This document shows, in pieces, positions 1 through 64,000 of a stretch of 64,000 bases of DNA (positions within the stretch are counted from its first letter, which is position 1; each line of letters begins with the position of its first letter). The DNA is taken from NCBI RefSeq assembly GCF_000633935.1, contig NZ_KK214996.1, positions 235,729 to 299,728 of the forward strand, given 5' to 3'. This DNA comes from Ectothiorhodospira haloalkaliphila ATCC 51935. Its GTDB lineage: Bacteria; Pseudomonadota; Gammaproteobacteria; Ectothiorhodospirales; Ectothiorhodospiraceae. A program made the translations under genes and the position numbers. Under the pieces are notes generated by a model. That model saw only the letters and a program-made list of their open reading frames with translations. It did no database searches and was not told the origin of the DNA.

Positions 1-1
1 C

Positions 2-832
2 CGTCGCTGCGTCAGTCGCCTCAATGGTGACAAGCAGGTGAGTCTGGACCTGCGACCCTCGCGGCCACCGCGCTACAGCCCGGAGGAAATGGGCGGCATC
101 ATCCCCACCGACACCCGCAAACCCTTCGATGTCCGCGAAGTCATCGCGCGCATCGTCGACGGCTCCGAACTGGATGAATTCAAGGCCTTGTACGGCACCA
201 CCCTGGTGTGCGGCTTTGCCCACATTCATGGCTACCCGGTGGGTATCGTGGCCAACAACGGCGTCCTCTTCTCCGAATCCGCCCTCAAGGGGGCCCATTT
301 CATCGAGATGTGCAGCCAGCGCGGCATTCCCCTGGTGTTCCTGCAGAACATCACGGGCTTCATGGTGGGTCGCCGGTACGAGTCCGGTGGCATCGCCAAG
401 GATGGGGCCAAGATGGTCACGGCGGTGGCCTGTGCCCGGGTGCCCAAGTTCACCGTCATCATCGGGGGCAGCTTCGGGGCCGGCAATTACGGGATGTGCG
501 GACGCGCCTATTCGCCGCGCTTCCTGTGGATGTGGCCCAACGCCCGCATCTCGGTGATGGGCGGCGAGCAGGCGGCGGGCGTGATGGCGCAGGTGAGGCG
601 AGACACCCTGGAACGCCAGGGCAAGGCCTGGTCCAGCGAGGAAGAGGAAGCCTTCAAGGCCCCCATACGTGCACAGTACGAGCACCAGGGTCACCCCTAC
701 TATGCCACGGCACGCCTCTGGGACGACGGCGTCATTGATCCCACAGACACCCGCATGGTGCTGGCGCTGGGCATTTCCGCCAGCCTCAACGCCCCCATCG
801 AGGAGACCCGTTTCGGGCTCTTCCGCATGTGA
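2..832 (+). CDS. mccB: Methylcrotonoyl-CoA carboxylase, carboxyltransferase (beta) subunit, 3' part
   Basis: C-terminal half of the carboxyltransferase subunit that moves the carboxyl group from biotin to 3-methylcrotonyl-CoA in leucine breakdown. The frame is open to the left edge, so the true start lies outside; about 276 residues of a roughly 535-residue protein are present. Conserved stretches typical of the family are visible: [57 protein letters not shown] and [10 protein letters not shown], ending in the family-typical FGLFRM. It is the first visible gene of a leucine-degradation operon; the next gene begins 14 bp downstream. The family call is firm; propionyl-CoA carboxylase beta is less likely given the neighbours. 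Confidence 0.95.
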
Positions 833-846
833 CCTGGAGGAAGATC

Positions 847-1647
847 ATGGCGAACGATATGTTGCTGGTCCATGCCGAAGCCGGCGTTGCCACCATCACC
901 CTGAACCGCCCGGATCGTCACAATGCCTTTGACGATGCGCTGATTGGGGAACTGACCCGCACCCTTGTGACGCTGGAGCAGGATCTGGCGGTCAGGGCCG
1001 TGGTGCTCACCGGGGCGGGCAAGAGCTTTTCCGCTGGCGCCGACATCCACTGGATGAAGCGCATGGTCGACTACAGCGAAGAGGAAAACCATCGCGACGC
1101 CCTGGCCCTGGGACAGCTGATGGACACCCTCTATCGGCTCGACAAGCCCACCGTGGCATGCGTCAACGGTGCCGCCATGGGGGGTGGCGTGGGCCTGGTG
1201 GCGGCCTGTGATGTGGCCCTGGCGGCCCCCCGAGCCCGATTCTGCCTCTCGGAGGTTCGTCTGGGCCTCATCCCGGCCACCATTTCCCCCTATGTGATCG
1301 CGGCCATGGGCGAGCGTCAGGCACGGCGCTACTTCACCACAGCGGAGTTGTTCGATGCGGAGTGTGCCCGGCAGATGGGCCTGGTGCATGAAGTGGCCGT
1401 GGACGAGGCAGACCTGGACCAGATACTGGCACGACTTCTGGAGCAGCTGACCCAGAACGGCCCCCAGGCCATGTCCGCCGCCAAGGCCCTGGTGCGGGAC
1501 GTGGCAGGCCAACCCATTGATGCCGGGCTGCTTGAGGAGACCGCGACCCGGATCGCCCGGATCCGCGTCAGCGGGGAAGGCCAGGAGGGGCTGGGCGCCT
1601 TTCTTGAAAAGCGCTCGCCGGTCTGGCCCATGCCCGGTGCGGCTTGA
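847..1647 (+). CDS. liuC: Methylglutaconyl-CoA hydratase (crotonase family)
   Basis: Enoyl-CoA hydratase/isomerase-fold protein of 266 residues, expected to hydrate 3-methylglutaconyl-CoA to HMG-CoA in leucine catabolism. The start at 847 has a GGAGGA ribosome site eight bases upstream; an earlier in-frame ATG at 829 overlaps mccB and lacks one. Crotonase signatures are visible: SAGADIHWMKRM (oxyanion-hole region), GGGVGLVAACDVALA and a Glu in SEVRLGLIPA that lies where the acid/base residue is expected. Specific substrate is inferred from its position between the two methylcrotonyl-CoA carboxylase subunits, the standard liu order, since crotonases are hard to separate by sequence alone. Confidence 0.9.
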   Translation: MANDMLLVHAEAGVATITLNRPDRHNAFDDALIGELTRTLVTLEQDLAVRAVVLTGAGKSFSAGADIHWMKRMVDYSEEENHRDALALGQLMDTLYRLDKPTVACVNGAAMGGGVGLVAACDVALAAPRARFCLSEVRLGLIPATISPYVIAAMGERQARRYFTTAELFDAECARQMGLVHEVAVDEADLDQILARLLEQLTQNGPQAMSAAKALVRDVAGQPIDAGLLEETATRIARIRVSGEGQEGLGAFLEKRSPVWPMPGAA

Positions 1648-1709
1648 GTGGACCCCTTTCATTGCCTCCATGTGAGGCACCATGCGATTCACCTGACAGG
1701 GACTGGAGC

Positions 1710-3722
1710 ATGTTCGACAAGATACTGATCGCCAACCGGGGGGAAATCGCCTGCCGGGTCGAGCGGACCTGCCGGCGACTGGGAATCCGCACCGTTGCGG
1801 TGTACTCCGAGCCGGACAGTCAGGCCATGCACGTGAAGGCCTGTGATGAAGCCTGGCCCATCGGCCCCGCCGCAGCACGGGAAAGCTACCTGAACCAGGC
1901 GCGGATCATCGAGGTGGCCCGGGAGAGCGGCGCCCAGGCCATTCACCCGGGCTACGGCTTCCTCTCGGAAAACGCCGAATTCGCCCGAGCCTGCCGGGAT
2001 GCCGGCATCGTGTTCATCGGCCCGCCCCCGGAGGCCATCGAGGCCATGGGTTCCAAGAGCGCCGCCAAGGCCATCATGGCGGAGGCCGGCGTTCCCCTGG
2101 TACCCGGTTACCATGGCGAGGATCAGTCGCTCCAGCACCTGGCCGCCGTGGCGGAAGAGATCGGTTATCCGGTGCTCATCAAGGCCTCCGCTGGCGGTGG
2201 CGGCAAGGGCATGCGCCGTGTGGACCGCCCCGAGGATCTGGCCGAGGCTCTCAAGGGGGCGCAGCGGGAGGCGGCGGCGGCCTTTGGCGACGCCCGCGTG
2301 CTCATCGAGAAATACCTGCTGCAGCCCCGCCATGTGGAAGTCCAGGTCTTCGCGGACAGTCACGGTCAGGTCGTGCACCTGTTCGAACGGGATTGCTCGG
2401 TGCAACGGCGCCATCAGAAGGTGATCGAGGAGGCCCCGGCGCCGGGCCTGGACGAGGTGCGTCGCCGGCATTTCGGGGAAACCGCAGTGGCCGCTGCCCG
2501 GGCCATCGGCTATGTGGGCGCTGGCACCGTGGAATTCATCATGGATGGCCGGGGCGACTTCTATTTCATGGAAATGAACACCCGGCTGCAGGTGGAACAC
2601 CCGGTCACGGAAATGATCACGGGTCAGGATCTGGTGGCCTGGCAACTGCAGGTGGCCGCCGGCCAGTCCCTGCCCTGCGAACAGTCGCGTCTGAGCTTCA
2701 ACGGTCACGCCTTCGAGGCACGCATTTATGCCGAGGATGCCGACCGGGAGTTCCTGCCCGCCACTGGCGCGATCCGCCACCTGCGCACCCCCGAGGAATC
2801 ACCCCACGTGCGCATCGACACGGGGGTTCAGGAGGGGGATGAAATCTCCGTGCACTACGATCCCATGATCGCCAAGCTGGTGGTCTGGGATCAGGACCGT
2901 GAAACCGCCCTCAACCGCCTGCAGACAGCCCTGAGTGAATTCATCGTGGTGGGCACCACCACCAACGTGAATTTCCTCGCCCGCCTGGCGGCTCACCCGG
3001 ATTTTCGGGCGGCGCGCATCGACACCGGTTTCATCGAGACGCACCGGGGCGCCCTGCTACCGGCCCCCCGGGAGATCAGCCCGGCCCTGCTGGCCGCGGC
3101 CACGCTGCATGAGCTGCTGCGGGTGGATCGCGAGAACCTGGAGCGGGCGCGCACGTCGGCGGATCCCCATTCCCCCTGGCATGGCACCTCCGGCTGGCAA
3201 CTCAACGGCGACAGCCATCGCACCCTGCACTTCCTGGACACCGCCCAGGATCTTGATCTCAAGGTGATTGCCCACTATCGGGATGACGGCTTTGTGATCG
3301 AATGGGCCGGTCATCGTCACCGGGCCCGCGGACACCTGCATGCCGACGGGCGGCTGCGCATGCAACTGGACGGCGTGCATCTGGATGCCTGGGTATTGCG
3401 GGACGGACAACGGCTCACGGTGGCCATGAGTGCCGAAACCCGCGAGCTGATGCTGCATGACCCATTGGCCGCCGGCATGGATGACGAGGTCAAGGAAGGC
3501 AGCCTGGTGGCCCCCATGCCGGGCATGGTGGTGGCCGTGAATGTGAAGGTGGGCGATCACGTCTCCGAAGGGGATGCCCTCATGGTACTGGAGGCCATGA
3601 AGATGGAATACGTGGTGAGCGCCTTCAATGACGGCGTTGTGGAAACGGTCTACTTCAACGAGGGCGATCAGGTGAGCGAAGGGTCCCCGCTTCTGGCCAT
3701 TCGTCCCGGGGACGCAGCATGA
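1710..3722 (+). CDS. mccA: Methylcrotonoyl-CoA carboxylase, biotin-carrying (alpha) subunit
   Basis: Biotin carboxylase plus biotin carrier protein, 670 residues. It carboxylates biotin with ATP and bicarbonate and hands it to the mccB product. Domains in order: biotin carboxylase N-domain opening with FDKILIANRGEIACRV, ATP-grasp domain with the Gly-rich loop SAGGGGKGMR, biotin carboxylase C-domain (FMEMNTRLQVEHPVTE), a middle linker of about 150 residues, and a biotinyl domain with EAMKMEY, the biotinylated Lys being about residue 631. Start at 1710 chosen because the family begins MFDKILIANRG; the longer open frame from 1644 adds residues unlike the family. The stop overlaps the next start by 4 bp (ATGA). 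Confidence 0.95.
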   Translation: MFDKILIANRGEIACRVERTCRRLGIRTVAVYSEPDSQAMHVKACDEAWPIGPAAARESYLNQARIIEVARESGAQAIHPGYGFLSENAEFARACRDAGIVFIGPPPEAIEAMGSKSAAKAIMAEAGVPLVPGYHGEDQSLQHLAAVAEEIGYPVLIKASAGGGGKGMRRVDRPEDLAEALKGAQREAAAAFGDARVLIEKYLLQPRHVEVQVFADSHGQVVHLFERDCSVQRRHQKVIEEAPAPGLDEVRRRHFGETAVAAARAIGYVGAGTVEFIMDGRGDFYFMEMNTRLQVEHPVTEMITGQDLVAWQLQVAAGQSLPCEQSRLSFNGHAFEARIYAEDADREFLPATGAIRHLRTPEESPHVRIDTGVQEGDEISVHYDPMIAKLVVWDQDRETALNRLQTALSEFIVVGTTTNVNFLARLAAHPDFRAARIDTGFIETHRGALLPAPREISPALLAAATLHELLRVDRENLERARTSADPHSPWHGTSGWQLNGDSHRTLHFLDTAQDLDLKVIAHYRDDGFVIEWAGHRHRARGHLHADGRLRMQLDGVHLDAWVLRDGQRLTVAMSAETRELMLHDPLAAGMDDEVKEGSLVAPMPGMVVAVNVKVGDHVSEGDALMVLEAMKMEYVVSAFNDGVVETVYFNEGDQVSEGSPLLAIRPGDAA

Positions 3723-4198
3723 GCACCTACTACCTGGAAGACCTGCAACCGGGCATGCGCTTCAGCACCGGCCCACATGAGATGACCGAGGCGGACATCA
3801 TCCGCTTTGGCGAGGAGTACGACCCTCAGCCCCATCATGTGGATCCGGTGGCGGCCCGCAACACCTTTTTTCGTGGGCTGGTGGCCAGCGGCTGGCACAC
3901 CATCTCGGTGATGACGGCCATGGCCATCCGCTCGGACCTGCGCATGGCCGAAGGCCAGATCGGCATCGCGGTGGAGGGGATCCGCTTCATCAAGGCCGTG
4001 CGCCCCGGCGACCGGATTACTCTGCACATGGAAATCCGCGAGGTCAAGGCCTCCGAGTCGCGTCCAGGCTGGGGGGTGATCAAGGTCCTGTGGACCGCAA
4101 TCAATCAGGCCGGTGAGCCCGTGCTCGAACTGCAACCCAGCATCCTGGTGAAAGCGCGTGAGCGCGTCGCTCCATCCTTGGCCAGTGCCGCCGAATAA
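3719..4198 (+). CDS. MaoC-like dehydratase (hotdog fold)
   Basis: 159-residue single-hotdog hydratase/dehydratase. The MaoC-type motif is visible in [17 protein letters not shown], where Asp and His are the likely catalytic pair, followed by GLVASGWHT and a region [12 protein letters not shown] typical of the fold. Its start overlaps the mccA stop by ATGA, which implies translational coupling, and it precedes the HMG-CoA lyase gene by 10 bp. A MaoC protein is found in some liu operons, but its step is not settled: it could hydrate an enoyl-CoA formed in leucine or isovalerate breakdown alongside the crotonase. Family confident, substrate unknown. Confidence 0.85.
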
Positions 4199-4208
4199 GG
4201 AGAGCATC

Positions 4209-5105
4209 ATGCCCCTGCCCCATGCCGTCAACATCGTCGAGGTGGGCCCCCGGGACGGACTGCAGAACGAGCCCGGCAGCATTGACACGGATGTGAAGCT
4301 GGAGCTCATCCGCCGCCTGGTGGAGGCCGGCCTGCGTCAGGTGGAGGCGACCGCATTCGTCTCGCCACGCTGGGTGCCGCAGATGGCGGACCACACCCAG
4401 GTCATGGCCGGGCTACCCAGCCGGCCGGGCATCCGCTTTCCCGTGCTCACCCCCAATCTCAAGGGTTTCGAGAATGCCGTGGCCGCCGGTGCCCGGGAGG
4501 TGGCGGTCTTCGCGGCGGCCTCGGAGTCCTTCTCGCGCAATAACATCAATTGCAGCATCGCCGAGAGCCTGGAGCGTTTCGAGCCGATCCTGGTCCAGGC
4601 CCGGGAGCGGGAGATCCCGGTGAGAGGCTATCTGTCCTGCACCCTGGGCTGCCCCTACGAGGGCGACATCGCTCCCGAGGCGGTGGCCCGGGTGGCCAGG
4701 CGCCTGCATGACATGGGGTGCCACCAGATCTCACTCGGCGACACCGTGGGCACCGGCACCCCCCTGAAGGCACGGCGCATGGTGGAAGCCGTGGCGGAAC
4801 AGGTGCCGCTGGCGAATCTGGCCGCCCATTTTCACGATACCTATGGGCAGGCCCTGGCCAATCTGTTCGCCGTGCTGGAACTGGGCATTGCCACGGTGGA
4901 CAGTTCCGTGGGCGGCCTGGGGGGCTGCCCGTACGCGCGTGGGGCCTCCGGCAACGTGGCCACCGAAGAAGTGGTCTACATGCTCCAGGGCATGGGCATC
5001 GAGACAGGCGTGGATCTGCGTGCCCTGGTGGATACGGTGCACTGGATCCACCAGCAATTGGGGCGCCCTGTGCAGTCCCGGGTGGCGCGCGCCATGGCCG
5101 GCTGA
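4209..5105 (+). CDS. liuE: Hydroxymethylglutaryl-CoA lyase
   Basis: Cleaves HMG-CoA into acetoacetate and acetyl-CoA, the last step of leucine catabolism. 298 residues with the TIM-barrel lyase signatures: [11 protein letters not shown] at the N-terminus (metal- and substrate-binding Arg-Asp), [12 protein letters not shown] (metal-binding His-x-His) and [18 protein letters not shown] carrying the catalytic Cys. Start at 4209 has an AAGGAGA site at proper distance; upstream in-frame codons overlap maoC and do not resemble the family. Last gene of the operon and convergent with the methyltransferase gene 10 bp away. The acetoacetate produced is the substrate of the synthetase at 7.5 kb. Confidence 0.95.
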
Positions 5106-5115
5106 GGGATCCGGG

Positions 5116-5970
5116 TCAGCCTGTTCGCACCCAGGTTCCCATGACCACCCGAATCCTTTCCGCCTCCAGATTGCGCATCACGTTGCGCCCCATTTCCAGG
5201 AATCTCTGACCAAAGATCAGTGCGGGGGACAGGGGCGCCCACGCACCGGGGCCGTTGTCCTGGCGCCCCGCCTCGCGCCGGGTGTGCTTGCGCCGCCATT
5301 GCAATGCGACCTCGCTCACATCCTCCACATGCACGGGGCGCAGACCCGCCGCGCCCATCAGGTCCTGGAGGGCCTCCAGGGTCAACAGATGACTGTGGGC
5401 CGGATCATCCGCCCAGGGCACCGGGAAAATGGGGGGGGTGGAGGACGGACCCTGCACCACCTCGTGGAGCCACAACCGACCACCGGGCACCAGCACACGG
5501 CACACCTCGCTCAGGGCGCCGGCCGGATACGGTACATTCATCAATGTGTGCTGTGACCACACCCCATCGAAGGTGGCCGGGGCAAACGGCAGGTGCTGGG
5601 CGTCCGCGCACAGGAAACCCGTGCGATCCTCAAGCCCGGTGGCCTTGCTCAGCCAACGGGCCACCTCCAGATACGGACCGGTGACGTCCACGCCGATCAC
5701 CTGCGCGCCATGCTCTGCCGCCAGCAAGCGGCTGGTGCCACCGGTGCCGCAGCCCAGATCAAGCACCCGCATCCCCGTCTCAAGCCCGGCCCGCGCCGCC
5801 AAGGCACGACTCGCGGCGCGTCCGCCCACATGCAACTGGTCGATGGCGGCGATATCGTCACAGGAGAGCCGGTCGGGATCGAGCCCGCGCGTGGTCAGCG
5901 CCCGGCGAAGGCGATCGAGCAGATCCGGCTCGGCGTACCGGCGTGCCAGGGCACGCACATCAGAGGGCAT
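5116..5970 (-). CDS. SAM-dependent class I methyltransferase
   Basis: 284-residue Rossmann-fold methyltransferase. Motif I is VLDLGCGTGGTSRLLA, motif II region VIGVDVT, and motif III LVPGGRLWLHEVV, so S-adenosylmethionine binding is secure. A roughly 60-residue helical N-terminal part precedes the SAM domain, as in UbiE/COQ5-like and sterol or small-molecule methyltransferases. Start at 5970 was taken because a GAGGAG site sits about six bases upstream; a TTG two codons earlier is possible. It is convergent with the HMG-CoA lyase gene and followed on the same strand by no partner, so the acceptor substrate cannot be deduced. Confidence 0.75.
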   Translation of the reverse strand: MPSDVRALARRYAEPDLLDRLRRALTTRGLDPDRLSCDDIAAIDQLHVGGRAASRALAARAGLETGMRVLDLGCGTGGTSRLLAAEHGAQVIGVDVTGPYLEVARWLSKATGLEDRTGFLCADAQHLPFAPATFDGVWSQHTLMNVPYPAGALSEVCRVLVPGGRLWLHEVVQGPSSTPPIFPVPWADDPAHSHLLTLEALQDLMGAAGLRPVHVEDVSEVALQWRRKHTRREAGRQDNGPGAWAPLSPALIFGQRFLEMGRNVMRNLEAERIRVVMGTWVRTG

Positions 5971-6034
5971 CGACAACTCCTCGCAAGCATCGGGAACTGG
6001 TCCCCATCTTCCCGATAGGGACCAGGCCAGTGCC

Positions 6035-7312
6035 TCAGAAACGGGTTCTGAGATTCAGGCTCACCGCATCCACGCTGTCACGCCCATCGATCAGGTTCGC
6101 GGTATCGGCATAGCCATAAGTGGCCCACAGACTGGTGGACGGCGTCACGTCGTAGTGCAACTGCATGTCACCGAAAACCACATCCTCGGTCCGATCCGGA
6201 TCATCACTCGTCTGACCCAGATTCGGCGCCATGCCGTCATAGCGTACCCAGCCAGCGGCCAGTTTCAGCTGCCAGCTGGCATGGGGGCTGTACGTGCCAC
6301 GCACGGCCAGCAGATGCCGGTCGATGTCCTGGTCACCCATCCCGCTGAACTCCCGTGACACCTTGCCAAGTCCACGCATGTCCAGGGCCCCGATGTAGGT
6401 CGCGGTGGCATCATGTCGTGGGCTGCTGTGAATCAGGCTGGAGAAGGCGTCGAAACCCGGCTCGATGAGCGAACCGCCGATGTTGAAGAAATACTGGGCT
6501 TCCAGATTGAAGCTATCGGACAGTTCGAAGCCACCCCGCAGGAAACCGGCGAAGGTATCGTTGGTGTAGACCGCATCACCGCCTCCCAGGTAATGGGCGC
6601 CCGTGGTGACCTTGACCTGCCCGAACTCACCCTGTGCCCAGGGAGAGATGAGCGTGCCGTCCCGCGGGGCATAGAACCGACCGCCTTCATAATCACCGGC
6701 GCCATCCTTTTCGTCGTCCCCCACGTAATGCCCCAGCAGTGCCCCCCATGACCAATCATTGGTATTGCCCACGAAACCGGCGAACAGCAGGTAGCCATCA
6801 TCCTTGCGATCATCCAGGGTGCCCTTCTGACGCTGGTCTCCCCCCGCCAGGAAGGTCACGCCCTCGGCCACCGGCCCCAGGATCATGATCCGATCACGGC
6901 GGTCGTCCGCCACGGTGATGCCGAAGTTCCAGTTGGCGATCTGGCGACCGGCACGCAGGTTCCAGTCACCCAGGGGGATCTGCACGTACCCATAGTCCAG
7001 GGTCACCGTGCGATGGTCACGGCCCAGGGTGAATGGCTGACTCTGCTGCAGCGCATTCACATCCCCCGAGCCATCCCCGCGCCAGGTGTCGTTGATGAGG
7101 TTCACACCCGCGTGAACACTCACTCCATCCTGCAGGCGAATGTCCGACTGCACCCGCAGGCGCTGCTCGAAGCCGTTTTCGTAACTCCCCGCGGCCGGCA
7201 GACGGCCGAAGGCGCGTACATCGATGTCGCCGCTGAAGTCATACTCAACCGCCCAGGCGCTGGGCACGGCCAACAGGCCGGCCAGCGCCAGATATCCGGG
7301 TTTGATACCCAT
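6035..7312 (-). CDS. Outer-membrane beta-barrel (porin-like) protein
   Basis: 425-residue exported protein. The first 22 or so residues form a signal peptide (MGIKPGYLALAGLLAVPSAWA), then alternating amphipathic strands rich in Gly, Asp and aromatic residues, ending in NLRTRF, the C-terminal Phe typical of outer-membrane barrels recognised by BamA. Start at 7312 has a GGGAGGA site. It is divergent from acetoacetyl-CoA synthetase and shares a 200-bp intergenic region with LiuR-like palindromes, so it may be an uptake channel for branched-chain or short fatty acids; that role is inferred from context only. No close named family was recognised. Confidence 0.75.
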   Translation of the reverse strand: MGIKPGYLALAGLLAVPSAWAVEYDFSGDIDVRAFGRLPAAGSYENGFEQRLRVQSDIRLQDGVSVHAGVNLINDTWRGDGSGDVNALQQSQPFTLGRDHRTVTLDYGYVQIPLGDWNLRAGRQIANWNFGITVADDRRDRIMILGPVAEGVTFLAGGDQRQKGTLDDRKDDGYLLFAGFVGNTNDWSWGALLGHYVGDDEKDGAGDYEGGRFYAPRDGTLISPWAQGEFGQVKVTTGAHYLGGGDAVYTNDTFAGFLRGGFELSDSFNLEAQYFFNIGGSLIEPGFDAFSSLIHSSPRHDATATYIGALDMRGLGKVSREFSGMGDQDIDRHLLAVRGTYSPHASWQLKLAAGWVRYDGMAPNLGQTSDDPDRTEDVVFGDMQLHYDVTPSTSLWATYGYADTANLIDGRDSVDAVSLNLRTRF

Positions 7313-7398
7313 GAATGTTTCCTCCCGATGGTGATTGTCGTCGTTATGCCCTTCACGAGCCCCCACGCCCATTGCGTCGAGACCTGGATAAGGCTAGA

Positions 7399-7447
7399 TT
7401 ACGTTTACGCTAACGTCAATTTTTATATTCCTTAAACGTAAACGTTA
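7399..7447. promoter_or_regulatory. Candidate LiuR-type operators between porin and aacS
   Basis: Two ACGT-based palindromes lie in the divergent intergenic region. The right one is a perfect palindrome with two ACGT half-sites separated by two bases (7436-7445), extended to AACGT..ACGTT. The left one (7401-7416) has ACGT-TT-ACGC-TA-ACGT, three half-sites at six-base spacing. Spaced ACGT half-sites of this kind resemble the operator described for LiuR, the MerR-family regulator of leucine catabolism in gammaproteobacteria. The adjacent aacS consumes acetoacetate, the product of the liu operon, which supports the assignment. No liuR gene is in the window. Confidence 0.6.
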
Positions 7448-7512
7448 GTTCTCCGTGTCGGCCCAAGGCGCGGCGGGCATGGACCCATCTCAATCAGAAC
7501 GGGGAGGCGAGC

Positions 7513-9513
7513 ATGAGCACACAGGCGGAGATTCTTTGGCGACCGGGCCCCCGGGAACTCACCCAAAGCGCCATGGCCCGCTACCGGGACTGGCTGGTGC
7601 AGCAGGGCCACGGGCCCTTCCAGGACTATCACGAGCTGCATCGCTGGTCCGTGAGTCACCCTGCGGCGTTCTGGGACAGCATCTGGCGCCATACCGGAGT
7701 GCGTGCCAGTCGCGATCCGGAGACGGTGCTCGAATCGACCACCATGCCTGGAGCCCGCTGGTTTGTGGGTGCCCGACTGAATTTCGCCGAAAACCTGCTG
7801 CGCCACGCCATCGATGGCAACCCCAATGAAGAGGCCGTGCTGGAAGTAAGTGAATCCCGCGAGGATGTGCGACTGGATGGCGCCACGCTGCTGGCTCGGG
7901 TGGCCTCCCTGCAGGCCTGGCTGCGGGAACAGGGTGTGACCCAGGGCGATCGTGTGGCGGCCGTCGTGGGCAACACCCACGAGGCCCTGGTGGGCATGCT
8001 GGCCGCCACCGGCCTGGGCGCCATCTGGAGTTCGGCATCACCGGATTTCGGCGTCTCCGCCATCGTCGACCGCTTCGGGCAGATCGAACCCAAGGTCCTG
8101 CTCCTGGCCAACGGCTATCGCTATAACGGCAAGGTTTTTGATCGTGCGGAACAGAACCTTGAACTGGCGCGGCAGATACCGGGACTTCAACGGGTGCTGA
8201 GCCTGCCCATGCTGCCCGAACTCGGTCACCCGGACGATCCTCGATTCGTGGACTGGGAAACTGCCCTGGACGCCCATCCCCAGGCCACGCCGGTATTCGA
8301 GCAACTCCCGCCGGATCACCCCGTCTACATCCTCTATTCCTCCGGCACCACGGGCGTACCCAAGTGCATCGTCCATGGAGCCGGCGGAATGCTGCTCAAT
8401 CACAGCAAGGAATTGCTGCTGCATGCCGATCTGGGGGCGGGAGACACGTTCTTCTATTTCACCACCACCGGCTGGATGATGTGGAACTGGCTCGCCTCCG
8501 GATTGCTCACCGGTGCACGCCTGGTCCTTTTCGACGGGTCACCTGCGCACCCGGACCTGGATTGCCTGTGGTCCCTGATTTCCCGGGAACGGGTCACCCA
8601 TTTCGGCACCAGCGCCAAATATCTGGGTAACTGTCGCAAGGCCGGTCTGGAACCCGGCAATACCCATGACCTGTCGGCCTTGCGCGCCCTCTTTTCCACC
8701 GGCTCTCCCCTGCTGCCGGAGGATTTCGACTGGGTGTACCACAGCGTGAAGGCGGACCTGATGCTCAGTTCCATCTCCGGCGGGACCGATATCTGCGGTT
8801 GCTTCGTGGGTGGCACCCCCCTGCTGCCGGTGCGGCGGGGCGAAATCCAGTGTCGCATGCTGGGTGTGGATGCAAGGGCCTACACCCCGGATGGTCGGGA
8901 CGCGGGACATGACCGGGGCGAACTGGTCTGCGTGACCCCCTTCCCGGCCATGCCCGTGAGATTCTGGAACGATCCGGACGGGGCCCGTTACCGCAAATCC
9001 TACTTCGCCACCTACCCCGGCATCTGGGCCCATGGTGACTTCATCCAGTTCACACCGCACGGCGGCGCCGTCATCTACGGGCGCTCCGATGCCACACTCA
9101 ATCCTGGTGGCGTACGCATCGGCACTGCGGAAATCTACCGGCAGGTGGAAACCATTGCGGAAGTGGCCGACAGCCTGGTGGTGGGGGCTCCCCATGAGGA
9201 TGGTGATGTGGAGGTGGTGCTGTTCGTGGTCATGGCGCCGGATCAGACCCTCACACCGGAACTGGAGAAGCGCATCCGCTCGCGCATCCGCGCCAACGCC
9301 AGCCCGCGCCACGTGCCGGCCAGGATCCATGCCGTCGGCCAGATTCCCTATACGCGCAGCGGCAAGAAGGTGGAGCTTGCCGTCGCCCGCATGCTTCAGG
9401 GCGAAACGGATGCGGAGAACCTGGGTGCGTTGGCCAACCCGGAATCCCTGCAGGAGATTGCACGATGCCTGACATTGGCGGGCCGGGACAAAAGCCGCCC
9501 GGCACGCCCATGA
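7513..9513 (+). CDS. aacS: Acetoacetyl-CoA synthetase
   Basis: ATP-dependent ligase of 666 residues that activates acetoacetate to acetoacetyl-CoA in the cytoplasm. Adenylate-forming motifs are visible: YSSGTTGVPKCIVHGAGG (phosphate loop), SISGGTDICGCFVGG (adenylate-binding region specific for acetoacetyl-CoA synthetases), HGDFIQFTPHGG, GRSDATLNPGGVRIGTAEIY and the catalytic Lys region YTRSGKKVE near the C-terminus. The N-terminal domain, with NFAENLLRH, is of the ACS type. A GGGGAGG site precedes the ATG. It completes the use of acetoacetate released by HMG-CoA lyase, and the LiuR-like palindromes upstream suggest coregulation with the leucine operon. Confidence 0.95.
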   Translation: MSTQAEILWRPGPRELTQSAMARYRDWLVQQGHGPFQDYHELHRWSVSHPAAFWDSIWRHTGVRASRDPETVLESTTMPGARWFVGARLNFAENLLRHAIDGNPNEEAVLEVSESREDVRLDGATLLARVASLQAWLREQGVTQGDRVAAVVGNTHEALVGMLAATGLGAIWSSASPDFGVSAIVDRFGQIEPKVLLLANGYRYNGKVFDRAEQNLELARQIPGLQRVLSLPMLPELGHPDDPRFVDWETALDAHPQATPVFEQLPPDHPVYILYSSGTTGVPKCIVHGAGGMLLNHSKELLLHADLGAGDTFFYFTTTGWMMWNWLASGLLTGARLVLFDGSPAHPDLDCLWSLISRERVTHFGTSAKYLGNCRKAGLEPGNTHDLSALRALFSTGSPLLPEDFDWVYHSVKADLMLSSISGGTDICGCFVGGTPLLPVRRGEIQCRMLGVDARAYTPDGRDAGHDRGELVCVTPFPAMPVRFWNDPDGARYRKSYFATYPGIWAHGDFIQFTPHGGAVIYGRSDATLNPGGVRIGTAEIYRQVETIAEVADSLVVGAPHEDGDVEVVLFVVMAPDQTLTPELEKRIRSRIRANASPRHVPARIHAVGQIPYTRSGKKVELAVARMLQGETDAENLGALANPESLQEIARCLTLAGRDKSRPARP

Positions 9514-9519
9514 TCAGTC

Positions 9520-9542
9520 AGGGCGGGTATTCAGCCCGCCCT
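9520..9542. terminator. Hairpin after aacS
   Basis: Eight-base GC-rich perfect stem (AGGGCGGG / CCCGCCCT) with a seven-base loop just past the aacS stop. There is no run of T after it, so it may be a weak or Rho-assisted terminator. Confidence 0.45.
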
Positions 9543-9627
9543 TCGTCACAACCCGATGCAACGGTCTCGCATCAGGCATGAGCCATATGGCGAACATGGG
9601 AGGGTCAGCGGGCCTTATCATGCCCCC

Positions 9628-10560
9628 ATGACCACCACCCTCTCTCTCTTTACCCAACTCCTCCCCCTGTACATCACCATTGCCCTTGGCTGGGTGGCCG
9701 GGCGTTACCTGAACGCCAGCGGGGGGCATATCGCCGGGATCATGCTCTACATCATCACCCCGTCGGTGATCTTTGCCGGGGTGATGCATGCCCCGCTATC
9801 GCCGAGCGTGATCCTGCTGCCGGTGATGGTGTTCGGATTCTGCACCCTGATTGCGCTGAGCCATTTGTACGTCGCCCGGCGCTGGCTCAGGGACAGCACC
9901 GCCTCGCTCATCCCCCTGTCGGTGGGCACGGGCAACAGCGGCTATTTCGGCATCCCCGTGGCCCTGCTGCTGTTCGGCACCGAAGGCTTGAGCATTTACA
10001 TCCTTTGCATGCTGGGGACCACCCTGTTCGAGACTTCGGTGGGCTTTTACCTGGCGGCGCGGGGGCGTTTCGGTATCCGCGACTGCATGATCAAGGTGGC
10101 GCGCCTGCCATCGCTGTACGCCTTCTTGCTGGGCGTGATGCTCAATCTGAACGACATCGGCATCGCCGATGCCCTGCAGCCCCTTTTCGACAACCTGCGC
10201 GGGGCCTACAGCATCCTGGGGATGATGATCATCGGCATGAGCATCCTGAGCTTCCGGGGACTGGTGGGCAGTGGTCGCTTCACCCTCCTGGCCTTTGCGG
10301 GCAAGTTCATCAGTTGGCCGGTGCTGGCTCTGACATTTGCGTGGATGGATGCACACTGGCTGGGAATCTACGACCTGGCAGTCCACCAGGCCCTCTTCCT
10401 GCTCTCCATCACCCCCGTTGCCGCCAACACGGTGGTCATCGCCAGCATCCTTAAAACCCATCCCCAGCAGGCCGCCGGCACCACCCTGCTCAGTACCCTG
10501 TTTGCCTTGGCCTTCATCCCGGTGATGGTGACCTGGTGGATGCCGCAGGGCCTGGGGTAA
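9628..10560 (+). CDS. AEC (auxin efflux carrier) family transporter
   Basis: Integral membrane protein of 310 residues with about ten hydrophobic helices in two five-helix halves, the AEC layout. Characteristic stretches are the Asn-rich NSGYFGIPVALLLFG in helix 4 and ITPVAANTVVIAS in helix 9, both expected to line the substrate path. Bacterial relatives export or import organic acids such as malate and malonate; the substrate here is unknown. ATG at 9628 was chosen because it immediately opens the first helix; the frame extends further upstream without membrane character. The ribosome site is weak. It stands alone between aacS and a convergent gene. Confidence 0.85.
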   Translation: MTTTLSLFTQLLPLYITIALGWVAGRYLNASGGHIAGIMLYIITPSVIFAGVMHAPLSPSVILLPVMVFGFCTLIALSHLYVARRWLRDSTASLIPLSVGTGNSGYFGIPVALLLFGTEGLSIYILCMLGTTLFETSVGFYLAARGRFGIRDCMIKVARLPSLYAFLLGVMLNLNDIGIADALQPLFDNLRGAYSILGMMIIGMSILSFRGLVGSGRFTLLAFAGKFISWPVLALTFAWMDAHWLGIYDLAVHQALFLLSITPVAANTVVIASILKTHPQQAAGTTLLSTLFALAFIPVMVTWWMPQGLG

Positions 10561-10575
10561 CCTGCCACCATCCAA

Positions 10576-11277
10576 CTAACTCAACCGCCTCGCCTGGCGG
10601 AACAGCCCCTTGAGGGGGGCCTCGAGAAAATACCGTGCCTCGCGGGGCGCGATGCCCTGGTCACGACAAAAGCACGCCAGGGCGTAGGCGATCTCCGGTC
10701 GCCCCAGGGACGCGGACCGATCCATCGCCGGGCCAGCGCATTTGCCGCAGCCGCCCACCCGGGCGATGAAGGCGGTGTTGGCCATGAAGATGCCAAACCC
10801 CATCCATACGGCCACCAGTTCCGCCACATGGGCTTCATTGCCCTGCTGGGCAGGCGCTGGTTGGGGGCGTGTAAAAACCCACCAGGCGGCCAGATCCCGG
10901 GCCAATTGCGCCACCAGGGCCTGTCGATTGGTCCACAGGCGTGGATCGTACTCCAGGACCAACGGTTCTGCTTCACTGGGTTGACTCGGGAAACGCGCAC
11001 CGGTACCTGCCGGCACCAGTTGCATCGGCACACTGCCAAACCCGGCATGTTGGCGGATGGATTCGAACGTGGCCACGGCGGCCCCGTTGGGGTCTTGCAC
11101 TTCGGCCGGGAAATGATCACGGATGGGCATCACCAATTTCGCCTGGTCCAGGGGGCGCAGATCATCCTGTTGCGACAGCGCCCAGTCATGCACGTCCCGA
11201 ATCCAGGCACGGGTGGTGTCATCGACGACGGGCGTTGGGCGGAGCCGGCTCAGCCAGGCGGGGGCGGCAATATTCAA
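10576..11277 (-). CDS. Uncharacterised protein with ELVAVWMGFGIFMAN motif
   Basis: 233-residue soluble protein of unknown function. It appears to start at a TTG codon at 11277, seven bases after an AAGGAG site; no ATG fits as well. A central helix contains HVAELVAVWMGFGIFMANTAF, resembling the recurrent E-x-x-A-V-x-x-G-x-GIF-x-AN segment of an unnamed bacterial family found near metal or peptidase-like proteins; this resemblance is from memory and not tested. It is followed by GGCGKCAG, a Cys pair that could bind metal, and a C-terminal region resembling a helical repeat. Divergent from the inositol-phosphatase-family gene, 55 bp apart. Confidence 0.6.
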   Translation of the reverse strand: MNIAAPAWLSRLRPTPVVDDTTRAWIRDVHDWALSQQDDLRPLDQAKLVMPIRDHFPAEVQDPNGAAVATFESIRQHAGFGSVPMQLVPAGTGARFPSQPSEAEPLVLEYDPRLWTNRQALVAQLARDLAAWWVFTRPQPAPAQQGNEAHVAELVAVWMGFGIFMANTAFIARVGGCGKCAGPAMDRSASLGRPEIAYALACFCRDQGIAPREARYFLEAPLKGLFRQARRLS

Positions 11278-11332
11278 GATCGAACTCCTTCCAAAAGGGG
11301 GATGATGGTGGATTATCGTCTATGATTCGGGA

Positions 11333-12139
11333 ATGTCAGATGATTCCCTCACCATACAGTCGTTGGACTGGCATTCCATCACCCAGGGTGTATGCCAGCG
11401 GGTCAACCAGATACTGAAGCAGGCCGACCGATCCGGGCGCCTGAAGACCGATGGTTCGTGGGTGACCGATACAGACCTTGCCATTCAACGCCAGTTGCAG
11501 AACTGGCTGGCGGAGCTTCACCCCGGGATCGGGTTTCTCGGCGAGGAGATGACGCCGCAGGCCCAGCAGGACACCCTGAAGGCGGGCCGCCCTTTATGGG
11601 TGCTGGATCCCCTGGACGGCACCAGCAACTTCCGTGCGGGCCTGCCCGCCTATGCCACCGCCCTGGCGCTGATGGATCAAGGTCGGGTGGTATTCGGACT
11701 GGTCCATGATCCCTGTCGCCGTGAGACCTTCACGGCCGTTCGCGGCGAGGGGGCATGGCTCAATGGGGGGCCTCTCACCATCCATCCGGCTGACGTCCCC
11801 GAGCTGTCCCGGGCGGTGGCTGCGGTGGATTTCAAGCGCCTGCCCCGCCCACTGGCCATTAAACTGGCCACCGAACCTCCCTACGCCTCACAGCGATCCA
11901 TCGGCTCCGTCGCCCTGGAGTGGTGCTGGGTGGCAGCCGGTCGGTTTGCCGTGTACGTGCATGGCAAGCAAAACCTCTGGGATTACGCCGCCGGACAGCT
12001 CATCCTCACCGAGGCCGGTGGCCACCACATCACGCTTCAGGGCCAGGCACCCGCCGCGCTGGATCTGGAACCACGTTCGGCCGTATGCGCCATGTCCCGG
12101 GAGCTGCTGGATGCGTGGGGGCAGGCTCTGCAGGTATAA
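11333..12139 (+). CDS. Inositol-monophosphatase-family phosphatase
   Basis: 268-residue Mg2+-dependent sugar-phosphate phosphatase of the IMPase/CysQ superfamily. The metal-binding motifs are GEEM, WVLDPLDGTSNF (motif A) and LWDYAAGQLILTEAGG (motif B), with a conserved Thr-Asp in TDTDLA upstream. It is distinct from the SuhB orthologue at 57.5 kb, with which it shares only the motifs. Substrate could be inositol phosphate, fructose bisphosphate or PAP; sequence alone does not decide. It is the only gene between divergent and convergent neighbours, so context gives no hint. Start has a weak GGGA site. Confidence 0.85.
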   Translation: MSDDSLTIQSLDWHSITQGVCQRVNQILKQADRSGRLKTDGSWVTDTDLAIQRQLQNWLAELHPGIGFLGEEMTPQAQQDTLKAGRPLWVLDPLDGTSNFRAGLPAYATALALMDQGRVVFGLVHDPCRRETFTAVRGEGAWLNGGPLTIHPADVPELSRAVAAVDFKRLPRPLAIKLATEPPYASQRSIGSVALEWCWVAAGRFAVYVHGKQNLWDYAAGQLILTEAGGHHITLQGQAPAALDLEPRSAVCAMSRELLDAWGQALQV

Positions 12140-12164
12140 GCCCTCCGATTGCCTTGGAGGTTTA

Positions 12165-13118
12165 CTACCCGCCCACATCCGCCCCCGGCTCGTATCCCGC
12201 CAGCACGGCAAGATGCGCCACTGCACTGCGACCCAGAGCGGGCAGGTCGTACCCGCCTTCCAGCGTGGATACCACGCGACCTTCGGCATATTGGTCGGCC
12301 AGGTCCACCACCATCTGGGTCAGCCACACATAGTCGACCTCCCGCAGCCGGAAGTTGGCGAGGGGGTCGTCTGCATGACCATCGAAGCCAGCGGAGATCA
12401 GCAGCAGTTGGGGCCTGAAGGCTTCAAGAGCCGGCAGCCAATGCGCTTCCACAGCGGCCCGAAGGGCCTGGCCGTCGGTGCCCGCGTGGAGTGGCAGGTT
12501 CAGGATGTGGTCGCTGCGCGTATCAGTGCCGCTGCCTGGATAGTGGGGATGCTGAAAGCTGGAGCAGAACAGCACCCGGGGCTCGTCCCGAAAGATATCC
12601 TCCGTGCCATTGCCGTGATGCACATCGAAATCCACAATGGCAACGCGCGACAGGCCGTGAGCTGCCAGGGCATGGGCAGCCCCCACGGCGACGTTGTTGA
12701 ACAGGCAAAACCCCATCCCGAAGGCCCGCCCGGCGTGATGCCCTGGGGGACGCACGGCACAGAAGGCCCGCCGTCCGGGCGCTTTCATGACCCGATCCAC
12801 CGCCATCACCATGCTGCCTGCGGCCAGCCGCGCCGCTTCCAGGCTGTGCTCGCATAGGTAGGTATCTCCGGTGTCCAGAATACTCCAGCCACCCGGGGCC
12901 GGGATCGCAGCCGCCACCTGATCCAGGTACGCGGCATCGTGAACCCGCAGGAGGGCCTCACGTTCAACTGGCTGCGCCTGGATACGCTTGACCCTGGATT
13001 CGAGTGGCGAGTTGGCCAGGGCCTGCTCGATGGCCTGCAGGCGTTCAGGGCACTCGGGATGCGCCGATGGTGCCCGATGCAGCAGGCAGGTCTCGTGGGA
13101 TATGTAGTCAAGCGTCAT
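12165..13118 (-). CDS. Histone-deacetylase-family (AcuC/acetylpolyamine amidohydrolase-like) protein
   Basis: 317-residue zinc amidohydrolase of the arginase/deacetylase fold. Visible active-site elements: RPPGHHAG (His-His charge relay), GFCLFNNVAVGA, DFDVHHGNGTED (Asp and His zinc ligands), SAGFDGHADDP (third Asp zinc ligand) and EGGYDL (the catalytic Tyr). Bacterial members remove acetyl groups from small amines, acetoin-related metabolites or acetyl-lysine; here the substrate is not determined. Start at 13118 has a GGAGGC site. The gene is convergent with the IMPase-family gene and divergent from the ATP-grasp gene. Confidence 0.88.
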   Translation of the reverse strand: MTLDYISHETCLLHRAPSAHPECPERLQAIEQALANSPLESRVKRIQAQPVEREALLRVHDAAYLDQVAAAIPAPGGWSILDTGDTYLCEHSLEAARLAAGSMVMAVDRVMKAPGRRAFCAVRPPGHHAGRAFGMGFCLFNNVAVGAAHALAAHGLSRVAIVDFDVHHGNGTEDIFRDEPRVLFCSSFQHPHYPGSGTDTRSDHILNLPLHAGTDGQALRAAVEAHWLPALEAFRPQLLLISAGFDGHADDPLANFRLREVDYVWLTQMVVDLADQYAEGRVVSTLEGGYDLPALGRSAVAHLAVLAGYEPGADVGG

Positions 13119-13345
13119 GGCCTTGCCTCCGGGCGACGGTTCTCGGTCATGGTGATCAGGCTCTGGGTATCTTCAACTTCCCGCGGGTGGATTGCGAGAT
13201 CACGGAATCAGCCCACGGAACCAGCCTGCCCCCCAGAATAAACCCTGTAACGTCGCCATGCGATTGGCAGTCACCCCGGCCCAAAGGGTCTATATTCGGA
13301 GTCACAAGCTTTTTTTGGCCAGTCCAAATCACTGAGGTGCAGGCC

Positions 13346-14689
13346 ATGGGCGTTGCCGATACCGCCGGACCGCGCAACATCTTCGTGGTTGGGCTGGATG
13401 ACTTTCATCTACGGCAGCTGTGCGCACTGCCAAGGGCCAATGGCTACGCCTTCCATCCGTTGTTCACTCGCGCGGAATTGAAATGTGGTGAGCGATTCCC
13501 GGTTCGGGAGTTACTGAATGACGCCCCCCGAAAGTTGCACGCATTTCATGGCCAGGTGGATGCGGTGGTGGGCTACTGGGACTTTCCGGTCAGCACGACA
13601 CTACCCCTGCTGCGTAGAGACTTCCATCTGCCCGGACCCACCCTGGAGGCTGTGCTCAAGTGTGAACACAAGTACTGGAGCCGTCTGGAACAGAAACGGG
13701 TGATTCCCGGACACCTCCCCATCTTTTGCGCCGTTGATCCATTCGCGCCCGACCCCCTTCGTGGCGTAACGCTGAGTTTCCCGTTCTGGATGAAACCGGT
13801 CAAGTCAGTACTGTCCCATCTGGGATTTCTGGTCGAGGATGTTCACGATTTCAATCGGGCGATCGCCGCAACCCGCAGGGGTATCCGGCGCTTTGGTGAC
13901 CCCTTCAACGAGATCATGAGCCATGCCCACATCCCTGCGGAGGTGGCCACGATAGACGGCAACCACTGCATTGCTGAAACACTTATTTCATCCGGTCGGC
14001 AATGCACGCTGGAAGGCTACGCCTGGCGCGGCGATGTGCGTATCTATGGCCTGATCGACTCCCTGCGCGAGGGGGTGGCAGGTTCGTCGTTCTGCCGCTA
14101 CGCCTACCCCTCAACACTCCCCGAGCCTGTGCAGGTGCGCATGACGGACATGGCGCGGCGCGTGATCCAGCAGGTGGGTTATGACGACGCACCATTCAAC
14201 ATCGAGTTCTTCTGGGAGGAGGATACGAATCGCATTTGGTTGCTGGAGATCAACTGCCGCATTTCGAAGTCCCATGCTCCGCTGTTCCATATGGTGGATG
14301 GCTGTTATCACCACCAGGTGATGATCGATCTCGGTCTGGGGCAGGAACCATCCATGCCATATCGACAGGGGGCATTCGCCTGTGCTGCCAAGTTCATGCT
14401 GCGCCATCACCAGGACGCCAGAGTGGCGCGCGTGCCGACCCCAAGTGAGATCGCGACCATCGAGGCAGAGATCCCCGGTGTACTCATCGAGATCGACATA
14501 GGGCAAGGCACGCAGCTCTCGGAACTGCGTTTCCAGGACAGCTACACCTATGAGGTGGCCGTGGTGTTCGTGGGCGCGGCCAATCATGAGGAACTGCAGC
14601 GCAAGTATGAATGCGTGCTGGCCCGCCTGCCGCTGGTGCTCGTACCCATCGAAACCGCACCCCGCGGCAACCCTGGGAGGATGCCATGA
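13346..14689 (+). CDS. ATP-grasp ligase-like protein of unknown product
   Basis: 447-residue protein with an ATP-grasp fold inferred from its C-terminal half: FWMKPVKSVLS (nucleotide-binding Lys in strand), EGYAWRGDVRIYGLIDS and FNIEFFWEEDTNRIWLLEINCRIS, where E-x-N-x-R is the Mg-ATP ligand set. The first 120 residues look like a Rossmann-type preATP-grasp domain. The start at 13346 follows a GAGG site; the frame is open 340 bp further upstream but that part is not protein-like. Its last codons overlap the next gene by ATGA, so ligase and hydrolase are translationally coupled. Such ligases join a carboxylate to an amine or thiol; the substrates are unknown. Confidence 0.75.
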   Translation: MGVADTAGPRNIFVVGLDDFHLRQLCALPRANGYAFHPLFTRAELKCGERFPVRELLNDAPRKLHAFHGQVDAVVGYWDFPVSTTLPLLRRDFHLPGPTLEAVLKCEHKYWSRLEQKRVIPGHLPIFCAVDPFAPDPLRGVTLSFPFWMKPVKSVLSHLGFLVEDVHDFNRAIAATRRGIRRFGDPFNEIMSHAHIPAEVATIDGNHCIAETLISSGRQCTLEGYAWRGDVRIYGLIDSLREGVAGSSFCRYAYPSTLPEPVQVRMTDMARRVIQQVGYDDAPFNIEFFWEEDTNRIWLLEINCRISKSHAPLFHMVDGCYHHQVMIDLGLGQEPSMPYRQGAFACAAKFMLRHHQDARVARVPTPSEIATIEAEIPGVLIEIDIGQGTQLSELRFQDSYTYEVAVVFVGAANHEELQRKYECVLARLPLVLVPIETAPRGNPGRMP

Positions 14690-16713
14690 ACGTTGTCACC
14701 GAATACCCTCATCCGGTACGCATCGAGGAACACTTGTGGATCACCCTCTCCGATGGCACCCGGCTGGCTGCGCGTCTTTGGCGGCCAGAGAACGCACTGG
14801 AGTACCCTGTGCCAGCAGTGCTGGAATACATCCCCTACCGCAAGCGCGATTCCACCCGAGCCCGTGACGACCGCATGCATCACTATGTGGCCGGACACGG
14901 CTACGCCTGCCTGCGTGTCGATCTGCGCGGCAGCGGCGATTCCGAGGGGGTGCTCAAGGACGAATACCTTCAGCAGGAGCTGGACGATGGCGTTGAAATC
15001 ATCCAGTGGATCAGCGAACAGCCCTGGTGCAGCGGCGCGGTGGGCATGATCGGTATCTCGTGGGGAGGATTCAATGGCTTGCAGATCGCAGCGATGCGCC
15101 CGTCAGCCCTCAAGGCAATCATCAGCGCCTGCTCGACGGATGACCGGTACGCTGACGACGTGCACCATATGGGCGGTTGCCTGCTGGGTGACAACCTCTC
15201 CTGGGCCTCCACCATGTTTGCCTACAACTCCCTGCCCCCGGATCCGGAGTTGGTGGGGAGCTCATGGCGTGATATGTGGTTCCAGCGACTGGAGGGCAGC
15301 GGCCTCTGGCTGGAACAATGGCTGCGACACCAGCGGCGTGATGCCTACTGGCGGCATGGCTCCATCTGCGAGGACTGGACCGCGATCCGATGTCCGGTGA
15401 TGGCCGTCAGCGGCTGGGCTGACGGTTATTCAAACGCGGTGTTTCGTCTGCTACGCCATCTCAGGGTGCCGCGGCTTGGCCTGGTGGGTCCCTGGAGCCA
15501 TAAGTACCCCCATCAAGGCGTGCCGGGACCGGCCATCGGGTTTCTGCAGGAATGCCTGCGCTGGTGGGACTACTGGCTCAAGGGGCAGGAAAACGGCATC
15601 ATGGAAGAACCCATGCTGCGTGCCTGGATGCAGGAGAGCGTACCGCCCACCACTTATTACGACGAACGTCCCGGGCGCTGGGTCGGTGAGTCCCGGTGGC
15701 CTTCGCCCAGGATTCACCTGAAGGCGTGGACGCTGGCCTGGCCGGGCACCCTGGAGATGGAGCAGTCAAAGGTGCCAAGGCGCCCCATGACGGTGCAATC
15801 ACCGCTGAGCGTTGGCCTGTTCGCGGGCAAATGGTGCTCCTACGCGGCCACCCCCGATCTGCCACATGACCAGCGCGAAGAGGATGGTGGGGCCATGGTC
15901 TTCACCAGCGCTGCCCTGGATGAGCCGTTGGAGATTCTGGGAGCGGCATGGTTGGAACTGGAACTGAGCGTGGACCGCCCAGTGGCCATGGTGGCGGCCC
16001 GACTCTCCGACGTGGCGCCCGATGATAAGGCTACGCGCATCACCTATGGGCTGCTCAACCTGACCCATCGCGACGGTTCGGCGACCCCAGAACCCCTGGA
16101 GCCAGGCAAGAACTATCACGTACGTCTGAAATTCAATGATGTAGCCCAGCACTTTCCTGCAGGCCATCGCCTTCGTGTGTCACTCTCCACCTCTTACTGG
16201 CCCCTGGCCTGGCCAGCACCGGAGCCGGTCCGGCTATGCGTCCATGCGGGTGCCAGCCGCATCGTCCTGCCGGCGCGAACCCCTTGCCATGACGAGGATG
16301 CCCGCATCAAGTTTGGAGAACCCCAGATGAGCCCGCTCTCCACGGAGATTCGGCCCATCACCGCCCAGGCCCACGACTGGCGCGTCGTCCGGGACCTTGC
16401 GATCGACCGCTCCACGTTGGAGGTTGTCAACGATCAGGGTACGGTGCTGCTGAGCACACTGGGCTTGGAGATGCAGCGCAAGGCGCTGGAGTGGTATAGC
16501 TACCGGGGCGACGATTTCAATTCCACACGCGGTGAAACACTCTGGGAAAGAGGCCTTCGTCGGGATGACTGGCAGATTCGCACCGTCACGCGAACAGTAC
16601 TGACCTCCACCATCCATGAATTTCACATACACGCCGAACTCGATGCCTTCGAGGGGGAAATGCGCGTGTATTCCCGCAACTGGGATATATCGATCCCCCG
16701 CGACCTGGTTTAA
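14686..16713 (+). CDS. CocE/NonD-family (X-Pro dipeptidyl-peptidase S15-like) hydrolase
   Basis: 675-residue alpha/beta hydrolase. N-terminal domain has LSDGTRLAARLWRP and PYRKRDSTRARDD, the catalytic Ser is in GISWGG (about residue 125), the Asp in SGWADGYSN and the His in GPWSHKYPHQG. The C-terminal third is the jelly-roll domain of S15 and cocaine-esterase relatives, ending in a segment with YSRNWDISIPRDLV. No signal peptide is visible, so it is probably cytoplasmic. A GGGAGG site inside the end of the ATP-grasp gene drives it. Family members cleave amide or ester bonds of acyl, peptide or beta-lactam substrates; coupled to a ligase, it may process or recycle that enzyme's product. Confidence 0.85.
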   Translation: MNVVTEYPHPVRIEEHLWITLSDGTRLAARLWRPENALEYPVPAVLEYIPYRKRDSTRARDDRMHHYVAGHGYACLRVDLRGSGDSEGVLKDEYLQQELDDGVEIIQWISEQPWCSGAVGMIGISWGGFNGLQIAAMRPSALKAIISACSTDDRYADDVHHMGGCLLGDNLSWASTMFAYNSLPPDPELVGSSWRDMWFQRLEGSGLWLEQWLRHQRRDAYWRHGSICEDWTAIRCPVMAVSGWADGYSNAVFRLLRHLRVPRLGLVGPWSHKYPHQGVPGPAIGFLQECLRWWDYWLKGQENGIMEEPMLRAWMQESVPPTTYYDERPGRWVGESRWPSPRIHLKAWTLAWPGTLEMEQSKVPRRPMTVQSPLSVGLFAGKWCSYAATPDLPHDQREEDGGAMVFTSAALDEPLEILGAAWLELELSVDRPVAMVAARLSDVAPDDKATRITYGLLNLTHRDGSATPEPLEPGKNYHVRLKFNDVAQHFPAGHRLRVSLSTSYWPLAWPAPEPVRLCVHAGASRIVLPARTPCHDEDARIKFGEPQMSPLSTEIRPITAQAHDWRVVRDLAIDRSTLEVVNDQGTVLLSTLGLEMQRKALEWYSYRGDDFNSTRGETLWERGLRRDDWQIRTVTRTVLTSTIHEFHIHAELDAFEGEMRVYSRNWDISIPRDLV

Positions 16714-16726
16714 CGCTGGAACAAAT

Positions 16727-16764
16727 GACACGCCCCCACGTGCGAGCATACGTGGGGGCGTGTC
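16727..16764. terminator. Strong hairpin between cocE-like gene and LH beta gene
   Basis: Fifteen-base perfect inverted repeat (16727-16741 and 16750-16764) with an eight-base loop, placed between two converging transcription units. There is no long T run on either side. It probably ends transcripts from both directions or stabilises the 3' end of the LH mRNA. Confidence 0.65.
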
Positions 16765-16793
16765 GGCTATGGCGGCAAAGCCGCGTGGAACAC

Positions 16794-16811
16794 ACCAAGA
16801 GGGCTCTTGGT
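16794..16811. terminator. Small hairpin downstream of LH beta gene
   Basis: Seven-base perfect stem (ACCAAGA / TCTTGGT) with a four-base loop, 48 bases past the LH beta stop codon. It may protect the short LH transcript from 3' exonucleases, as hairpins do in puf and puc mRNAs; this role is inference. Confidence 0.4.
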
Positions 16812-16858
16812 TGAGGGCTCTAACCCTTCATGTTCGCAAAATTGATGCTTGGCCCGGT

Positions 16859-16996
16859 TCAGAACCAGGGCCGCCACAGGAAGACGAGGAAGTGAGCAGC
16901 AGCAGCCAGCACCACGAACGTGGTGAACACGACCTTGAACTGTTCGTGAAACTCTTTCGCCTGTTCTTCAGTGAGACCCGAGATACTGTTTTCCAT
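16859..16996 (-). CDS. pucB: Antenna (LH2-type) light-harvesting beta polypeptide
   Basis: 45-residue intrinsic membrane polypeptide binding bacteriochlorophyll and carotenoid in the peripheral antenna. The N-terminus has SGLTEEQAKEFHEQF, the conserved amphipathic beta start including the His that can ligate the B800-type pigment. One membrane helix follows with AAAAHFLVFL, whose His ligates the tightly coupled bacteriochlorophyll, and the protein ends in the diagnostic WRPWF. An AGAGGTGA site lies eight bases before the ATG. It follows the alpha gene by 61 bp on the same strand. LH1 versus LH2 type is not decided by sequence alone; the alpha partner favours LH2. Confidence 0.93.
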   Translation of the reverse strand: MENSISGLTEEQAKEFHEQFKVVFTTFVVLAAAAHFLVFLWRPWF

Positions 16997-17057
16997 GCCT
17001 GTTCACCTCTAAAAATTGAATTCAGTCAATCAGAATTAAGATTGAGCGCCCGAATGC

Positions 17058-17243
17058 TTATTCAGACACTTCATAGGTCAGCGGGTTGTACGCTTCGTGA
17101 GTGAACACGAAGGAATGCACAATCAACGCCGTAGCAAGGAAAGTGATCAAGAGGGGGATCAACCAAGTACCCGGGTTGACTACCAGCCACAGTTTCCAGT
17201 CATCTCTGGGGTTGCTTGGTCTGCTCGGTCTGTATTCACTCAT
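17058..17243 (-). CDS. pucA: Antenna (LH2-type) light-harvesting alpha polypeptide
   Basis: 61-residue membrane polypeptide with the antenna alpha pattern: a charged N-terminus of about 15 residues, DWKLWLVVNPGTWLIP, then one helix with the bacteriochlorophyll-ligating His in TALIVHSFVF and a short polar tail. The WLVVNP segment resembles LH2 alpha chains rather than LH1, which usually carry a basic-aromatic segment after the Trp. A Shine-Dalgarno AGGGGAAG precedes the ATG. Unusually it is promoter-proximal with the beta gene downstream; in known puf and puc operons beta comes first. No reaction-centre genes are adjacent, so this is a separate antenna locus. Confidence 0.92.
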   Translation of the reverse strand: MSEYRPSRPSNPRDDWKLWLVVNPGTWLIPLLITFLATALIVHSFVFTHEAYNPLTYEVSE

Positions 17244-17877
17244 TACTGTCTTCCCCTGTAAAGTAAGGCTTTCAGTGAAATTGGGCCATGACTCAAGCCC
17301 TTATTAGTCGCGTAGTGCGATCTAAACCTTTACCCCTCTTGAGGGTGCGATGCCGCCGATTACCCGAACGAGGATTGAGTCCAGGCAAACAATTAACATC
17401 ACTGTTTTCATGGTTTCTAAGTCTAGACAAAAGGAAAGACAGGTCAAGCAGTTTTTCGCAAATTATCCAACATTCGGGAAAATAAAATATTTACTCCTTG
17501 CAAACCATGCACTTAAAAATAAAACCAGCCCTCGTCATTTGCTGAATTCACGTTCCAACGGGAGAGTAAAGATCAATACCTATACTCCCTGAGTATCTGA
17601 TAGATGAAAGTAAATAACCGCCGGAGCCACCTCCCGGTTTTTCACTATGACATCGAAAAACATGATGGGATAAAACTACTGATCAGCAATCCCCCACAAC
17701 GCAGCAAGGATCTGTTCGAACACCCAGGCTGGGGCTGCGAAAAGGAAACGGGGGGGGGGAAGAAAGACTATCCGTGTCTGGCGACAACAGCCAGTGCACG
17801 CGCGATCCATGACCGCGCGTGCAATGAGGTTTCAGCGATAGCCTTGGCCAGATCTCACGCGGCCAGGACCCGAATGG
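17244..17877. other. AT-rich leader/regulatory region upstream of LH genes
   Basis: About 630 bases without a convincing gene. Bases 17400-17620 are much more AT-rich than the surroundings. On the minus strand a sigma-70-like pair TTGACC (17447-17442) and TAGACT (17425-17420) with 16-base spacing would give an LH transcript with a leader near 170 nt. No clear PpsR or FNR box was found. A nine-base perfect stem (17796-17804 / 17814-17822) and a run of ten G near 17750 lie at the far end. A plus-strand open frame of 100 codons here has no protein-like character. Confidence 0.5.
17420..17447 (-). promoter_or_regulatory. Candidate promoter of LH alpha-beta operon
   Basis: TTGACC and TAGACT on the minus strand with a 16-base spacer, within AT-rich DNA about 180 bases before the alpha start codon. 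Inferred from consensus match only. Confidence 0.45.
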
Positions 17878-17955
17878 TTACACCCACACACAATAGGCCA
17901 GAATAACCCCGGCCAAGGCGAACAACCCGTAGGAAAACCCTCTGACAGCCTGCAT
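17878..17955 (-). CDS. Possible 25-residue single-helix membrane peptide
   Basis: Short open frame read as MQAVRGFSYGLFALAGVILAYCVWV: a short positively charged N-terminus and one hydrophobic helix, with an ideal GGGAGG site seven bases before the ATG. It lies on the same strand as, and about 630 bp upstream of, the LH alpha gene. A nine-base hairpin lies 56 bases past its stop. No known small subunit was recognised; small helices accompany antennae, cytochrome oxidases and K+ pumps, but none of those signatures match. Size makes chance occurrence possible, so this is a candidate only. Confidence 0.4.
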   Translation of the reverse strand: MQAVRGFSYGLFALAGVILAYCVWV

Positions 17956-18095
17956 GACGGAACCTCCCGTGACGTGAATTGGCAAGTGGAGACCCGATTC
18001 CACGGTTGGAAGGCGGGCCCACAAAGATGTGACCCCATCATAATACTTGAGTTCTACGGTAGGTCTTTATCGGCGACACGGGAACCCGGCCTGGC

Positions 18096-19115
18096 TTACC
18101 GCCAGGCACGAAGTTGGTCGACAATCACCTCAACGGCCGGCGGCACCTCATCCGTCAGGGGCATGCGCACCAGCAGGCCTCGATGGGAGGCCTGCAGGAT
18201 TTGCGGCTCAGGAGCCCCTTCAAAGTGCAACGAATTTACCGGCACGGCGCCGTCACCCACCGACTCACCGGTGGATGACCACCAGGCCTCGACCCGTTCA
18301 TCCAGGTCCTCGATTCCCAGATCCTCCGACAAGGCATCGATGCTGGCGCGCATCGCGGGTGTAGGCTCGGTGATCCGACCGCCAATCAAGTGCACAGGGA
18401 TCTCCTCCGGCCAGGTGCGCGCATTCAGATCACGCAAAAAGTCACTGCCCGGGCGTAGGTCAATCTTGGCGGCGCCGGTACCGTCGCGCAGGCCTGCCCA
18501 CAGGGAGAAGCGACCCTCCTGAATATCGGCGAACCACTCGCGCACCTCCAGCCAGGCACGCAGCCGGGCCCATTCCGAGCCCTGGTTGGGTGTTCCCACC
18601 ATGATGGCGCCCCCGACCCTGGGCCCGGCCACCGAAGCAGACTCGTCCTCCGGGTGGCGCCAGCGCGTGACGAAATCGCGGATGATCAGGCCGCCCATGC
18701 TATGACCGATCAGGACCACCGGACCCGACACCTCCAGTTCCTCCCAGTGCGCGGCCAGCAGGTCGGCGCTGTGATCAATGGCCTGATCGTTGGGATAACG
18801 AAACTCCCAGGTCACCCAATGCTGGGACAGCTCGGGCACCAGGTCGTCCCAGATTCCCCCGGGTTCGTCCAGGCCATGGATCAGTACCACCTCTGGGCCC
18901 GACTTGCCCTCCGGGCCGCCTCTGGGCACGAACCCCACCTGCTCGGGTGGCAGCGACATGGCCTCGGGAAACCAGGTCTCCAGTCGTTCCTGAGTCTCGA
19001 CCCGCAGATCCCGCTCCAACTCCGGATGGCGTTCCGACCAGAAGATCCACCCGGCCACCGCCGCCACGGCGAGCAGCCCCGGACCAAGCAGCAGAATCAG
19101 CACAAATCGGCGCAT
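18096..19115 (-). CDS. Membrane-anchored alpha/beta hydrolase (lipase-like)
   Basis: 339-residue protein with an N-terminal hydrophobic segment (residues 2-25) acting as signal anchor, then an alpha/beta hydrolase domain. VVLIHGLDEPGGIWDDL is the oxyanion-hole region, VLIGHSMGGLI holds the nucleophile Ser (about residue 139), and a late Asp and ASHRGLL carry the rest of the triad. The shape is like PGAP1 or triacylglycerol lipases. Start at 19115 has a CGGAGGT site six bases ahead; a GTG or ATG further upstream would precede the anchor with non-conserved residues. Likely periplasm-facing esterase or lipase; substrate unknown. Confidence 0.8.
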   Translation of the reverse strand: MRRFVLILLLGPGLLAVAAVAGWIFWSERHPELERDLRVETQERLETWFPEAMSLPPEQVGFVPRGGPEGKSGPEVVLIHGLDEPGGIWDDLVPELSQHWVTWEFRYPNDQAIDHSADLLAAHWEELEVSGPVVLIGHSMGGLIIRDFVTRWRHPEDESASVAGPRVGGAIMVGTPNQGSEWARLRAWLEVREWFADIQEGRFSLWAGLRDGTGAAKIDLRPGSDFLRDLNARTWPEEIPVHLIGGRITEPTPAMRASIDALSEDLGIEDLDERVEAWWSSTGESVGDGAVPVNSLHFEGAPEPQILQASHRGLLVRMPLTDEVPPAVEVIVDQLRAWR

Positions 19116-19351
19116 GAATACCTCCGGCCATGAGAAACGTATGAGCCATATCATTCTACAAGCCAAATCTCATGCATCACGGCGGTGAGCCAGTCCCGAT
19201 GATGAGAGGTCAAAAGGGTAACGTACCAGGCCGGCACCGAACATCCGACGGGGCAACCCGGACACATTGAAACTCGAGCCAATGGAATCAATCTAAAGTT
19301 GCACACATCACCAGTGCTTTCGGCGGGCGTTCCCGCCAAGGACCCAAAACG

Positions 19352-20035
19352 ATGATCACGATCCGTCCGGCGGAAGAAAGAGGACACACCCACATCGACT
19401 GGCTGGACAGTCGGCACAGCTTCTCATTCGGGGACTATTACGATCCGGAACAGATGGGGGTCTCGGCCCTGAGGGTGATCAACGACGATCGCGTGGCGCC
19501 CGGCGCCGGCTTCCCGCCCCATCCCCATCGGGACATGGAAATCATCACCTACATGCTTGAGGGGGCCATTGAGCATCGGGACAACACCGGCGGGCACTGC
19601 GTGCTCCGTACCGGTGAGGTGCAGGTGATGAGTGCCGGCAGAGGCATCGTCCACAGCGAGGTCAACGCCTCCAGCGAGGAGCCCCTGCACCTGCTGCAGA
19701 TCTGGATACTGCCCCACACAAAACGGGTGGCGCCGGGTTATGCACAGCGAGCCTTTCCAACCTCCCCGGGGCTGTGCCTGCTGGTCTCGCCCGACGGTGA
19801 TCAGGACTCACTCACCATCCACCAGGACGCTCGGCTCTTTCGCGCCACGCTGGAGAGTGCCCCCATCACCTATGAGCCCGACCGCCATCGCAATCAGTAC
19901 ATCCATGTGGCTCGAGGCAGCTTGACGGTGAACGGTGAAATACTGAACGAGGGCGATGCCGCTGTCATCCAGGATGAACTGGCCATTGTGCTGGAAAGCG
20001 AAGATGCCGAGGCGCTGCTGTTCGATCTGCCCTGA
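19352..20035 (+). CDS. Pirin-family bicupin protein
   Basis: 227-residue cupin protein. The metal site is visible in HPHRDMEIITYMLEGAIEHRDNTG, followed by LRTGEVQVMSAGRGIVHSE, giving three His and one Glu ligands in the N-terminal cupin; the C-terminal cupin (YIHVARGSLTVNGE) lacks them. Related proteins include YhhW, a quercetin dioxygenase, and pirin redox sensors, so catalytic and regulatory roles are both possible. AAGGA site is 8 bases before the ATG. The gene is divergent from the lipase, 236 bp away. Confidence 0.88.
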   Translation: MITIRPAEERGHTHIDWLDSRHSFSFGDYYDPEQMGVSALRVINDDRVAPGAGFPPHPHRDMEIITYMLEGAIEHRDNTGGHCVLRTGEVQVMSAGRGIVHSEVNASSEEPLHLLQIWILPHTKRVAPGYAQRAFPTSPGLCLLVSPDGDQDSLTIHQDARLFRATLESAPITYEPDRHRNQYIHVARGSLTVNGEILNEGDAAVIQDELAIVLESEDAEALLFDLP

Positions 20036-20042
20036 AAGGTCT

Positions 20043-20070
20043 TTGGGCCTGTGTTCCCTCGCACTATAAT
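20043..20070 (+). promoter_or_regulatory. Promoter just ahead of gspN-like gene
   Basis: TATAAT (20065-20070) lies six bases before the ATG at 20077, with TTGGGC (20043-20048) at 16-base spacing. If used, transcription would begin at or next to the start codon, giving a leaderless or nearly leaderless mRNA. Confidence 0.5.
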
Positions 20071-20076
20071 GGCGTG

Positions 20077-20874
20077 ATGCGCCGACTCTTCCTGTTCTTC
20101 CTCATCGCCCTTTTCCTGCTGGCCCTGCTGCTGACCTCAGCGGCCTGGGTGCTGGCACAAACTCCCATGACCACCTTGCAGGAGGCTGCCAACCGGCACC
20201 TGCCGGTGCCGGCCGCCCTGGCCAGGATGGATGTGGAGGGGTCTTTGGGTCGCGGACAGGTCAGGCAAGTGAACCTGCCGCCAGTCGCCGGTGTGGACCT
20301 GGGACCGACCGATATTCAATGGGAACTGCGCCCCATGCAGGCGATCACAGGGCGCATGGTGGCAGATGTCGAGGCCACCACGGCGGACGGTCGGTTCCAG
20401 GGAGTCGCCAGCCGCGGCGTTTCGGGTTGGCGTGTTGCCGACGGTCGTGGCCACATGCCCGCTGCCACCCTGGGGCGGATGCTGCAGGGTGCAGGCCTGA
20501 ATGATGCCGGGCTGGGCGGCACCCTGTCACTGGATCTGCATCGGCTCGACATGACCGACGAGGGGGAGATTCGATCCGCCAGTGGCCGGTTCCACTGGCG
20601 CAATGCCGTCATCCAGGCAGACCAATCCGTCCCGTTGGGAGATCTGAGCGGCGACTTCACCGCCAAGGGGAATGAGTTCAGCGGGGCATTCACCGACCAG
20701 GGGGGGCCACTGGCCCTGCAAGGGAAAGTCGCCGGCCACCTGACCCAGGGCCGCGTGCGTCTTGATGCCACGGCCTCTCCCCGAGACCCTGACGATCCGG
20801 CGCTGGCACAGGCCCTTTCGGAAGTGGGGGAACGGCGCGGCAACGACTACGAGATCCGCCTGCAAAGACCGTGA
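20077..20874 (+). CDS. gspN: Type II secretion protein N-like (GspN)
   Basis: 265-residue protein with one N-terminal membrane anchor (residues 4-28) and a periplasmic domain, the GspN topology. Segments such as GRVRQVNLPP-like LGRGQVRQVNLPP, DIQWELRPMQAITGRM and GGTLSLDLHRLDM match the beta-rich fold of GspN and of AsmA-like proteins. GspN is an accessory inner-membrane part of type II secretion in some gammaproteobacteria; none of the other gsp genes are here, so the gene is an orphan. ATG at 20077 directly follows a TATAAT box, while a GTG just before it is an alternative. GspN identity is probable rather than certain. Confidence 0.7.
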   Translation: MRRLFLFFLIALFLLALLLTSAAWVLAQTPMTTLQEAANRHLPVPAALARMDVEGSLGRGQVRQVNLPPVAGVDLGPTDIQWELRPMQAITGRMVADVEATTADGRFQGVASRGVSGWRVADGRGHMPAATLGRMLQGAGLNDAGLGGTLSLDLHRLDMTDEGEIRSASGRFHWRNAVIQADQSVPLGDLSGDFTAKGNEFSGAFTDQGGPLALQGKVAGHLTQGRVRLDATASPRDPDDPALAQALSEVGERRGNDYEIRLQRP

Positions 20875-20940
20875 GCCTCGAGAGGTTCTGCAGCGTGCTA
20901 TGGTTGGAGCGTGCCGGCGAGCAACTGAAGGAGAGACTTC

Positions 20941-21288
20941 ATGGAACAATCCGCCACCACTTCCCTGCTCATCGCCATCGTCACCGACGATGTGTCGGAC
21001 AAGGCGCTGGACATCGCCGATCGTTCCGGTATCTCGGGGGCCACGATGGTACCCGCCAGTGGCATCGGGTCGCCCCCCATCAAGACCTTTTTCGGCCTGA
21101 CCTTTCAAAGCGCGATGACCCTCATGTTCTGGATCGCCGATACGGAGGTCGCCAATCGCACCGCCCTGCAACTGCGCGACGAGCTCAATCTGGACTCCCC
21201 CCGTCAGGGCCTGGCGTTGACGCTCCCCGTGGATCAACTCTACGGGCTGAACATCAATCAGACGCAAACCCCGCCTACGCCTCCATGA
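20941..21288 (+). CDS. PII-like (GlnB-superfamily) signalling protein
   Basis: 115-residue protein of the small ferredoxin-like PII fold. The segment SGISGATMVPASGIGSP corresponds to the PII strand-turn with the Gly-rich loop, and LTFQSAMTLMFWIAD to the central strand. There is no Tyr in a canonical T-loop for uridylylation, so it is a PII-like protein rather than GlnB or GlnK. Members of this group bind nucleotides or other ligands and regulate membrane transporters or enzymes encoded nearby; no transporter is next to it here. An AAGGAGAG site precedes the ATG. Confidence 0.65.
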   Translation: MEQSATTSLLIAIVTDDVSDKALDIADRSGISGATMVPASGIGSPPIKTFFGLTFQSAMTLMFWIADTEVANRTALQLRDELNLDSPRQGLALTLPVDQLYGLNINQTQTPPTPP

Positions 21289-21366
21289 CGGCGCCCTTGT
21301 CAGTTGTCGACGCGTGGTTTTTGGTCCCCCCCACAAACTCTTTTGATTCAAGAAGATGAAAAAAGG

Positions 21367-21394
21367 TTGACAGTGGCGCGCGGGTCTGTAGAAT
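21367..21394 (+). promoter_or_regulatory. Promoter of tRNA-Gly
   Basis: TTGACA (21367-21372) and TAGAAT (21389-21394) with a 16-base spacer, ending 17 bases before the tRNA. Near-consensus sigma-70 promoter. Confidence 0.8.
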
Positions 21395-21411
21395 ACGCAC
21401 CCATCAGCGAC

Positions 21412-21487
<76 letters not shown>

Positions 21488-21498
21488 AAGTTTTCCAG

Positions 21499-21523
21499 AA
21501 CCTCGGCGCTGCCGGGGTTTTTT
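21499..21523 (+). terminator. Rho-independent terminator after tRNA-Gly
   Basis: Nine-base stem with one G-T pair and a three-base loop, followed by six T. It separates tRNA-Gly from tRNA-Cys, so the two are not simply one long transcript. Confidence 0.8.
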
Positions 21524-21564
21524 GTTTGACCATCGGGGATGCTGTACTTCCCCGATCGTTCAAA

Positions 21565-21638
21565 GGCTGGGTGGCAGAGTGGTTATGCAGCGGCCTGCAA
21601 AGCCGTGTACGCCGGTTCGATTCCGACCCCAGCCTCCA
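21565..21638 (+). tRNA. tRNA-Cys (anticodon GCA)
   Basis: 74-nt cloverleaf: acceptor GGCTGGG pairs with CCCAGCC, short variable region, anticodon GCA in CTGCAAA, T-loop TTCGATT, discriminator T and encoded CCA. A strong terminator follows. Confidence 0.95.
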
Positions 21639-21645
21639 TATTCAC

Positions 21646-21683
21646 AAAAAGCCCGACGATCCCTTGGGGTCGTCGGGCTTTTT
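21646..21683 (+). terminator. Rho-independent terminator after tRNA-Cys
   Basis: Long stem of fourteen or more pairs, beginning with five A and ending with five T, so it can act in both directions. Confidence 0.9.
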
Positions 21684-21815
21684 GTTTGGGCGCCAGCCGG
21701 CCGTGAAAAATGTGACCAAAGGCTCTGCCTTTTGCCAGACAGCGGGCATACAATTCATTTGCCCTGAAACCCATTTCCTGAATCGTCGGTGGATGAGCCG
21801 ATCAAGGAGATCATC

Positions 21816-22124
21816 ATGATATATCGCAAATTACTTCCGGCTGTCGCCACGGCCATGGTCACCGCCCTGCCCTTTGCCATCCTGGTGGGCTGCTCCGACC
21901 CCGGTCCGGCGGAAGAGGCCGGCGAGTCCGTGGACGAAACCATGGAAGAAGCTCAGGATCAGTTCGACGATGCGGTGGATGCTGTGCAGGATGCCGCTGA
22001 TGAGGCCGCCGAGGCTGTTAGCGACATGGTGGACGAGCCCGGCCCGGCCGAAGAGGCTGGGCGCGAGGTGGATGACGCCATCGAGGAAGTGGAAGAGGCT
22101 GGCGAAAAATTGATGGAAGACTGA
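21816..22124 (+). CDS. Small acidic lipoprotein with internal repeat
   Basis: 102-residue protein with a lipoprotein signal peptide; the lipobox is ILVGC with the lipidated Cys at residue 26. The mature part is almost entirely Glu, Asp, Ala and Val, predicted helical and strongly negative, and holds two copies of PGPAEEAG (after the Cys and near residue 78), each followed by a helix of acidic heptad-like spacing. Alkaliphiles and halophiles often carry such acidic envelope proteins, but no function is known. An AAGGAG site lies eight bases before the ATG at 21816; upstream in-frame codons lack signal character. Confidence 0.75.
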   Translation: MIYRKLLPAVATAMVTALPFAILVGCSDPGPAEEAGESVDETMEEAQDQFDDAVDAVQDAADEAAEAVSDMVDEPGPAEEAGREVDDAIEEVEEAGEKLMED

Positions 22125-22186
22125 TACCGTTCGTCGGCCATATCGTGGGGGGTACTCCGGTATCCCCCATTTGGATCGTGCTGCGC

Positions 22187-22215
22187 GTCACACATTTTTT
22201 TTGATCGTTTACAAT
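22187..22215 (+). promoter_or_regulatory. Candidate promoter of histidine kinase gene
   Basis: GTCACA (22187-22192) and TACAAT (22210-22215), 17 bases apart, ending about 40 bases before the GTG start at 22254. Confidence 0.4.
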
Positions 22216-22253
22216 CCCACGGCTGTTCTACTTTCCTTTCGCGGGAGTGTGCT

Positions 22254-23183
22254 GTGGTCGAAATTACCAGGGCCTTGAATCTGAACGCAGAGCAGGAAGC
22301 CCTGATCGACATGCACAGTTTTTTGAATGTGCTCAACGTATTGGCCTGCGAAATGGATCTCATGGCCTACGGCCTGGGGGACTCCCCGCCCCTTCAGGAA
22401 GCCCTCGCGCTGGTCCATGCGTTCGCCGACGCCCTGCAGACCCCGGAGCAAGCGGCTTCGTGGTTGGCCGACCCACAGTCTCTGCAAACCCGCATCCACG
22501 CCCTCCTCAGCCAGGCCCTGGAAGGTGTCGCCCTGGATGAGGAATTGCATGCGTCCACTGACAATATAGAATCCATCCTGGCGGTCCTTGGCACTCGCGT
22601 GCGCGAACTCGAGGCCCGCTCAGGGGCTCCACTGGGCTGGGCCTGGCTGGAAGTCGCCCCATTACGGTCAGACTTCTGGCAACTGCTGCTCGCCATCGAA
22701 AAGAACAGCAAGGGACGCTATCGCATCACTCAGAACATCGCCGAGCAACAGCCGGACGATTACCTGATCAAGGTGGACATTGATAGCCTGGAGGGCGACC
22801 ACCTTTATGTGCCCGCCATCTTTCAGGATGTGATGCGTGACCTGTTGGCCAACGCCCGCAAATACACGTCACCCGGCGGACGTATCCTGGCCGGGCTGAA
22901 GGAAACAGAGCGCGAAATCCGTTTCGTGGTGGACGACACGGGCATGGGCATTCCTCCCCACCAGATCGAGGGTATCGTGGAGTTCGGCGTACGTGGTGAA
23001 AACGTCCGTGACAGACCCACGCGGGGCGGTGGCTTCGGCCTCACCAAAGCCTATTGGGTGGTGCGCCATTGCAATGGGCGCATGTGGATCCACTCCGACC
23101 TGGGAGTCGGCACCTGCATCGAGATCATCCTGCCCCGACCCAGGCCTCAGACTGCCCCACCCCAGCCAACCCCTGCTGCTTGA
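22254..23183 (+). CDS. Sensor-less histidine kinase-like protein
   Basis: 309 residues starting at a GTG. A helix with DMHSFLNVLNVL (His about residue 21) looks like a phospho-acceptor helix, and the C-terminal half is a GHKL ATPase domain: N-box DLLANARKYTSPGG, G1 box VDDTGMGIP and G2 box RGGGFGLTKA. There is no transmembrane segment, PAS domain or receiver, so input must come through another protein or the N-terminal helices. No response regulator is adjacent. The tail is Pro-rich. Kinase fold is secure; partner and signal are unknown. Confidence 0.78.
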   Translation: MVEITRALNLNAEQEALIDMHSFLNVLNVLACEMDLMAYGLGDSPPLQEALALVHAFADALQTPEQAASWLADPQSLQTRIHALLSQALEGVALDEELHASTDNIESILAVLGTRVRELEARSGAPLGWAWLEVAPLRSDFWQLLLAIEKNSKGRYRITQNIAEQQPDDYLIKVDIDSLEGDHLYVPAIFQDVMRDLLANARKYTSPGGRILAGLKETEREIRFVVDDTGMGIPPHQIEGIVEFGVRGENVRDRPTRGGGFGLTKAYWVVRHCNGRMWIHSDLGVGTCIEIILPRPRPQTAPPQPTPAA

Positions 23184-23204
23184 ACATGAACCCCGAAGGG
23201 AGGA

Positions 23205-24188
23205 TCAGCGGTTCACGTCGATGACGGTACGACCGCGTACCTGGCCCGCCAGGATCTTCTCTGCCAGGGGAATCACGTCACCCAGACCCACGTCGCTGGT
23301 CATGGCCTCCAGCTTGTCAGTGTCCAATTCCGTGGCCAGACACTCCCAGGCCTCCAGGCGACGCTCCATGGGCGCATAGACGCTATCCACGCCCAGCAGA
23401 TTCACGCCACGCAGGATGAACGGGGCCACGGTAGTGGGCAGATCCATTCCCTGGGCCAGACCGCAGGCGGCCACGCTGCCCCCGTACTGGGTGGTGGAAA
23501 GTACATTGGCCAGGGTCTGGCTTCCCACTGTATCCACCGCCGCCGCCCAGCGGGTCTTCCCCAGCGGCTTCCCGCGGCCTGAGAGTTCATCCCGGTGGAT
23601 CACGTCAGACGCCCCCAGGGCCTTGAGGTGATCCGTCTCTTCGGTGCGACCGGTGGATGCCACCACGTTGAAGCCGCGGCCTGCCAGTAGTGCCACTGCC
23701 ACGCTGCCCACACCGCCATTGGCACCGGTCACCAGCACATCCCCCTTGTCCGGCGTGACGCCCTGGCGCACCAGCGCCAGCACGCAGAGCATGGCGGTGT
23801 AACCGGCGGTCCCCACGGCCATGGCCCAGCGCAGGGACAACGCAGAGGGCAGCGGCACCAGCCATTCGCCCTTCACCCGGGCCTTCTGACTCATGCCACC
23901 GGGATGCCCCTCGCCAACCCCCCAGCCATTGAGGATCACCTCGTCACCGGGCTTGAAGTCCGGATGATCACTGGATTCCACGGTCCCGGAAAAATCGACC
24001 CCCGGCACCATGGGGTATTTCCTCACCACGGGTGCCTTGCCGGTGATGGCCAGGCCATCCTTGTAGTTCAGGGTGGAATAGGCCACCCGCACGGTCACAT
24101 CTCCGTCGGGCAAGTCGGCATCCGTCAGAGACTCGATACCGGCAGTGACCTCCTCATCGTTCTTGTGCAACACAATGGCTTGATGCAT
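23205..24188 (-). CDS. acuI: Acrylyl-CoA reductase-type quinone oxidoreductase (AcuI/YhdH)
   Basis: NADPH-dependent medium-chain reductase of 327 residues. Typical marks are [23 protein letters not shown] at the N-terminus, the Rossmann motif [15 protein letters not shown], and the YhdH/AcuI-specific [20 protein letters not shown]. AcuI converts acrylyl-CoA to propionyl-CoA, used in 3-hydroxypropionate and DMSP breakdown in purple bacteria; YhdH acts on related enoyl compounds. No zinc ligands are seen, as expected. It is divergent from the GNAT gene; the ribosome site GGAG is somewhat far from the ATG. Confidence 0.88.
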
Positions 24189-24292
24189 GGCGATTCATTC
24201 TCCGAGGCTGCGGGTGTGCGAAGCGGGGCATTGAACCCTGCGTGTCAGCTTGCCAGACTGTCCCGATGTGAAACACCCCTGAGGCCTTCCCC

Positions 24293-24895
24293 ATGACCCA
24301 GCCCCCGCGCCTGGAACGCGTACCCGGCCCCAAGGCAGAGCCCTATCTGGGATCGCTGGCAAGACTGCGTATACGGGTATTCAGGGATTTTCCCTACCTT
24401 TATGACGGCGATGCCGCCTACGAGACCGAATACCTTGCAACCTACTTCAGTTGTGCCGAGAGCGTGGTGATCCTCGCCCGGGACGGTGATCAGATCGTCG
24501 GGGCCTCCACCGCCCTGCCGCTGGAATATGAGACCGACAACGTGATTGCGCCCTTCCGACAGCGTGGCATGGCACCGGAGCGGGTATTCTACCTGGGCGA
24601 ATCTGTGCTGCTGCCGGAATATCGCGGCCAGGGCGTGGGGGTGCGATTCTTCCAGGAGCGCGAGGCCCATGCCCATAGTCTGGGCCGTTTCGATCGGGCG
24701 GCGTTCTGCGCCGTACAGCGCCCGGCAGACCATCCGCAGCGGCCCGCGCACTACGTTCCACTGGATAGCTTCTGGGAGAAACGCGGCTACCGCAAGGATC
24801 CGGAGCTGGTGGCCCATTTTTCCTGGAAGGACCTGGACGAAGCCGAAGAGACCACCAAGCCCATGACCTTCTGGGTGAAGGAACTGAGACGCTGA
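24293..24895 (+). CDS. GNAT-family N-acetyltransferase
   Basis: 200-residue GNAT protein. The acetyl-CoA loop is visible as LPEYRGQGVGVRFFQEREAHA, preceded by the strand FYLGESVLL. The C-terminal region has YVPLDSFWEKRGYRKD, a common GNAT core where an aromatic residue closes the active site. The substrate is unknown. It lies 55 bp ahead of the MoxR-DUF58-TgpA operon on the same strand; whether they share a transcript is uncertain. Confidence 0.8.
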   Translation: MTQPPRLERVPGPKAEPYLGSLARLRIRVFRDFPYLYDGDAAYETEYLATYFSCAESVVILARDGDQIVGASTALPLEYETDNVIAPFRQRGMAPERVFYLGESVLLPEYRGQGVGVRFFQEREAHAHSLGRFDRAAFCAVQRPADHPQRPAHYVPLDSFWEKRGYRKDPELVAHFSWKDLDEAEETTKPMTFWVKELRR

Positions 24896-24950
24896 TACCG
24901 CGTCCTCACCGCAGAGCACTTGATGAAGACGCCATGAGGAAGGACACACA

Positions 24951-25892
24951 GTGACCGACCACCAAACACAAACGGACCTGGCGCAGCGCATCGACGCCGT
25001 TCTGGATCAACTCAACACGGTCATCTACGGCAAGGCCACCCCCGTGCGCCTGTCCCTGGCCTGCCTGCTGGCCCGTGGGCACCTGCTGGTGGAAGACTTG
25101 CCCGGCGTGGGCAAGACCACCCTGGCCCATGGCCTGGCCCGCACCCTGGGGCTGCAGTTCCAGCGGATCCAGTTCACCAGCGATCTGCTGCCGGCAGATA
25201 TCCTGGGGGTGTCCATGTTCAGCAGCGAGCGCCAGCGGTTCGAGTTTCACCCTGGCCCGGTGTTCTCCCAACTGATCCTCGCCGACGAGATCAACCGGGC
25301 CACGCCCAAGTCACAAAGCGCCCTGCTGGAGGCCATGGAGGAACAGCAGGTCACTGTGGAAGGGGTGACGCGGCGTTTGCCGGAACCCTTTTTCGTCATC
25401 GCCACACAGAACCCCCAGGAGCAGATCGGCACGTTCCCCCTGCCCGAGTCCCAGATGGATCGGTTCCTCATGCGGATTCATGTGGGCTATCCCGATGCCC
25501 GGGCGGAGCGGGCCCTGCTGAGGGGGCGGGACCGGCGCGAACTGCTGGAAGAGTTGCCGGCGCAACTGGAAGACGGCCAACTGGTGCAACTTCAGGAACA
25601 GGTGACGCAGGTTCACGTCTCCGACGCCCTGCTGGATTACGTCCAGGCCCTGATCGCCCATTCCCGTCAACCAGGCCTTTACCAAATGGGTCTATCCCCG
25701 AGGGCGGGCCTGGCACTGATGAGGGCCTGTCAGGCCTGGGCGCTGGTGAATCACCGGGACCATGTTGTGCCTGAGGACGTGCAGGCCATCCTGCCCTCGG
25801 TGGCCGGACACCGGCTGCGCCTAGTGGAATCCCCCACCATGGCCCCGGCGCAGGTGATACAGGGCCTGATCGAGGCGGTTCCGGTACCCTGA
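24951..25892 (+). CDS. MoxR-type AAA+ ATPase
   Basis: 313-residue AAA+ chaperone-like ATPase starting at GTG after an AGGAAGG site. Walker A is GVGKTTLAHG, Walker B LADEINRA, and sensor regions ATQNP and FPLPESQMDRFL are present. MoxR proteins remodel or activate partners encoded beside them; here a DUF58 protein starts one base after its stop and a TgpA-like transglutaminase follows, the standard MoxR-DUF58-TgpA set found in many proteobacteria. Its target is thus probably in the envelope. Confidence 0.9.
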   Translation: MTDHQTQTDLAQRIDAVLDQLNTVIYGKATPVRLSLACLLARGHLLVEDLPGVGKTTLAHGLARTLGLQFQRIQFTSDLLPADILGVSMFSSERQRFEFHPGPVFSQLILADEINRATPKSQSALLEAMEEQQVTVEGVTRRLPEPFFVIATQNPQEQIGTFPLPESQMDRFLMRIHVGYPDARAERALLRGRDRRELLEELPAQLEDGQLVQLQEQVTQVHVSDALLDYVQALIAHSRQPGLYQMGLSPRAGLALMRACQAWALVNHRDHVVPEDVQAILPSVAGHRLRLVESPTMAPAQVIQGLIEAVPVP

Positions 25893-25893
25893 C

Positions 25894-26892
25894 ATGAAGA
25901 CTGCCACTGCCTGGCTTGGTCGCACTCATCAGGGCCTTAGAGAGAGGGCAATCCGCTGGATCACCCGGGGCCAGCGCCCCGAGGGCAGGCAACTCACTCT
26001 GGATAGGCGCTGCATCTACATCCTGCCCACCCGTCAGGGTTACACGTTTGCCCTGGTGCTGGTGGTGATGCTCCTGGGGGCCATCAACTACAGCAACAGC
26101 ATGGCCTTCATGCTCACCTTCCTGCTGGCCGCCCTGGGGGCCAATTCCATGTGGCACACCCACCGCAATCTGCTCGGCCTGCGCATCACCCGTCAGCCGG
26201 CCACACCGGTCTTTGCCGGGCAGACCGCGCAGTTCACCTACACGGTGGACAACCCCAGCCGGGTATCGCGGCGCGGGCTGCTGCTGGAGGCCCCGGAACA
26301 ATCGCCCACCGAGTTCTCGGTCGGGGCCCGGGAGAACACCCCGGTCACATTGAACCTGCGGGCACGGCGGCGGGGTGTACTGCGACCGGGTCGACTGCGG
26401 CTGCATACCCGCTACCCCCTGGGGCTGTTTCGGGCCTGGTCATGGCTCAATTTTGACGAATCCGTACTGATCTACCCGCAGCCGATCCCGGTGGAACAGA
26501 CACCCAGCGGCGACGGTGAGGACACCGAACCCCAAGCCACACGCAACCGGGCAGGCGAGGAGTTCACCGGGGTGCGGGCGTATGCACCCGGGGATTCTCC
26601 CCGGCGACTGGACTGGAAGGCCCTGGCCCGCACCGGCGACATGTACACCAAGGAGTTCCACGAGCTTCAGGGTGGCCAGACCTGGCTGGACTGGGAACAC
26701 CTGCCCGCCGCCGACGTGGAGACACGCCTCTCCATGCTTTGTCATCTGGTACTGGAGGCTCACGGCAAGAAACTGCGCTTTGGTCTGCGCATGCCCGGGG
26801 TGGAGATCGAGCCGGCCACGGGCGAGCGTCATCGGCAACGCTGCCTGGAGCAATTGGCCTGCTTCGCACTGCCTGCGGGGGAAAGTCCATGA
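25894..26892 (+). CDS. DUF58 membrane protein
   Basis: 332 residues with two adjacent hydrophobic helices (about residues 50-90), then a beta-rich region and the DUF58 core, recognisable by GEEFTGVRAYAPGDSPRRLDWKALARTGDMYTKEF. It begins one base after the moxR stop and its stop overlaps the tgpA start by ATGA, so all three are coupled. DUF58 proteins resemble von Willebrand factor A-type folds and are thought to be clients or adaptors of MoxR. Molecular role unknown. Confidence 0.88.
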   Translation: MKTATAWLGRTHQGLRERAIRWITRGQRPEGRQLTLDRRCIYILPTRQGYTFALVLVVMLLGAINYSNSMAFMLTFLLAALGANSMWHTHRNLLGLRITRQPATPVFAGQTAQFTYTVDNPSRVSRRGLLLEAPEQSPTEFSVGARENTPVTLNLRARRRGVLRPGRLRLHTRYPLGLFRAWSWLNFDESVLIYPQPIPVEQTPSGDGEDTEPQATRNRAGEEFTGVRAYAPGDSPRRLDWKALARTGDMYTKEFHELQGGQTWLDWEHLPAADVETRLSMLCHLVLEAHGKKLRFGLRMPGVEIEPATGERHRQRCLEQLACFALPAGESP

Positions 26893-28916
26893 GACTGTTC
26901 ACGCCCGCTCCCGCCATGGGCGCCCTGCCCCGGGAGGAACGCCTGCCGCAACGCTCCAATGCGCTGCCCTGGCTGATTTTCGCCCTGTGTTTCGCCATGC
27001 TGCCGCACCTGTTCAACCAGCCACCCTGGGTGGTGGCCATGGCGGCGCTGGCCATGGGCTGGCGAGCCCTGGCCCATTGGGGGCGCATGCCCATGCCGGG
27101 TCGCTGGCTGCTGGTGCTGCTCACCCTGGTGGCCACCGGCCTGGTGGTCACCCAGTATGGCACCCTGTTCGGCCGCGATGCGGGAGTGGCCCTGCTGATC
27201 CTCATGACGGGCCTGAAGCTGCTGGAGACGCGCGGCTTCCGGGACGCCATGCTGGGGGTGTTCCTGGGCTATTTCGTGGTGATCACCAACTTCTTCTACT
27301 CCCAGGAGATCCCGCTGGCCCTGTACATGGTGGCGGCGGTCTTCGCCACCACGGCGGCCCTGGTGCGGCTCAATGCCGGTGACGGGGCCCAGCCCTGGCG
27401 GGAATCCCTCTCCCTGGCCGGTTTGATGCTGGCCCAGGCCCTGCCACTGATGATCATCCTGTTCCTGCTGTTTCCACGCCTGCCCGGGCCGCTGTGGGGC
27501 ATGCCCCAGGATGAGTCTGCTGGCATCACCGGGCTGTCCGACAGCATGTCGCCCGGCTCCATCAGCGAACTGCTGCAATCCGATGCTCCGGCCTTTCGGG
27601 TGTCCTTTGCCGGAGACATCCCGGATCAGAATCTGCGCTATTGGCGCGGCCCGGTATTCTGGGAGTATGACGGCCGCACCTGGCGCTTCGGTCGTGACCG
27701 GGGCGAGGCGACGCCCCAGCCCGTGACCATCGATGAAGACGACATCTTCACCTACACGGTCAATCTGGAGCCCCATGACGGACGCTGGCTGCTGGCCCTG
27801 GATATTCCCCTGACCACGCCCCAGGACGCCCGCATGACCGCTGACCACGACCTGGTGTCGCGGCGCCCGGTGCGCAGTCTGATCCAGTACAGCGTGTCTT
27901 CCCTGCCCAACATGCCCCTGGAACCCGTATTGAGTGACCACCGTCGCAGTGCGGCCCTGGCGCTGCCCGATGGCACGGCACCCCGGGCGCGGGCGCTGGC
28001 CCGGAGCTGGCGGGAGGCCCACGAGGACGACGGTGCCGTGGTGGGGGCGGCCCTGAGTCACTTCAACCAGGAGCCTTTCTTCTACACCCTGTCGCCGCCG
28101 AGCCTCCCCAGGGACCCGGTGGATCAATTCCTGTTCGAGTCACGGGCGGGCTTTTGTGAGCACTATGCCAGCGCCTTTGTGGTGCTGATGCGCGCTGCCG
28201 GCATTCCGGCGCGGGTGGTCACGGGCTATCAAGGCGGGGAATACAACCGCATGGGGGATTATCTGCTGATCCGCCAATCGGATGCCCATGCCTGGGCGGA
28301 GGTATGGCTGGAGGATCGGGGCTGGGTGCGTGTGGACCCCACGGCCGCCGTGGCGCCGGACCGCATTGAGCAGGGGGTGCGCGCTGCCCTGTCCGACGAC
28401 GCAGGCCTGCCGGACTACATGCTGCGCAGCCTGGACTGGGGGGCCATCCGCCTGCAGTTCGAGTTGTGGCGGGACAGTCTCGATTACTACTGGAGTGGCT
28501 GGGTGCTGGCGTTCGGGCCGGAGCGACAGGCGGAACTGCTGGAACGCCTCGGCCTGGGCCGCTTGGACTGGCGCGGCATGATCACCCTGATGGTGGTGTT
28601 GATCGGCCTGGTGGTGCTGGTGTTCGCGGCCATCTTCCTGTGGCGCAACCGCTTGCCGGTGGCCGATCCGTTATCGCTGGTCTATCGCCGATTCTGTCGT
28701 CGCCTGGGTCGCTGGGGGCTGACCCGCTCTGCCCATGAGCCACCGATGGCCTTTGCACAGCGGGTGGGCCGCGAGCGTCCCGATCTGGCAGAACCGGTGA
28801 TGGCATTCACACAGGAATATGTGGCACTGAGGTATGGCAGCCGGCCGGATCCTGAGCGGTTCCGTCGTCTGCGACGGCTGTTGAGGGAAGTGCGTCCACG
28901 GCGAACATTGCAATAG
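26889..28916 (+). CDS. TgpA-like membrane transglutaminase/protease
   Basis: 675 residues. About six N-terminal membrane helices (roughly residues 25-200) anchor a periplasmic transglutaminase-like domain with the catalytic triad visible: Cys in RAGFCEHYASAF, His in SDAHAWAEVWL and Asp in WVRVDPT. A last membrane helix (near 560-580) is followed by a cytoplasmic DUF4129-like tail. TgpA of Pseudomonas is essential and has this architecture. The ATG at 26889 overlaps the DUF58 stop. Substrate is presumed to be an envelope protein. Confidence 0.88.
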   Translation: MRLFTPAPAMGALPREERLPQRSNALPWLIFALCFAMLPHLFNQPPWVVAMAALAMGWRALAHWGRMPMPGRWLLVLLTLVATGLVVTQYGTLFGRDAGVALLILMTGLKLLETRGFRDAMLGVFLGYFVVITNFFYSQEIPLALYMVAAVFATTAALVRLNAGDGAQPWRESLSLAGLMLAQALPLMIILFLLFPRLPGPLWGMPQDESAGITGLSDSMSPGSISELLQSDAPAFRVSFAGDIPDQNLRYWRGPVFWEYDGRTWRFGRDRGEATPQPVTIDEDDIFTYTVNLEPHDGRWLLALDIPLTTPQDARMTADHDLVSRRPVRSLIQYSVSSLPNMPLEPVLSDHRRSAALALPDGTAPRARALARSWREAHEDDGAVVGAALSHFNQEPFFYTLSPPSLPRDPVDQFLFESRAGFCEHYASAFVVLMRAAGIPARVVTGYQGGEYNRMGDYLLIRQSDAHAWAEVWLEDRGWVRVDPTAAVAPDRIEQGVRAALSDDAGLPDYMLRSLDWGAIRLQFELWRDSLDYYWSGWVLAFGPERQAELLERLGLGRLDWRGMITLMVVLIGLVVLVFAAIFLWRNRLPVADPLSLVYRRFCRRLGRWGLTRSAHEPPMAFAQRVGRERPDLAEPVMAFTQEYVALRYGSRPDPERFRRLRRLLREVRPRRTLQ

Positions 28917-28965
28917 CGCCATGGCATTTGGGGAGAGAGGGCGCTTTCACGCTGGGTAGGGAAAA

Positions 28966-29002
28966 CCCCTCTCCCCGGGGGGAGAGGGGCTGGGGTGAGG
29001 GG
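28966..29002. repeat. CCCTCTCCC-type palindromic repeat, copy 1
   Basis: Short intergenic element: an inverted repeat of CCCCTCTCCC followed by TGGGGTGAGGG. Related copies are at 58314-58351 and, inverted, at 63827-63864. All three are between genes and have a self-complementary core. Confidence 0.75.
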
Positions 29003-29024
29003 CGCAACAGCAGACAACCACCCC

Positions 29025-29459
29025 CTACGCCGGAATCCGCTCCCCCTCCGGTGCGACGGGTTCACCCACCCCGACGGCCGGCCCCCCCTTGCGGCGGTAA
29101 TCATCGATAGCCGCCTTGATGGCATCCTCAGCCAGCACAGAGCAATGGATCTTCACCGGTGGCAGGGCCAGTTCCTCGGCGATCTGCGTGTTCTTGATGG
29201 ATCCCGCCTCCTCCAGGGTCTTGCCCTTCACCCACTCGGTGAGCAGGCTGGAACTGGCAATCGCCGAGCCACAGCCGTAGGTCTTGAACTTGGCGTCCTC
29301 GATCACGCCGACATCATTCACCTTGATCTGCAATTTCATCACGTCGCCGCAGGCGGGGGCACCCACCATGCCGGTGCCCACGGAGGTATCGCTCTTGTCC
29401 ATTGCCCCCACGTTGCGGGGATTCTCGTAGTGGTCAAGCACTTTGTCACTGTAGGCCAT
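29025..29459 (-). CDS. iscU: Iron-sulfur scaffold IscU (second copy, isolated cluster)
   Basis: 144-residue scaffold on which Fe-S clusters are built. Cluster ligands Cys37 (GAPACGDV), Cys63 (YGCGSA) and Cys106 (KIHCSVLA) are present, with the Asp39 next to the first Cys and the LPPVK motif (about 99-103) that the HscA chaperone recognises. It differs from the IscU of the complete operon at only a handful of positions up to residue 126; after that the tails diverge, this one being longer and ending GEPVAPEGERIPA. HscA is not encoded here, so it must be shared with the other locus. Last gene of iscR-iscS-iscU. Confidence 0.95.
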   Translation of the reverse strand: MAYSDKVLDHYENPRNVGAMDKSDTSVGTGMVGAPACGDVMKLQIKVNDVGVIEDAKFKTYGCGSAIASSSLLTEWVKGKTLEEAGSIKNTQIAEELALPPVKIHCSVLAEDAIKAAIDDYRRKGGPAVGVGEPVAPEGERIPA

Positions 29460-29495
29460 GTCATTTCACCTCTTCGTTCGTGCGTGTATCAGGCC

Positions 29496-30716
29496 TCAAT
29501 GGGCCACCCACTCCACGGATTTCAGGTCGATCCCCTCCTGGTGCATCTCCCACAAGGGAGACAGGTCGCGCAGTTTTTGCACCGCCGACTTGACCAGCGA
29601 GATCGTGTGGTCCACTTCCTCCACGGTGGTGTAACGCCCCACGGAGAAGCGGATGGAACTGTGCGCCAACTCATCATCCCGTCCCAGGGCGCGCAACACA
29701 TAAGACGGCTCCAGACTGGCGCTGGTACAGGCCGAACCCGAAGACACGGCGATATCCTTGAGGGCCATGATCAGGCTCTCCCCCTCCACAAAATTGAAGG
29801 AGACGTTCAGGTTGCCCGCCACGCGGCTTTCCAGATCGCCGTTGAGATACACCTCATCCATCTCCGACAGACCTGCCCAGAGGCGATCGCGCAGCATGCG
29901 CAAACGCTCGTTCTCAGCGCCCATCTCCTCGCGAGCGATACGGAAAGCCTCCCCCATGCCCACGATCTGATGGGTGGCCAGGGTGCCGGAGCGCAGACCC
30001 CGTTCGTGACCGCCACCATGCATCTGGGCCTCGAGACGCACTCGCGGCTTGCGGGAGACATACAAGGCGCCCACGCCCTTGGGACCATAGGTCTTGTGGG
30101 CCGAGAAGCTCATCAGGTCCACAGGCAATCTGGAAAGGTCCAGCTCCACCTTGCCGGTGGACTGAGCGGCGTCCACATGGAAGACGATGCCCCGCGACCG
30201 GGTGAGATTGCCAATCGCCTCCAGATCCTGGATGACGCCGATCTCGTTGTTCACATGCATGATGGAAACCAGCACCGTGTCATCACGAAGGGCAGCCTCC
30301 AGCTTGTCCAGATCCAGCAGGCCGCTGGGCTCAGGCTCCAGGTAAGTCACCTCGAAGCCCTCACGTTCCAGTTGGCGACAGGAATCCAGCACGGCCTTGT
30401 GTTCGGTCTTCAGGGTGACGATATGGCGACCCTTTTTCTGGTAGAAGTGCGCAGCCCCCTTGATGGCCAGGTTGTCGGCCTCGGTAGCGCCGCTGGTCCA
30501 GATGATTTCCCGGGGGTCGGCCCCCACCAGGGCGGCTACATGTTCCCGGGCCTGCTCCACGGCCTGCTCAGACTCCCAGCCAAAGCTGTGGGAGCGAGAG
30601 GCCGGGTTGCCGAAGGTCCCCTCGCGAGTGAGAAAACGACTCATGGTCTCCGCCACTCGCTCGTCCATGGGTGTGGTGGCGGCGTAATCCAGATAGATGG
30701 GCAGTTGCAAGGCCAT
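29496..30716 (-). CDS. iscS: Cysteine desulfurase IscS (second copy)
   Basis: 406-residue PLP enzyme that releases sulfur from cysteine for Fe-S clusters and tRNA thiolation. The PLP Lys is in [12 protein letters not shown], the active-site loop Cys in [16 protein letters not shown], and [10 protein letters not shown] and [14 protein letters not shown] are conserved. It is close to but clearly distinct from the IscS at 54 kb (about 85 percent identical by eye). GGAGGA site precedes the ATG. It sits 36 bp before iscU and 9 bp after iscR, so the three are one operon. Confidence 0.95.
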
Positions 30717-30725
30717 GATTCCTCC

Positions 30726-31208
30726 TCAAGCAGCGGTGCGGCGGAAGATGAAGTGGTGGTGGGCGCGCTGGTGCTGGGCATCCTGACGTTGCGCCACCTG
30801 CTGCACTTCCGGACGATTGGAGAACTGATCCAGCGTGATGCCGTCGAGGAAGCTGTACAGCTGCTCACTCAGGTCATCCCACAGTTGGTGGGTGAGGCAA
30901 CGCTCACCATCCTGGCAGGTTCCCTTGCCGGCGCAGCGCGTCATGGTCACGTTTTCGTCAACGGCGGTGATGATGCGCGCCACGGTGATTTCGTCCGATG
31001 GCCGCGACAGTCGGTAACCACCGCCCGGGCCACGAACCCCCTCCACCAAGCCGTTCTTGCGCAGCTTGGCGAAGAGTTGCTCCAGGTAGGACAGGGAGAT
31101 CCCCTGGGATTGGGAAATATCCGCCAGTGTCACCGGGCCAATCTTGTCGTGGATGGCCAGGTCCAGCATGGCGGTCACTGCATAGCGGCTTTTCGTCGAG
31201 AGTTTCAT
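30726..31208 (-). CDS. iscR: Rrf2-family Fe-S regulator IscR (second copy)
   Basis: 160-residue DNA-binding regulator. The N-terminal winged helix reads [15 protein letters not shown] and [14 protein letters not shown], and the [2Fe-2S] ligands Cys92, Cys98 and Cys104 ([14 protein letters not shown]) have the standard spacing. It controls Fe-S biogenesis genes and probably its own operon, since a partial IscR-type box lies upstream. It is noticeably more diverged from the other IscR (two-thirds identical by eye) than are the IscU or IscS pairs. The tail is rich in His and Gln ([12 protein letters not shown]). Confidence 0.93.
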
Positions 31209-31241
31209 GACTGGCCCCTTCCTCGGTTGTCAGGCTTCATA

Positions 31242-31266
31242 ATTCCTGAGCTGCATAGTCAGGATT
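31242..31266 (-). promoter_or_regulatory. Partial IscR-type box upstream of iscR copy 2
   Basis: 25-base sequence with about 17 matches to the type 1 IscR consensus, best in its TAGTCAGG half. It lies 34 bases before the start codon. A TTGACT and a TTGGTT further upstream, with TAAATC, could be promoter elements. Confidence 0.4.
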
Positions 31267-31331
31267 TAGAATGGTTTTACAATAACCAAGTCAGACAGTC
31301 AAGAATTAAGGCGAAAAAAATCAGCCGGGCA

Positions 31332-33499
<2,168 letters not shown>

Positions 33500-33781
33500 G
33501 CCAACGCCGCAGGCTTGGCTAAAAGCATATAATCCAAGGGAATTTTATAACCCCGCCTTGCAGCGCGCCGGCAGACCTGCTATCTATAAGCGGATTTGAT
33601 GCAGCGCGACATTCTGGATACCCGCCCGTGGACTTCTCCCCGGGCCGGGTGACATCCACCCCTTCAGTACCTTCAAGCGAACGCTGTGCCCCGCCCGCTC
33701 CCGGCCATGCCGCTACGGGCGGACAGCCATTCACCGTTAACCGCCCCCTGATCGGGCGCACCCAGGCGGAGCCGTCGATCC

Positions 33782-34162
33782 ATGCCAAACGATAACCGAC
33801 CGTTATCACCCCATCTGCAGGTGTACAAGCCGCAGTTGACATCGGTCCTCTCGATCCTGCACCGCGCCACCGGTGTCATTCTCAGCCTGGCCAGTCTTCT
33901 GCTCATCTACTGGCTCGTCTCCCTGGCCGCGGGCCCGGAGGCCTTTGCCCGTGCCGAGGGCCTGCTGCATAGCGGCCTTGGGCTTTTTGTCCTGTTCGGT
34001 GTAACCCTCTCCCTGTTCTACCACCTGGGCACCGGCATCCGGCACCTGATCTGGGACACCGGCCGCGGCCTGGAGATCAAGCAGGTCTACCTGAGCGGCA
34101 TCCTCGCCCTGGTGGCCACCCTCATTCTCACGGCGATCTTCTGGATCTTCGTACTCATCTGA
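33782..34162 (+). CDS. sdhC: Succinate dehydrogenase cytochrome b556 subunit
   Basis: 126-residue membrane anchor with three helices. LSPHLQVYKPQLTSVLSILHRATGVILS is the conserved N-terminal quinone-site Ser/Arg region, and the heme His is in YHLGTGIRHLIWD. First gene of sdhCDAB-sdhE; the 280 bp upstream contain no clear conserved operator, though a TATAAT occurs at 33528-33533 without a matching -35. Confidence 0.93.
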   Translation: MPNDNRPLSPHLQVYKPQLTSVLSILHRATGVILSLASLLLIYWLVSLAAGPEAFARAEGLLHSGLGLFVLFGVTLSLFYHLGTGIRHLIWDTGRGLEIKQVYLSGILALVATLILTAIFWIFVLI

Positions 34163-34176
34163 TCGGGGAGAGCATC

Positions 34177-34557
34177 ATGAGTCTTCGCACACCATTGAGC
34201 CAGGCGCGCGGCCTGGGTTCGGCAAAGGACGGCACCCACCATTGGTTCGTCATGCGCGTGAGCTCCATCGCCATGGTACCGCTGATGCTCTGGCTGATCT
34301 TCAGCCTGGGCAGCCTGGCCGGCGCCGGCTTTGAAGCCACCTCTGCCTGGGTCGCAAACCCCCTCAATACTGTTCTGCTGATCCTGACCGTGGGGGCCTT
34401 GTTCCACCATGCCTACTTGGGACTGCAGGTGATCATCGAGGACTACGTGCACGGTGAGGGCAAAAAGTTCGCGAGCCTCATTGCCATGCAATTCCTCATG
34501 TTGCTGCTGGCGGTCACCGGGATCGTCGCCATACTGCGCATTGCTTTCGGGAGCTGA
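34177..34557 (+). CDS. sdhD: Succinate dehydrogenase membrane anchor subunit
   Basis: 126 residues, three membrane helices, with the family pattern ARGLGSAKDGTHHWFVMRVSSIAMVPL at the N-terminus and the heme/quinone region FHHAYLGLQVIIEDYVHGEGKK. 14 bp after sdhC and just ahead of sdhA. Together SdhC and SdhD bind heme b and ubiquinone. Confidence 0.92.
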   Translation: MSLRTPLSQARGLGSAKDGTHHWFVMRVSSIAMVPLMLWLIFSLGSLAGAGFEATSAWVANPLNTVLLILTVGALFHHAYLGLQVIIEDYVHGEGKKFASLIAMQFLMLLLAVTGIVAILRIAFGS

Positions 34558-34560
34558 TTG

Positions 34561-36351
34561 ATGAAGGGCGACTACAAGATTATCGACCATGCCTATGACG
34601 TGGTGGTGGTCGGTGCCGGCGGGGCCGGCCTGCGGGCCACCTTCGGCATGGCGGAAAAGGGCCTCAAGACCGCCTGCGTCACCAAGGTTTTCCCCACCCG
34701 CAGCCACACGGTGGCCGCCCAGGGGGGCATTTCCGCAGCCCTGGGCAACATGGGCGAGGACGACTGGCGCTGGCATATGTATGACACGGTCAAGGGTTCC
34801 GACTGGCTCGGTGATCAGGACGCCATCGAATACATGTGCCGCGAGGCCGCCCCGGCCATCATCGAGCTGGAGCACTACGGCGTGCCCTTCTCCCGCACGG
34901 AGGACGGCAAGATCTATCAGCGCCCTTTCGGCGGCATGACCACCCGCTTCGGTGAAGGTCGCGCCCAGCGCACCTGTGCTGCCGCCGACCGGACGGGCCA
35001 CGCGATCCTGCACACCCTTTATCAGCAGGCCCTGGCCCATCAGGCCGAGTTCTACATCGAACACTTCGCCACCGACCTGATCATGGACGGTGACACCTGT
35101 CGTGGCGTGCTCTCGCTGGATCTGGTGAACGGCACCCTGCACCGCTTCAACGCCCACCTGGTGGTGCTGGCCACGGGCGGCTATGGGCGTAGCTATTTCT
35201 CCTGCACCTCGGCTCACACCTGCACCGGCGACGGCATGGGCATGGCGCTGCGCGCCGGGCTGCCCATGCAGGATATGGAGTTCGTGCAGTTTCATCCCAC
35301 CGGCGTCTATGGCGCCGGCTGCCTGATCACCGAAGGCGTGCGCGGCGAAGGGGGTTATCTCACCAATTCCAAGGGCGAGCGGTTCATGGAGCGCTATGCC
35401 CCCAACGCCAAGGACCTGGCCTCCCGCGACGTGGTCTCCCGCTCCATGACCGTGGAGATCAACGAAGGCCGCGGCGTGGGCGCCAAACAGGATCACATTC
35501 ACCTGCACCTGGAACACCTTGGGCCGGAAGTCATCAACGAGCGCCTGCCGGGCATCGCCGAGACCGCACGCATCTTTGCCGGCGTGGACGTGACCAAGGA
35601 ACCCATCCCGGTGCTGCCCACGGTGCACTACAACATGGGTGGCATCCCCACCAACTACCGTGGCGAGGTGGTCACCCTCAAGGATGGCAACCCGGACCAT
35701 ATCGTGCCAGGCCTCATGGCCATCGGCGAAGCGGCCTGCGTCTCGGTGCATGGCGCCAACCGCCTGGGTTCCAACTCCCTGCTGGACCTGGTGGTGTTCG
35801 GTCGTGCCGCCGCCATCCGCGCCAGCGAGATCGTCAGCGATATCGGCGCCGCCGTCAAACCCCTGCCTGACGGTGCCGCCGACAAGGCCCTGGAACGCCT
35901 GGACCGCCTGCGCTACGCCGACGGTGCACGCTCCACCGCCTCCATCCGCGATGACATGCAGCAGTGCATGCAGCGCTACGCCGCCGTGTTCCGCACCGGC
36001 GAAACCCTGCAGCAGGGCTGTGATCGCATGGACGAGGTCTTCACCTCATTTGGCGATGTGCGCGTCACCGACCGCTCCCTGATCTGGAACTCGGACCTGG
36101 TGGAAACCCTGGAGCTGGAAAACCTGCTGGGCTGCGCCGTGAGTACCATCCGCTCCGCGGTGAATCGCCCGGAGAGCCGTGGTGCCCACGCCCGCGAGGA
36201 CTGTCCCGACCGGGACGACGAGAACTGGATGAAGCACACCCTGTCCTGGGTGGACGAACAGGGCAAGGTTCGCCTCGACTACCGCCCGGTGCATCTGTAC
36301 ACCCTCAGCGACGATGTGGACGTCGTGCCCCCCAAGGCACGGGTCTACTGA
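34561..36351 (+). CDS. sdhA: Succinate dehydrogenase flavoprotein subunit
   Basis: 596-residue FAD subunit catalysing succinate to fumarate. FAD binding at [16 protein letters not shown], covalent flavin His in [11 protein letters not shown], catalytic region [23 protein letters not shown] and [15 protein letters not shown], and the capping Arg region in the C-terminal helical domain. ATG at 34561 is taken over the TTG codon just before it. Standard length for the proteobacterial enzyme. Confidence 0.96.
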
Positions 36352-36378
36352 TTCCCGGATTCAGGAGAACGCAAGACC

Positions 36379-37161
36379 ATGGCTCAGTTCATACTGCCCA
36401 TCAAATCCCGGGTGCAGAAGGGCAAGACCTTCAAGGCCGAGGGTGCCTCCAGCACCAACATCAAGCGCTTCGTGATCTATCGCTGGAACCCGGATAACGA
36501 CGAGAACCCGCGCCTGGACACCTACGAGGTGGATCTGGATGCCTGTGGACCGATGGTTCTGGACGCCATCATCAAGATCAAGGACGAGATCGACCCCACC
36601 CTGTCCTTCCGCCGTTCCTGCCGTGAGGGCATCTGCGGCTCCTGTGCCATGAACATCGATGGCACCAACACCCTGGCCTGTACCAAGGCCATTGAGGACA
36701 TCAAGGGCGATGTGCGCATCTACCCGCTGCCACACATGAACGTGGTCAAGGACCTGATCCCGGACATGACCCACTTCTATGCCCAGTACGCCTCAATCAA
36801 ACCCTGGATCCGCACTCAGACCCCGCCGCCCCCGGACAAGGAGCGCCTGCAGTCAGTGGAGGATCGGGCCAAGCTGGATGGTCTGTACGAATGCATCCTG
36901 TGCGCCTGCTGCTCCACCTCCTGCCCCAGCTACTGGTGGAACGGCGACCGCTACCTGGGCCCGGCCATCCTGCTGCAGGCGCAGCGCTGGATCGTGGATA
37001 GCCGCGACGAGGCCACCGGCGAGCGCCTGGACGAACTGGAAGATCCCTTCAAGCTCTATCGCTGCCACACCATCATGAACTGCGCCCGCACCTGCCCCAA
37101 GGACCTGAACCCGGGCCAGGCCATTGCGGAGATCAAGAAGAAAATGGTCTTGCGCAAGTGA
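36379..37161 (+). CDS. sdhB: Succinate dehydrogenase iron-sulfur subunit
   Basis: 260-residue electron-transfer subunit. [2Fe-2S] ligands in [21 protein letters not shown], [4Fe-4S] in [16 protein letters not shown] and [3Fe-4S] in [18 protein letters not shown]. It passes electrons from FAD in SdhA to quinone. Contains a slightly longer N-terminus than E. coli SdhB, with extra residues [20 protein letters not shown]. 27 bp after sdhA. Confidence 0.96.
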
Positions 37162-37168
37162 TGCAGGC

Positions 37169-37414
37169 ATGAGCGAACTGTCACGACTGCGCTGGCGCTG
37201 CCGGCGCGGCACCAAGGAACTGGACCTGATGCTCGAGGGCTTCGTGCTCAGCCAGGGGAAGAGCCTGTCCAGCGAGGAACTGGCCCTCTTCGAGCAGGTG
37301 CTGGACCAGCAGGATGATGATCTGCAGCGCTGGTTGCTGTATGGCGAGCCGGTGGAGGTGGAAGCGATCCGGGGAATGATTCAGCGGGTTCGGGAGCAAT
37401 TCCTGAACCGCTGA
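37169..37414 (+). CDS. sdhE: SdhA flavinylation factor SdhE
   Basis: 81-residue helical protein of the SdhE/YgfY (CptB, DUF339) family. It promotes covalent attachment of FAD to SdhA; the conserved RRGTKELDLMLEGF contains the RGxxE motif that binds the flavoprotein. ATG at 37169 starts the family homology; an open frame overlaps sdhB but is not protein-like there. Seven bases after the sdhB stop. In E. coli its gene is coupled to ygfX; here ygfX is nearby but on the opposite strand. Confidence 0.92.
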   Translation: MSELSRLRWRCRRGTKELDLMLEGFVLSQGKSLSSEELALFEQVLDQQDDDLQRWLLYGEPVEVEAIRGMIQRVREQFLNR

Positions 37415-37452
37415 GCTCCCGGGCTTTCCGGGGCCCGGGCATTCGCGGCCAA

Positions 37453-37560
37453 GGGCCGCTCCCACAAAAAAACGCCCCGTGGGAGCCGGCCTGCCGGCGA
37501 ATCGCCGCGACAGCAGCGCCGGGCCTGAGAACTCCTTCGCAGCCAGGGCCGCTCCCACAA
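37453..37560. repeat. GTGGGAG-type REP elements (inverted pair)
   Basis: Two copies of GGGCCGCTCCCACAA (37453-37467 and 37546-37560) flank an inverted copy, GTGGGAGCCGGCCTGCCGG with GCGAATCGCCGCGACAG after it. This matches the GTGGGAGC-stem REP elements common in Pseudomonas and relatives, usually mobilised by RAYT transposases. No RAYT gene is in the window. Confidence 0.75.
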
Positions 37561-37579
37561 GGGAGCAAGACCAGACGGT

Positions 37580-37978
37580 TCAGAAGGTGTTGACCACCTG
37601 AGCCACGCCGGGGACGCGGGCACGCACCAGGCGCTCCACCACCTGTTTGAGGTCCAGAGCAGACCGTGGGCAACCCACGCAGGCGCCCTTGAGACGCACC
37701 CGTACGATGCGCTCCTCAATGCCCACCAGTTCGATATCGCCACCATCCTGCATGAGGATGCGCCGCGCCTCCTCCACTGCCTGGGCCACCTGCTCAGGCT
37801 CCACAGGCCCCTCGGCGGGCAGGACTTCCCGCTCCCGTGCTGCGATGGTCTGGGCGCGATCCAGGCGCAGGGCCAGCTCAGCATCCACCTCTTCGATGGC
37901 GTCCAGTTCAGCTTCCGTGTAAACGTGACCGGGATCCGAATGCAGCAAAGCCTCCAGGGGCTTGGGATCATCCGCCAT
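37580..37978 (-). CDS. Nfu/NifU-C-domain Fe-S protein
   Basis: 132-residue protein. The C-terminal 75 residues form an Nfu domain with the CxxC motif GACVGCPRSALDLKQVVERLV that binds a [4Fe-4S] cluster for delivery to target enzymes. The N-terminal 55 residues are acidic and unrelated to the A-type domain of NfuA, so it is a short Nfu. Its ATG follows a GGGAGG site and overlaps the end of ygfX by 11 bases, suggesting an operon. Placement beside the sdh genes fits delivery to SdhB, an inference. Confidence 0.85.
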   Translation of the reverse strand: MADDPKPLEALLHSDPGHVYTEAELDAIEEVDAELALRLDRAQTIAAREREVLPAEGPVEPEQVAQAVEEARRILMQDGGDIELVGIEERIVRVRLKGACVGCPRSALDLKQVVERLVRARVPGVAQVVNTF

Positions 37979-38498
37979 CAACACCCTCCCGCCGGGCCCA
38001 CCGGCTTGTCAGTCGATTCAATATCACCACCACGCGCCGCCTTGGCGCCACCGCTGACGGACTGGCAACCCCGGCCCTGAGTCGAACCCTGAGTCGTCGA
38101 AGGTCGTCTGCATCCACAGCGTCTGCCATCAGCGGCAGACGGTGATAACGGCCCCGCTCACAGCGCATGGACAACAACACCAGCCAGGGAAGCACCACCG
38201 TGTCTGGCAGTATGCACACCCGAATCGGCTGATCGCCAGCCTGCCTCATCCACCATTGCCCATCGCCATGACACCCCAGCACCTCGATCGTTCCAGCACG
38301 TCCCTGGCGATGCCCGATCCAGGCGCTGAGGATGCTGCCCACCAGAAACAGCACAAGTGCTGCCTTCACAGAACCTGGGGTGCCACTGATGAGCACCGCT
38401 CCTGAAGCCGCCGCATACATGGCACCCATCACCATCCTCACCCACAGCGAGCGACCCACAGTCACGCAAAGGGCTTTATTCTCCTGCTTCCTGTCCAT
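37968..38498 (-). CDS. YgfX (CptA)-like membrane protein
   Basis: 176-residue protein with two adjacent helices near residues 20-65 and a cytoplasmic domain that has QWWMRQAGDQPIRVCILPDTVVLPWLVLL, the YgfX/CptA pattern. YgfX was reported as a membrane toxin opposed by SdhE (YgfY/CptB). Here sdhE is the last gene of the sdh operon on the other strand, and ygfX is followed by nfu instead. Sequence similarity is modest, so assignment is moderate. GTG/TTG codons just before 38498 also exist. Confidence 0.65.
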   Translation of the reverse strand: MDRKQENKALCVTVGRSLWVRMVMGAMYAAASGAVLISGTPGSVKAALVLFLVGSILSAWIGHRQGRAGTIEVLGCHGDGQWWMRQAGDQPIRVCILPDTVVLPWLVLLSMRCERGRYHRLPLMADAVDADDLRRLRVRLRAGVASPSAVAPRRRVVVILNRLTSRWARREGVDGG

Positions 38499-38854
38499 GA
38501 TCAATCATCCCTGTTGACACTCGGAGCCCCCCCGCGCAATGTCCCCATGCGGAGTCCGGCAACCCAGCCATCATGGGGCAGCCGGTTTCGGCCGGCATGA
38601 ACACCCGCAAGAATGCACTGAGGGGGATGCACCATACCTTATCTTTTTACTGGGCCAACAACCAGTTAAAGTGAATCAGGGTGCAGCATAAGTGGCGATT
38701 CTTGTGCATAATGTGCATGCCGGATAGCATCATAAAAACTGCGACTCAGTGGAGCAATCAACGTGCGGTCGTCCAAGGACGCCGCGGGCTAACCGCCGCT
38801 GCGGATCCCCGTCTGGGCGCGGGGCCATCGGCGGCCTATTTGCAGGAGATATCT
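38499..38854. other. Intergenic region between ygfX and the ZapG-like gene
   Basis: 356 bases without a convincing gene. The left half is GC-rich with no clear structured element, the right half (38640-38740) is AT-rich and holds the promoter region of the ZapG-like gene, with TGCATAATGTGCATG, a near-palindrome, around 38704-38718. No tRNA, riboswitch or known sRNA was recognised. Confidence 0.4.
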
Positions 38855-39898
38855 ATGTCATCATCAGAGATAGCCGCGAATTTACGCGACTTCATTACAC
38901 TCGGTGGAAACGTCCTCACCGTGGCCGGGTTTGTTGGCGCTGGTCTACTGGGCTTCTGGTTCGGGCGTCAGCAGGGGGATGCCGGCCGTGTGCTGGAACT
39001 GCAGTCCGAGGTGGAAAATCAGCGCCGCAAACTGGAAAGCTACCGATCACAGGTGAACAGGCACTTCGAGAAGACCGCCACCCTGTTCACGGGAATGGCC
39101 CGCTCCTACCGCGATCTTTACGAGCACCTGGTGGATAGCTACGACCGCCTGGGCGAGGGCCCGTCACAACAGTTCCTGCCGCGTCGCGCTTCGGCCCTGC
39201 TGGAACTGTCCCGCGAGGAACAACGCCGCGCCATCCCTGGCACCGCTCGCGCCACCCAGCCCGAGGCCAAGCCGGCAGCCAAGCCGGAAGCAAAGCCCGA
39301 GGCCAAGCCAGCCGCTGCTGCGCAGCCGGCCAAGCCGCAGCCCCAGCCGTCCGCTCAGGCTCAAGCCAAGCCGCCGCAGAAGCCGGCCGCCACAGCCAAG
39401 GCAGCGGATCCGCGTGGTGCCACGGCGTTCAAGCCTGAGCAACAGGCCGCCGCCAAGCCCGCGGCTGCCAAACCTGCAGCTGCCAAACCGGCTGCCGCTG
39501 CCGCAAGACAGCCGGCCCCCGCCAAGCCCGCAGCGGCCGCCAAGCCTGCTGCTGCGGCTGCCAGACAACCGGCAGCCGCCGCTGCCCGGATGTCCCAGAA
39601 GCCTGGTGCGGCTGGCAAGCCTGATCCGCGCGGCGCCACGGCCTTCAAGCCCGAGGCTCAAAAAGCAGCGACCAAGCCGCAACCGGTCCGACCCGCCGCC
39701 GCCAAGCCGGCACCCAAGCCTGCTGCTGCCGCACCCAAGCCGGCCGCAGCCCAGGCCAGCCGTCCTGCGCAACGCAGCACCATGACCTTCAGACCAGCCG
39801 GCAAACCAGGCACCATTCCTGGCGCCACCGGCGTCCTGAAGGAGCCGGGCCAGCCCGATCGCATCCGCGTGAAGGGCGGCAGAGGCCGCAGAAAGTAA
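38855..39898 (+). CDS. ZapG/YhcB-like protein with long histone-H1-like tail
   Basis: 347 residues. The first 130 match YhcB (ZapG, DUF1043), a cell-envelope protein linked to division and wall growth: a membrane helix (about 18-36), then a coiled coil with LQSEVENQRRKLESYRSQVNRHFEKT and MARSYRDLYEHL. From 131 on comes a 215-residue low-complexity tail of Ala, Lys and Pro (AAKPAAAKPAA) as in AlgP or bacterial histone H1 proteins, with DPRGATAFKPE at 185-195 and 257-267 and a basic end KGGRGRRK. E. coli YhcB is only 132 residues and lacks this tail. Start at 38855 has a CAGGAGA site; longer frames are not YhcB-like. Confidence 0.85.
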   Translation: MSSSEIAANLRDFITLGGNVLTVAGFVGAGLLGFWFGRQQGDAGRVLELQSEVENQRRKLESYRSQVNRHFEKTATLFTGMARSYRDLYEHLVDSYDRLGEGPSQQFLPRRASALLELSREEQRRAIPGTARATQPEAKPAAKPEAKPEAKPAAAAQPAKPQPQPSAQAQAKPPQKPAATAKAADPRGATAFKPEQQAAAKPAAAKPAAAKPAAAAARQPAPAKPAAAAKPAAAAARQPAAAAARMSQKPGAAGKPDPRGATAFKPEAQKAATKPQPVRPAAAKPAPKPAAAAPKPAAAQASRPAQRSTMTFRPAGKPGTIPGATGVLKEPGQPDRIRVKGGRGRRK

Positions 39899-39936
39899 TC
39901 AGAAAGGTCTGACCGGGCCATTCCGGCCCTTGCAAG

Positions 39937-39962
39937 CGAGGCCCCGCATTGTCGGGGCCTCG
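39937..39962 (+). terminator. Hairpin after ZapG-like gene
   Basis: Ten-base perfect GC-rich stem (CGAGGCCCCG / CGGGGCCTCG) with a six-base loop between convergent genes, followed by a short T-containing stretch. Probably bidirectional. Confidence 0.65.
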
Positions 39963-39984
39963 TCTCGTTGAGGGATCGTATCGT

Positions 39985-40425
39985 TTACGCTGAGGCCGGT
40001 TGACGGGAGCGCCATTGCATGGTCAGTTCATCCTTGCCGGTATCAGCGTGCTCATGGCGTTCGAGCACCTCAAAGCCGTGATGGCGCAGGAAGGCCACGG
40101 CGCGATCATTGTCGGCGAACACGACAGCTTTCAGGGCCGGCCGACGATCCTTCACGAAATCCAGCAGCCGGCTCCCCAGCCCCACGCCCTGGCAGCAGGT
40201 GGCCACCATCACCTCCAGCCGTGAGTCCTGCAACCAGCAAAATCCTCGCAGCTCGCCACTTTGCTCCAGCACCCAGATCTCCGCCCCTTCCGGCGGCACC
40301 TCGGGCATCTGCTCCACCTGCTGCTCCCAGAACTCCCTTGGCAGAAACCAGTGCGCCTGGGCAGCGGCTTCCACGCGGATTTGCCTGATGCGGGCAAAGT
40401 CGTCTGCGGTTGCTTCACGAATCAT
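39985..40425 (-). CDS. GNAT-family N-acetyltransferase
   Basis: 146-residue GNAT domain starting MIREATADDFARIRQIR. The acetyl-CoA loop is CCQGVGLGSRLLDFV (QGxGxG type) and the C-terminal strand HHGFEVLERHEH is typical. A GGGAG site lies 8 bases before the ATG; the frame is open 126 bases further but has no fitting site. Substrate unknown. Convergent with the ZapG-like gene. Confidence 0.8.
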   Translation of the reverse strand: MIREATADDFARIRQIRVEAAAQAHWFLPREFWEQQVEQMPEVPPEGAEIWVLEQSGELRGFCWLQDSRLEVMVATCCQGVGLGSRLLDFVKDRRPALKAVVFADNDRAVAFLRHHGFEVLERHEHADTGKDELTMQWRSRQPASA

Positions 40426-40535
40426 GGATGATCTCCCGCGAGATAAGTCCTCGCGATTCTGAACGATGACCTGTGTGACTTGGTCGTAACAGTGTATCGG
40501 GGAGTCCGGCACCACTGCCACCCGTCGGCCGACCC

Positions 40536-40569
40536 ACTGGCGGGTCTTCAAGACTGGCGGGTCTTCAAG
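40536..40569. repeat. 17-bp tandem direct repeat upstream of ygfZ
   Basis: Two adjoining exact copies of ACTGGCGGGTCTTCAAG (40536-40552 and 40553-40569) in the region between the GNAT gene and ygfZ. No wider array was seen. Confidence 0.7.
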
Positions 40570-40657
40570 ATATGAGGCTTGGTGGTGGCTTTACCCTGGG
40601 GCTCCTTAGTAAGATGACGGCTGTCAATTGAACCCTGTCAACGAGGCATAGACTCCG

Positions 40658-41716
40658 ATGAAACCCGAGTGGAAGGACTTCCTGTTGCAGGCGGGTGCCG
40701 AGATGGACGACCAGCGCGTCTCGGATTTTGGCAACCCTGAGCGGGAAATGAGCGTGGCAATCACCGGCGACGTGATCTGTGACCTGTCACATCACGGGCT
40801 GATCGGGGCCTATGGTGAAGAAGCCGTTCAGTTCCTGCAGGGCCAGTTCAGCACCAATGTGCCGGATGTGAACGAACATACCAGCCGCCTGGGCGCCTAT
40901 TGCAGCCCCAAGGGCCGGATGCTGGCCAGCTTCCGTCTGTTCAAGCGCGGTGAAACCTATTACCTGCGCCTGCCACGGGAACAGGTGGAATCCACGCTCA
41001 AGCGCCTGTCCATGTTCATCCTGCGCGCCAAGGTCACGCTGGAGGATGCGGGTGACGCCCTGGTGCGTGTCGGGGTGTCCGGCCCGCATGCGGTGGAACA
41101 ACTCCAGGCAACTCTGGGCAAGGCCCCACCTGAGGCGGTGGATCAGGTGATCCACGAACGGGGGGTCACGGTGCTGAGGGTGCCAGGCCTGCATCCGCGC
41201 TTCGAGGTCTATGGGGAACTGGATGCCATGACGCGCCTATGGCAAAACCTGAACGTGCGCTCGGCACCCGTGGGGGCCGACCGCTGGGGGCTGCTGGACG
41301 TGATGTCCGGGGTGCCGAATGTATACCCGCAGACCGCTGAGGCATTCCTGCCTCAAATGGCGAACCTGCAGCTTCTGGGAGGTGTCAGTTTCAACAAGGG
41401 CTGTTTCCCGGGCCAGGAGGTGGTGGCCCGCACCCAGCACCTGGGCAAACTCAAGCGCCGCATGTACCGACTGCACCTGCCCGTGAACGAGGCTCCGCCC
41501 CCGGGAGCCACGCTGCACGACGCCTCCGTGGACGCCACGCAACCGGTGGGACGTATCGTCGAGGCCTACCCCCACCCCGATGGCGGCATCGAGGCCCTGG
41601 CGGTGTTACAGGTGGCCAGTGCCGAGGCAGGTGAACCCCACCTGGACTCCACAGACGGCCCCGTCGCCCGGGTCCAGCCCCTGCCCTATTCATTCGATCT
41701 GGCTGCGGCCACTTGA
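40658..41716 (+). CDS. ygfZ: tRNA-modifying/Fe-S maturation protein YgfZ
   Basis: 352-residue folate-binding protein of the GcvT-like fold, needed with IscA/IscU routes for Fe-S enzymes such as MiaB and RlmN. The family signature is NKGCFPGQEVVART; the N-terminal part has LIGAYGEEAVQFLQGQFSTNV and PKGRMLASFRLF. It is in the expected range for the family (about 325-350). Located close to genes for Fe-S assembly and RlmN in this window. No strong ribosome site; ATG at 40658 opens the family homology. Confidence 0.9.
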   Translation: MKPEWKDFLLQAGAEMDDQRVSDFGNPEREMSVAITGDVICDLSHHGLIGAYGEEAVQFLQGQFSTNVPDVNEHTSRLGAYCSPKGRMLASFRLFKRGETYYLRLPREQVESTLKRLSMFILRAKVTLEDAGDALVRVGVSGPHAVEQLQATLGKAPPEAVDQVIHERGVTVLRVPGLHPRFEVYGELDAMTRLWQNLNVRSAPVGADRWGLLDVMSGVPNVYPQTAEAFLPQMANLQLLGGVSFNKGCFPGQEVVARTQHLGKLKRRMYRLHLPVNEAPPPGATLHDASVDATQPVGRIVEAYPHPDGGIEALAVLQVASAEAGEPHLDSTDGPVARVQPLPYSFDLAAAT

Positions 41717-41735
41717 GACCGGGTCGGAGTAGACC

Positions 41736-41891
41736 GTGAGATTCCTCTTCTTTCTGTTCGTCTTCATCCTGCTGCTGCTGTGGGCGGCCTTCTACAGCCG
41801 CCCCAACAACCGCAAGATCTCCAATGCGCTTTACGGAACGGCAGCGTTTCTGGCGGTGCTGTTCGTGGCGGGCTATCTACGATTCGTCTGA
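41736..41891 (+). CDS. 51-residue two-helix membrane protein
   Basis: Small open frame starting at GTG, with a GGAG site seven bases before it. Translation gives a hydrophobic N-terminal helix (MRFLFFLFVFILLLLWAAFY), a short polar turn SRPNNRKISN, and a second helix (ALYGTAAFLAVLFVAGYLRFV). It starts 19 bp after ygfZ on the same strand and ends just before the converging der gene. No known family was recognised. Codon use resembles its neighbours and the two-helix hairpin is clear, so it is likely real; role unknown. Confidence 0.7.
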   Translation: MRFLFFLFVFILLLLWAAFYSRPNNRKISNALYGTAAFLAVLFVAGYLRFV

Positions 41892-41897
41892 GGGGCC

Positions 41898-43298
41898 TCA
41901 ACGCCCCTTCTTCTTCACATGGCGCATCATGCGCTTGCGCTTGTGCTGCTGGCGGGGCGTGAGGGTGTTGCGCTTGTCCTTGTACGGATTTTCCCCGGTA
42001 CGGAATTCCATGCGGATGGGTGTGCCCACCAATTGCAGGTGCTGGCGAAAATAGTTGGTCAGATAGCGTTTGTAGCTACCCGGAAGCTGATCCGTCTGAT
42101 TGCCATGAATGACGATCACCGGCGGGTTACGCCCACCCTGGTGGGCGTAACGCAGCTTGATGCGGCGCCCCCGCACCAGAGGCGGTTGATGTTCGGCGAT
42201 GGCCCTTTCCAGCAGGCGGGTCAGCAATGAGGTGCTCACGTCTGCACTGGCGGATTCGTGGGCGCGTTGCACTGCCCCGAACAGATCCCCCACACCGCTG
42301 CCGTGCAGGGCCGAGATGAAACGCCTCTCGGCAAAATCCAGAAACGGCAGCTTCAGTGATAGCTCCATTCGCACCTGGTCGCGGTCATCCGGCGTCAGCC
42401 CATCCCATTTATTGATGGCCAGCACCAGGGAACGACCGGCCTCCATCACCATGCCCAACAGATGAGCATCCTGCTCGGCAATACCCTGACGGGCATCCAG
42501 CAGGAAAATCACCACATGCGCAGCCTCCACGGCCTGCAAGGTCTTGACGACGGAAAATTTCTCCACCGCCTCGTGCACCCGGGAGCGACGCCGCACACCG
42601 GCGGTGTCGATCAGCGTGTAAATCTGCTCGTCACGCTCGAAGGGCACGTAAACGCTGTCCCGCGTGGTGCCTGGCAGATCCGTGGCCAGCACCCTTTCCT
42701 CTCCCAGTATGCGATTGATCAGGGTGGACTTGCCGGCATTGGGGCGGCCGACAAAGGCAATGCGGATACCCGGCCAGCGCTCCTCATCTTCGTCCCGGTC
42801 TTCCGCTTCCGGCAGCAGTTCCCTCACCCGATCCATCAGGCGGTTGACACCCCGCCCATGGGCGGCTGCAATGGGCACCGGTGTACCCAGGCCCAGAGAG
42901 AAAAAGTCGGTGGCGGCACTGTTGGCATCAATGCCGTCGGTCTTGTTCAGCACCAGCAGCAACTGCTTGTTGAAGCCGCGCAACTCCTCGGCAATGGTCT
43001 GATCGGCCGCGCTCAGGCCGTCCCGGGCGTCCACCAGGAACAGCACCACATCGGCCTCCTGGATGGCCTGCAGGGTTTGCCTGGCCATGAGGGTGTCCAG
43101 GGTCTCGGCCTCGCCGCTCAGTCCCCCCGTGTCCACCACCATGTAGCCGAATTCACCTACGCGGCCCACACCATATTGGCGATCCCGGGTCAGCCCCGGC
43201 ATATCGGCCACCAGGGCATCCCGGGAACGGGTGAGTTGATTGAACAGGGTGGATTTACCCACATTGGGACGCCCCACCAGGGCGATGACGGGTTTCAT
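41898..43298 (-). CDS. der: Ribosome-assembly GTPase Der (EngA)
   Basis: 466-residue protein with two tandem GTPase domains: [21 protein letters not shown] and LNKTDGID in the first, [22 protein letters not shown] and INKWDGL in the second, followed by a KH-like domain. It matures the 50S subunit. The start is one base after the bamB stop, whose last codons GGAGGA form the ribosome site. End of the long minus-strand run. Confidence 0.96.
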
Positions 43299-43299
43299 T

Positions 43300-44457
43300 T
43301 CATTCCTCCAATGGCAGGGTGAAGGCGCTCAGGCGCCCTCCCCGGCCCAGGGTATACATCACCCCGTCGCGCACCTGGGGCACGCCCATGATGCCTTGAC
43401 GATCTCCCCGGGCACGCCCCACCAGGGCGCCATCCTCGGGAGAGATCCAGTGCAGATACCCTTCGTAATCCCCCACCACCACATATTGGTCCAGGATCAC
43501 GGGCAGGGTGACATTGCGCAGGCGAAGCTGGTCCTGCTGCCACAGGGTGGCACCATTGCGGCGATCCAGAGCCCACACATGACCTTCGCTATCGGTGACG
43601 AAGAGCATTTGACCGGCCACCGACACGCCCCGATAGGAGGACAGATCCCGTTGCCAGAGGACGCGCCCATCGGATAGGGAGAGCGCCATGACCTGCCCCT
43701 GGTAACCAGCGGCATAGAGCACGCCATCGGCCACGGCCAGTTCACCATCCACATCTGCCATGCGTTCAAGCTCGGAGCGACCACTGGGGGTGGATACGGT
43801 GGCCTCCCAGAGGACATTGCCCCGACCCAGGCCCAGCATCAACACCCGACCGTTATCAAAACCGGCCGCCACGCGACCGGAAAGCATCAGCGGCCTTCCG
43901 GCGCCCCGCAGGCTCAGTGCAGGCGTGGTTCGCCCCGCCGTCCAGCCGGTTTCGCCGGTGCGGGCGTCCAGGGCATGCAAGCGTCCATCATTGGTGCGAA
44001 AGACCACGGCGCCCTGTTCAACCCGGGAAATGCCCTTGACCTCGCTGGTGAGGGTGCGCCGCCACAATTCCTCGCCGGTCTCAAGGCTCAGGGCAATGGC
44101 GTGCCCCTTGCCCGTGCCCACCATGATCCGCTCACCTCCACCGCTCACACCGGCGGTCATGCGTTCATTCAGGTTCACCCGCCAGAGGCGATCGCCGTCG
44201 TCCAGGGCATGGGCGCTCACACGTCCACGGGCATCAACCACCACCACGGACTCCGGACCCAGGAACGGGGACAGTTGCAGATACTGTCCATCCGATCCGG
44301 CCCCGGTATTGCGGGACCAGAGAACTTGTGGCTCCACTTCTGCCTCGAAGTCCGGCAGCGGCGCCGGCGGCTCCGCCGTGTCGCGAGTCCATAGGCCACA
44401 ACCGGCAAGCAGCGAGACGGCCAGCAGCATGACCAGGGTTTGTTTCCAGGCTTTCAT
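43300..44457 (-). CDS. bamB: Outer-membrane assembly lipoprotein BamB
   Basis: 385-residue lipoprotein with signal peptide [20 protein letters not shown] (lipid on the Cys), then an eight-bladed PQQ-type beta-propeller with blades such as [29 protein letters not shown] and [11 protein letters not shown]. Part of the BAM complex that inserts outer-membrane proteins. ATG at 44457 gives a clean signal; a GTG at 44478 overlapping the yfgM stop is an alternative start. Standard yfgM-bamB-der order. Confidence 0.93.
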
Positions 44458-44474
44458 ACCGACCATCTCAATGC

Positions 44475-45110
44475 TCACTGGGCACCTGTTGCATCGGACT
44501 CACTCAAATCATCCCGCTTCATGCGCAGATAATCGGCCACGCCCGCGGAGGCGAGAATGGCCCGGTCATAGGCCGCCCTTGCCTCGCTGGTCTCACCCAG
44601 CCCCCGATGGGCATCGCCGCGCAGTTCTTCCACGATCGCCAGAAAACCCTCCGGGATGTCCCCTTTCAGGGTATCCAGAGCGTCCTCATAGCGGCCGCCG
44701 GCGATAAGCACCCGTGCCAGTCGCGCGTGAGCCAGATGCTTCTGGTCCTCGTGCCGGGTGCGGTCAATCACCCAGCGCAGGTGTTCCTCGGCCCGCTCCA
44801 GATCATCCGCCTCAGCCGCCATGCGGGCCAGATCCAGGGCCGCCAGGGTGGCATAGGGCGTGCGCCGGAAGTCATCCATCAGGATCTGGCCCTGCTCCAC
44901 CGCTGCCTCGGAATTCATCCGCGCCAGGCCCTGCATGGACAGATAGATCTCGGAGGCCTGGATGGACTGGTTCTCCACATAGCCGGTCCACATCCGCCAT
45001 CCCACAAGGCTGCCGATGCCCAGTATCAGGCCCAGGATGACTGCCGTGCCGTTCTCGCTCCACCATTTCTTGATGGCCTCAATGCGGTCCTCATCGGTGG
45101 GTAGTGCCAT
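44475..45110 (-). CDS. YfgM family periplasmic TPR protein
   Basis: 211 residues with a single N-terminal membrane helix (about 24-42, VILGLILGIGSLVGWRMW) and TPR repeats in the periplasm. YfgM is a partner of SecYEG and PpiD and helps move substrates to periplasmic chaperones. Its ATG overlaps the hisS stop by one base (TGATG). Confidence 0.88.
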   Translation of the reverse strand: MALPTDEDRIEAIKKWWSENGTAVILGLILGIGSLVGWRMWTGYVENQSIQASEIYLSMQGLARMNSEAAVEQGQILMDDFRRTPYATLAALDLARMAAEADDLERAEEHLRWVIDRTRHEDQKHLAHARLARVLIAGGRYEDALDTLKGDIPEGFLAIVEELRGDAHRGLGETSEARAAYDRAILASAGVADYLRMKRDDLSESDATGAQ

Positions 45111-46420
45111 CAGTCATTCTCCATCGTTCTAGGTTCAGCCGTGGTCAGATCCAGGATCCGGGCCAGATGGTGTGCCAGTTCGCCCATGGCCACGGTATGC
45201 TGTTCGGTCTGTCCTTCCCGGAGCGGCTTGACCGTGACCTGGCCCTCGGCCAGCTCGGTCTCGCCCAGGATCAGGGCCAATCGGGCACCGCTGCGATCCG
45301 CGCGGCGCATCTGGGCCTTGAAGCCCCCGCCGCCGCAGTTCACCTGCAGACGCAGCCCGGGGACTTGGTCACGCAATTGCTCGGACAGTTCAACCCCGGC
45401 CGAGCCCGTGCCTGCCCCGGCCAGCATCAGGTAGGCGTGAGGCACGGGAGCCAGTGGCAGGCCGCCATCGGCTTCCAGCAGACTCAGCAACCGTTCGATA
45501 CCCATGGCGAAACCCGCTGCCGGGGTATGGCGCCCACCCAGTTGTTCCACCAGGCCATCGTAACGGCCGCCGGCGCAGACGGTACCCTGGGCACCCAGGG
45601 CATCGGTGATCCACTCGAATACGGTGCGGCAGTAATAATCCAGCCCCCTCACCAGCCGTGGATTGATGGTGAAGTCCACCCCGGCGGCGCGCAGCAAGTC
45701 CTGCAACTGGTCGAAGTGTTCCCGCGACTGATCATCCAGATGGTCCAGCAGGCTCGGGGCACCCTGGATCATCTCCCGCATGTCGGGGTTCTTGCTGTCC
45801 AGGATGCGCAACGGATTGGTCTCGAGGCGCTGCCGCGCATCATCGTCGAGCACCTGGCCATGGGCCTTGAAGTAATCCACCAACTGGTTGCGATAGGCGG
45901 CGCGCGCCTCGCTGGAACCCAGGGTGTTGATCTCCAGGCGCACATTGCGAAGACCGAGGCGCCGCCACAAGCGGGCGGTCAGGAGGATCAATTCGGCATC
46001 GATGTCCGGTCCTTCCATGCCAAAGGCTTCCACACCGATCTGGTGGAACTGCCGATAGCGGCCCTTTTGAGGCCGCTCATGGCGGAACATGGGGCCGGCA
46101 TACCACAGGCGTTGCTGCTGGTTATGCAGCAGTCCGTTTTCCACGCCAGCGCGCACGCAGCCCGCGGTGCCCTCGGGGCGCAGGGTCAGGCTGTCGCCGT
46201 TGCGGTCCTCGAAGGTATACATCTCCTTCTCGACGATATCCGTCACCTCGCCGATGGACCGGGCGAACAGGTCCGTCTGCTCGACGATGGGCATACGGAT
46301 TTCCTGGTAGCCGTAGCCGCTCAAGGTCTCACGCACCTGAGCCTCGAACCACTGCCAGGCGCCTGTTTGTTCCGGCAGGATGTCGTGCATCCCGCGGATG
46401 GATTTGATCTGCCTACTCAT
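45110..46420 (-). CDS. hisS: Histidyl-tRNA synthetase
   Basis: 436-residue class II synthetase. Motif 1 and 2 regions [14 protein letters not shown] and [25 protein letters not shown], the His-specific sites [13 protein letters not shown] and [15 protein letters not shown], motif 3 [11 protein letters not shown], and a C-terminal anticodon-binding domain are all visible. Charges tRNA-His in the cytoplasm. Lies between rodZ and yfgM in the usual gammaproteobacterial order. Confidence 0.97.
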
Positions 46421-46488
46421 TCACTGTCCGAAAACTGGATGGATCAAGAAATTGGGGATGGGTGGGGAACCGGGGCGTTCGGGGGGCT

Positions 46489-47472
46489 TCAGGAGTCCCC
46501 TACGGTGAAGCGGGCGGTGTTGTCGCCACGCACCCGGCCTTCAAGGTCCACGGGCTCGTGATTGTATTCCAGGCGCACGCCCGGTGCGTTGCCCAGAAAG
46601 ACCCGGATGGGCGTGGCGCCCTCGATACGGCGTTCACTGCCCTGGCGCATGAGGCCCACCAGCAGGCGCCCACCATCGGCACCCGAGATTTCCACCCAGG
46701 AGTCTTCCTCGAAGCGCAGTTCCAGCCGCCCCTGTCCGGCTGGCAGGTCCAGCGGTGAGCGCTCCTGCGCATCGGACACTGGCTCCGGGGGCGCCGGCGC
46801 AGGTTCGGGGTCAGCGGGAACAGGCGCCTCCTGGGCTTCCGCGGAGGCACGCTGCTCCGGGGATTCAGGCCGGGCATTGGCGGGCTGCGGCGGCGCTTCC
46901 GGTAATGAGGGCGACGACGCGATGACCTCCAGCTCATCACCCGGCGCCTCCTGCAGGTTCGATGGCGCGGAGGCCGTCGCATCCGGGGCTTCGGTTTCCT
47001 CCAGGGTATTCACATACCAGACCACCGCGGCAAGCACGCCCACCAGAAGCACCGCCCCCAGGACGATCCAGAGCGGGCCCAGGGGCACCTGTCGAGCCGA
47101 TGCTGGCGCGGTCTTCGGGTTGGCCTGAGCGTGACGTTCGGGCGCCCCCTGGGCAGTCGACCGGGTCACGGCCCGGGGCTTCTCGGCAGACGGTTCAACA
47201 CCGCCACGAACACTGCTCTCGTAGGCTTCCACCAGGGGTGTCGGGTCAATCTCCAGCACCTTGGCCAGACCACGCAGATACCCACGCACGAAGGGTGGCT
47301 CGGGGAGCGCATCGAAATGATCCTCCTCCAGTGCGGCCATGGTTCTGGGGTGGAGCTGCAGGCGGCCACCCAGGTCGTCCCGGGTCATCCCGGCCGCCTC
47401 GCGGGCACGCCGCAGCAGTTCACCGGGGCTGGCCTGTTCGTGTGGCTGTGACACCTTGGAGTTGTCCTGCAT
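46489..47472 (-). CDS. rodZ: Cytoskeletal/cell-shape protein RodZ
   Basis: 327 residues. N-terminal helix-turn-helix of the Xre type (PGELLRRAREAAGMTRDDLGGRLQLHPRTMAALEE) binds MreB; one membrane helix near 150-170 (LWIVLGAVLLVGVLAAVVWYV); a Pro/Glu-rich periplasmic linker; and a C-terminal DUF4115 domain (LELRFEEDSWVEISGADGGRLLVGLM). ATG lies one base after the pilF stop. Confidence 0.93.
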   Translation of the reverse strand: MQDNSKVSQPHEQASPGELLRRAREAAGMTRDDLGGRLQLHPRTMAALEEDHFDALPEPPFVRGYLRGLAKVLEIDPTPLVEAYESSVRGGVEPSAEKPRAVTRSTAQGAPERHAQANPKTAPASARQVPLGPLWIVLGAVLLVGVLAAVVWYVNTLEETEAPDATASAPSNLQEAPGDELEVIASSPSLPEAPPQPANARPESPEQRASAEAQEAPVPADPEPAPAPPEPVSDAQERSPLDLPAGQGRLELRFEEDSWVEISGADGGRLLVGLMRQGSERRIEGATPIRVFLGNAPGVRLEYNHEPVDLEGRVRGDNTARFTVGDS

Positions 47473-47473
47473 C

Positions 47474-48241
47474 TTATCGTCTGCCACGGGCTTCGCGTTC
47501 CAGCACTCTTTGGGTTTCTTCGGCATCCGGGAAATCGTTCTTCAGGCGCAGGGCGCACCGTCCCGAGGCATCGCGGTTACCCAGCGCCAGTTCGGCACGA
47601 TAACAGACCCAGAGGATCTCCGCCGTGGGATCCACCACTTCCATGAGTCGCTGCACGTAGGCACGTGCCTGCAGGTGACGGTCATTCTCGTCCGCCAGGC
47701 GCATCATCTCGTACAAGGCGCCGGCATGGTTGGGGTTTTGTTGCAGGGCACGCCGAAAATACTGCTCGGCCAGTTCCTCATCCGGGTACTTGAGAGCGCA
47801 GATGCCCGCATTGGTCCAGGCCACTTCCGGCGTGGGATACAGAGGGTCATCGGCCGCCCTGGTGAAAGCCTCCTCGGCCTCTTTGAGACGGTCCTGACGG
47901 CACAGGAAGGTACCATAGTTGTTGCGCGCCACGGCGTTGTCGGGCTCCAGTTCCAGAGCCCGGCGGAAATGCCGATCGGCCAGTTCGGGTTCGCGCAGGC
48001 GCTCCTGCAGCAACGCATAGGCGGCATGCACCTGGGCAGAACCCGGGTCCTGCTGCAGGGCCCGATCCAGGTTGGATTTGGCCTGCTGGAGCTGATTCTG
48101 CCGCATGTAGTGCAGGCCCAGTTCCACATTCACGCCGGCCGCACGGCGCTGCTGGTCACGCACTTCTGGCGCCGTGGCACACCCGGAGAGCACAAGGGTC
48201 GCCAGCAGGGCAATGGCCAGGATGGTGCGTGAGGCGATCAT
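47474..48241 (-). CDS. pilF: Type IV pilus assembly lipoprotein PilF/PilW
   Basis: 255-residue outer-membrane pilotin for the PilQ secretin. Signal peptide with lipobox LVLSGC, then about six TPR repeats (for example [26 protein letters not shown] and [20 protein letters not shown]). Start overlaps the rlmN stop by ATGA. Indicates type IV pili elsewhere in the genome. Confidence 0.92.
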
Positions 48242-49356
48242 GGCGGGGTCACTCCGGAGGCATTCGGCACCCTGGCGTAGCGCAGGGCACGCCGAGTGCG
48301 ATCTTCCACCCGCCCCACCAACTGGCCACAGGCCGCATCGATGTCATCCCCGCGGGGGCGGCGGGTGATGGTGGTGTAGCCGGCCTGAATAAGGATACCC
48401 CGGAAGCGGCTCAGCGCCGCCTCGCTGGAACGGCGGTAGCCAGCGTCCGGAAAGGGATTGAAGGGGATCAGGTTGATCTTGCAGGGCACGTCCCGCAGCA
48501 AGCGCACCAGTTCGCGGGCATGTCCGGGCGTGTCGTTCACCCCATCGATCATGACGTATTCCATGGTGATCCGACTGTGGTGGCCGCCCTTGCCCACATA
48601 GCGGCGGCAGGCATCCATCAGGGGTCCCAGGGGATACTTGCGGTTGATGGGCACCAATTCGTTACGCAGGGCGTCGTTGGGGGCATGCAGGCTCAGCGCC
48701 AGGGCCACGTGCAGGGTCTCGTGCAGGCGGTCCATGGCGGGAATGATGCCCGAGGTACTCACGGTCACCCGACGTCGACTCAGGCCGTAGGCGTTGTCTT
48801 CCACCATGAGAGACACGGCGGCCACGACGGGCTCGAAATTGAGCAGGGGCTCACCCATGCCCATGAGTACCACGTTGCTGATCACCCGGCTCTGTCCCTC
48901 TTCCGGCTGCAGTCGGCCGCGCGCCACCTGCAACTGGCCGATGATCTCGGCGGAGGTGAGGTTGCGGTTGAAGCCTTGCCGGGCGGTGGAGCAGAAGCTG
49001 CAGTCCAGGGCGCAGCCCACCTGGGAGGATACGCAAAGGGTGCCGCGGCCATCCTCGGGGATGAACACGGTCTCGATGCAGTTGCCGTCATCCAGGCGCA
49101 GCAGCCATTTGTAGGTGCCATCGGCGGCACACTGTTCCAGGACGATTTCGGGGGTGCGGATTTCGGCCTCGTCGGCCAGCCAGCCACGCACGGCCTTGGA
49201 GAGGTCGGTCATGGCGGCAAAATCGGTGCAGTCGCGCTGGTGGATCCACTTGAGCACCTGCACGGCACGAAACGGTTTTTCGCCCCGCTGGGCGAAGAAG
49301 TCGGTCAGTTCCTGCCGGGTCATGCCCAGCAGATTGATTTTGGCCTTTTCGGTCAT
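48238..49356 (-). CDS. rlmN: Dual 23S rRNA A2503 / tRNA A37 methyltransferase RlmN
   Basis: 372-residue radical-SAM methyltransferase. The [4Fe-4S] motif is [15 protein letters not shown] (Cx3Cx2C), and a Cys earlier and a C-terminal Cys ([10 protein letters not shown]) provide the methyl-carrier. Additional signatures are [14 protein letters not shown] and ALSLHAPND. Start taken at [12 protein letters not shown]; the open frame extends to 49569 but lacks family residues. Confidence 0.95.
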
Positions 49357-49392
49357 GGCTCGATCCACCGGCATCGGGCCGGGGTTGTGGTC

Positions 49393-49413
49393 GGGGGCCG
49401 GGTCCCGGCCCCC
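49393..49413. terminator. Hairpin between ndk and rlmN
   Basis: Ten-base perfect stem (GGGGGCCGGG / CCCGGCCCCC) with a one-base centre, in the 115-bp gap after ndk. Could attenuate read-through or end the ndk transcript. Confidence 0.4.
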
Positions 49414-49471
49414 GGGGCCTGCGGCCACCCCAGGGGTACCCGCGGCTTTGACTGCTTGCGTTTCGCTGACT

Positions 49472-49903
49472 TCAGCGGATGCGCTTGCAGACTTCCTCGG
49501 GCTTGAAGAAGTAGGCGATTTCCTGCTTGGCCGTGTCGGCACCGTCGGAGCCGTGCACGGCATTTTCATCGATGCTGACGGCGAAATCGGCGCGGATGGT
49601 GCCGGGGGCGGCTTCCTTGGGGTTGGTGGCGCCCATCAGTTCGCGGTTCTTGGCGATGGCGTCTTCACCTTCCAGTGCCTGCACCATGACCGGGCCGCTG
49701 ATCATGAAGCTGACCAGGTCGTTGAAGAACGGGCGATCCTTGTGCACGGCATAGAAGCCTTCGGCCTGTTCACGGCTGAGTTGCATCATGCGGGCGGCGA
49801 CGATGGTCAGGCCAGCCTTCTCGAAACGGCTGTAGATCTCGCCAATCACGTTCTTGGCAACGGCATCGGGCTTGATGATGGAAAGGGTTTGTTCAACGGC
49901 CAT
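49472..49903 (-). CDS. ndk: Nucleoside diphosphate kinase
   Basis: 143-residue enzyme balancing NTP pools. [21 protein letters not shown] at the N-terminus and the catalytic His in [20 protein letters not shown] are diagnostic. Start at 49903 has a GGAG site; the upstream part of the frame is not homologous. Between iscX and rlmN. Confidence 0.97.
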
Positions 49904-50036
49904 TCGGCAACTCCAGCGATGATATGGAAACACGAAGGCGGCGGGGGCCACGGGGCCTCCGCCGGGAGAGGATGTAGAGAGCGAATATTACCCTGTGGGG
50001 GGGTGTTCAGACAATGCGGTTCATGGGTGGGGCTTT

Positions 50037-50237
50037 CTAGTCTTCCTCTTCCATCCAGGCCAGTTGCACGGCTTCCAGGATGCGTTCGCCGCAGCGATCG
50101 GGGTCGTCGTCGAACTCGGGCAGGGCCATGATCCAGTTGCGCAAATCCACGAAGTTCACGTTCCTGGGGTCCACGTCCGGGTGGGCGTCCTGCAGAGCGA
50201 TGGCGAGGTCCAGGGTGTCGGTCCATTTCAGCGACAT
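50037..50237 (-). CDS. iscX: IscX (YfhJ), Fe-S assembly modulator
   Basis: 66-residue acidic winged-helix protein binding IscS and iron. MSLKWTDTLDLAIALQDAHPDVDP and the WIMALPEFDDDPDRCGERILEAVQLAW core are typical. Last gene of the isc operon, 15 bp after fdx. Confidence 0.94.
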   Translation of the reverse strand: MSLKWTDTLDLAIALQDAHPDVDPRNVNFVDLRNWIMALPEFDDDPDRCGERILEAVQLAWMEEED

Positions 50238-50252
50238 GGCAGCATTCCTCCC

Positions 50253-50591
50253 TTAGTGGTGTTCGGACACCTGATTGAGGGTGTATTTGGGGATTTCCAC
50301 CACCAGGTCCTTGTCGGCCACCCGTGCCTGGCAGGACAGGCGGGAGTCGGGCTCCAGGCCCCAGGCCTTGTCCAGCAGGTCCTCCTCGTCCTCGGTGGGG
50401 TCCTCCAGGGAGTCCATGCCCTCGCGCACGTAGACATGGCAGGTGGTGCAGGCACAGGATTTTTCGCAGGCGTGCTCGATCTCGATGCCATTGGCCAGGG
50501 CCGCGTCGCAGATGCTGGTACCGGCCTCGGCCTCGACGGATGCCCCTTCGGGGCAGATCTCCTCATGGGGCAGGAAGATGATGTTGGGCAT
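50253..50591 (-). CDS. fdx: Isc-type [2Fe-2S] ferredoxin
   Basis: 112 residues. Cluster ligands in CEKSCACTTC and a fourth Cys in RLSCQARV, the adrenodoxin type. Supplies electrons for cluster assembly on IscU. Starts 22 bp after hscA. Confidence 0.95.
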   Translation of the reverse strand: MPNIIFLPHEEICPEGASVEAEAGTSICDAALANGIEIEHACEKSCACTTCHVYVREGMDSLEDPTEDEEDLLDKAWGLEPDSRLSCQARVADKDLVVEIPKYTLNQVSEHH

Positions 50592-50613
50592 GTGATGCTC
50601 GGCTCCGGGTGGT

Positions 50614-52485
50614 TTATTCGAATTCTTCGACGCGATGGCCTGACATGGCCTTGCGCACGCTTTGATTCATGCGCTTGGCCACGAAATCCTCACTGGCCTT
50701 CTCCAGGCCCTTGATGGCCCTGGCGATCGCCTCGTGGTCATCGCCCTCGCGAGCGGTCACCAATTGTTCGCGCGCTTTGCGGATGTCCTTGAGCTCTTCC
50801 TGGCTGAGCAGTTCGCTATCGGCCCCCAGGGCGGAGTCCAGGGCTTCCAGGACACGATCGGCCTCCACCTGCTGTTCGCGCAGGCGCCGCGCCAGCATGT
50901 CTTCCTGGGCATGGCTGCGGGAGTCGGTGAGCATGGTCTCGATTTCGTTGTCGGTGAGCCCATAGGAGGGCTTGACCTCAATACTGGACCGGACACCGCT
51001 GACCATTTCCCGGGCGTCGACACTGAGCAGGCCGTCGGCATCCACCTGGTAGGTCACCCGTACACGGGCGGCCCCGGCCACCATGGCGGGGATACCGGAG
51101 AGGGTGAACCGGGCCAGGGAGCGGTTGTGATCCACCAGGTCCCGCTCACCCTGCACCACATGCAGGGCCATGGCGTTCTGCCCGTCCTTGAAAGTGGTGA
51201 ATTCCTGGGCACGACTCACGGGGATGGTGGTATTGCGCGGAATGATGTGCTCCACCAGACCGCCCATGGTTTCGATGCCCAGGGACAAGGGGATCACGTC
51301 CAGCAGCAGCATGTCGTCACCCGGCTTGTTGCCGGCCAGGATATCTGCCTGCAGGGCGGCACCCACGGCCACCACCTTGTCCGGGTCGATGTCCAGTCGA
51401 GGGGTACGGCCAAAGAACTCGCCCACCCGTTCGCGTACCCGCGGCACCCGGGTGGAACCGCCCACCATGACCACGTCCAGTATCTCTTCGGGCTTCACCT
51501 TGGCGTCGCGCATGGCGCGGCGGCAGGCGGCCAGGGTCTTGTTGATGAGGGGATCGATGAGGCAGTTCATTTGTTCGCAGGTGATGCAGCCGGACCAGTA
51601 GTCGGAATCCGACACCGCCACCTTGAGCCTGGCCTCGTCCCGCTCGGAGAGGGCCTCCTTGACCGCGCAGGCATCCATCATGATCTGACGCATGCGGTGG
51701 TGGCCGGTATCACCCTCGATGCCGGCCTCCTGCATCATCCAGCCAGCAATGGCCCTATCGAAATCATCACCACCCAGGGCACTGTCGCCACCGGTGGCCA
51801 GCACCTCGAAAACGCCCTTGTTGAGGCGCAGTATGGACACATCGAAGGTGCCGCCACCCAGGTCGAAGACGGCAATCACGCCTTCCTGTCCCTTGTCGAG
51901 CCCATAGGCGATGGCGGCGGCGGTGGGTTCGTTGAGCAGGCGGTAAACGTTCAGACCGGCCAGGCGGGCGGCATCCTTGGTGGCCTGACGCTGGGCATCG
52001 TCAAAATAAGCAGGCACGGTGATCACTGCCCCTTCCAGGTCGCCACCCAGGGAGGCCTCGGCCCGGGCGCGCAGGGCCTTGAGAATCTCGCCCGAGACTT
52101 CCACGGGGGTGACATCACCCTGGCGGGTGCGGATACGTGGTACGCCGCCATCGCCGGGCACGAAGTCGTAAGGAATATGCCCGGCCACGGTCTTGAGGTC
52201 ACCCACGCCACGCCCCATCAGGCGCTTGACGGAGGAGAGGGTGTTCAGCGGATCCAGGGCCGAGTAGCCACGGGCCTCCTGCCCCACCTGGGGCGGCCCC
52301 TGGTCGGGGTAGTGCACCACCGAGGGCATGAGGTGGCGACCCTTTTCGTCGGGCAGGGTCTCGGCCACGCCGTTGCGCACGGTGGCCACCAGGGAGTTTG
52401 TGGTCCCCAGGTCGATACCCACCGCCAGTCGATGCTGGTGTGGGTCGGGAGACATACCCGGTTCGGAAATCTGCAATAGCGCCAT
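50614..52485 (-). CDS. hscA: Fe-S chaperone HscA (Hsp70 family)
   Basis: 623-residue specialised Hsp70 that, with HscB, releases clusters from IscU by recognising LPPVK. ATPase motifs [32 protein letters not shown] and [14 protein letters not shown] are visible, followed by the substrate-binding domain and a helical lid. Ends VEEFE. ATG overlaps no neighbour; ribosome site weak. Confidence 0.97.
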
Positions 52486-52536
52486 GGCGATAGAACCCGT
52501 GATTGGAGTGCGTCGCGGCCCGGGACCTACGTGGGC

Positions 52537-53082
52537 TCAGCCCAGCAGTTGGTCTTCAAGCCGCTCGGAGATGCGCGCAACTTCTTCGCGCAGGCGGTCG
52601 AAAAAGCGGAGCTTCAGGACTTCCTGCCGGGCGGCCTCCAGGTCGTTGGCTTCAAAGGCGGCCTCGAAGGCGTCCAGCATCTGCGTGTAGCGCGTTTCGA
52701 TGTCCGAGCTCAGGGCGTCCAGCGCTGCCAGAGGATCGGCGGCCTGGTCCACTTCCTCCAGAGCCTCGCGCAGTTCCATCTGCTCCAGGAGAAACTGAGG
52801 GTCATGGGCAGATTCCTTTTCCACGTCCACACCCGCGCCCTTGAGACCGAGCAGGTAACGGGCCCGCAGCCCGTCATCCTTGAGCGTGGCGTAGGCCTCG
52901 TTCACATGGGAGGCTCCCTGCACCGCCAGCCGACGAGCCTGGTCGTCCGAGTGGGCAAAACGGTCCGGGTGCAGCGCAGACTGCAACTCGCGATAGGCCG
53001 ACATCAAGGCCTGCTGATCCACCCGAAACCGCTGAGGAAGACCAAACAGCTCAAAATAATTGCGACTGAAGTCCAGATCCAC
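52537..53082 (-). CDS. hscB: Fe-S co-chaperone HscB
   Basis: 181-residue J-domain protein: HPD motif in QSALHPDRFAHSD, preceded by NYFELFGLPQRF, with a C-terminal helical IscU-binding domain. Starts at GTG (53082) seven bases after an AGGAG site; the frame is open further upstream but overlaps iscA and is not homologous. Confidence 0.93.
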   Translation of the reverse strand: MDLDFSRNYFELFGLPQRFRVDQQALMSAYRELQSALHPDRFAHSDDQARRLAVQGASHVNEAYATLKDDGLRARYLLGLKGAGVDVEKESAHDPQFLLEQMELREALEEVDQAADPLAALDALSSDIETRYTQMLDAFEAAFEANDLEAARQEVLKLRFFDRLREEVARISERLEDQLLG

Positions 53083-53104
53083 CTGTGCGCTCCTGTGACG
53101 CCCG

Positions 53105-53428
53105 TCAGACGCCAAAGCTCTCGCCACAACCACAACGGGAGGCCTCGTTGGGATTGTTGAACTTGAAGCCTTCATTCAGACCTTCCCGGGTGTAATCCAG
53201 CTCGGTGCCGTCCAGATAGACCAGGCTGCGCGGATTGACGATGAGCTTCACGCCCTTGTCCTCAAATACCGTATCGCCCTCTTCCAGTTCATCGGCAAAC
53301 TCCATCACATAGGCCATGCCGGAGCATCCGGTGGTCTTCACGCCCAGACGCAGGCCCACACCCTTGCCGCGTTTTTCCATGAAGGTGCGCACCCGCTGGG
53401 CGGCGGTATCGGTCAACTGGATGGCCAT
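53105..53428 (-). CDS. iscA: A-type Fe-S carrier IscA
   Basis: 107-residue carrier with Cys ligands in [13 protein letters not shown] and the C-terminal CGCGESFGV. Delivers [2Fe-2S] or [4Fe-4S] clusters to apoproteins. AGGAGA site before the ATG; between iscU and hscB. Confidence 0.95.
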
Positions 53429-53464
53429 GCCTGTTCTCCTTCGTTCAATGATCAGTTCAAGGAT

Positions 53465-53875
53465 TTATGCGCTATCTTGCGCGGCATCGGTCGTCTTGCC
53501 GCCCTTCTGGCGAAAATCGTCGATGGCGGCCTTGATGGCATCCTCGGCCAGCACCGAGCAATGGATCTTCACCGGCGGCAGGGCCAGTTCCTCGGCGATC
53601 TGGGTGTTCTTGATGGCGCCCGCTTCTTCCAGGGTCTTGCCCTTCACCCACTCGGTGAGCAGGCTGGAACTGGCAATCGCCGAGCCACAGCCGTAGGTCT
53701 TGAACTTGGCGTCCTCGATCACGCCGGCATCATTCACCTTGATCTGCAGCTTCATCACGTCGCCGCAGGCGGGGGCTCCCACCATGCCGGTACCCACGGA
53801 GGTGTCGTTCTTGTCCATTGCCCCGACGTTGCGAGGGTTTTCGTAGTGATCGAGTACTTTGTCGCTATAGGCCAT
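53465..53875 (-). CDS. iscU: Iron-sulfur scaffold IscU (complete isc operon)
   Basis: 136-residue scaffold with Cys37, Cys63 and Cys106 and the LPPVK HscA site. Nearly identical to the IscU at 29 kb through residue 126, including a 99-base run without any difference (53628-53726 here, 29212-29310 there), but the last ten residues (KTTDAAQDSA) are different. GAGGT site before the ATG; followed by iscA. Confidence 0.96.
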   Translation of the reverse strand: MAYSDKVLDHYENPRNVGAMDKNDTSVGTGMVGAPACGDVMKLQIKVNDAGVIEDAKFKTYGCGSAIASSSLLTEWVKGKTLEEAGAIKNTQIAEELALPPVKIHCSVLAEDAIKAAIDDFRQKGGKTTDAAQDSA

Positions 53876-53910
53876 GTGTGCTTACCTCAATGTTCAGATC
53901 GGGCGGAAGA

Positions 53911-55134
53911 TCAGTGGGCCACCCATTCCACGGATTTCAGGTCGATCCCCTCCTGGTGCATTTCCCACAGGGGGGACAGGTCGCGCAGTTTTTGCACTGC
54001 GGCCCTGACCAGCTCCACGGTGTAATCGACTTCCTCGACGGTGGTGTAGCGGCCAATGGAAAAGCGGATGGAACTGTGGGCCAGTTCGTCATCACGCCCC
54101 AGGGCACGCAAGACGTAGGAGGGTTCCAGGCTGGAACTGGTGCAGGCCGAACCGGAGGAGACGGCGATGTCCTTGAGGGCCATGATCAGGCTCTCGCCCT
54201 CCACGAAGTTGAAGGAGACGTTCAGATTGCCCGCCACGCGGTGTTCCAGGTCACCGTTGAGATAGACCTCCTCCATGGCGCTCAGGCCGGCCCACAGGCG
54301 ATCGCGCAACTGGAGCACACGAGTCGCTTCGACATCCATCTGCTCACCGGCGATGCGGAAGGCCTCACCCATGCCCACGATCTGGTGGGTGGCCAGGGTG
54401 CCGGAGCGCAGACCACGCTCATGACCACCGCCATGCATCTGGGCCTCCAGACGCACCCGAGGCTTGCGGGACACATAAAGGGCACCCACGCCCTTGGGGC
54501 CATAGATCTTGTGGGCGGAAAAGCTTGCCAGGTCCACCGGCAGGGAGGAGAGGTTCAGCGGGATCTTGCCGGCGGACTGGGCGGCATCCACATGGAAGAC
54601 GATGCCCCGGGCGCGGGTGAGCTGACCAATGGCCTCCAGATCCTGGATGACACCGATCTCGTTGTTCACGTGCATCACGGACACCAGGATCGTGTCTTCC
54701 CGCAGGGCAGCCTCAAGCTTGTTCAGATTCAGCAGACCATTGGGCTCAGGATCCAGATAGGTGACCTCGAAACCCTCACGTTCCAGCTGCCTGCAGGGAT
54801 CGAGCACAGCCTTGTGCTCTGTCTTCAGGGTGACGATATGGCGACCCTTCTTCTGGTAGAAGTGCGCAGCCCCCTTGATGGCCAGGTTGTCAGCCTCCGT
54901 GGCACCGCTGGTCCAGATGATCTCACGGGGGTCGGCACCCACCAGGGCGGCCACCTGCTCGCGGGCGGTCTCCACGGCCTTCTCTGCCGTCCACCCGAAG
55001 CTGTGGGAACGGGAGGCGGGGTTACCGTAGCAACCGGAGCGGGTCATGAATCCGACCATCTTTTCGGCCACGCGCTCATCCACCGGCGTGGTGGCCGAGT
55101 AATCCAGATAGATGGGTAGTTGGATATTGCTCAC
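53911..55134 (-). CDS. iscS: Cysteine desulfurase IscS (complete isc operon)
   Basis: 407 residues, starting at GTG ([20 protein letters not shown]) after GGAGAGAG. PLP Lys in [12 protein letters not shown] and catalytic Cys in [16 protein letters not shown]. Sequence C-terminal to about residue 310 is nearly identical to the paralogue, while the N-terminal quarter differs more. Supplies sulfur to the downstream IscU and to tRNA thiolation. Confidence 0.96.
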
Positions 55135-55180
55135 TGCTCTCTCCTTACAAACGATCCCATAGGCGGCCTGAAAACCAGCC

Positions 55181-55690
55181 CTATTCCACCGATTCCGACG
55201 CGGCGCTCACCGGAGCAGCCGATGCGCGGGGCATGCTCACGGGCTGGCCACCCATGGCCTTGTCCTGGCGTGCGGCCACCTCCTGCACACCGTTGCGTTT
55301 CATCACATCGCCCAGGGTGATGTTGGCGAGAAAATCATAGATCTGACTGCTCAGGTCGGACCACAGGTCGTGGGTGAGACAGCGTTCGTTGTTCTGGCAA
55401 TCCACCGTGCCACCACAACGGGTGGTGTCCACCTTTTCGTCCACCGCCGAGATCACATCGGCAATGGCCAGCTCACTGGGGGGGCGGCTCAGGGTGTAAC
55501 CTCCGCCAGGGCCCCGGGTGCTGAGCACCAGGCCGCGCTTGCGCAGTCGGGCGAACAGTTGTTCCAGGTACGACAGTGAGATACCCTGTCGTCCGGAGAT
55601 ATCCGCAAGGGATATCGGTCCCTGGTCGTTATGTAGCGCCAGGTCCAGCATGGCGGTGACGGCGTAGCGCCCCTTGGTTGTCAGTCTCAT
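55181..55690 (-). CDS. iscR: Rrf2-family Fe-S regulator IscR (complete isc operon)
   Basis: 169-residue regulator with winged helix [15 protein letters not shown] / [14 protein letters not shown] and Cys92, Cys98, Cys104 ([14 protein letters not shown]). Holo-IscR represses the isc promoter. A good type 1 IscR site sits 40 bases upstream. The C-terminal tail ([17 protein letters not shown]) is unlike that of the paralogue. Confidence 0.95.
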
Positions 55691-55721
55691 TGCCCTCTCT
55701 CCCGTATGATCCGTCCGGGTA

Positions 55722-55754
55722 TACTAGCTATACCCTATCTTTTTAGTCAAGTAT
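55722..55754 (-). promoter_or_regulatory. isc operon promoter with type 1 IscR site
   Basis: The 25 bases at 55730-55754 match the type 1 IscR consensus at 21 positions (ATAC-TTGACT-AAAA...GGGTAT when read on the minus strand). The TTGACT inside it is a -35 and TAGTAT lies 18 bases later as -10, so bound IscR would block the polymerase. The site overlaps the last codons of cysE. Confidence 0.75.
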
Positions 55755-56553
55755 TATTCCGCCGATTGACCACGCTGGTTTCAGCGTTGCCATCTTCCGT
55801 GTCCAGGGCCAGCCCGCCCAGCTCCCCGGGTTCGATCTCGCGGATATGGGAATCGTCCACATCACCCCCCATCTCCTTGAGGGCGTGACAGGTCTCATCC
55901 AGACGGTGATCCAGGGTGTGCAGGTGATCGAGAATGCGGTTGATGGCCACGGCCACCGGGTCGGGCATGTCGTCGGTCATGCCGTAAGCGTCGAACCCCA
56001 TCTTCTGAGCCATGACCTCGCGGCGTTTCTGGTCGTCGGAGCGGGGTGTGATGATACGACCGGGAATGCCCACCACGGTGGCGCCGGGCGGTATCTTCTT
56101 GAGCACCACGGCATTGGACCCGATGCGGGCCCCCTCGCCTATCCGTATGGGCCCGAGTATCTTGGCGCCCGCCCCCACCACCACATTGTCTTCAAGCTGC
56201 GGGTGACGCTTGCCCTTGTGCCAGGTGGTGCCACCCAGGGTCACGCCATGATACAGCGTGCAGTCGTCACCAATCTCGGCGGTCTCGCCGATGACCACGC
56301 CCATGCCATGGTCGATGAAAAAGCGCCGACCGATGGTGGCCCCCGGGTGGATCTCCACGCCGGTCAGCCATCGCCCGAAATAGGCCAGGAAACGGGCCGG
56401 CCAGCGCACACCGCGACTCCAGAGGCAATGGCTTATCCGATGGATCAGCAGGGCGTGCACACCCGGGTAGGTGGTGAGCACCTCAAAGGTGTTACGCGCC
56501 GCCGGGTCGCGTTCAAAGACGCAGCGGACATCCTCTCGCAGACGCTGAAGCAT
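55747..56553 (-). CDS. cysE: Serine O-acetyltransferase
   Basis: 268 residues. N-terminal helical part ([26 protein letters not shown]) and left-handed beta-helix with hexapeptide repeats ([40 protein letters not shown], catalytic His-Asp region). Makes O-acetylserine for cysteine synthesis, and so feeds the cysteine desulfurases next door. Short C-terminal tail. In the isc-flanking position typical of many gammaproteobacteria. Confidence 0.94.
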
Positions 56554-56650
56554 AGGCTCCCTGGTACCCGAGTTCCTCAGTGTGGAAAGCGCATTGTACT
56601 ACTTCACGGAAAGTGGATCGAAACCGGTTGAACGGCTGGCTCTTGAGCGG

Positions 56651-57445
56651 TCAAGGCGCCGGGTCCTTGCGGCCCTTGGCCGCATGGGCAAGGATGCCAC
56701 GCAGGATATTCACCTCGTTGATGGTGAGGCGAACACGACCAAACAGACGGCGCAAGCGACGCATCAGATGCCGAGGATTGTCCGGGTCCAGGAAGTCCAG
56801 CACCCGCAGGGTGTCCTCCAGGTGGGCGTAGAAGCGCTCCACGTCCTCATGGGGCGCCGGCAATTCACCGCCGGACTCCGCCGCCGAAGCCTGGGCGGCC
56901 CGACCTTCCAGGGCGGTCATGCGTAGCTCATAGCTGAGCACCTGCGCCGCTGCCGCCAGATTCAGGGAACTGTATTCGGGATTGGCGGGGATGTTCACCA
57001 GGGCATGACAACGGTCCAGTTCCTCGTTGGTCAGGCCAGTGCGTTCGCGACCAAACAGCAATGCCACGGGGCCGGATCGGGCTGCGGCAAGCAGTTCGGC
57101 GGCCGCCTGCCTGGGCTCGTGCTGGGGCCACCGCAAGGTGCGCTGCCGGGCGCTGGTCCCCAGCACCAGTTGACAGCCCACCAGCGCCGCATCCAGATCC
57201 TCATGCACCCGGGCCCTGGCCAGCAGATCATCCGCCCCGGAGGCCCGGGCAGTGGCCTCGGCACTTGGGTAGCCCTGAGGGTTCACCAGATGCAGATCAC
57301 TCAGCCCCATGTTCTTCATGGCCCGGGCCACGCCACCCACATTACCCGGGTGTGTGGTGTTCACCAGAACGATGCGTACCTGGTTCAGGATGTTTGTGTC
57401 TTGGGTTGCTTCAATTGTCATCGCGGGTTGTGTATGGTTCGCCAT
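56651..57445 (-). CDS. trmJ: tRNA (Cm32/Um32) methyltransferase TrmJ
   Basis: 264-residue SPOUT methyltransferase acting on position 32 of tRNA. Knot motifs: VLVNTTHPGNVGGVARAMKNMG, ALLFGRERTGLTNEELDRCHALVNIPANPEYSSLNLAAA. Two possible starts (57445 and eight codons in); divergent from suhB 61 bp away. Confidence 0.94.
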   Translation of the reverse strand: MANHTQPAMTIEATQDTNILNQVRIVLVNTTHPGNVGGVARAMKNMGLSDLHLVNPQGYPSAEATARASGADDLLARARVHEDLDAALVGCQLVLGTSARQRTLRWPQHEPRQAAAELLAAARSGPVALLFGRERTGLTNEELDRCHALVNIPANPEYSSLNLAAAAQVLSYELRMTALEGRAAQASAAESGGELPAPHEDVERFYAHLEDTLRVLDFLDPDNPRHLMRRLRRLFGRVRLTINEVNILRGILAHAAKGRKDPAP

Positions 57446-57506
57446 CTTCCCGTACCCTTCGCGGATACGACGTCGTTTCCTTCAAAATCAGTCGGACACC
57501 CTCGCC

Positions 57507-58301
57507 ATGCATCCGTTTTTGAACACCGCCATCAAGGCCGCCCGCGCCGCAGGTCAGGTCATCGCCCGCAGTGCCAATCGGGTGGATACCCTCAAGATCC
57601 AGGACAAGCAGCCCAATGATTTTGTCACGGAAGTGGATCGCAACGCCGAGCGGGAGATCATCCGCGTCATTCAGCGGGCCTACCCGGACCACGGCATCAT
57701 GGCCGAGGAAAGCGGTGAGCATGATATCAACCGGGAATTCATCTGGGTGATCGACCCCCTGGACGGTACCACGAATTTCATCCATGGCATCCCCCAGTTT
57801 GCCGTTTCCATCGCCCTGAAACAGCGCGGGCGCCTGGAGCAGGCGGTGGTGTACGACCCCATCAAGGAGGAACTGTTCGTGGCCACCCGAGGTGCCGGCG
57901 CCTTCCTGAATAATCGTCGCATCCGCGTGAGTCAGCACAAGGATCTCTCTGGCACCCTGCTGGGCACAGGCATTCCCTTCCGAGAGGATCAGGACCTGGA
58001 CTACTACCTGCGGACCCTCAAGGCCCTGCTGCCCGGCACGGCCGGTGTACGCCGCCCCGGCTCCGCCGCCCTGGACCTGGCCTACGTGGCCTGCGGTCGC
58101 CTGGATGGTTTCTGGGAGATTGGCCTGAATGAATGGGACATGGCCGCGGGTGTGCTGCTGATTCAGGAGGCCGGCGGCCTGGTGGGCGACCTGCGCGGCG
58201 GCCCGGAGTACCTGACGACGGGCAATGTGGTCGCCGCCGGTCCGAAGGTGTTCAAGGCCATGCTGCAGCGCTTGCACCCGGTGGTGAACCGGGAGGGGTG
58301 A
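57507..58301 (+). CDS. suhB: Inositol-1-monophosphatase SuhB
   Basis: 264 residues. Mg2+ sites EESGEHD, WVIDPLDGTTNFIHG and GLNEWDMAAGVLLIQEAGG. SuhB hydrolyses inositol phosphate and also works in rRNA antitermination. ATG at 57507 begins the family homology (MHPFLNTAIKAAR); upstream frame is not related. Divergent from trmJ, the usual arrangement. Confidence 0.95.
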   Translation: MHPFLNTAIKAARAAGQVIARSANRVDTLKIQDKQPNDFVTEVDRNAEREIIRVIQRAYPDHGIMAEESGEHDINREFIWVIDPLDGTTNFIHGIPQFAVSIALKQRGRLEQAVVYDPIKEELFVATRGAGAFLNNRRIRVSQHKDLSGTLLGTGIPFREDQDLDYYLRTLKALLPGTAGVRRPGSAALDLAYVACGRLDGFWEIGLNEWDMAAGVLLIQEAGGLVGDLRGGPEYLTTGNVVAAGPKVFKAMLQRLHPVVNREG

Positions 58302-58313
58302 AGCCAGTCCGAG

Positions 58314-58351
58314 CCCCTCTCCCGCTGGCGGGAGAGGGGTTGGGGTGAGGG
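58314..58351. repeat. CCCTCTCCC-type palindromic repeat, copy 2
   Basis: CCCCTCTCCCGCTGGCGGGA followed by GAGGGGTTGGGGTGAGGG, in the gap between suhB and secF. Stem of at least ten pairs with a short loop. Second of three copies. Confidence 0.75.
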
Positions 58352-58385
58352 TGGAGGGCTGCGAGCAGGAAGCCCAAACGGCGCC

Positions 58386-59327
58386 TTACGGCTGCTCCTC
58401 CAGCTCTTCCCCTTCCTTCTTCACCGGCAGCATCACCGTGCGGTCCACACCCAGCACCAGGGCCAGGGCCGCCGCCACATAGATCGAGGAATAGGTCCCC
58501 ACCAGCACACCGATGATCAATGCCAAGGCGAAGTTCTGGATCACCGCACCACCCAGCAGGAACAGGCAGAACAGCACCAGCAACGTGGTGAAACTGGTGA
58601 TGATGGTCCGCGACAGGATCTGGTTCACCGACTTGTTCATGACCTTCTCCACGGCATCCTTGCGCAGCCGACGGAAGTTCTCCCGGATACGGTCGTACAC
58701 CACGATGGTGTCATTCAGGGAATAACCGATCACTGCCAGTATGGCTGCCAGCACCGAGAGGTCGAACTCCAGCCAGAACAGCGAGAAGATCCCCAGCGTG
58801 ATGGTGACGTCGTGAACCAGGGCCGCGACCGAGCCGAGGGAAAACCGCCACTCAAAGCGCAGGGCCACATAAATCAGGATACCGAACAGGGCATAGAGCA
58901 TGGCCAGACCGCCCTGCTCGCGCAATTCATCCCCCACCTGCGGGCCCACGAACTCCACCCGGCGTAGATCCACCCCCTCGGGCCCACCACTGCGCAGAAC
59001 CTGCAGCACTTCCTCGGACAGCTCAGCGCTCTCCTCTCCCTCCCGGGGCGCCAGACGGATCAGCACATCCCGGGAGGTGCCAAAGTTCTGCACCGTGGCC
59101 CGATCAAAACCGCCCATCTCAAGCTGGTCGCGAATCTCCTCCAGCTCGACGGGCTCCGGATAGCCCACCTCTATCAGGGTGCCACCGGTAAAGTCGATAC
59201 CAAAGTTCAGCCCGCGAAACACCAGCAGCAGGATGGAGGCCACCAGCAGGACGGCTGAAACGCTCAGGGCGATGCGTCGCTGGCCCAGGAAATCGATATT
59301 GGCGTTGGCGAAATTAAGCTTCATCAT
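58386..59327 (-). CDS. secF: Protein-export membrane protein SecF
   Basis: 313 residues, six membrane helices and a periplasmic domain. GLNFGIDFTGGTLIEVGY and YSLNDTIVVYDRIRENFR (helix 4 D1-D4-type motif) are conserved. Works with SecD to pull proteins across the inner membrane using the proton or sodium gradient. Start at MMKLNF after a GAAGGCGG site. Confidence 0.95.
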   Translation of the reverse strand: MMKLNFANANIDFLGQRRIALSVSAVLLVASILLLVFRGLNFGIDFTGGTLIEVGYPEPVELEEIRDQLEMGGFDRATVQNFGTSRDVLIRLAPREGEESAELSEEVLQVLRSGGPEGVDLRRVEFVGPQVGDELREQGGLAMLYALFGILIYVALRFEWRFSLGSVAALVHDVTITLGIFSLFWLEFDLSVLAAILAVIGYSLNDTIVVYDRIRENFRRLRKDAVEKVMNKSVNQILSRTIITSFTTLLVLFCLFLLGGAVIQNFALALIIGVLVGTYSSIYVAAALALVLGVDRTVMLPVKKEGEELEEQP

Positions 59328-59337
59328 TTTGCCGCCT

Positions 59338-61200
59338 TCAAATGGAGAGCGTCTTGAGGCGACGCTGACGACCATAAGTCAGATTGATAATGGCGCGAGT
59401 CACCATCAGGGCCGTGAACATGGACACCAGGATGCCGATGGACAGGGTGATGGCGAAGCCCTTGATGGGGCCAGTACCGAACATGAACAGCACCACCGCC
59501 GCAATCAGGGTCGTGATGTTGGCGTCGGCAATGGTGGAAAGCGCCCGCGCATAACCCGCCTGTATGGAAGCCTGGGGTGAGTTGCCATTCCTGATTTCTT
59601 CGCGTATTCGCTCGAAGATCAGCACGTTGGCATCCACCGCCATGCCCACGGTGAGCACGATACCGGCGATCCCCGGCAGCGTGAGCGTGGCCTGCAGCAT
59701 GGAGAGTATCGCCACGATCAGGACCAGATTCAGGGTGAGCGCCACATTGGCCACCAGACCAAAGGCCCGGTAGTAAAGCGCCATGAAGACCAGCACCAGC
59801 GCAAAGCCGATGATCACCGAGTTGAAGCCGCGCTCGATGTTGTCCTGACCCAGGCTGGGGCCGACGGTGCGTTCCTCGACAATGCTCATGGGTGCGGCCA
59901 GGGCACCGGCACGCAGCAGCAGGGCCAGGTTGCGGGCTTCGCGGGTGCTATCCAGACCCGTGATCTGGAAGCGGCGGCCCAACTGGTCCTGGATGCGGGC
60001 CACGTTGATGACCTCCTCCGAGCGAGTGGTCTGGCGGACCATTTCACCGTCTTCCTCCACCGTTTCGGTGGTGGTCTCGATGAAGACCACGCCCATGAGG
60101 CGACCGATATTCTCGCCGGTCACCCGACTGAAGATGCGTGCGCCCTGGCCGTCCAGATTAATGAATACCGCCGCGCCGCCGGTGTCCTGAGCAATGCCGG
60201 AACTGGCGTCGTTGATGAAGTCCCCGGTGAGCATCACCCGGCGCTGCAGCAGCACCGGATTGCCGTCACGTTCGTAATAGAGTCGGGAGTTGGCGGGCAC
60301 GCGGCCGGTGCGCTCGGCCTCGAAGGGATCGTTGGCCTCATCCACCAGGCGAAACTCCAGTGTGGCCGTGGCCCCCAGGATCTCCTTGGCGCGGGCGGTG
60401 TCCTGCACGCCCGGCAACTGGACGACGATGCGATTCTCGCCCTGTTGCTGGATCACGGGCTCGGCCACACCCAGTTCATCCACCCGGTTACGCAGTGTGG
60501 TGATGTTCTGTTGCAGGGCCAGGCGACGCTGGGCATCCAGCTGATCGCTGCTGATGTTGGCCGTCAGGATATGCGTGTCACCGGACTGGCGCGTACTGAA
60601 ATCCAGGTCACCGCGATACTCACGCCGCAGCAGATCACGTGCCTCGTCCCGACTGGCCTGATCCTCGAAACGCACCTCCACGGAGCTGCCATCCCGCTCC
60701 ACTGCCAGATACCGGATGCGCTCGTCACGCAGTACAGTGCGGAACTCGCTGGTATAACGCTCGGCCACGTTGTCACCGACGGCATCCATGTCCACTTCCA
60801 TCAGGAAGTGGACACCACCGCGCAGGTCCAGCCCCAGCGACATGGGCCGGGCATTGATGGCCCGCAGCCAGTTGGGCGTGGCCGGGGCCAGGTTCAGTCC
60901 CACGGAATGCTGATCAGGCAGGGCGGTGCGCAGGATGTCTGCGGCACGCATCTGATCATCCGTGGAATCGAACCGCAGCATCATCTGGCTGCCGTCGAAC
61001 TCCTCGGCCTTGATGTCGACGCCCCGCCCTTCCAGGATCGCCCGGATCTGCATCCGGGTATCCTCATCCACCTCGTCCGTGACGGAGTGGGCGATCTGCA
61101 CCACCGGATCCTCGGGAAACAGGTTGGGCAACGAGTAGACCAGGCCCACCAGGATCACGACCACGATGAGCAGGTACTTCCAGGAAGGATAAGCGTTCAT
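59338..61200 (-). CDS. secD: Protein-export membrane protein SecD
   Basis: 620 residues. N-terminal helix, large periplasmic P1 domain (LDLRGGVHFLMEVDMDAV, NRVDELGVAEPVIQQQG), then five C-terminal helices with VGMAVDANVLIFERIREE. 10 bp ahead of secF. Part of yajC-secD-secF. Confidence 0.96.
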   Translation of the reverse strand: MNAYPSWKYLLIVVVILVGLVYSLPNLFPEDPVVQIAHSVTDEVDEDTRMQIRAILEGRGVDIKAEEFDGSQMMLRFDSTDDQMRAADILRTALPDQHSVGLNLAPATPNWLRAINARPMSLGLDLRGGVHFLMEVDMDAVGDNVAERYTSEFRTVLRDERIRYLAVERDGSSVEVRFEDQASRDEARDLLRREYRGDLDFSTRQSGDTHILTANISSDQLDAQRRLALQQNITTLRNRVDELGVAEPVIQQQGENRIVVQLPGVQDTARAKEILGATATLEFRLVDEANDPFEAERTGRVPANSRLYYERDGNPVLLQRRVMLTGDFINDASSGIAQDTGGAAVFINLDGQGARIFSRVTGENIGRLMGVVFIETTTETVEEDGEMVRQTTRSEEVINVARIQDQLGRRFQITGLDSTREARNLALLLRAGALAAPMSIVEERTVGPSLGQDNIERGFNSVIIGFALVLVFMALYYRAFGLVANVALTLNLVLIVAILSMLQATLTLPGIAGIVLTVGMAVDANVLIFERIREEIRNGNSPQASIQAGYARALSTIADANITTLIAAVVLFMFGTGPIKGFAITLSIGILVSMFTALMVTRAIINLTYGRQRRLKTLSI

Positions 61201-61234
61201 GACAAGACCAGCGTTGGGAGATCGACGTGGAGGA

Positions 61235-61564
61235 TCAGATGTCCTTCATCGTGCCTTTTGGCAGAACGGTGGCCACCGACTGGCGCTGAACATTCACCGT
61301 GTTGCCCTCGGACACCTCCACCTTGATGAAGTTGTCGGTCACCTGGGTGATCTTGCCCACCAGGCCGCCCTGGGTGACGATCTCGTCGCCCTTGTTCAGG
61401 CCATCCACCATCGCCTTGTGTTCCTTGGCGCGCTTGCTCTGCGGGCGGATGATCAGGAAGTACATGATCGCAAAGAAGATCACGATCATGATCAGAAACT
61501 CGATGAAACCGCCTCCGGCGGCCTGGCCCTGCTGGGCATACGCGTCGGAAATCAGGAAGTTCAT
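61235..61564 (-). CDS. yajC: Sec translocon accessory subunit YajC
   Basis: 109 residues with one membrane helix (about residues 17-37, GFIEFLIMIVIFFAIMYFL) and a cytoplasmic domain (EIVTQGGLVGKITQV). AAGGAG site before the ATG. Belongs to the tgt-yajC-secDF unit. Confidence 0.94.
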   Translation of the reverse strand: MNFLISDAYAQQGQAAGGGFIEFLIMIVIFFAIMYFLIIRPQSKRAKEHKAMVDGLNKGDEIVTQGGLVGKITQVTDNFIKVEVSEGNTVNVQRQSVATVLPKGTMKDI

Positions 61565-61623
61565 GCGTGGGACTCCTTAGCAGTTGACAGATCGACAGGG
61601 TTTGGGCCCTTGAAAGGCCGGCA

Positions 61624-63775
<2,152 letters not shown>

Positions 63776-63826
63776 GGCGCGCGATGGTAGCAGGATTGGG
63801 GCCAGGGGGCGACTGAGGCATGGGCA

Positions 63827-63864
63827 CCCTCACCCCAACCCCCCTCCCGCCAGCGAGAGAGGGG
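63827..63864. repeat. CCCTCTCCC-type palindromic repeat, copy 3 (inverted)
   Basis: Reverse-oriented copy of the element at 28966 and 58314: CCCTCACCCCAACC then an imperfect CCCTCCCGCCAGCGAGAGAGGGG hairpin. Sits upstream of queA. Confidence 0.7.
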
Positions 63865-63960
63865 CTCTGCCCCATGAGAAAAACCCCAAAGCTCCCTAAT
63901 GGAATGGTCCGCCCATGCCGAATCCACCCACAAGGGCTATCCTTGCCCCAAGATTATCAC

Positions 63961-63966
63961 TATAAT
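63961..63966 (+). promoter_or_regulatory. -10 box of tRNA-Leu
   Basis: TATAAT ends 15 bases before the tRNA start. No good -35 is at the ideal distance. Confidence 0.5.
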
Positions 63967-63981
63967 GACGGATTGGATTCA

Positions 63982-64000
63982 GCCGGGATGGCGGAACTGG
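63982..64000 (+). tRNA. tRNA-Leu, 5' part at window edge
   Basis: The last 19 bases, GCCGGGATGGCGGAACTGG, fit the acceptor and D-arm start of a gammaproteobacterial tRNA-Leu. The anticodon lies outside the window, so the isoacceptor is unknown. Confidence 0.7.

Follow-up and report, generated by a model that had tools for sequence, protein, structure and literature searches.

The antenna gene pair of Ectothiorhodospira haloalkaliphila described here encodes an ordinary LH2 antenna that is already known and structurally solved, and its unusual gene order, with alpha before beta, is the rule in the genus. More useful than the order is the observation that, among the six LH2 copies of the genome, only this one is without the PpsR-type operator, and that its beta terminus is distinct. 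We hold with high confidence to the overall explanation of a peripheral LH2 (B800-850) pair with a genus-inherited order, for which different regulation and beta-Trp44 bonding are proposed. Throughout, the window is the whole 64-kb stretch of DNA that was analysed, and the window pair is the two antenna genes within it.

The two reading frames first noticed, a 61-residue alpha upstream and a 45-residue beta downstream on the minus strand, are confirmed by their coordinates (Table 1). Both proteins score above the curated cut-offs of the Pfam LHC family PF00556 (beta 4.2e-11, alpha 5.3e-9) and of the NCBIfam models NF040862 (beta, 2.4e-20) and NF040861 (alpha, 1.6e-12), and annotation pipelines need not miss them, as the preliminary description had feared. 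Alpha matches chain A and beta chain B of PDB 6Q53, an entry named B:800-850 LH2, with 100% identity from end to end. The best solved matches (6Q53, 8Z4V, 1LGH, 8FB9 and 7TUW) are all LH2 and LH1 structures score far lower, so that the alignment with LH1 and LH2 sets suggested at the outset places the nearest solved relatives in LH2 and not in LH1. The tree also sets the pair apart from LH1, and alpha His43 and beta His35, the predicted B850 ligands, are invariant in the alignments with relatives. The matching NCBIfam models carry LH1 titles, which is a naming issue; an LH1 identity, as these titles and the WRPWF motif might suggest, was ruled out by the structure matches and the tree. Because both proteins are identical to the 6Q53 chains, the locus is a puc (LH2) pair and neither a relic nor an unknown antenna.

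Presumably 6Q53 is the E. haloalkaliphila LH2 entry of Leiger et al. 2019. The literature searched contained no paper that names 6Q53 or 8Z4V; an X-ray structure of E. haloalkaliphila LH2 is on record (Leiger et al. 2019, cited in PMC8775250). Since the six LH2 pairs are alike, the chain assignment in a crystal of native protein could partly be a modelling choice. Given its identity with an entry named B:800-850, the window pair would bind BChl a and carotenoid and absorb near 800 and 850 nm. At 4.5 K the LH2 of E. haloalkaliphila has its peak at 862 nm (PMC10613661).

Table 1. Features of the window pair and its neighbours (window positions)
Feature	Position	Strand	Details
LH2 alpha apoprotein (pucA type), first gene	17058..17243	-	61 aa; PDB 6Q53 chain A identity; PF00556; NF040861
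LH2 beta apoprotein (pucB type), second gene	16859..16996	-	45 aa; PDB 6Q53 chain B identity; PF00556; NF040862
Alpha-beta spacer	16997..17057	-	61 nt, alpha stop to beta ATG; fold z-score 0.03
3' region, three hairpins	16727..16858	-	fold -65.3 kcal/mol, z -5.39; terminator scan
Last hairpin, 15-bp stem	16764-16727	-	terminator- or mRNA-stabiliser-like
Promoter-like TTGACC-N16-TAGACT	17420..17447	-	204 nt 5' of alpha ATG; hexamers common to paralogs
Alpha/beta hydrolase, upstream neighbour of pair	18096-19166	- (same strand as pair)	
S15/CocE-type hydrolase, downstream neighbour of pair	14611-16713	convergent with pair	

Purine-rich, ribosome-binding-like stretches (AGGGGAAG; TTAGAGGTG) are found one 5' of each gene, alpha and beta; the alpha peptide contains the stretch MSEYRPSRPSNPR and beta terminates in W-R-P-W-F. 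No Rfam element was found at the locus. Reaction-centre, bacteriochlorophyll and carotenoid genes, noted before as lacking nearby, were not recognised in a Pfam scan of the 40 window proteins, the remaining scanned proteins being housekeeping or metabolic. Homology to pufL lies beside the pair at C3:297506, on another contig; the antenna pair is therefore away from the pufLM operon, and its description as a separate antenna locus is upheld. Stand-alone antennas are normal in this genome, where C3:297506 is the only one of three LH1-type pairs tested that adjoins a pufL-like sequence. The two extra LH1-type beta-alpha pairs, at G000:C4:571645 and G000:C1:43948, are situated apart from the puf operon, with no pufL found in the flanks examined. 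The G000 contigs C1 (386,956 bases) and C3 (386,950 bases) harbour different LH2 pairs, and their near-equal size is probably a coincidence.

Two further observations concern the surroundings. About 3.5 kb of the window (13131-16671), comprising an ATP-grasp-like protein and the S15/CocE hydrolase, have no counterpart at the corresponding site of the sister species G009, which reflects either an insertion here or a deletion there. In five genomes another LH2 pair has a paralog or ortholog of this hydrolase (58-60% identity) at a distance of about 5-22 kb (G000:C3:34597-36591, G009:C1:3067523, G003:C12:11887, G004:C2:120938 and G005:C25:198083).

The nine LHC pairs of the genome divide into six LH2 pairs, which are alpha-first, and three LH1-type pairs, which are beta-first. 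Across ten Ectothiorhodospira genomes alpha precedes beta in 38 of 42 LH2 pairs, and the LH1 pairs of the genus are beta-first. The four beta-first exceptions represent one orthologous locus (E. shaposhnikovii, E. magna and E. lacustris) adjoining an alpha-first pair. At this locus (L026, L029, L031 and L035) an alpha-beta pair comes directly after a beta-alpha pair, both having promoters of their own that bear the palindrome, and this beta-alpha-alpha-beta arrangement is an order reversal inside one genus. Thiorhodospira sibirica (L044) has five tandem beta-alpha pairs, all beta-first, and the LH2 genes of a soda-lake MAG (L019) and of Thiodictyon (L083) are beta-first as well. Sampling across the phylum and one other class added 35 distinct antenna loci, and beta came first in all of them, in line with the earlier statement that puf and puc operons nearly always have beta first. 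For Phs. molischianum and the Chromatiaceae, the class, phylum and order samples yielded LH1 or other loci only, Thiodictyon being the one representative of the Chromatiaceae; the locus tags given for Alc. vinosum (PMC11267869, Table 2) convey gene adjacency without strand. The window pair does not have the usual, though non-defining, beta-before-alpha puc order, and it had been singled out for this. The five alpha-first paralogs together with the genus counts rule out that it is unique by gene order and make alpha-first a clade trait of Ectothiorhodospira LH2. The order is thus a real departure from the wider rule, but one that belongs to the LH2 of the genus and not to the locus, and it is an inherited feature without a demonstrated function of its own.

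What does set the window pair apart within the genome is its promoter. The LH2 genes of Ectothiorhodospira share a promoter of the form TTGACA-N16-TAGACT, and most such promoters have a TGT-N12-ACA palindrome over the -35 hexamer, over the -10 hexamer, or over both with starts 26 nt apart. Other purple bacteria have this palindrome as their PpsR/CrtJ site, a role assigned to it in Ectothiorhodospira by analogy; a PpsR/CrtJ gene is present in the genome (TIGR02040, 537.9 bits against a cut-off of 275.4). With up to one mismatch, a palindrome occurs at the promoter of 31 of 36 LH2 loci of the genus (27 of 32 alpha-first and all four beta-first), and 26 palindromes were observed in 24 upstream regions where 1.65 were expected. 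The motif was not found upstream of the three LH1-type pairs. The paralog promoter pattern matched exactly five places in the genome, each 5' of another LH2 pair, with no control matches. The promoters of these paralogs, p1-p5 (L004, L005, L006, L007 and L008), are near-invariant, with overlapping palindromes, at scattered loci.

In the 64-kb window TTGAC[AC]-N16-TAGACT has its single occurrence at 17447-17420, upstream of the pair. Palindromes are present in all five paralogs of the genome, the window copy being the sole exception among six: both are missing from its promoter and from that of its ortholog in the sister species (L148), even when one mismatch is allowed. The locus is not the only one of this kind: three other pairs of the genus (L023, L036 and L054) are likewise without a promoter palindrome, although such cases are uncommon.

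The second distinguishing character is the beta terminus. Beta ends in PFY in 37 of the 37 other Ectothiorhodospira pairs compared and in PWF in the window pair and its ortholog; PWF ends are also found in the soda-lake MAG, in most Thiorhodospira betas and in Thiodictyon. In Phaeospirillum molischianum beta-Trp44 hydrogen-bonds the acetyl group of B850 (PMC9618040), and on this ground it is a fair expectation that the B850 tuning of the window pair differs from that of its paralogs. The lost palindromes and the PWF end of beta together mark the pair as a divergent LH2 paralog, probably under a different control than the other five.

The origin of this divergence can be read in more than one way. 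The joint alpha and beta tree requires about three changes of order; beta-first LH2 relatives surround the genus, and one or two gains of the alpha-first order both fit. The window pair could have been gained laterally from a beta-first lineage near L019, its alpha-first order arising separately from that of the five paralogs, for example by excision from a (beta-alpha)n array in the alpha-beta phase. The tree indeed joins the pair to L019 (84/88) and leaves it outside the remaining Ectothiorhodospira LH2, its alpha shares 75% identity with one from L019 and 66-74% with those of the paralogs, the pair and L019 both have PWF-type beta ends and the FTTFVVL motif, and the pair is present in only two of the ten genomes of the genus. 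The tree support is not strong, however, and the data are compatible with a single Ectothiorhodospira clade (AU p 0.40). The TTGAC-N16-TAGACT promoter common to the paralogs argues for a shared ancestor within the genus, and an old duplicate that was lost elsewhere fits the same data. On balance we regard lateral gain as rather unlikely.

Far less probable is that the alpha-first order is an adaptation shifting the alpha:beta ratio or the order of antenna assembly. The order differs from that of nearly all other taxa sampled and has been kept over 38 pairs, which speaks for such a reading. Against this, all five paralogs share it, a paralog lineage of four genomes has beta first next to an alpha-first pair, and the alpha-beta spacers of the LH2 pairs range from 9 to 62 nt. 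The spacer of the window pair has no significant fold, while the 3' region is strongly folded, and a fold z of 0.03 rules out that the ratio is set by an attenuator or terminator located between the two genes. LH2 rings are assemblies of alpha/beta heterodimers (PMC10798160), and with an unstructured spacer the altered ratio put forward earlier finds no support. The inherited, genus-wide order is the reading that we retain.

The pair is also very probably in use. Between it and L148, found at the matching position in sister species G009, alpha has nine synonymous and one non-synonymous change and beta five and none, a total of 14 to one that speaks for purifying selection at the sequence level. 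Promoter hexamers and their spacing are identical in the two, the ribosome sites are kept, and the 3' region is conserved in 126 of 133 columns with its hairpins largely retained; the spacer is the least conserved part, with identity in 48 of 62 columns where the genes reach 95-96%. A decaying copy out of use, as also considered in the preliminary description, might be read from its place as the most divergent LH2 paralog and from its lack of the palindromes common to the others, and is refuted for practical purposes by the solved structure of the identical protein (6Q53), by purifying selection and by the conservation of hexamers, ribosome sites and 3' hairpins.

For the preferred reading of a divergent LH2 paralog, the following course may be proposed. 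Transcription would start from the promoter at 17447-17420, yield a two-gene mRNA and end at the hairpins near 16727. Unlike the five paralogs, the pair would not be directly under the PpsR/CrtJ regulator of the genome, and for that reason the conditions of its expression may differ or be broader. The two peptides would pair 1:1 and bind BChl a through alpha-His43 and beta-His35, and the heterodimers would assemble into a ring feeding LH1-RC, in which beta-Trp44, a Phe in the other pairs, would keep the Phs. molischianum-type hydrogen bond to B850. A bolder version, possible but tentative, is that of a distinct LH2 lineage, either ancestral in type or acquired, that has been freed from direct PpsR/CrtJ control and has kept beta Trp44. 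If so, the cell would produce a second LH2 that differs in its B850 hydrogen bonds under conditions that switch off the five palindrome-bearing copies, or the window-pair peptides would be mixed into the rings of those copies. The LH2 of E. haloalkaliphila has an anomalously broad inhomogeneous distribution of 254 cm-1 (PMC10613661), which such mixing could underlie.

The solved LH2 has now been placed in its genome as one of six paralogs, with alpha-first as the rule of the genus. The genome thereby offers a natural comparison in which five LH2 promoters have PpsR-type operators, one has none, and all drive similar antennas. Both the role of the operator and the part that beta Phe/Trp44 plays in B850 tuning can thus be tested directly, and in an organism that is already in use for LH2 spectroscopy.

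Among known systems, the LH2 of PDB 6Q53 shows no protein difference from the window pair, the match of both peptides being complete; the structure record does not cover gene order or promoter. PDB 8Z4V and 9W1C match paralog p1 of this genome (C4:1464958) in the aligned parts. This paralog shares with the window pair the fold family, the alpha-first order and the -10 hexamer, with a nearly identical -35 hexamer, and differs in having both TGT-N12-ACA palindromes and a beta ending in PFY, where the window pair has no palindrome and a beta ending in PWF. The CrtJ double site of the Rhodobacter capsulatus bchC promoter extends from -47 to -30 and from -21 to -4 (PMC5362033); the palindromes of p1 and p2 likewise cover -35 and -10 with starts 26 nt apart, whereas both are absent from the window promoter. 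The LH2 of Phs. molischianum (PDB 1LGH) is a near solved relative by sequence with beta Trp44 in common, while the alpha Trp45 reported for 1LGH corresponds to Phe45 in the window pair, if the numbering is shared. The array of T. sibirica (L044), from the same bacterial family, has homologous alpha and beta proteins, but as five tandem beta-first pairs, in contrast to the single alpha-first pair of the window.
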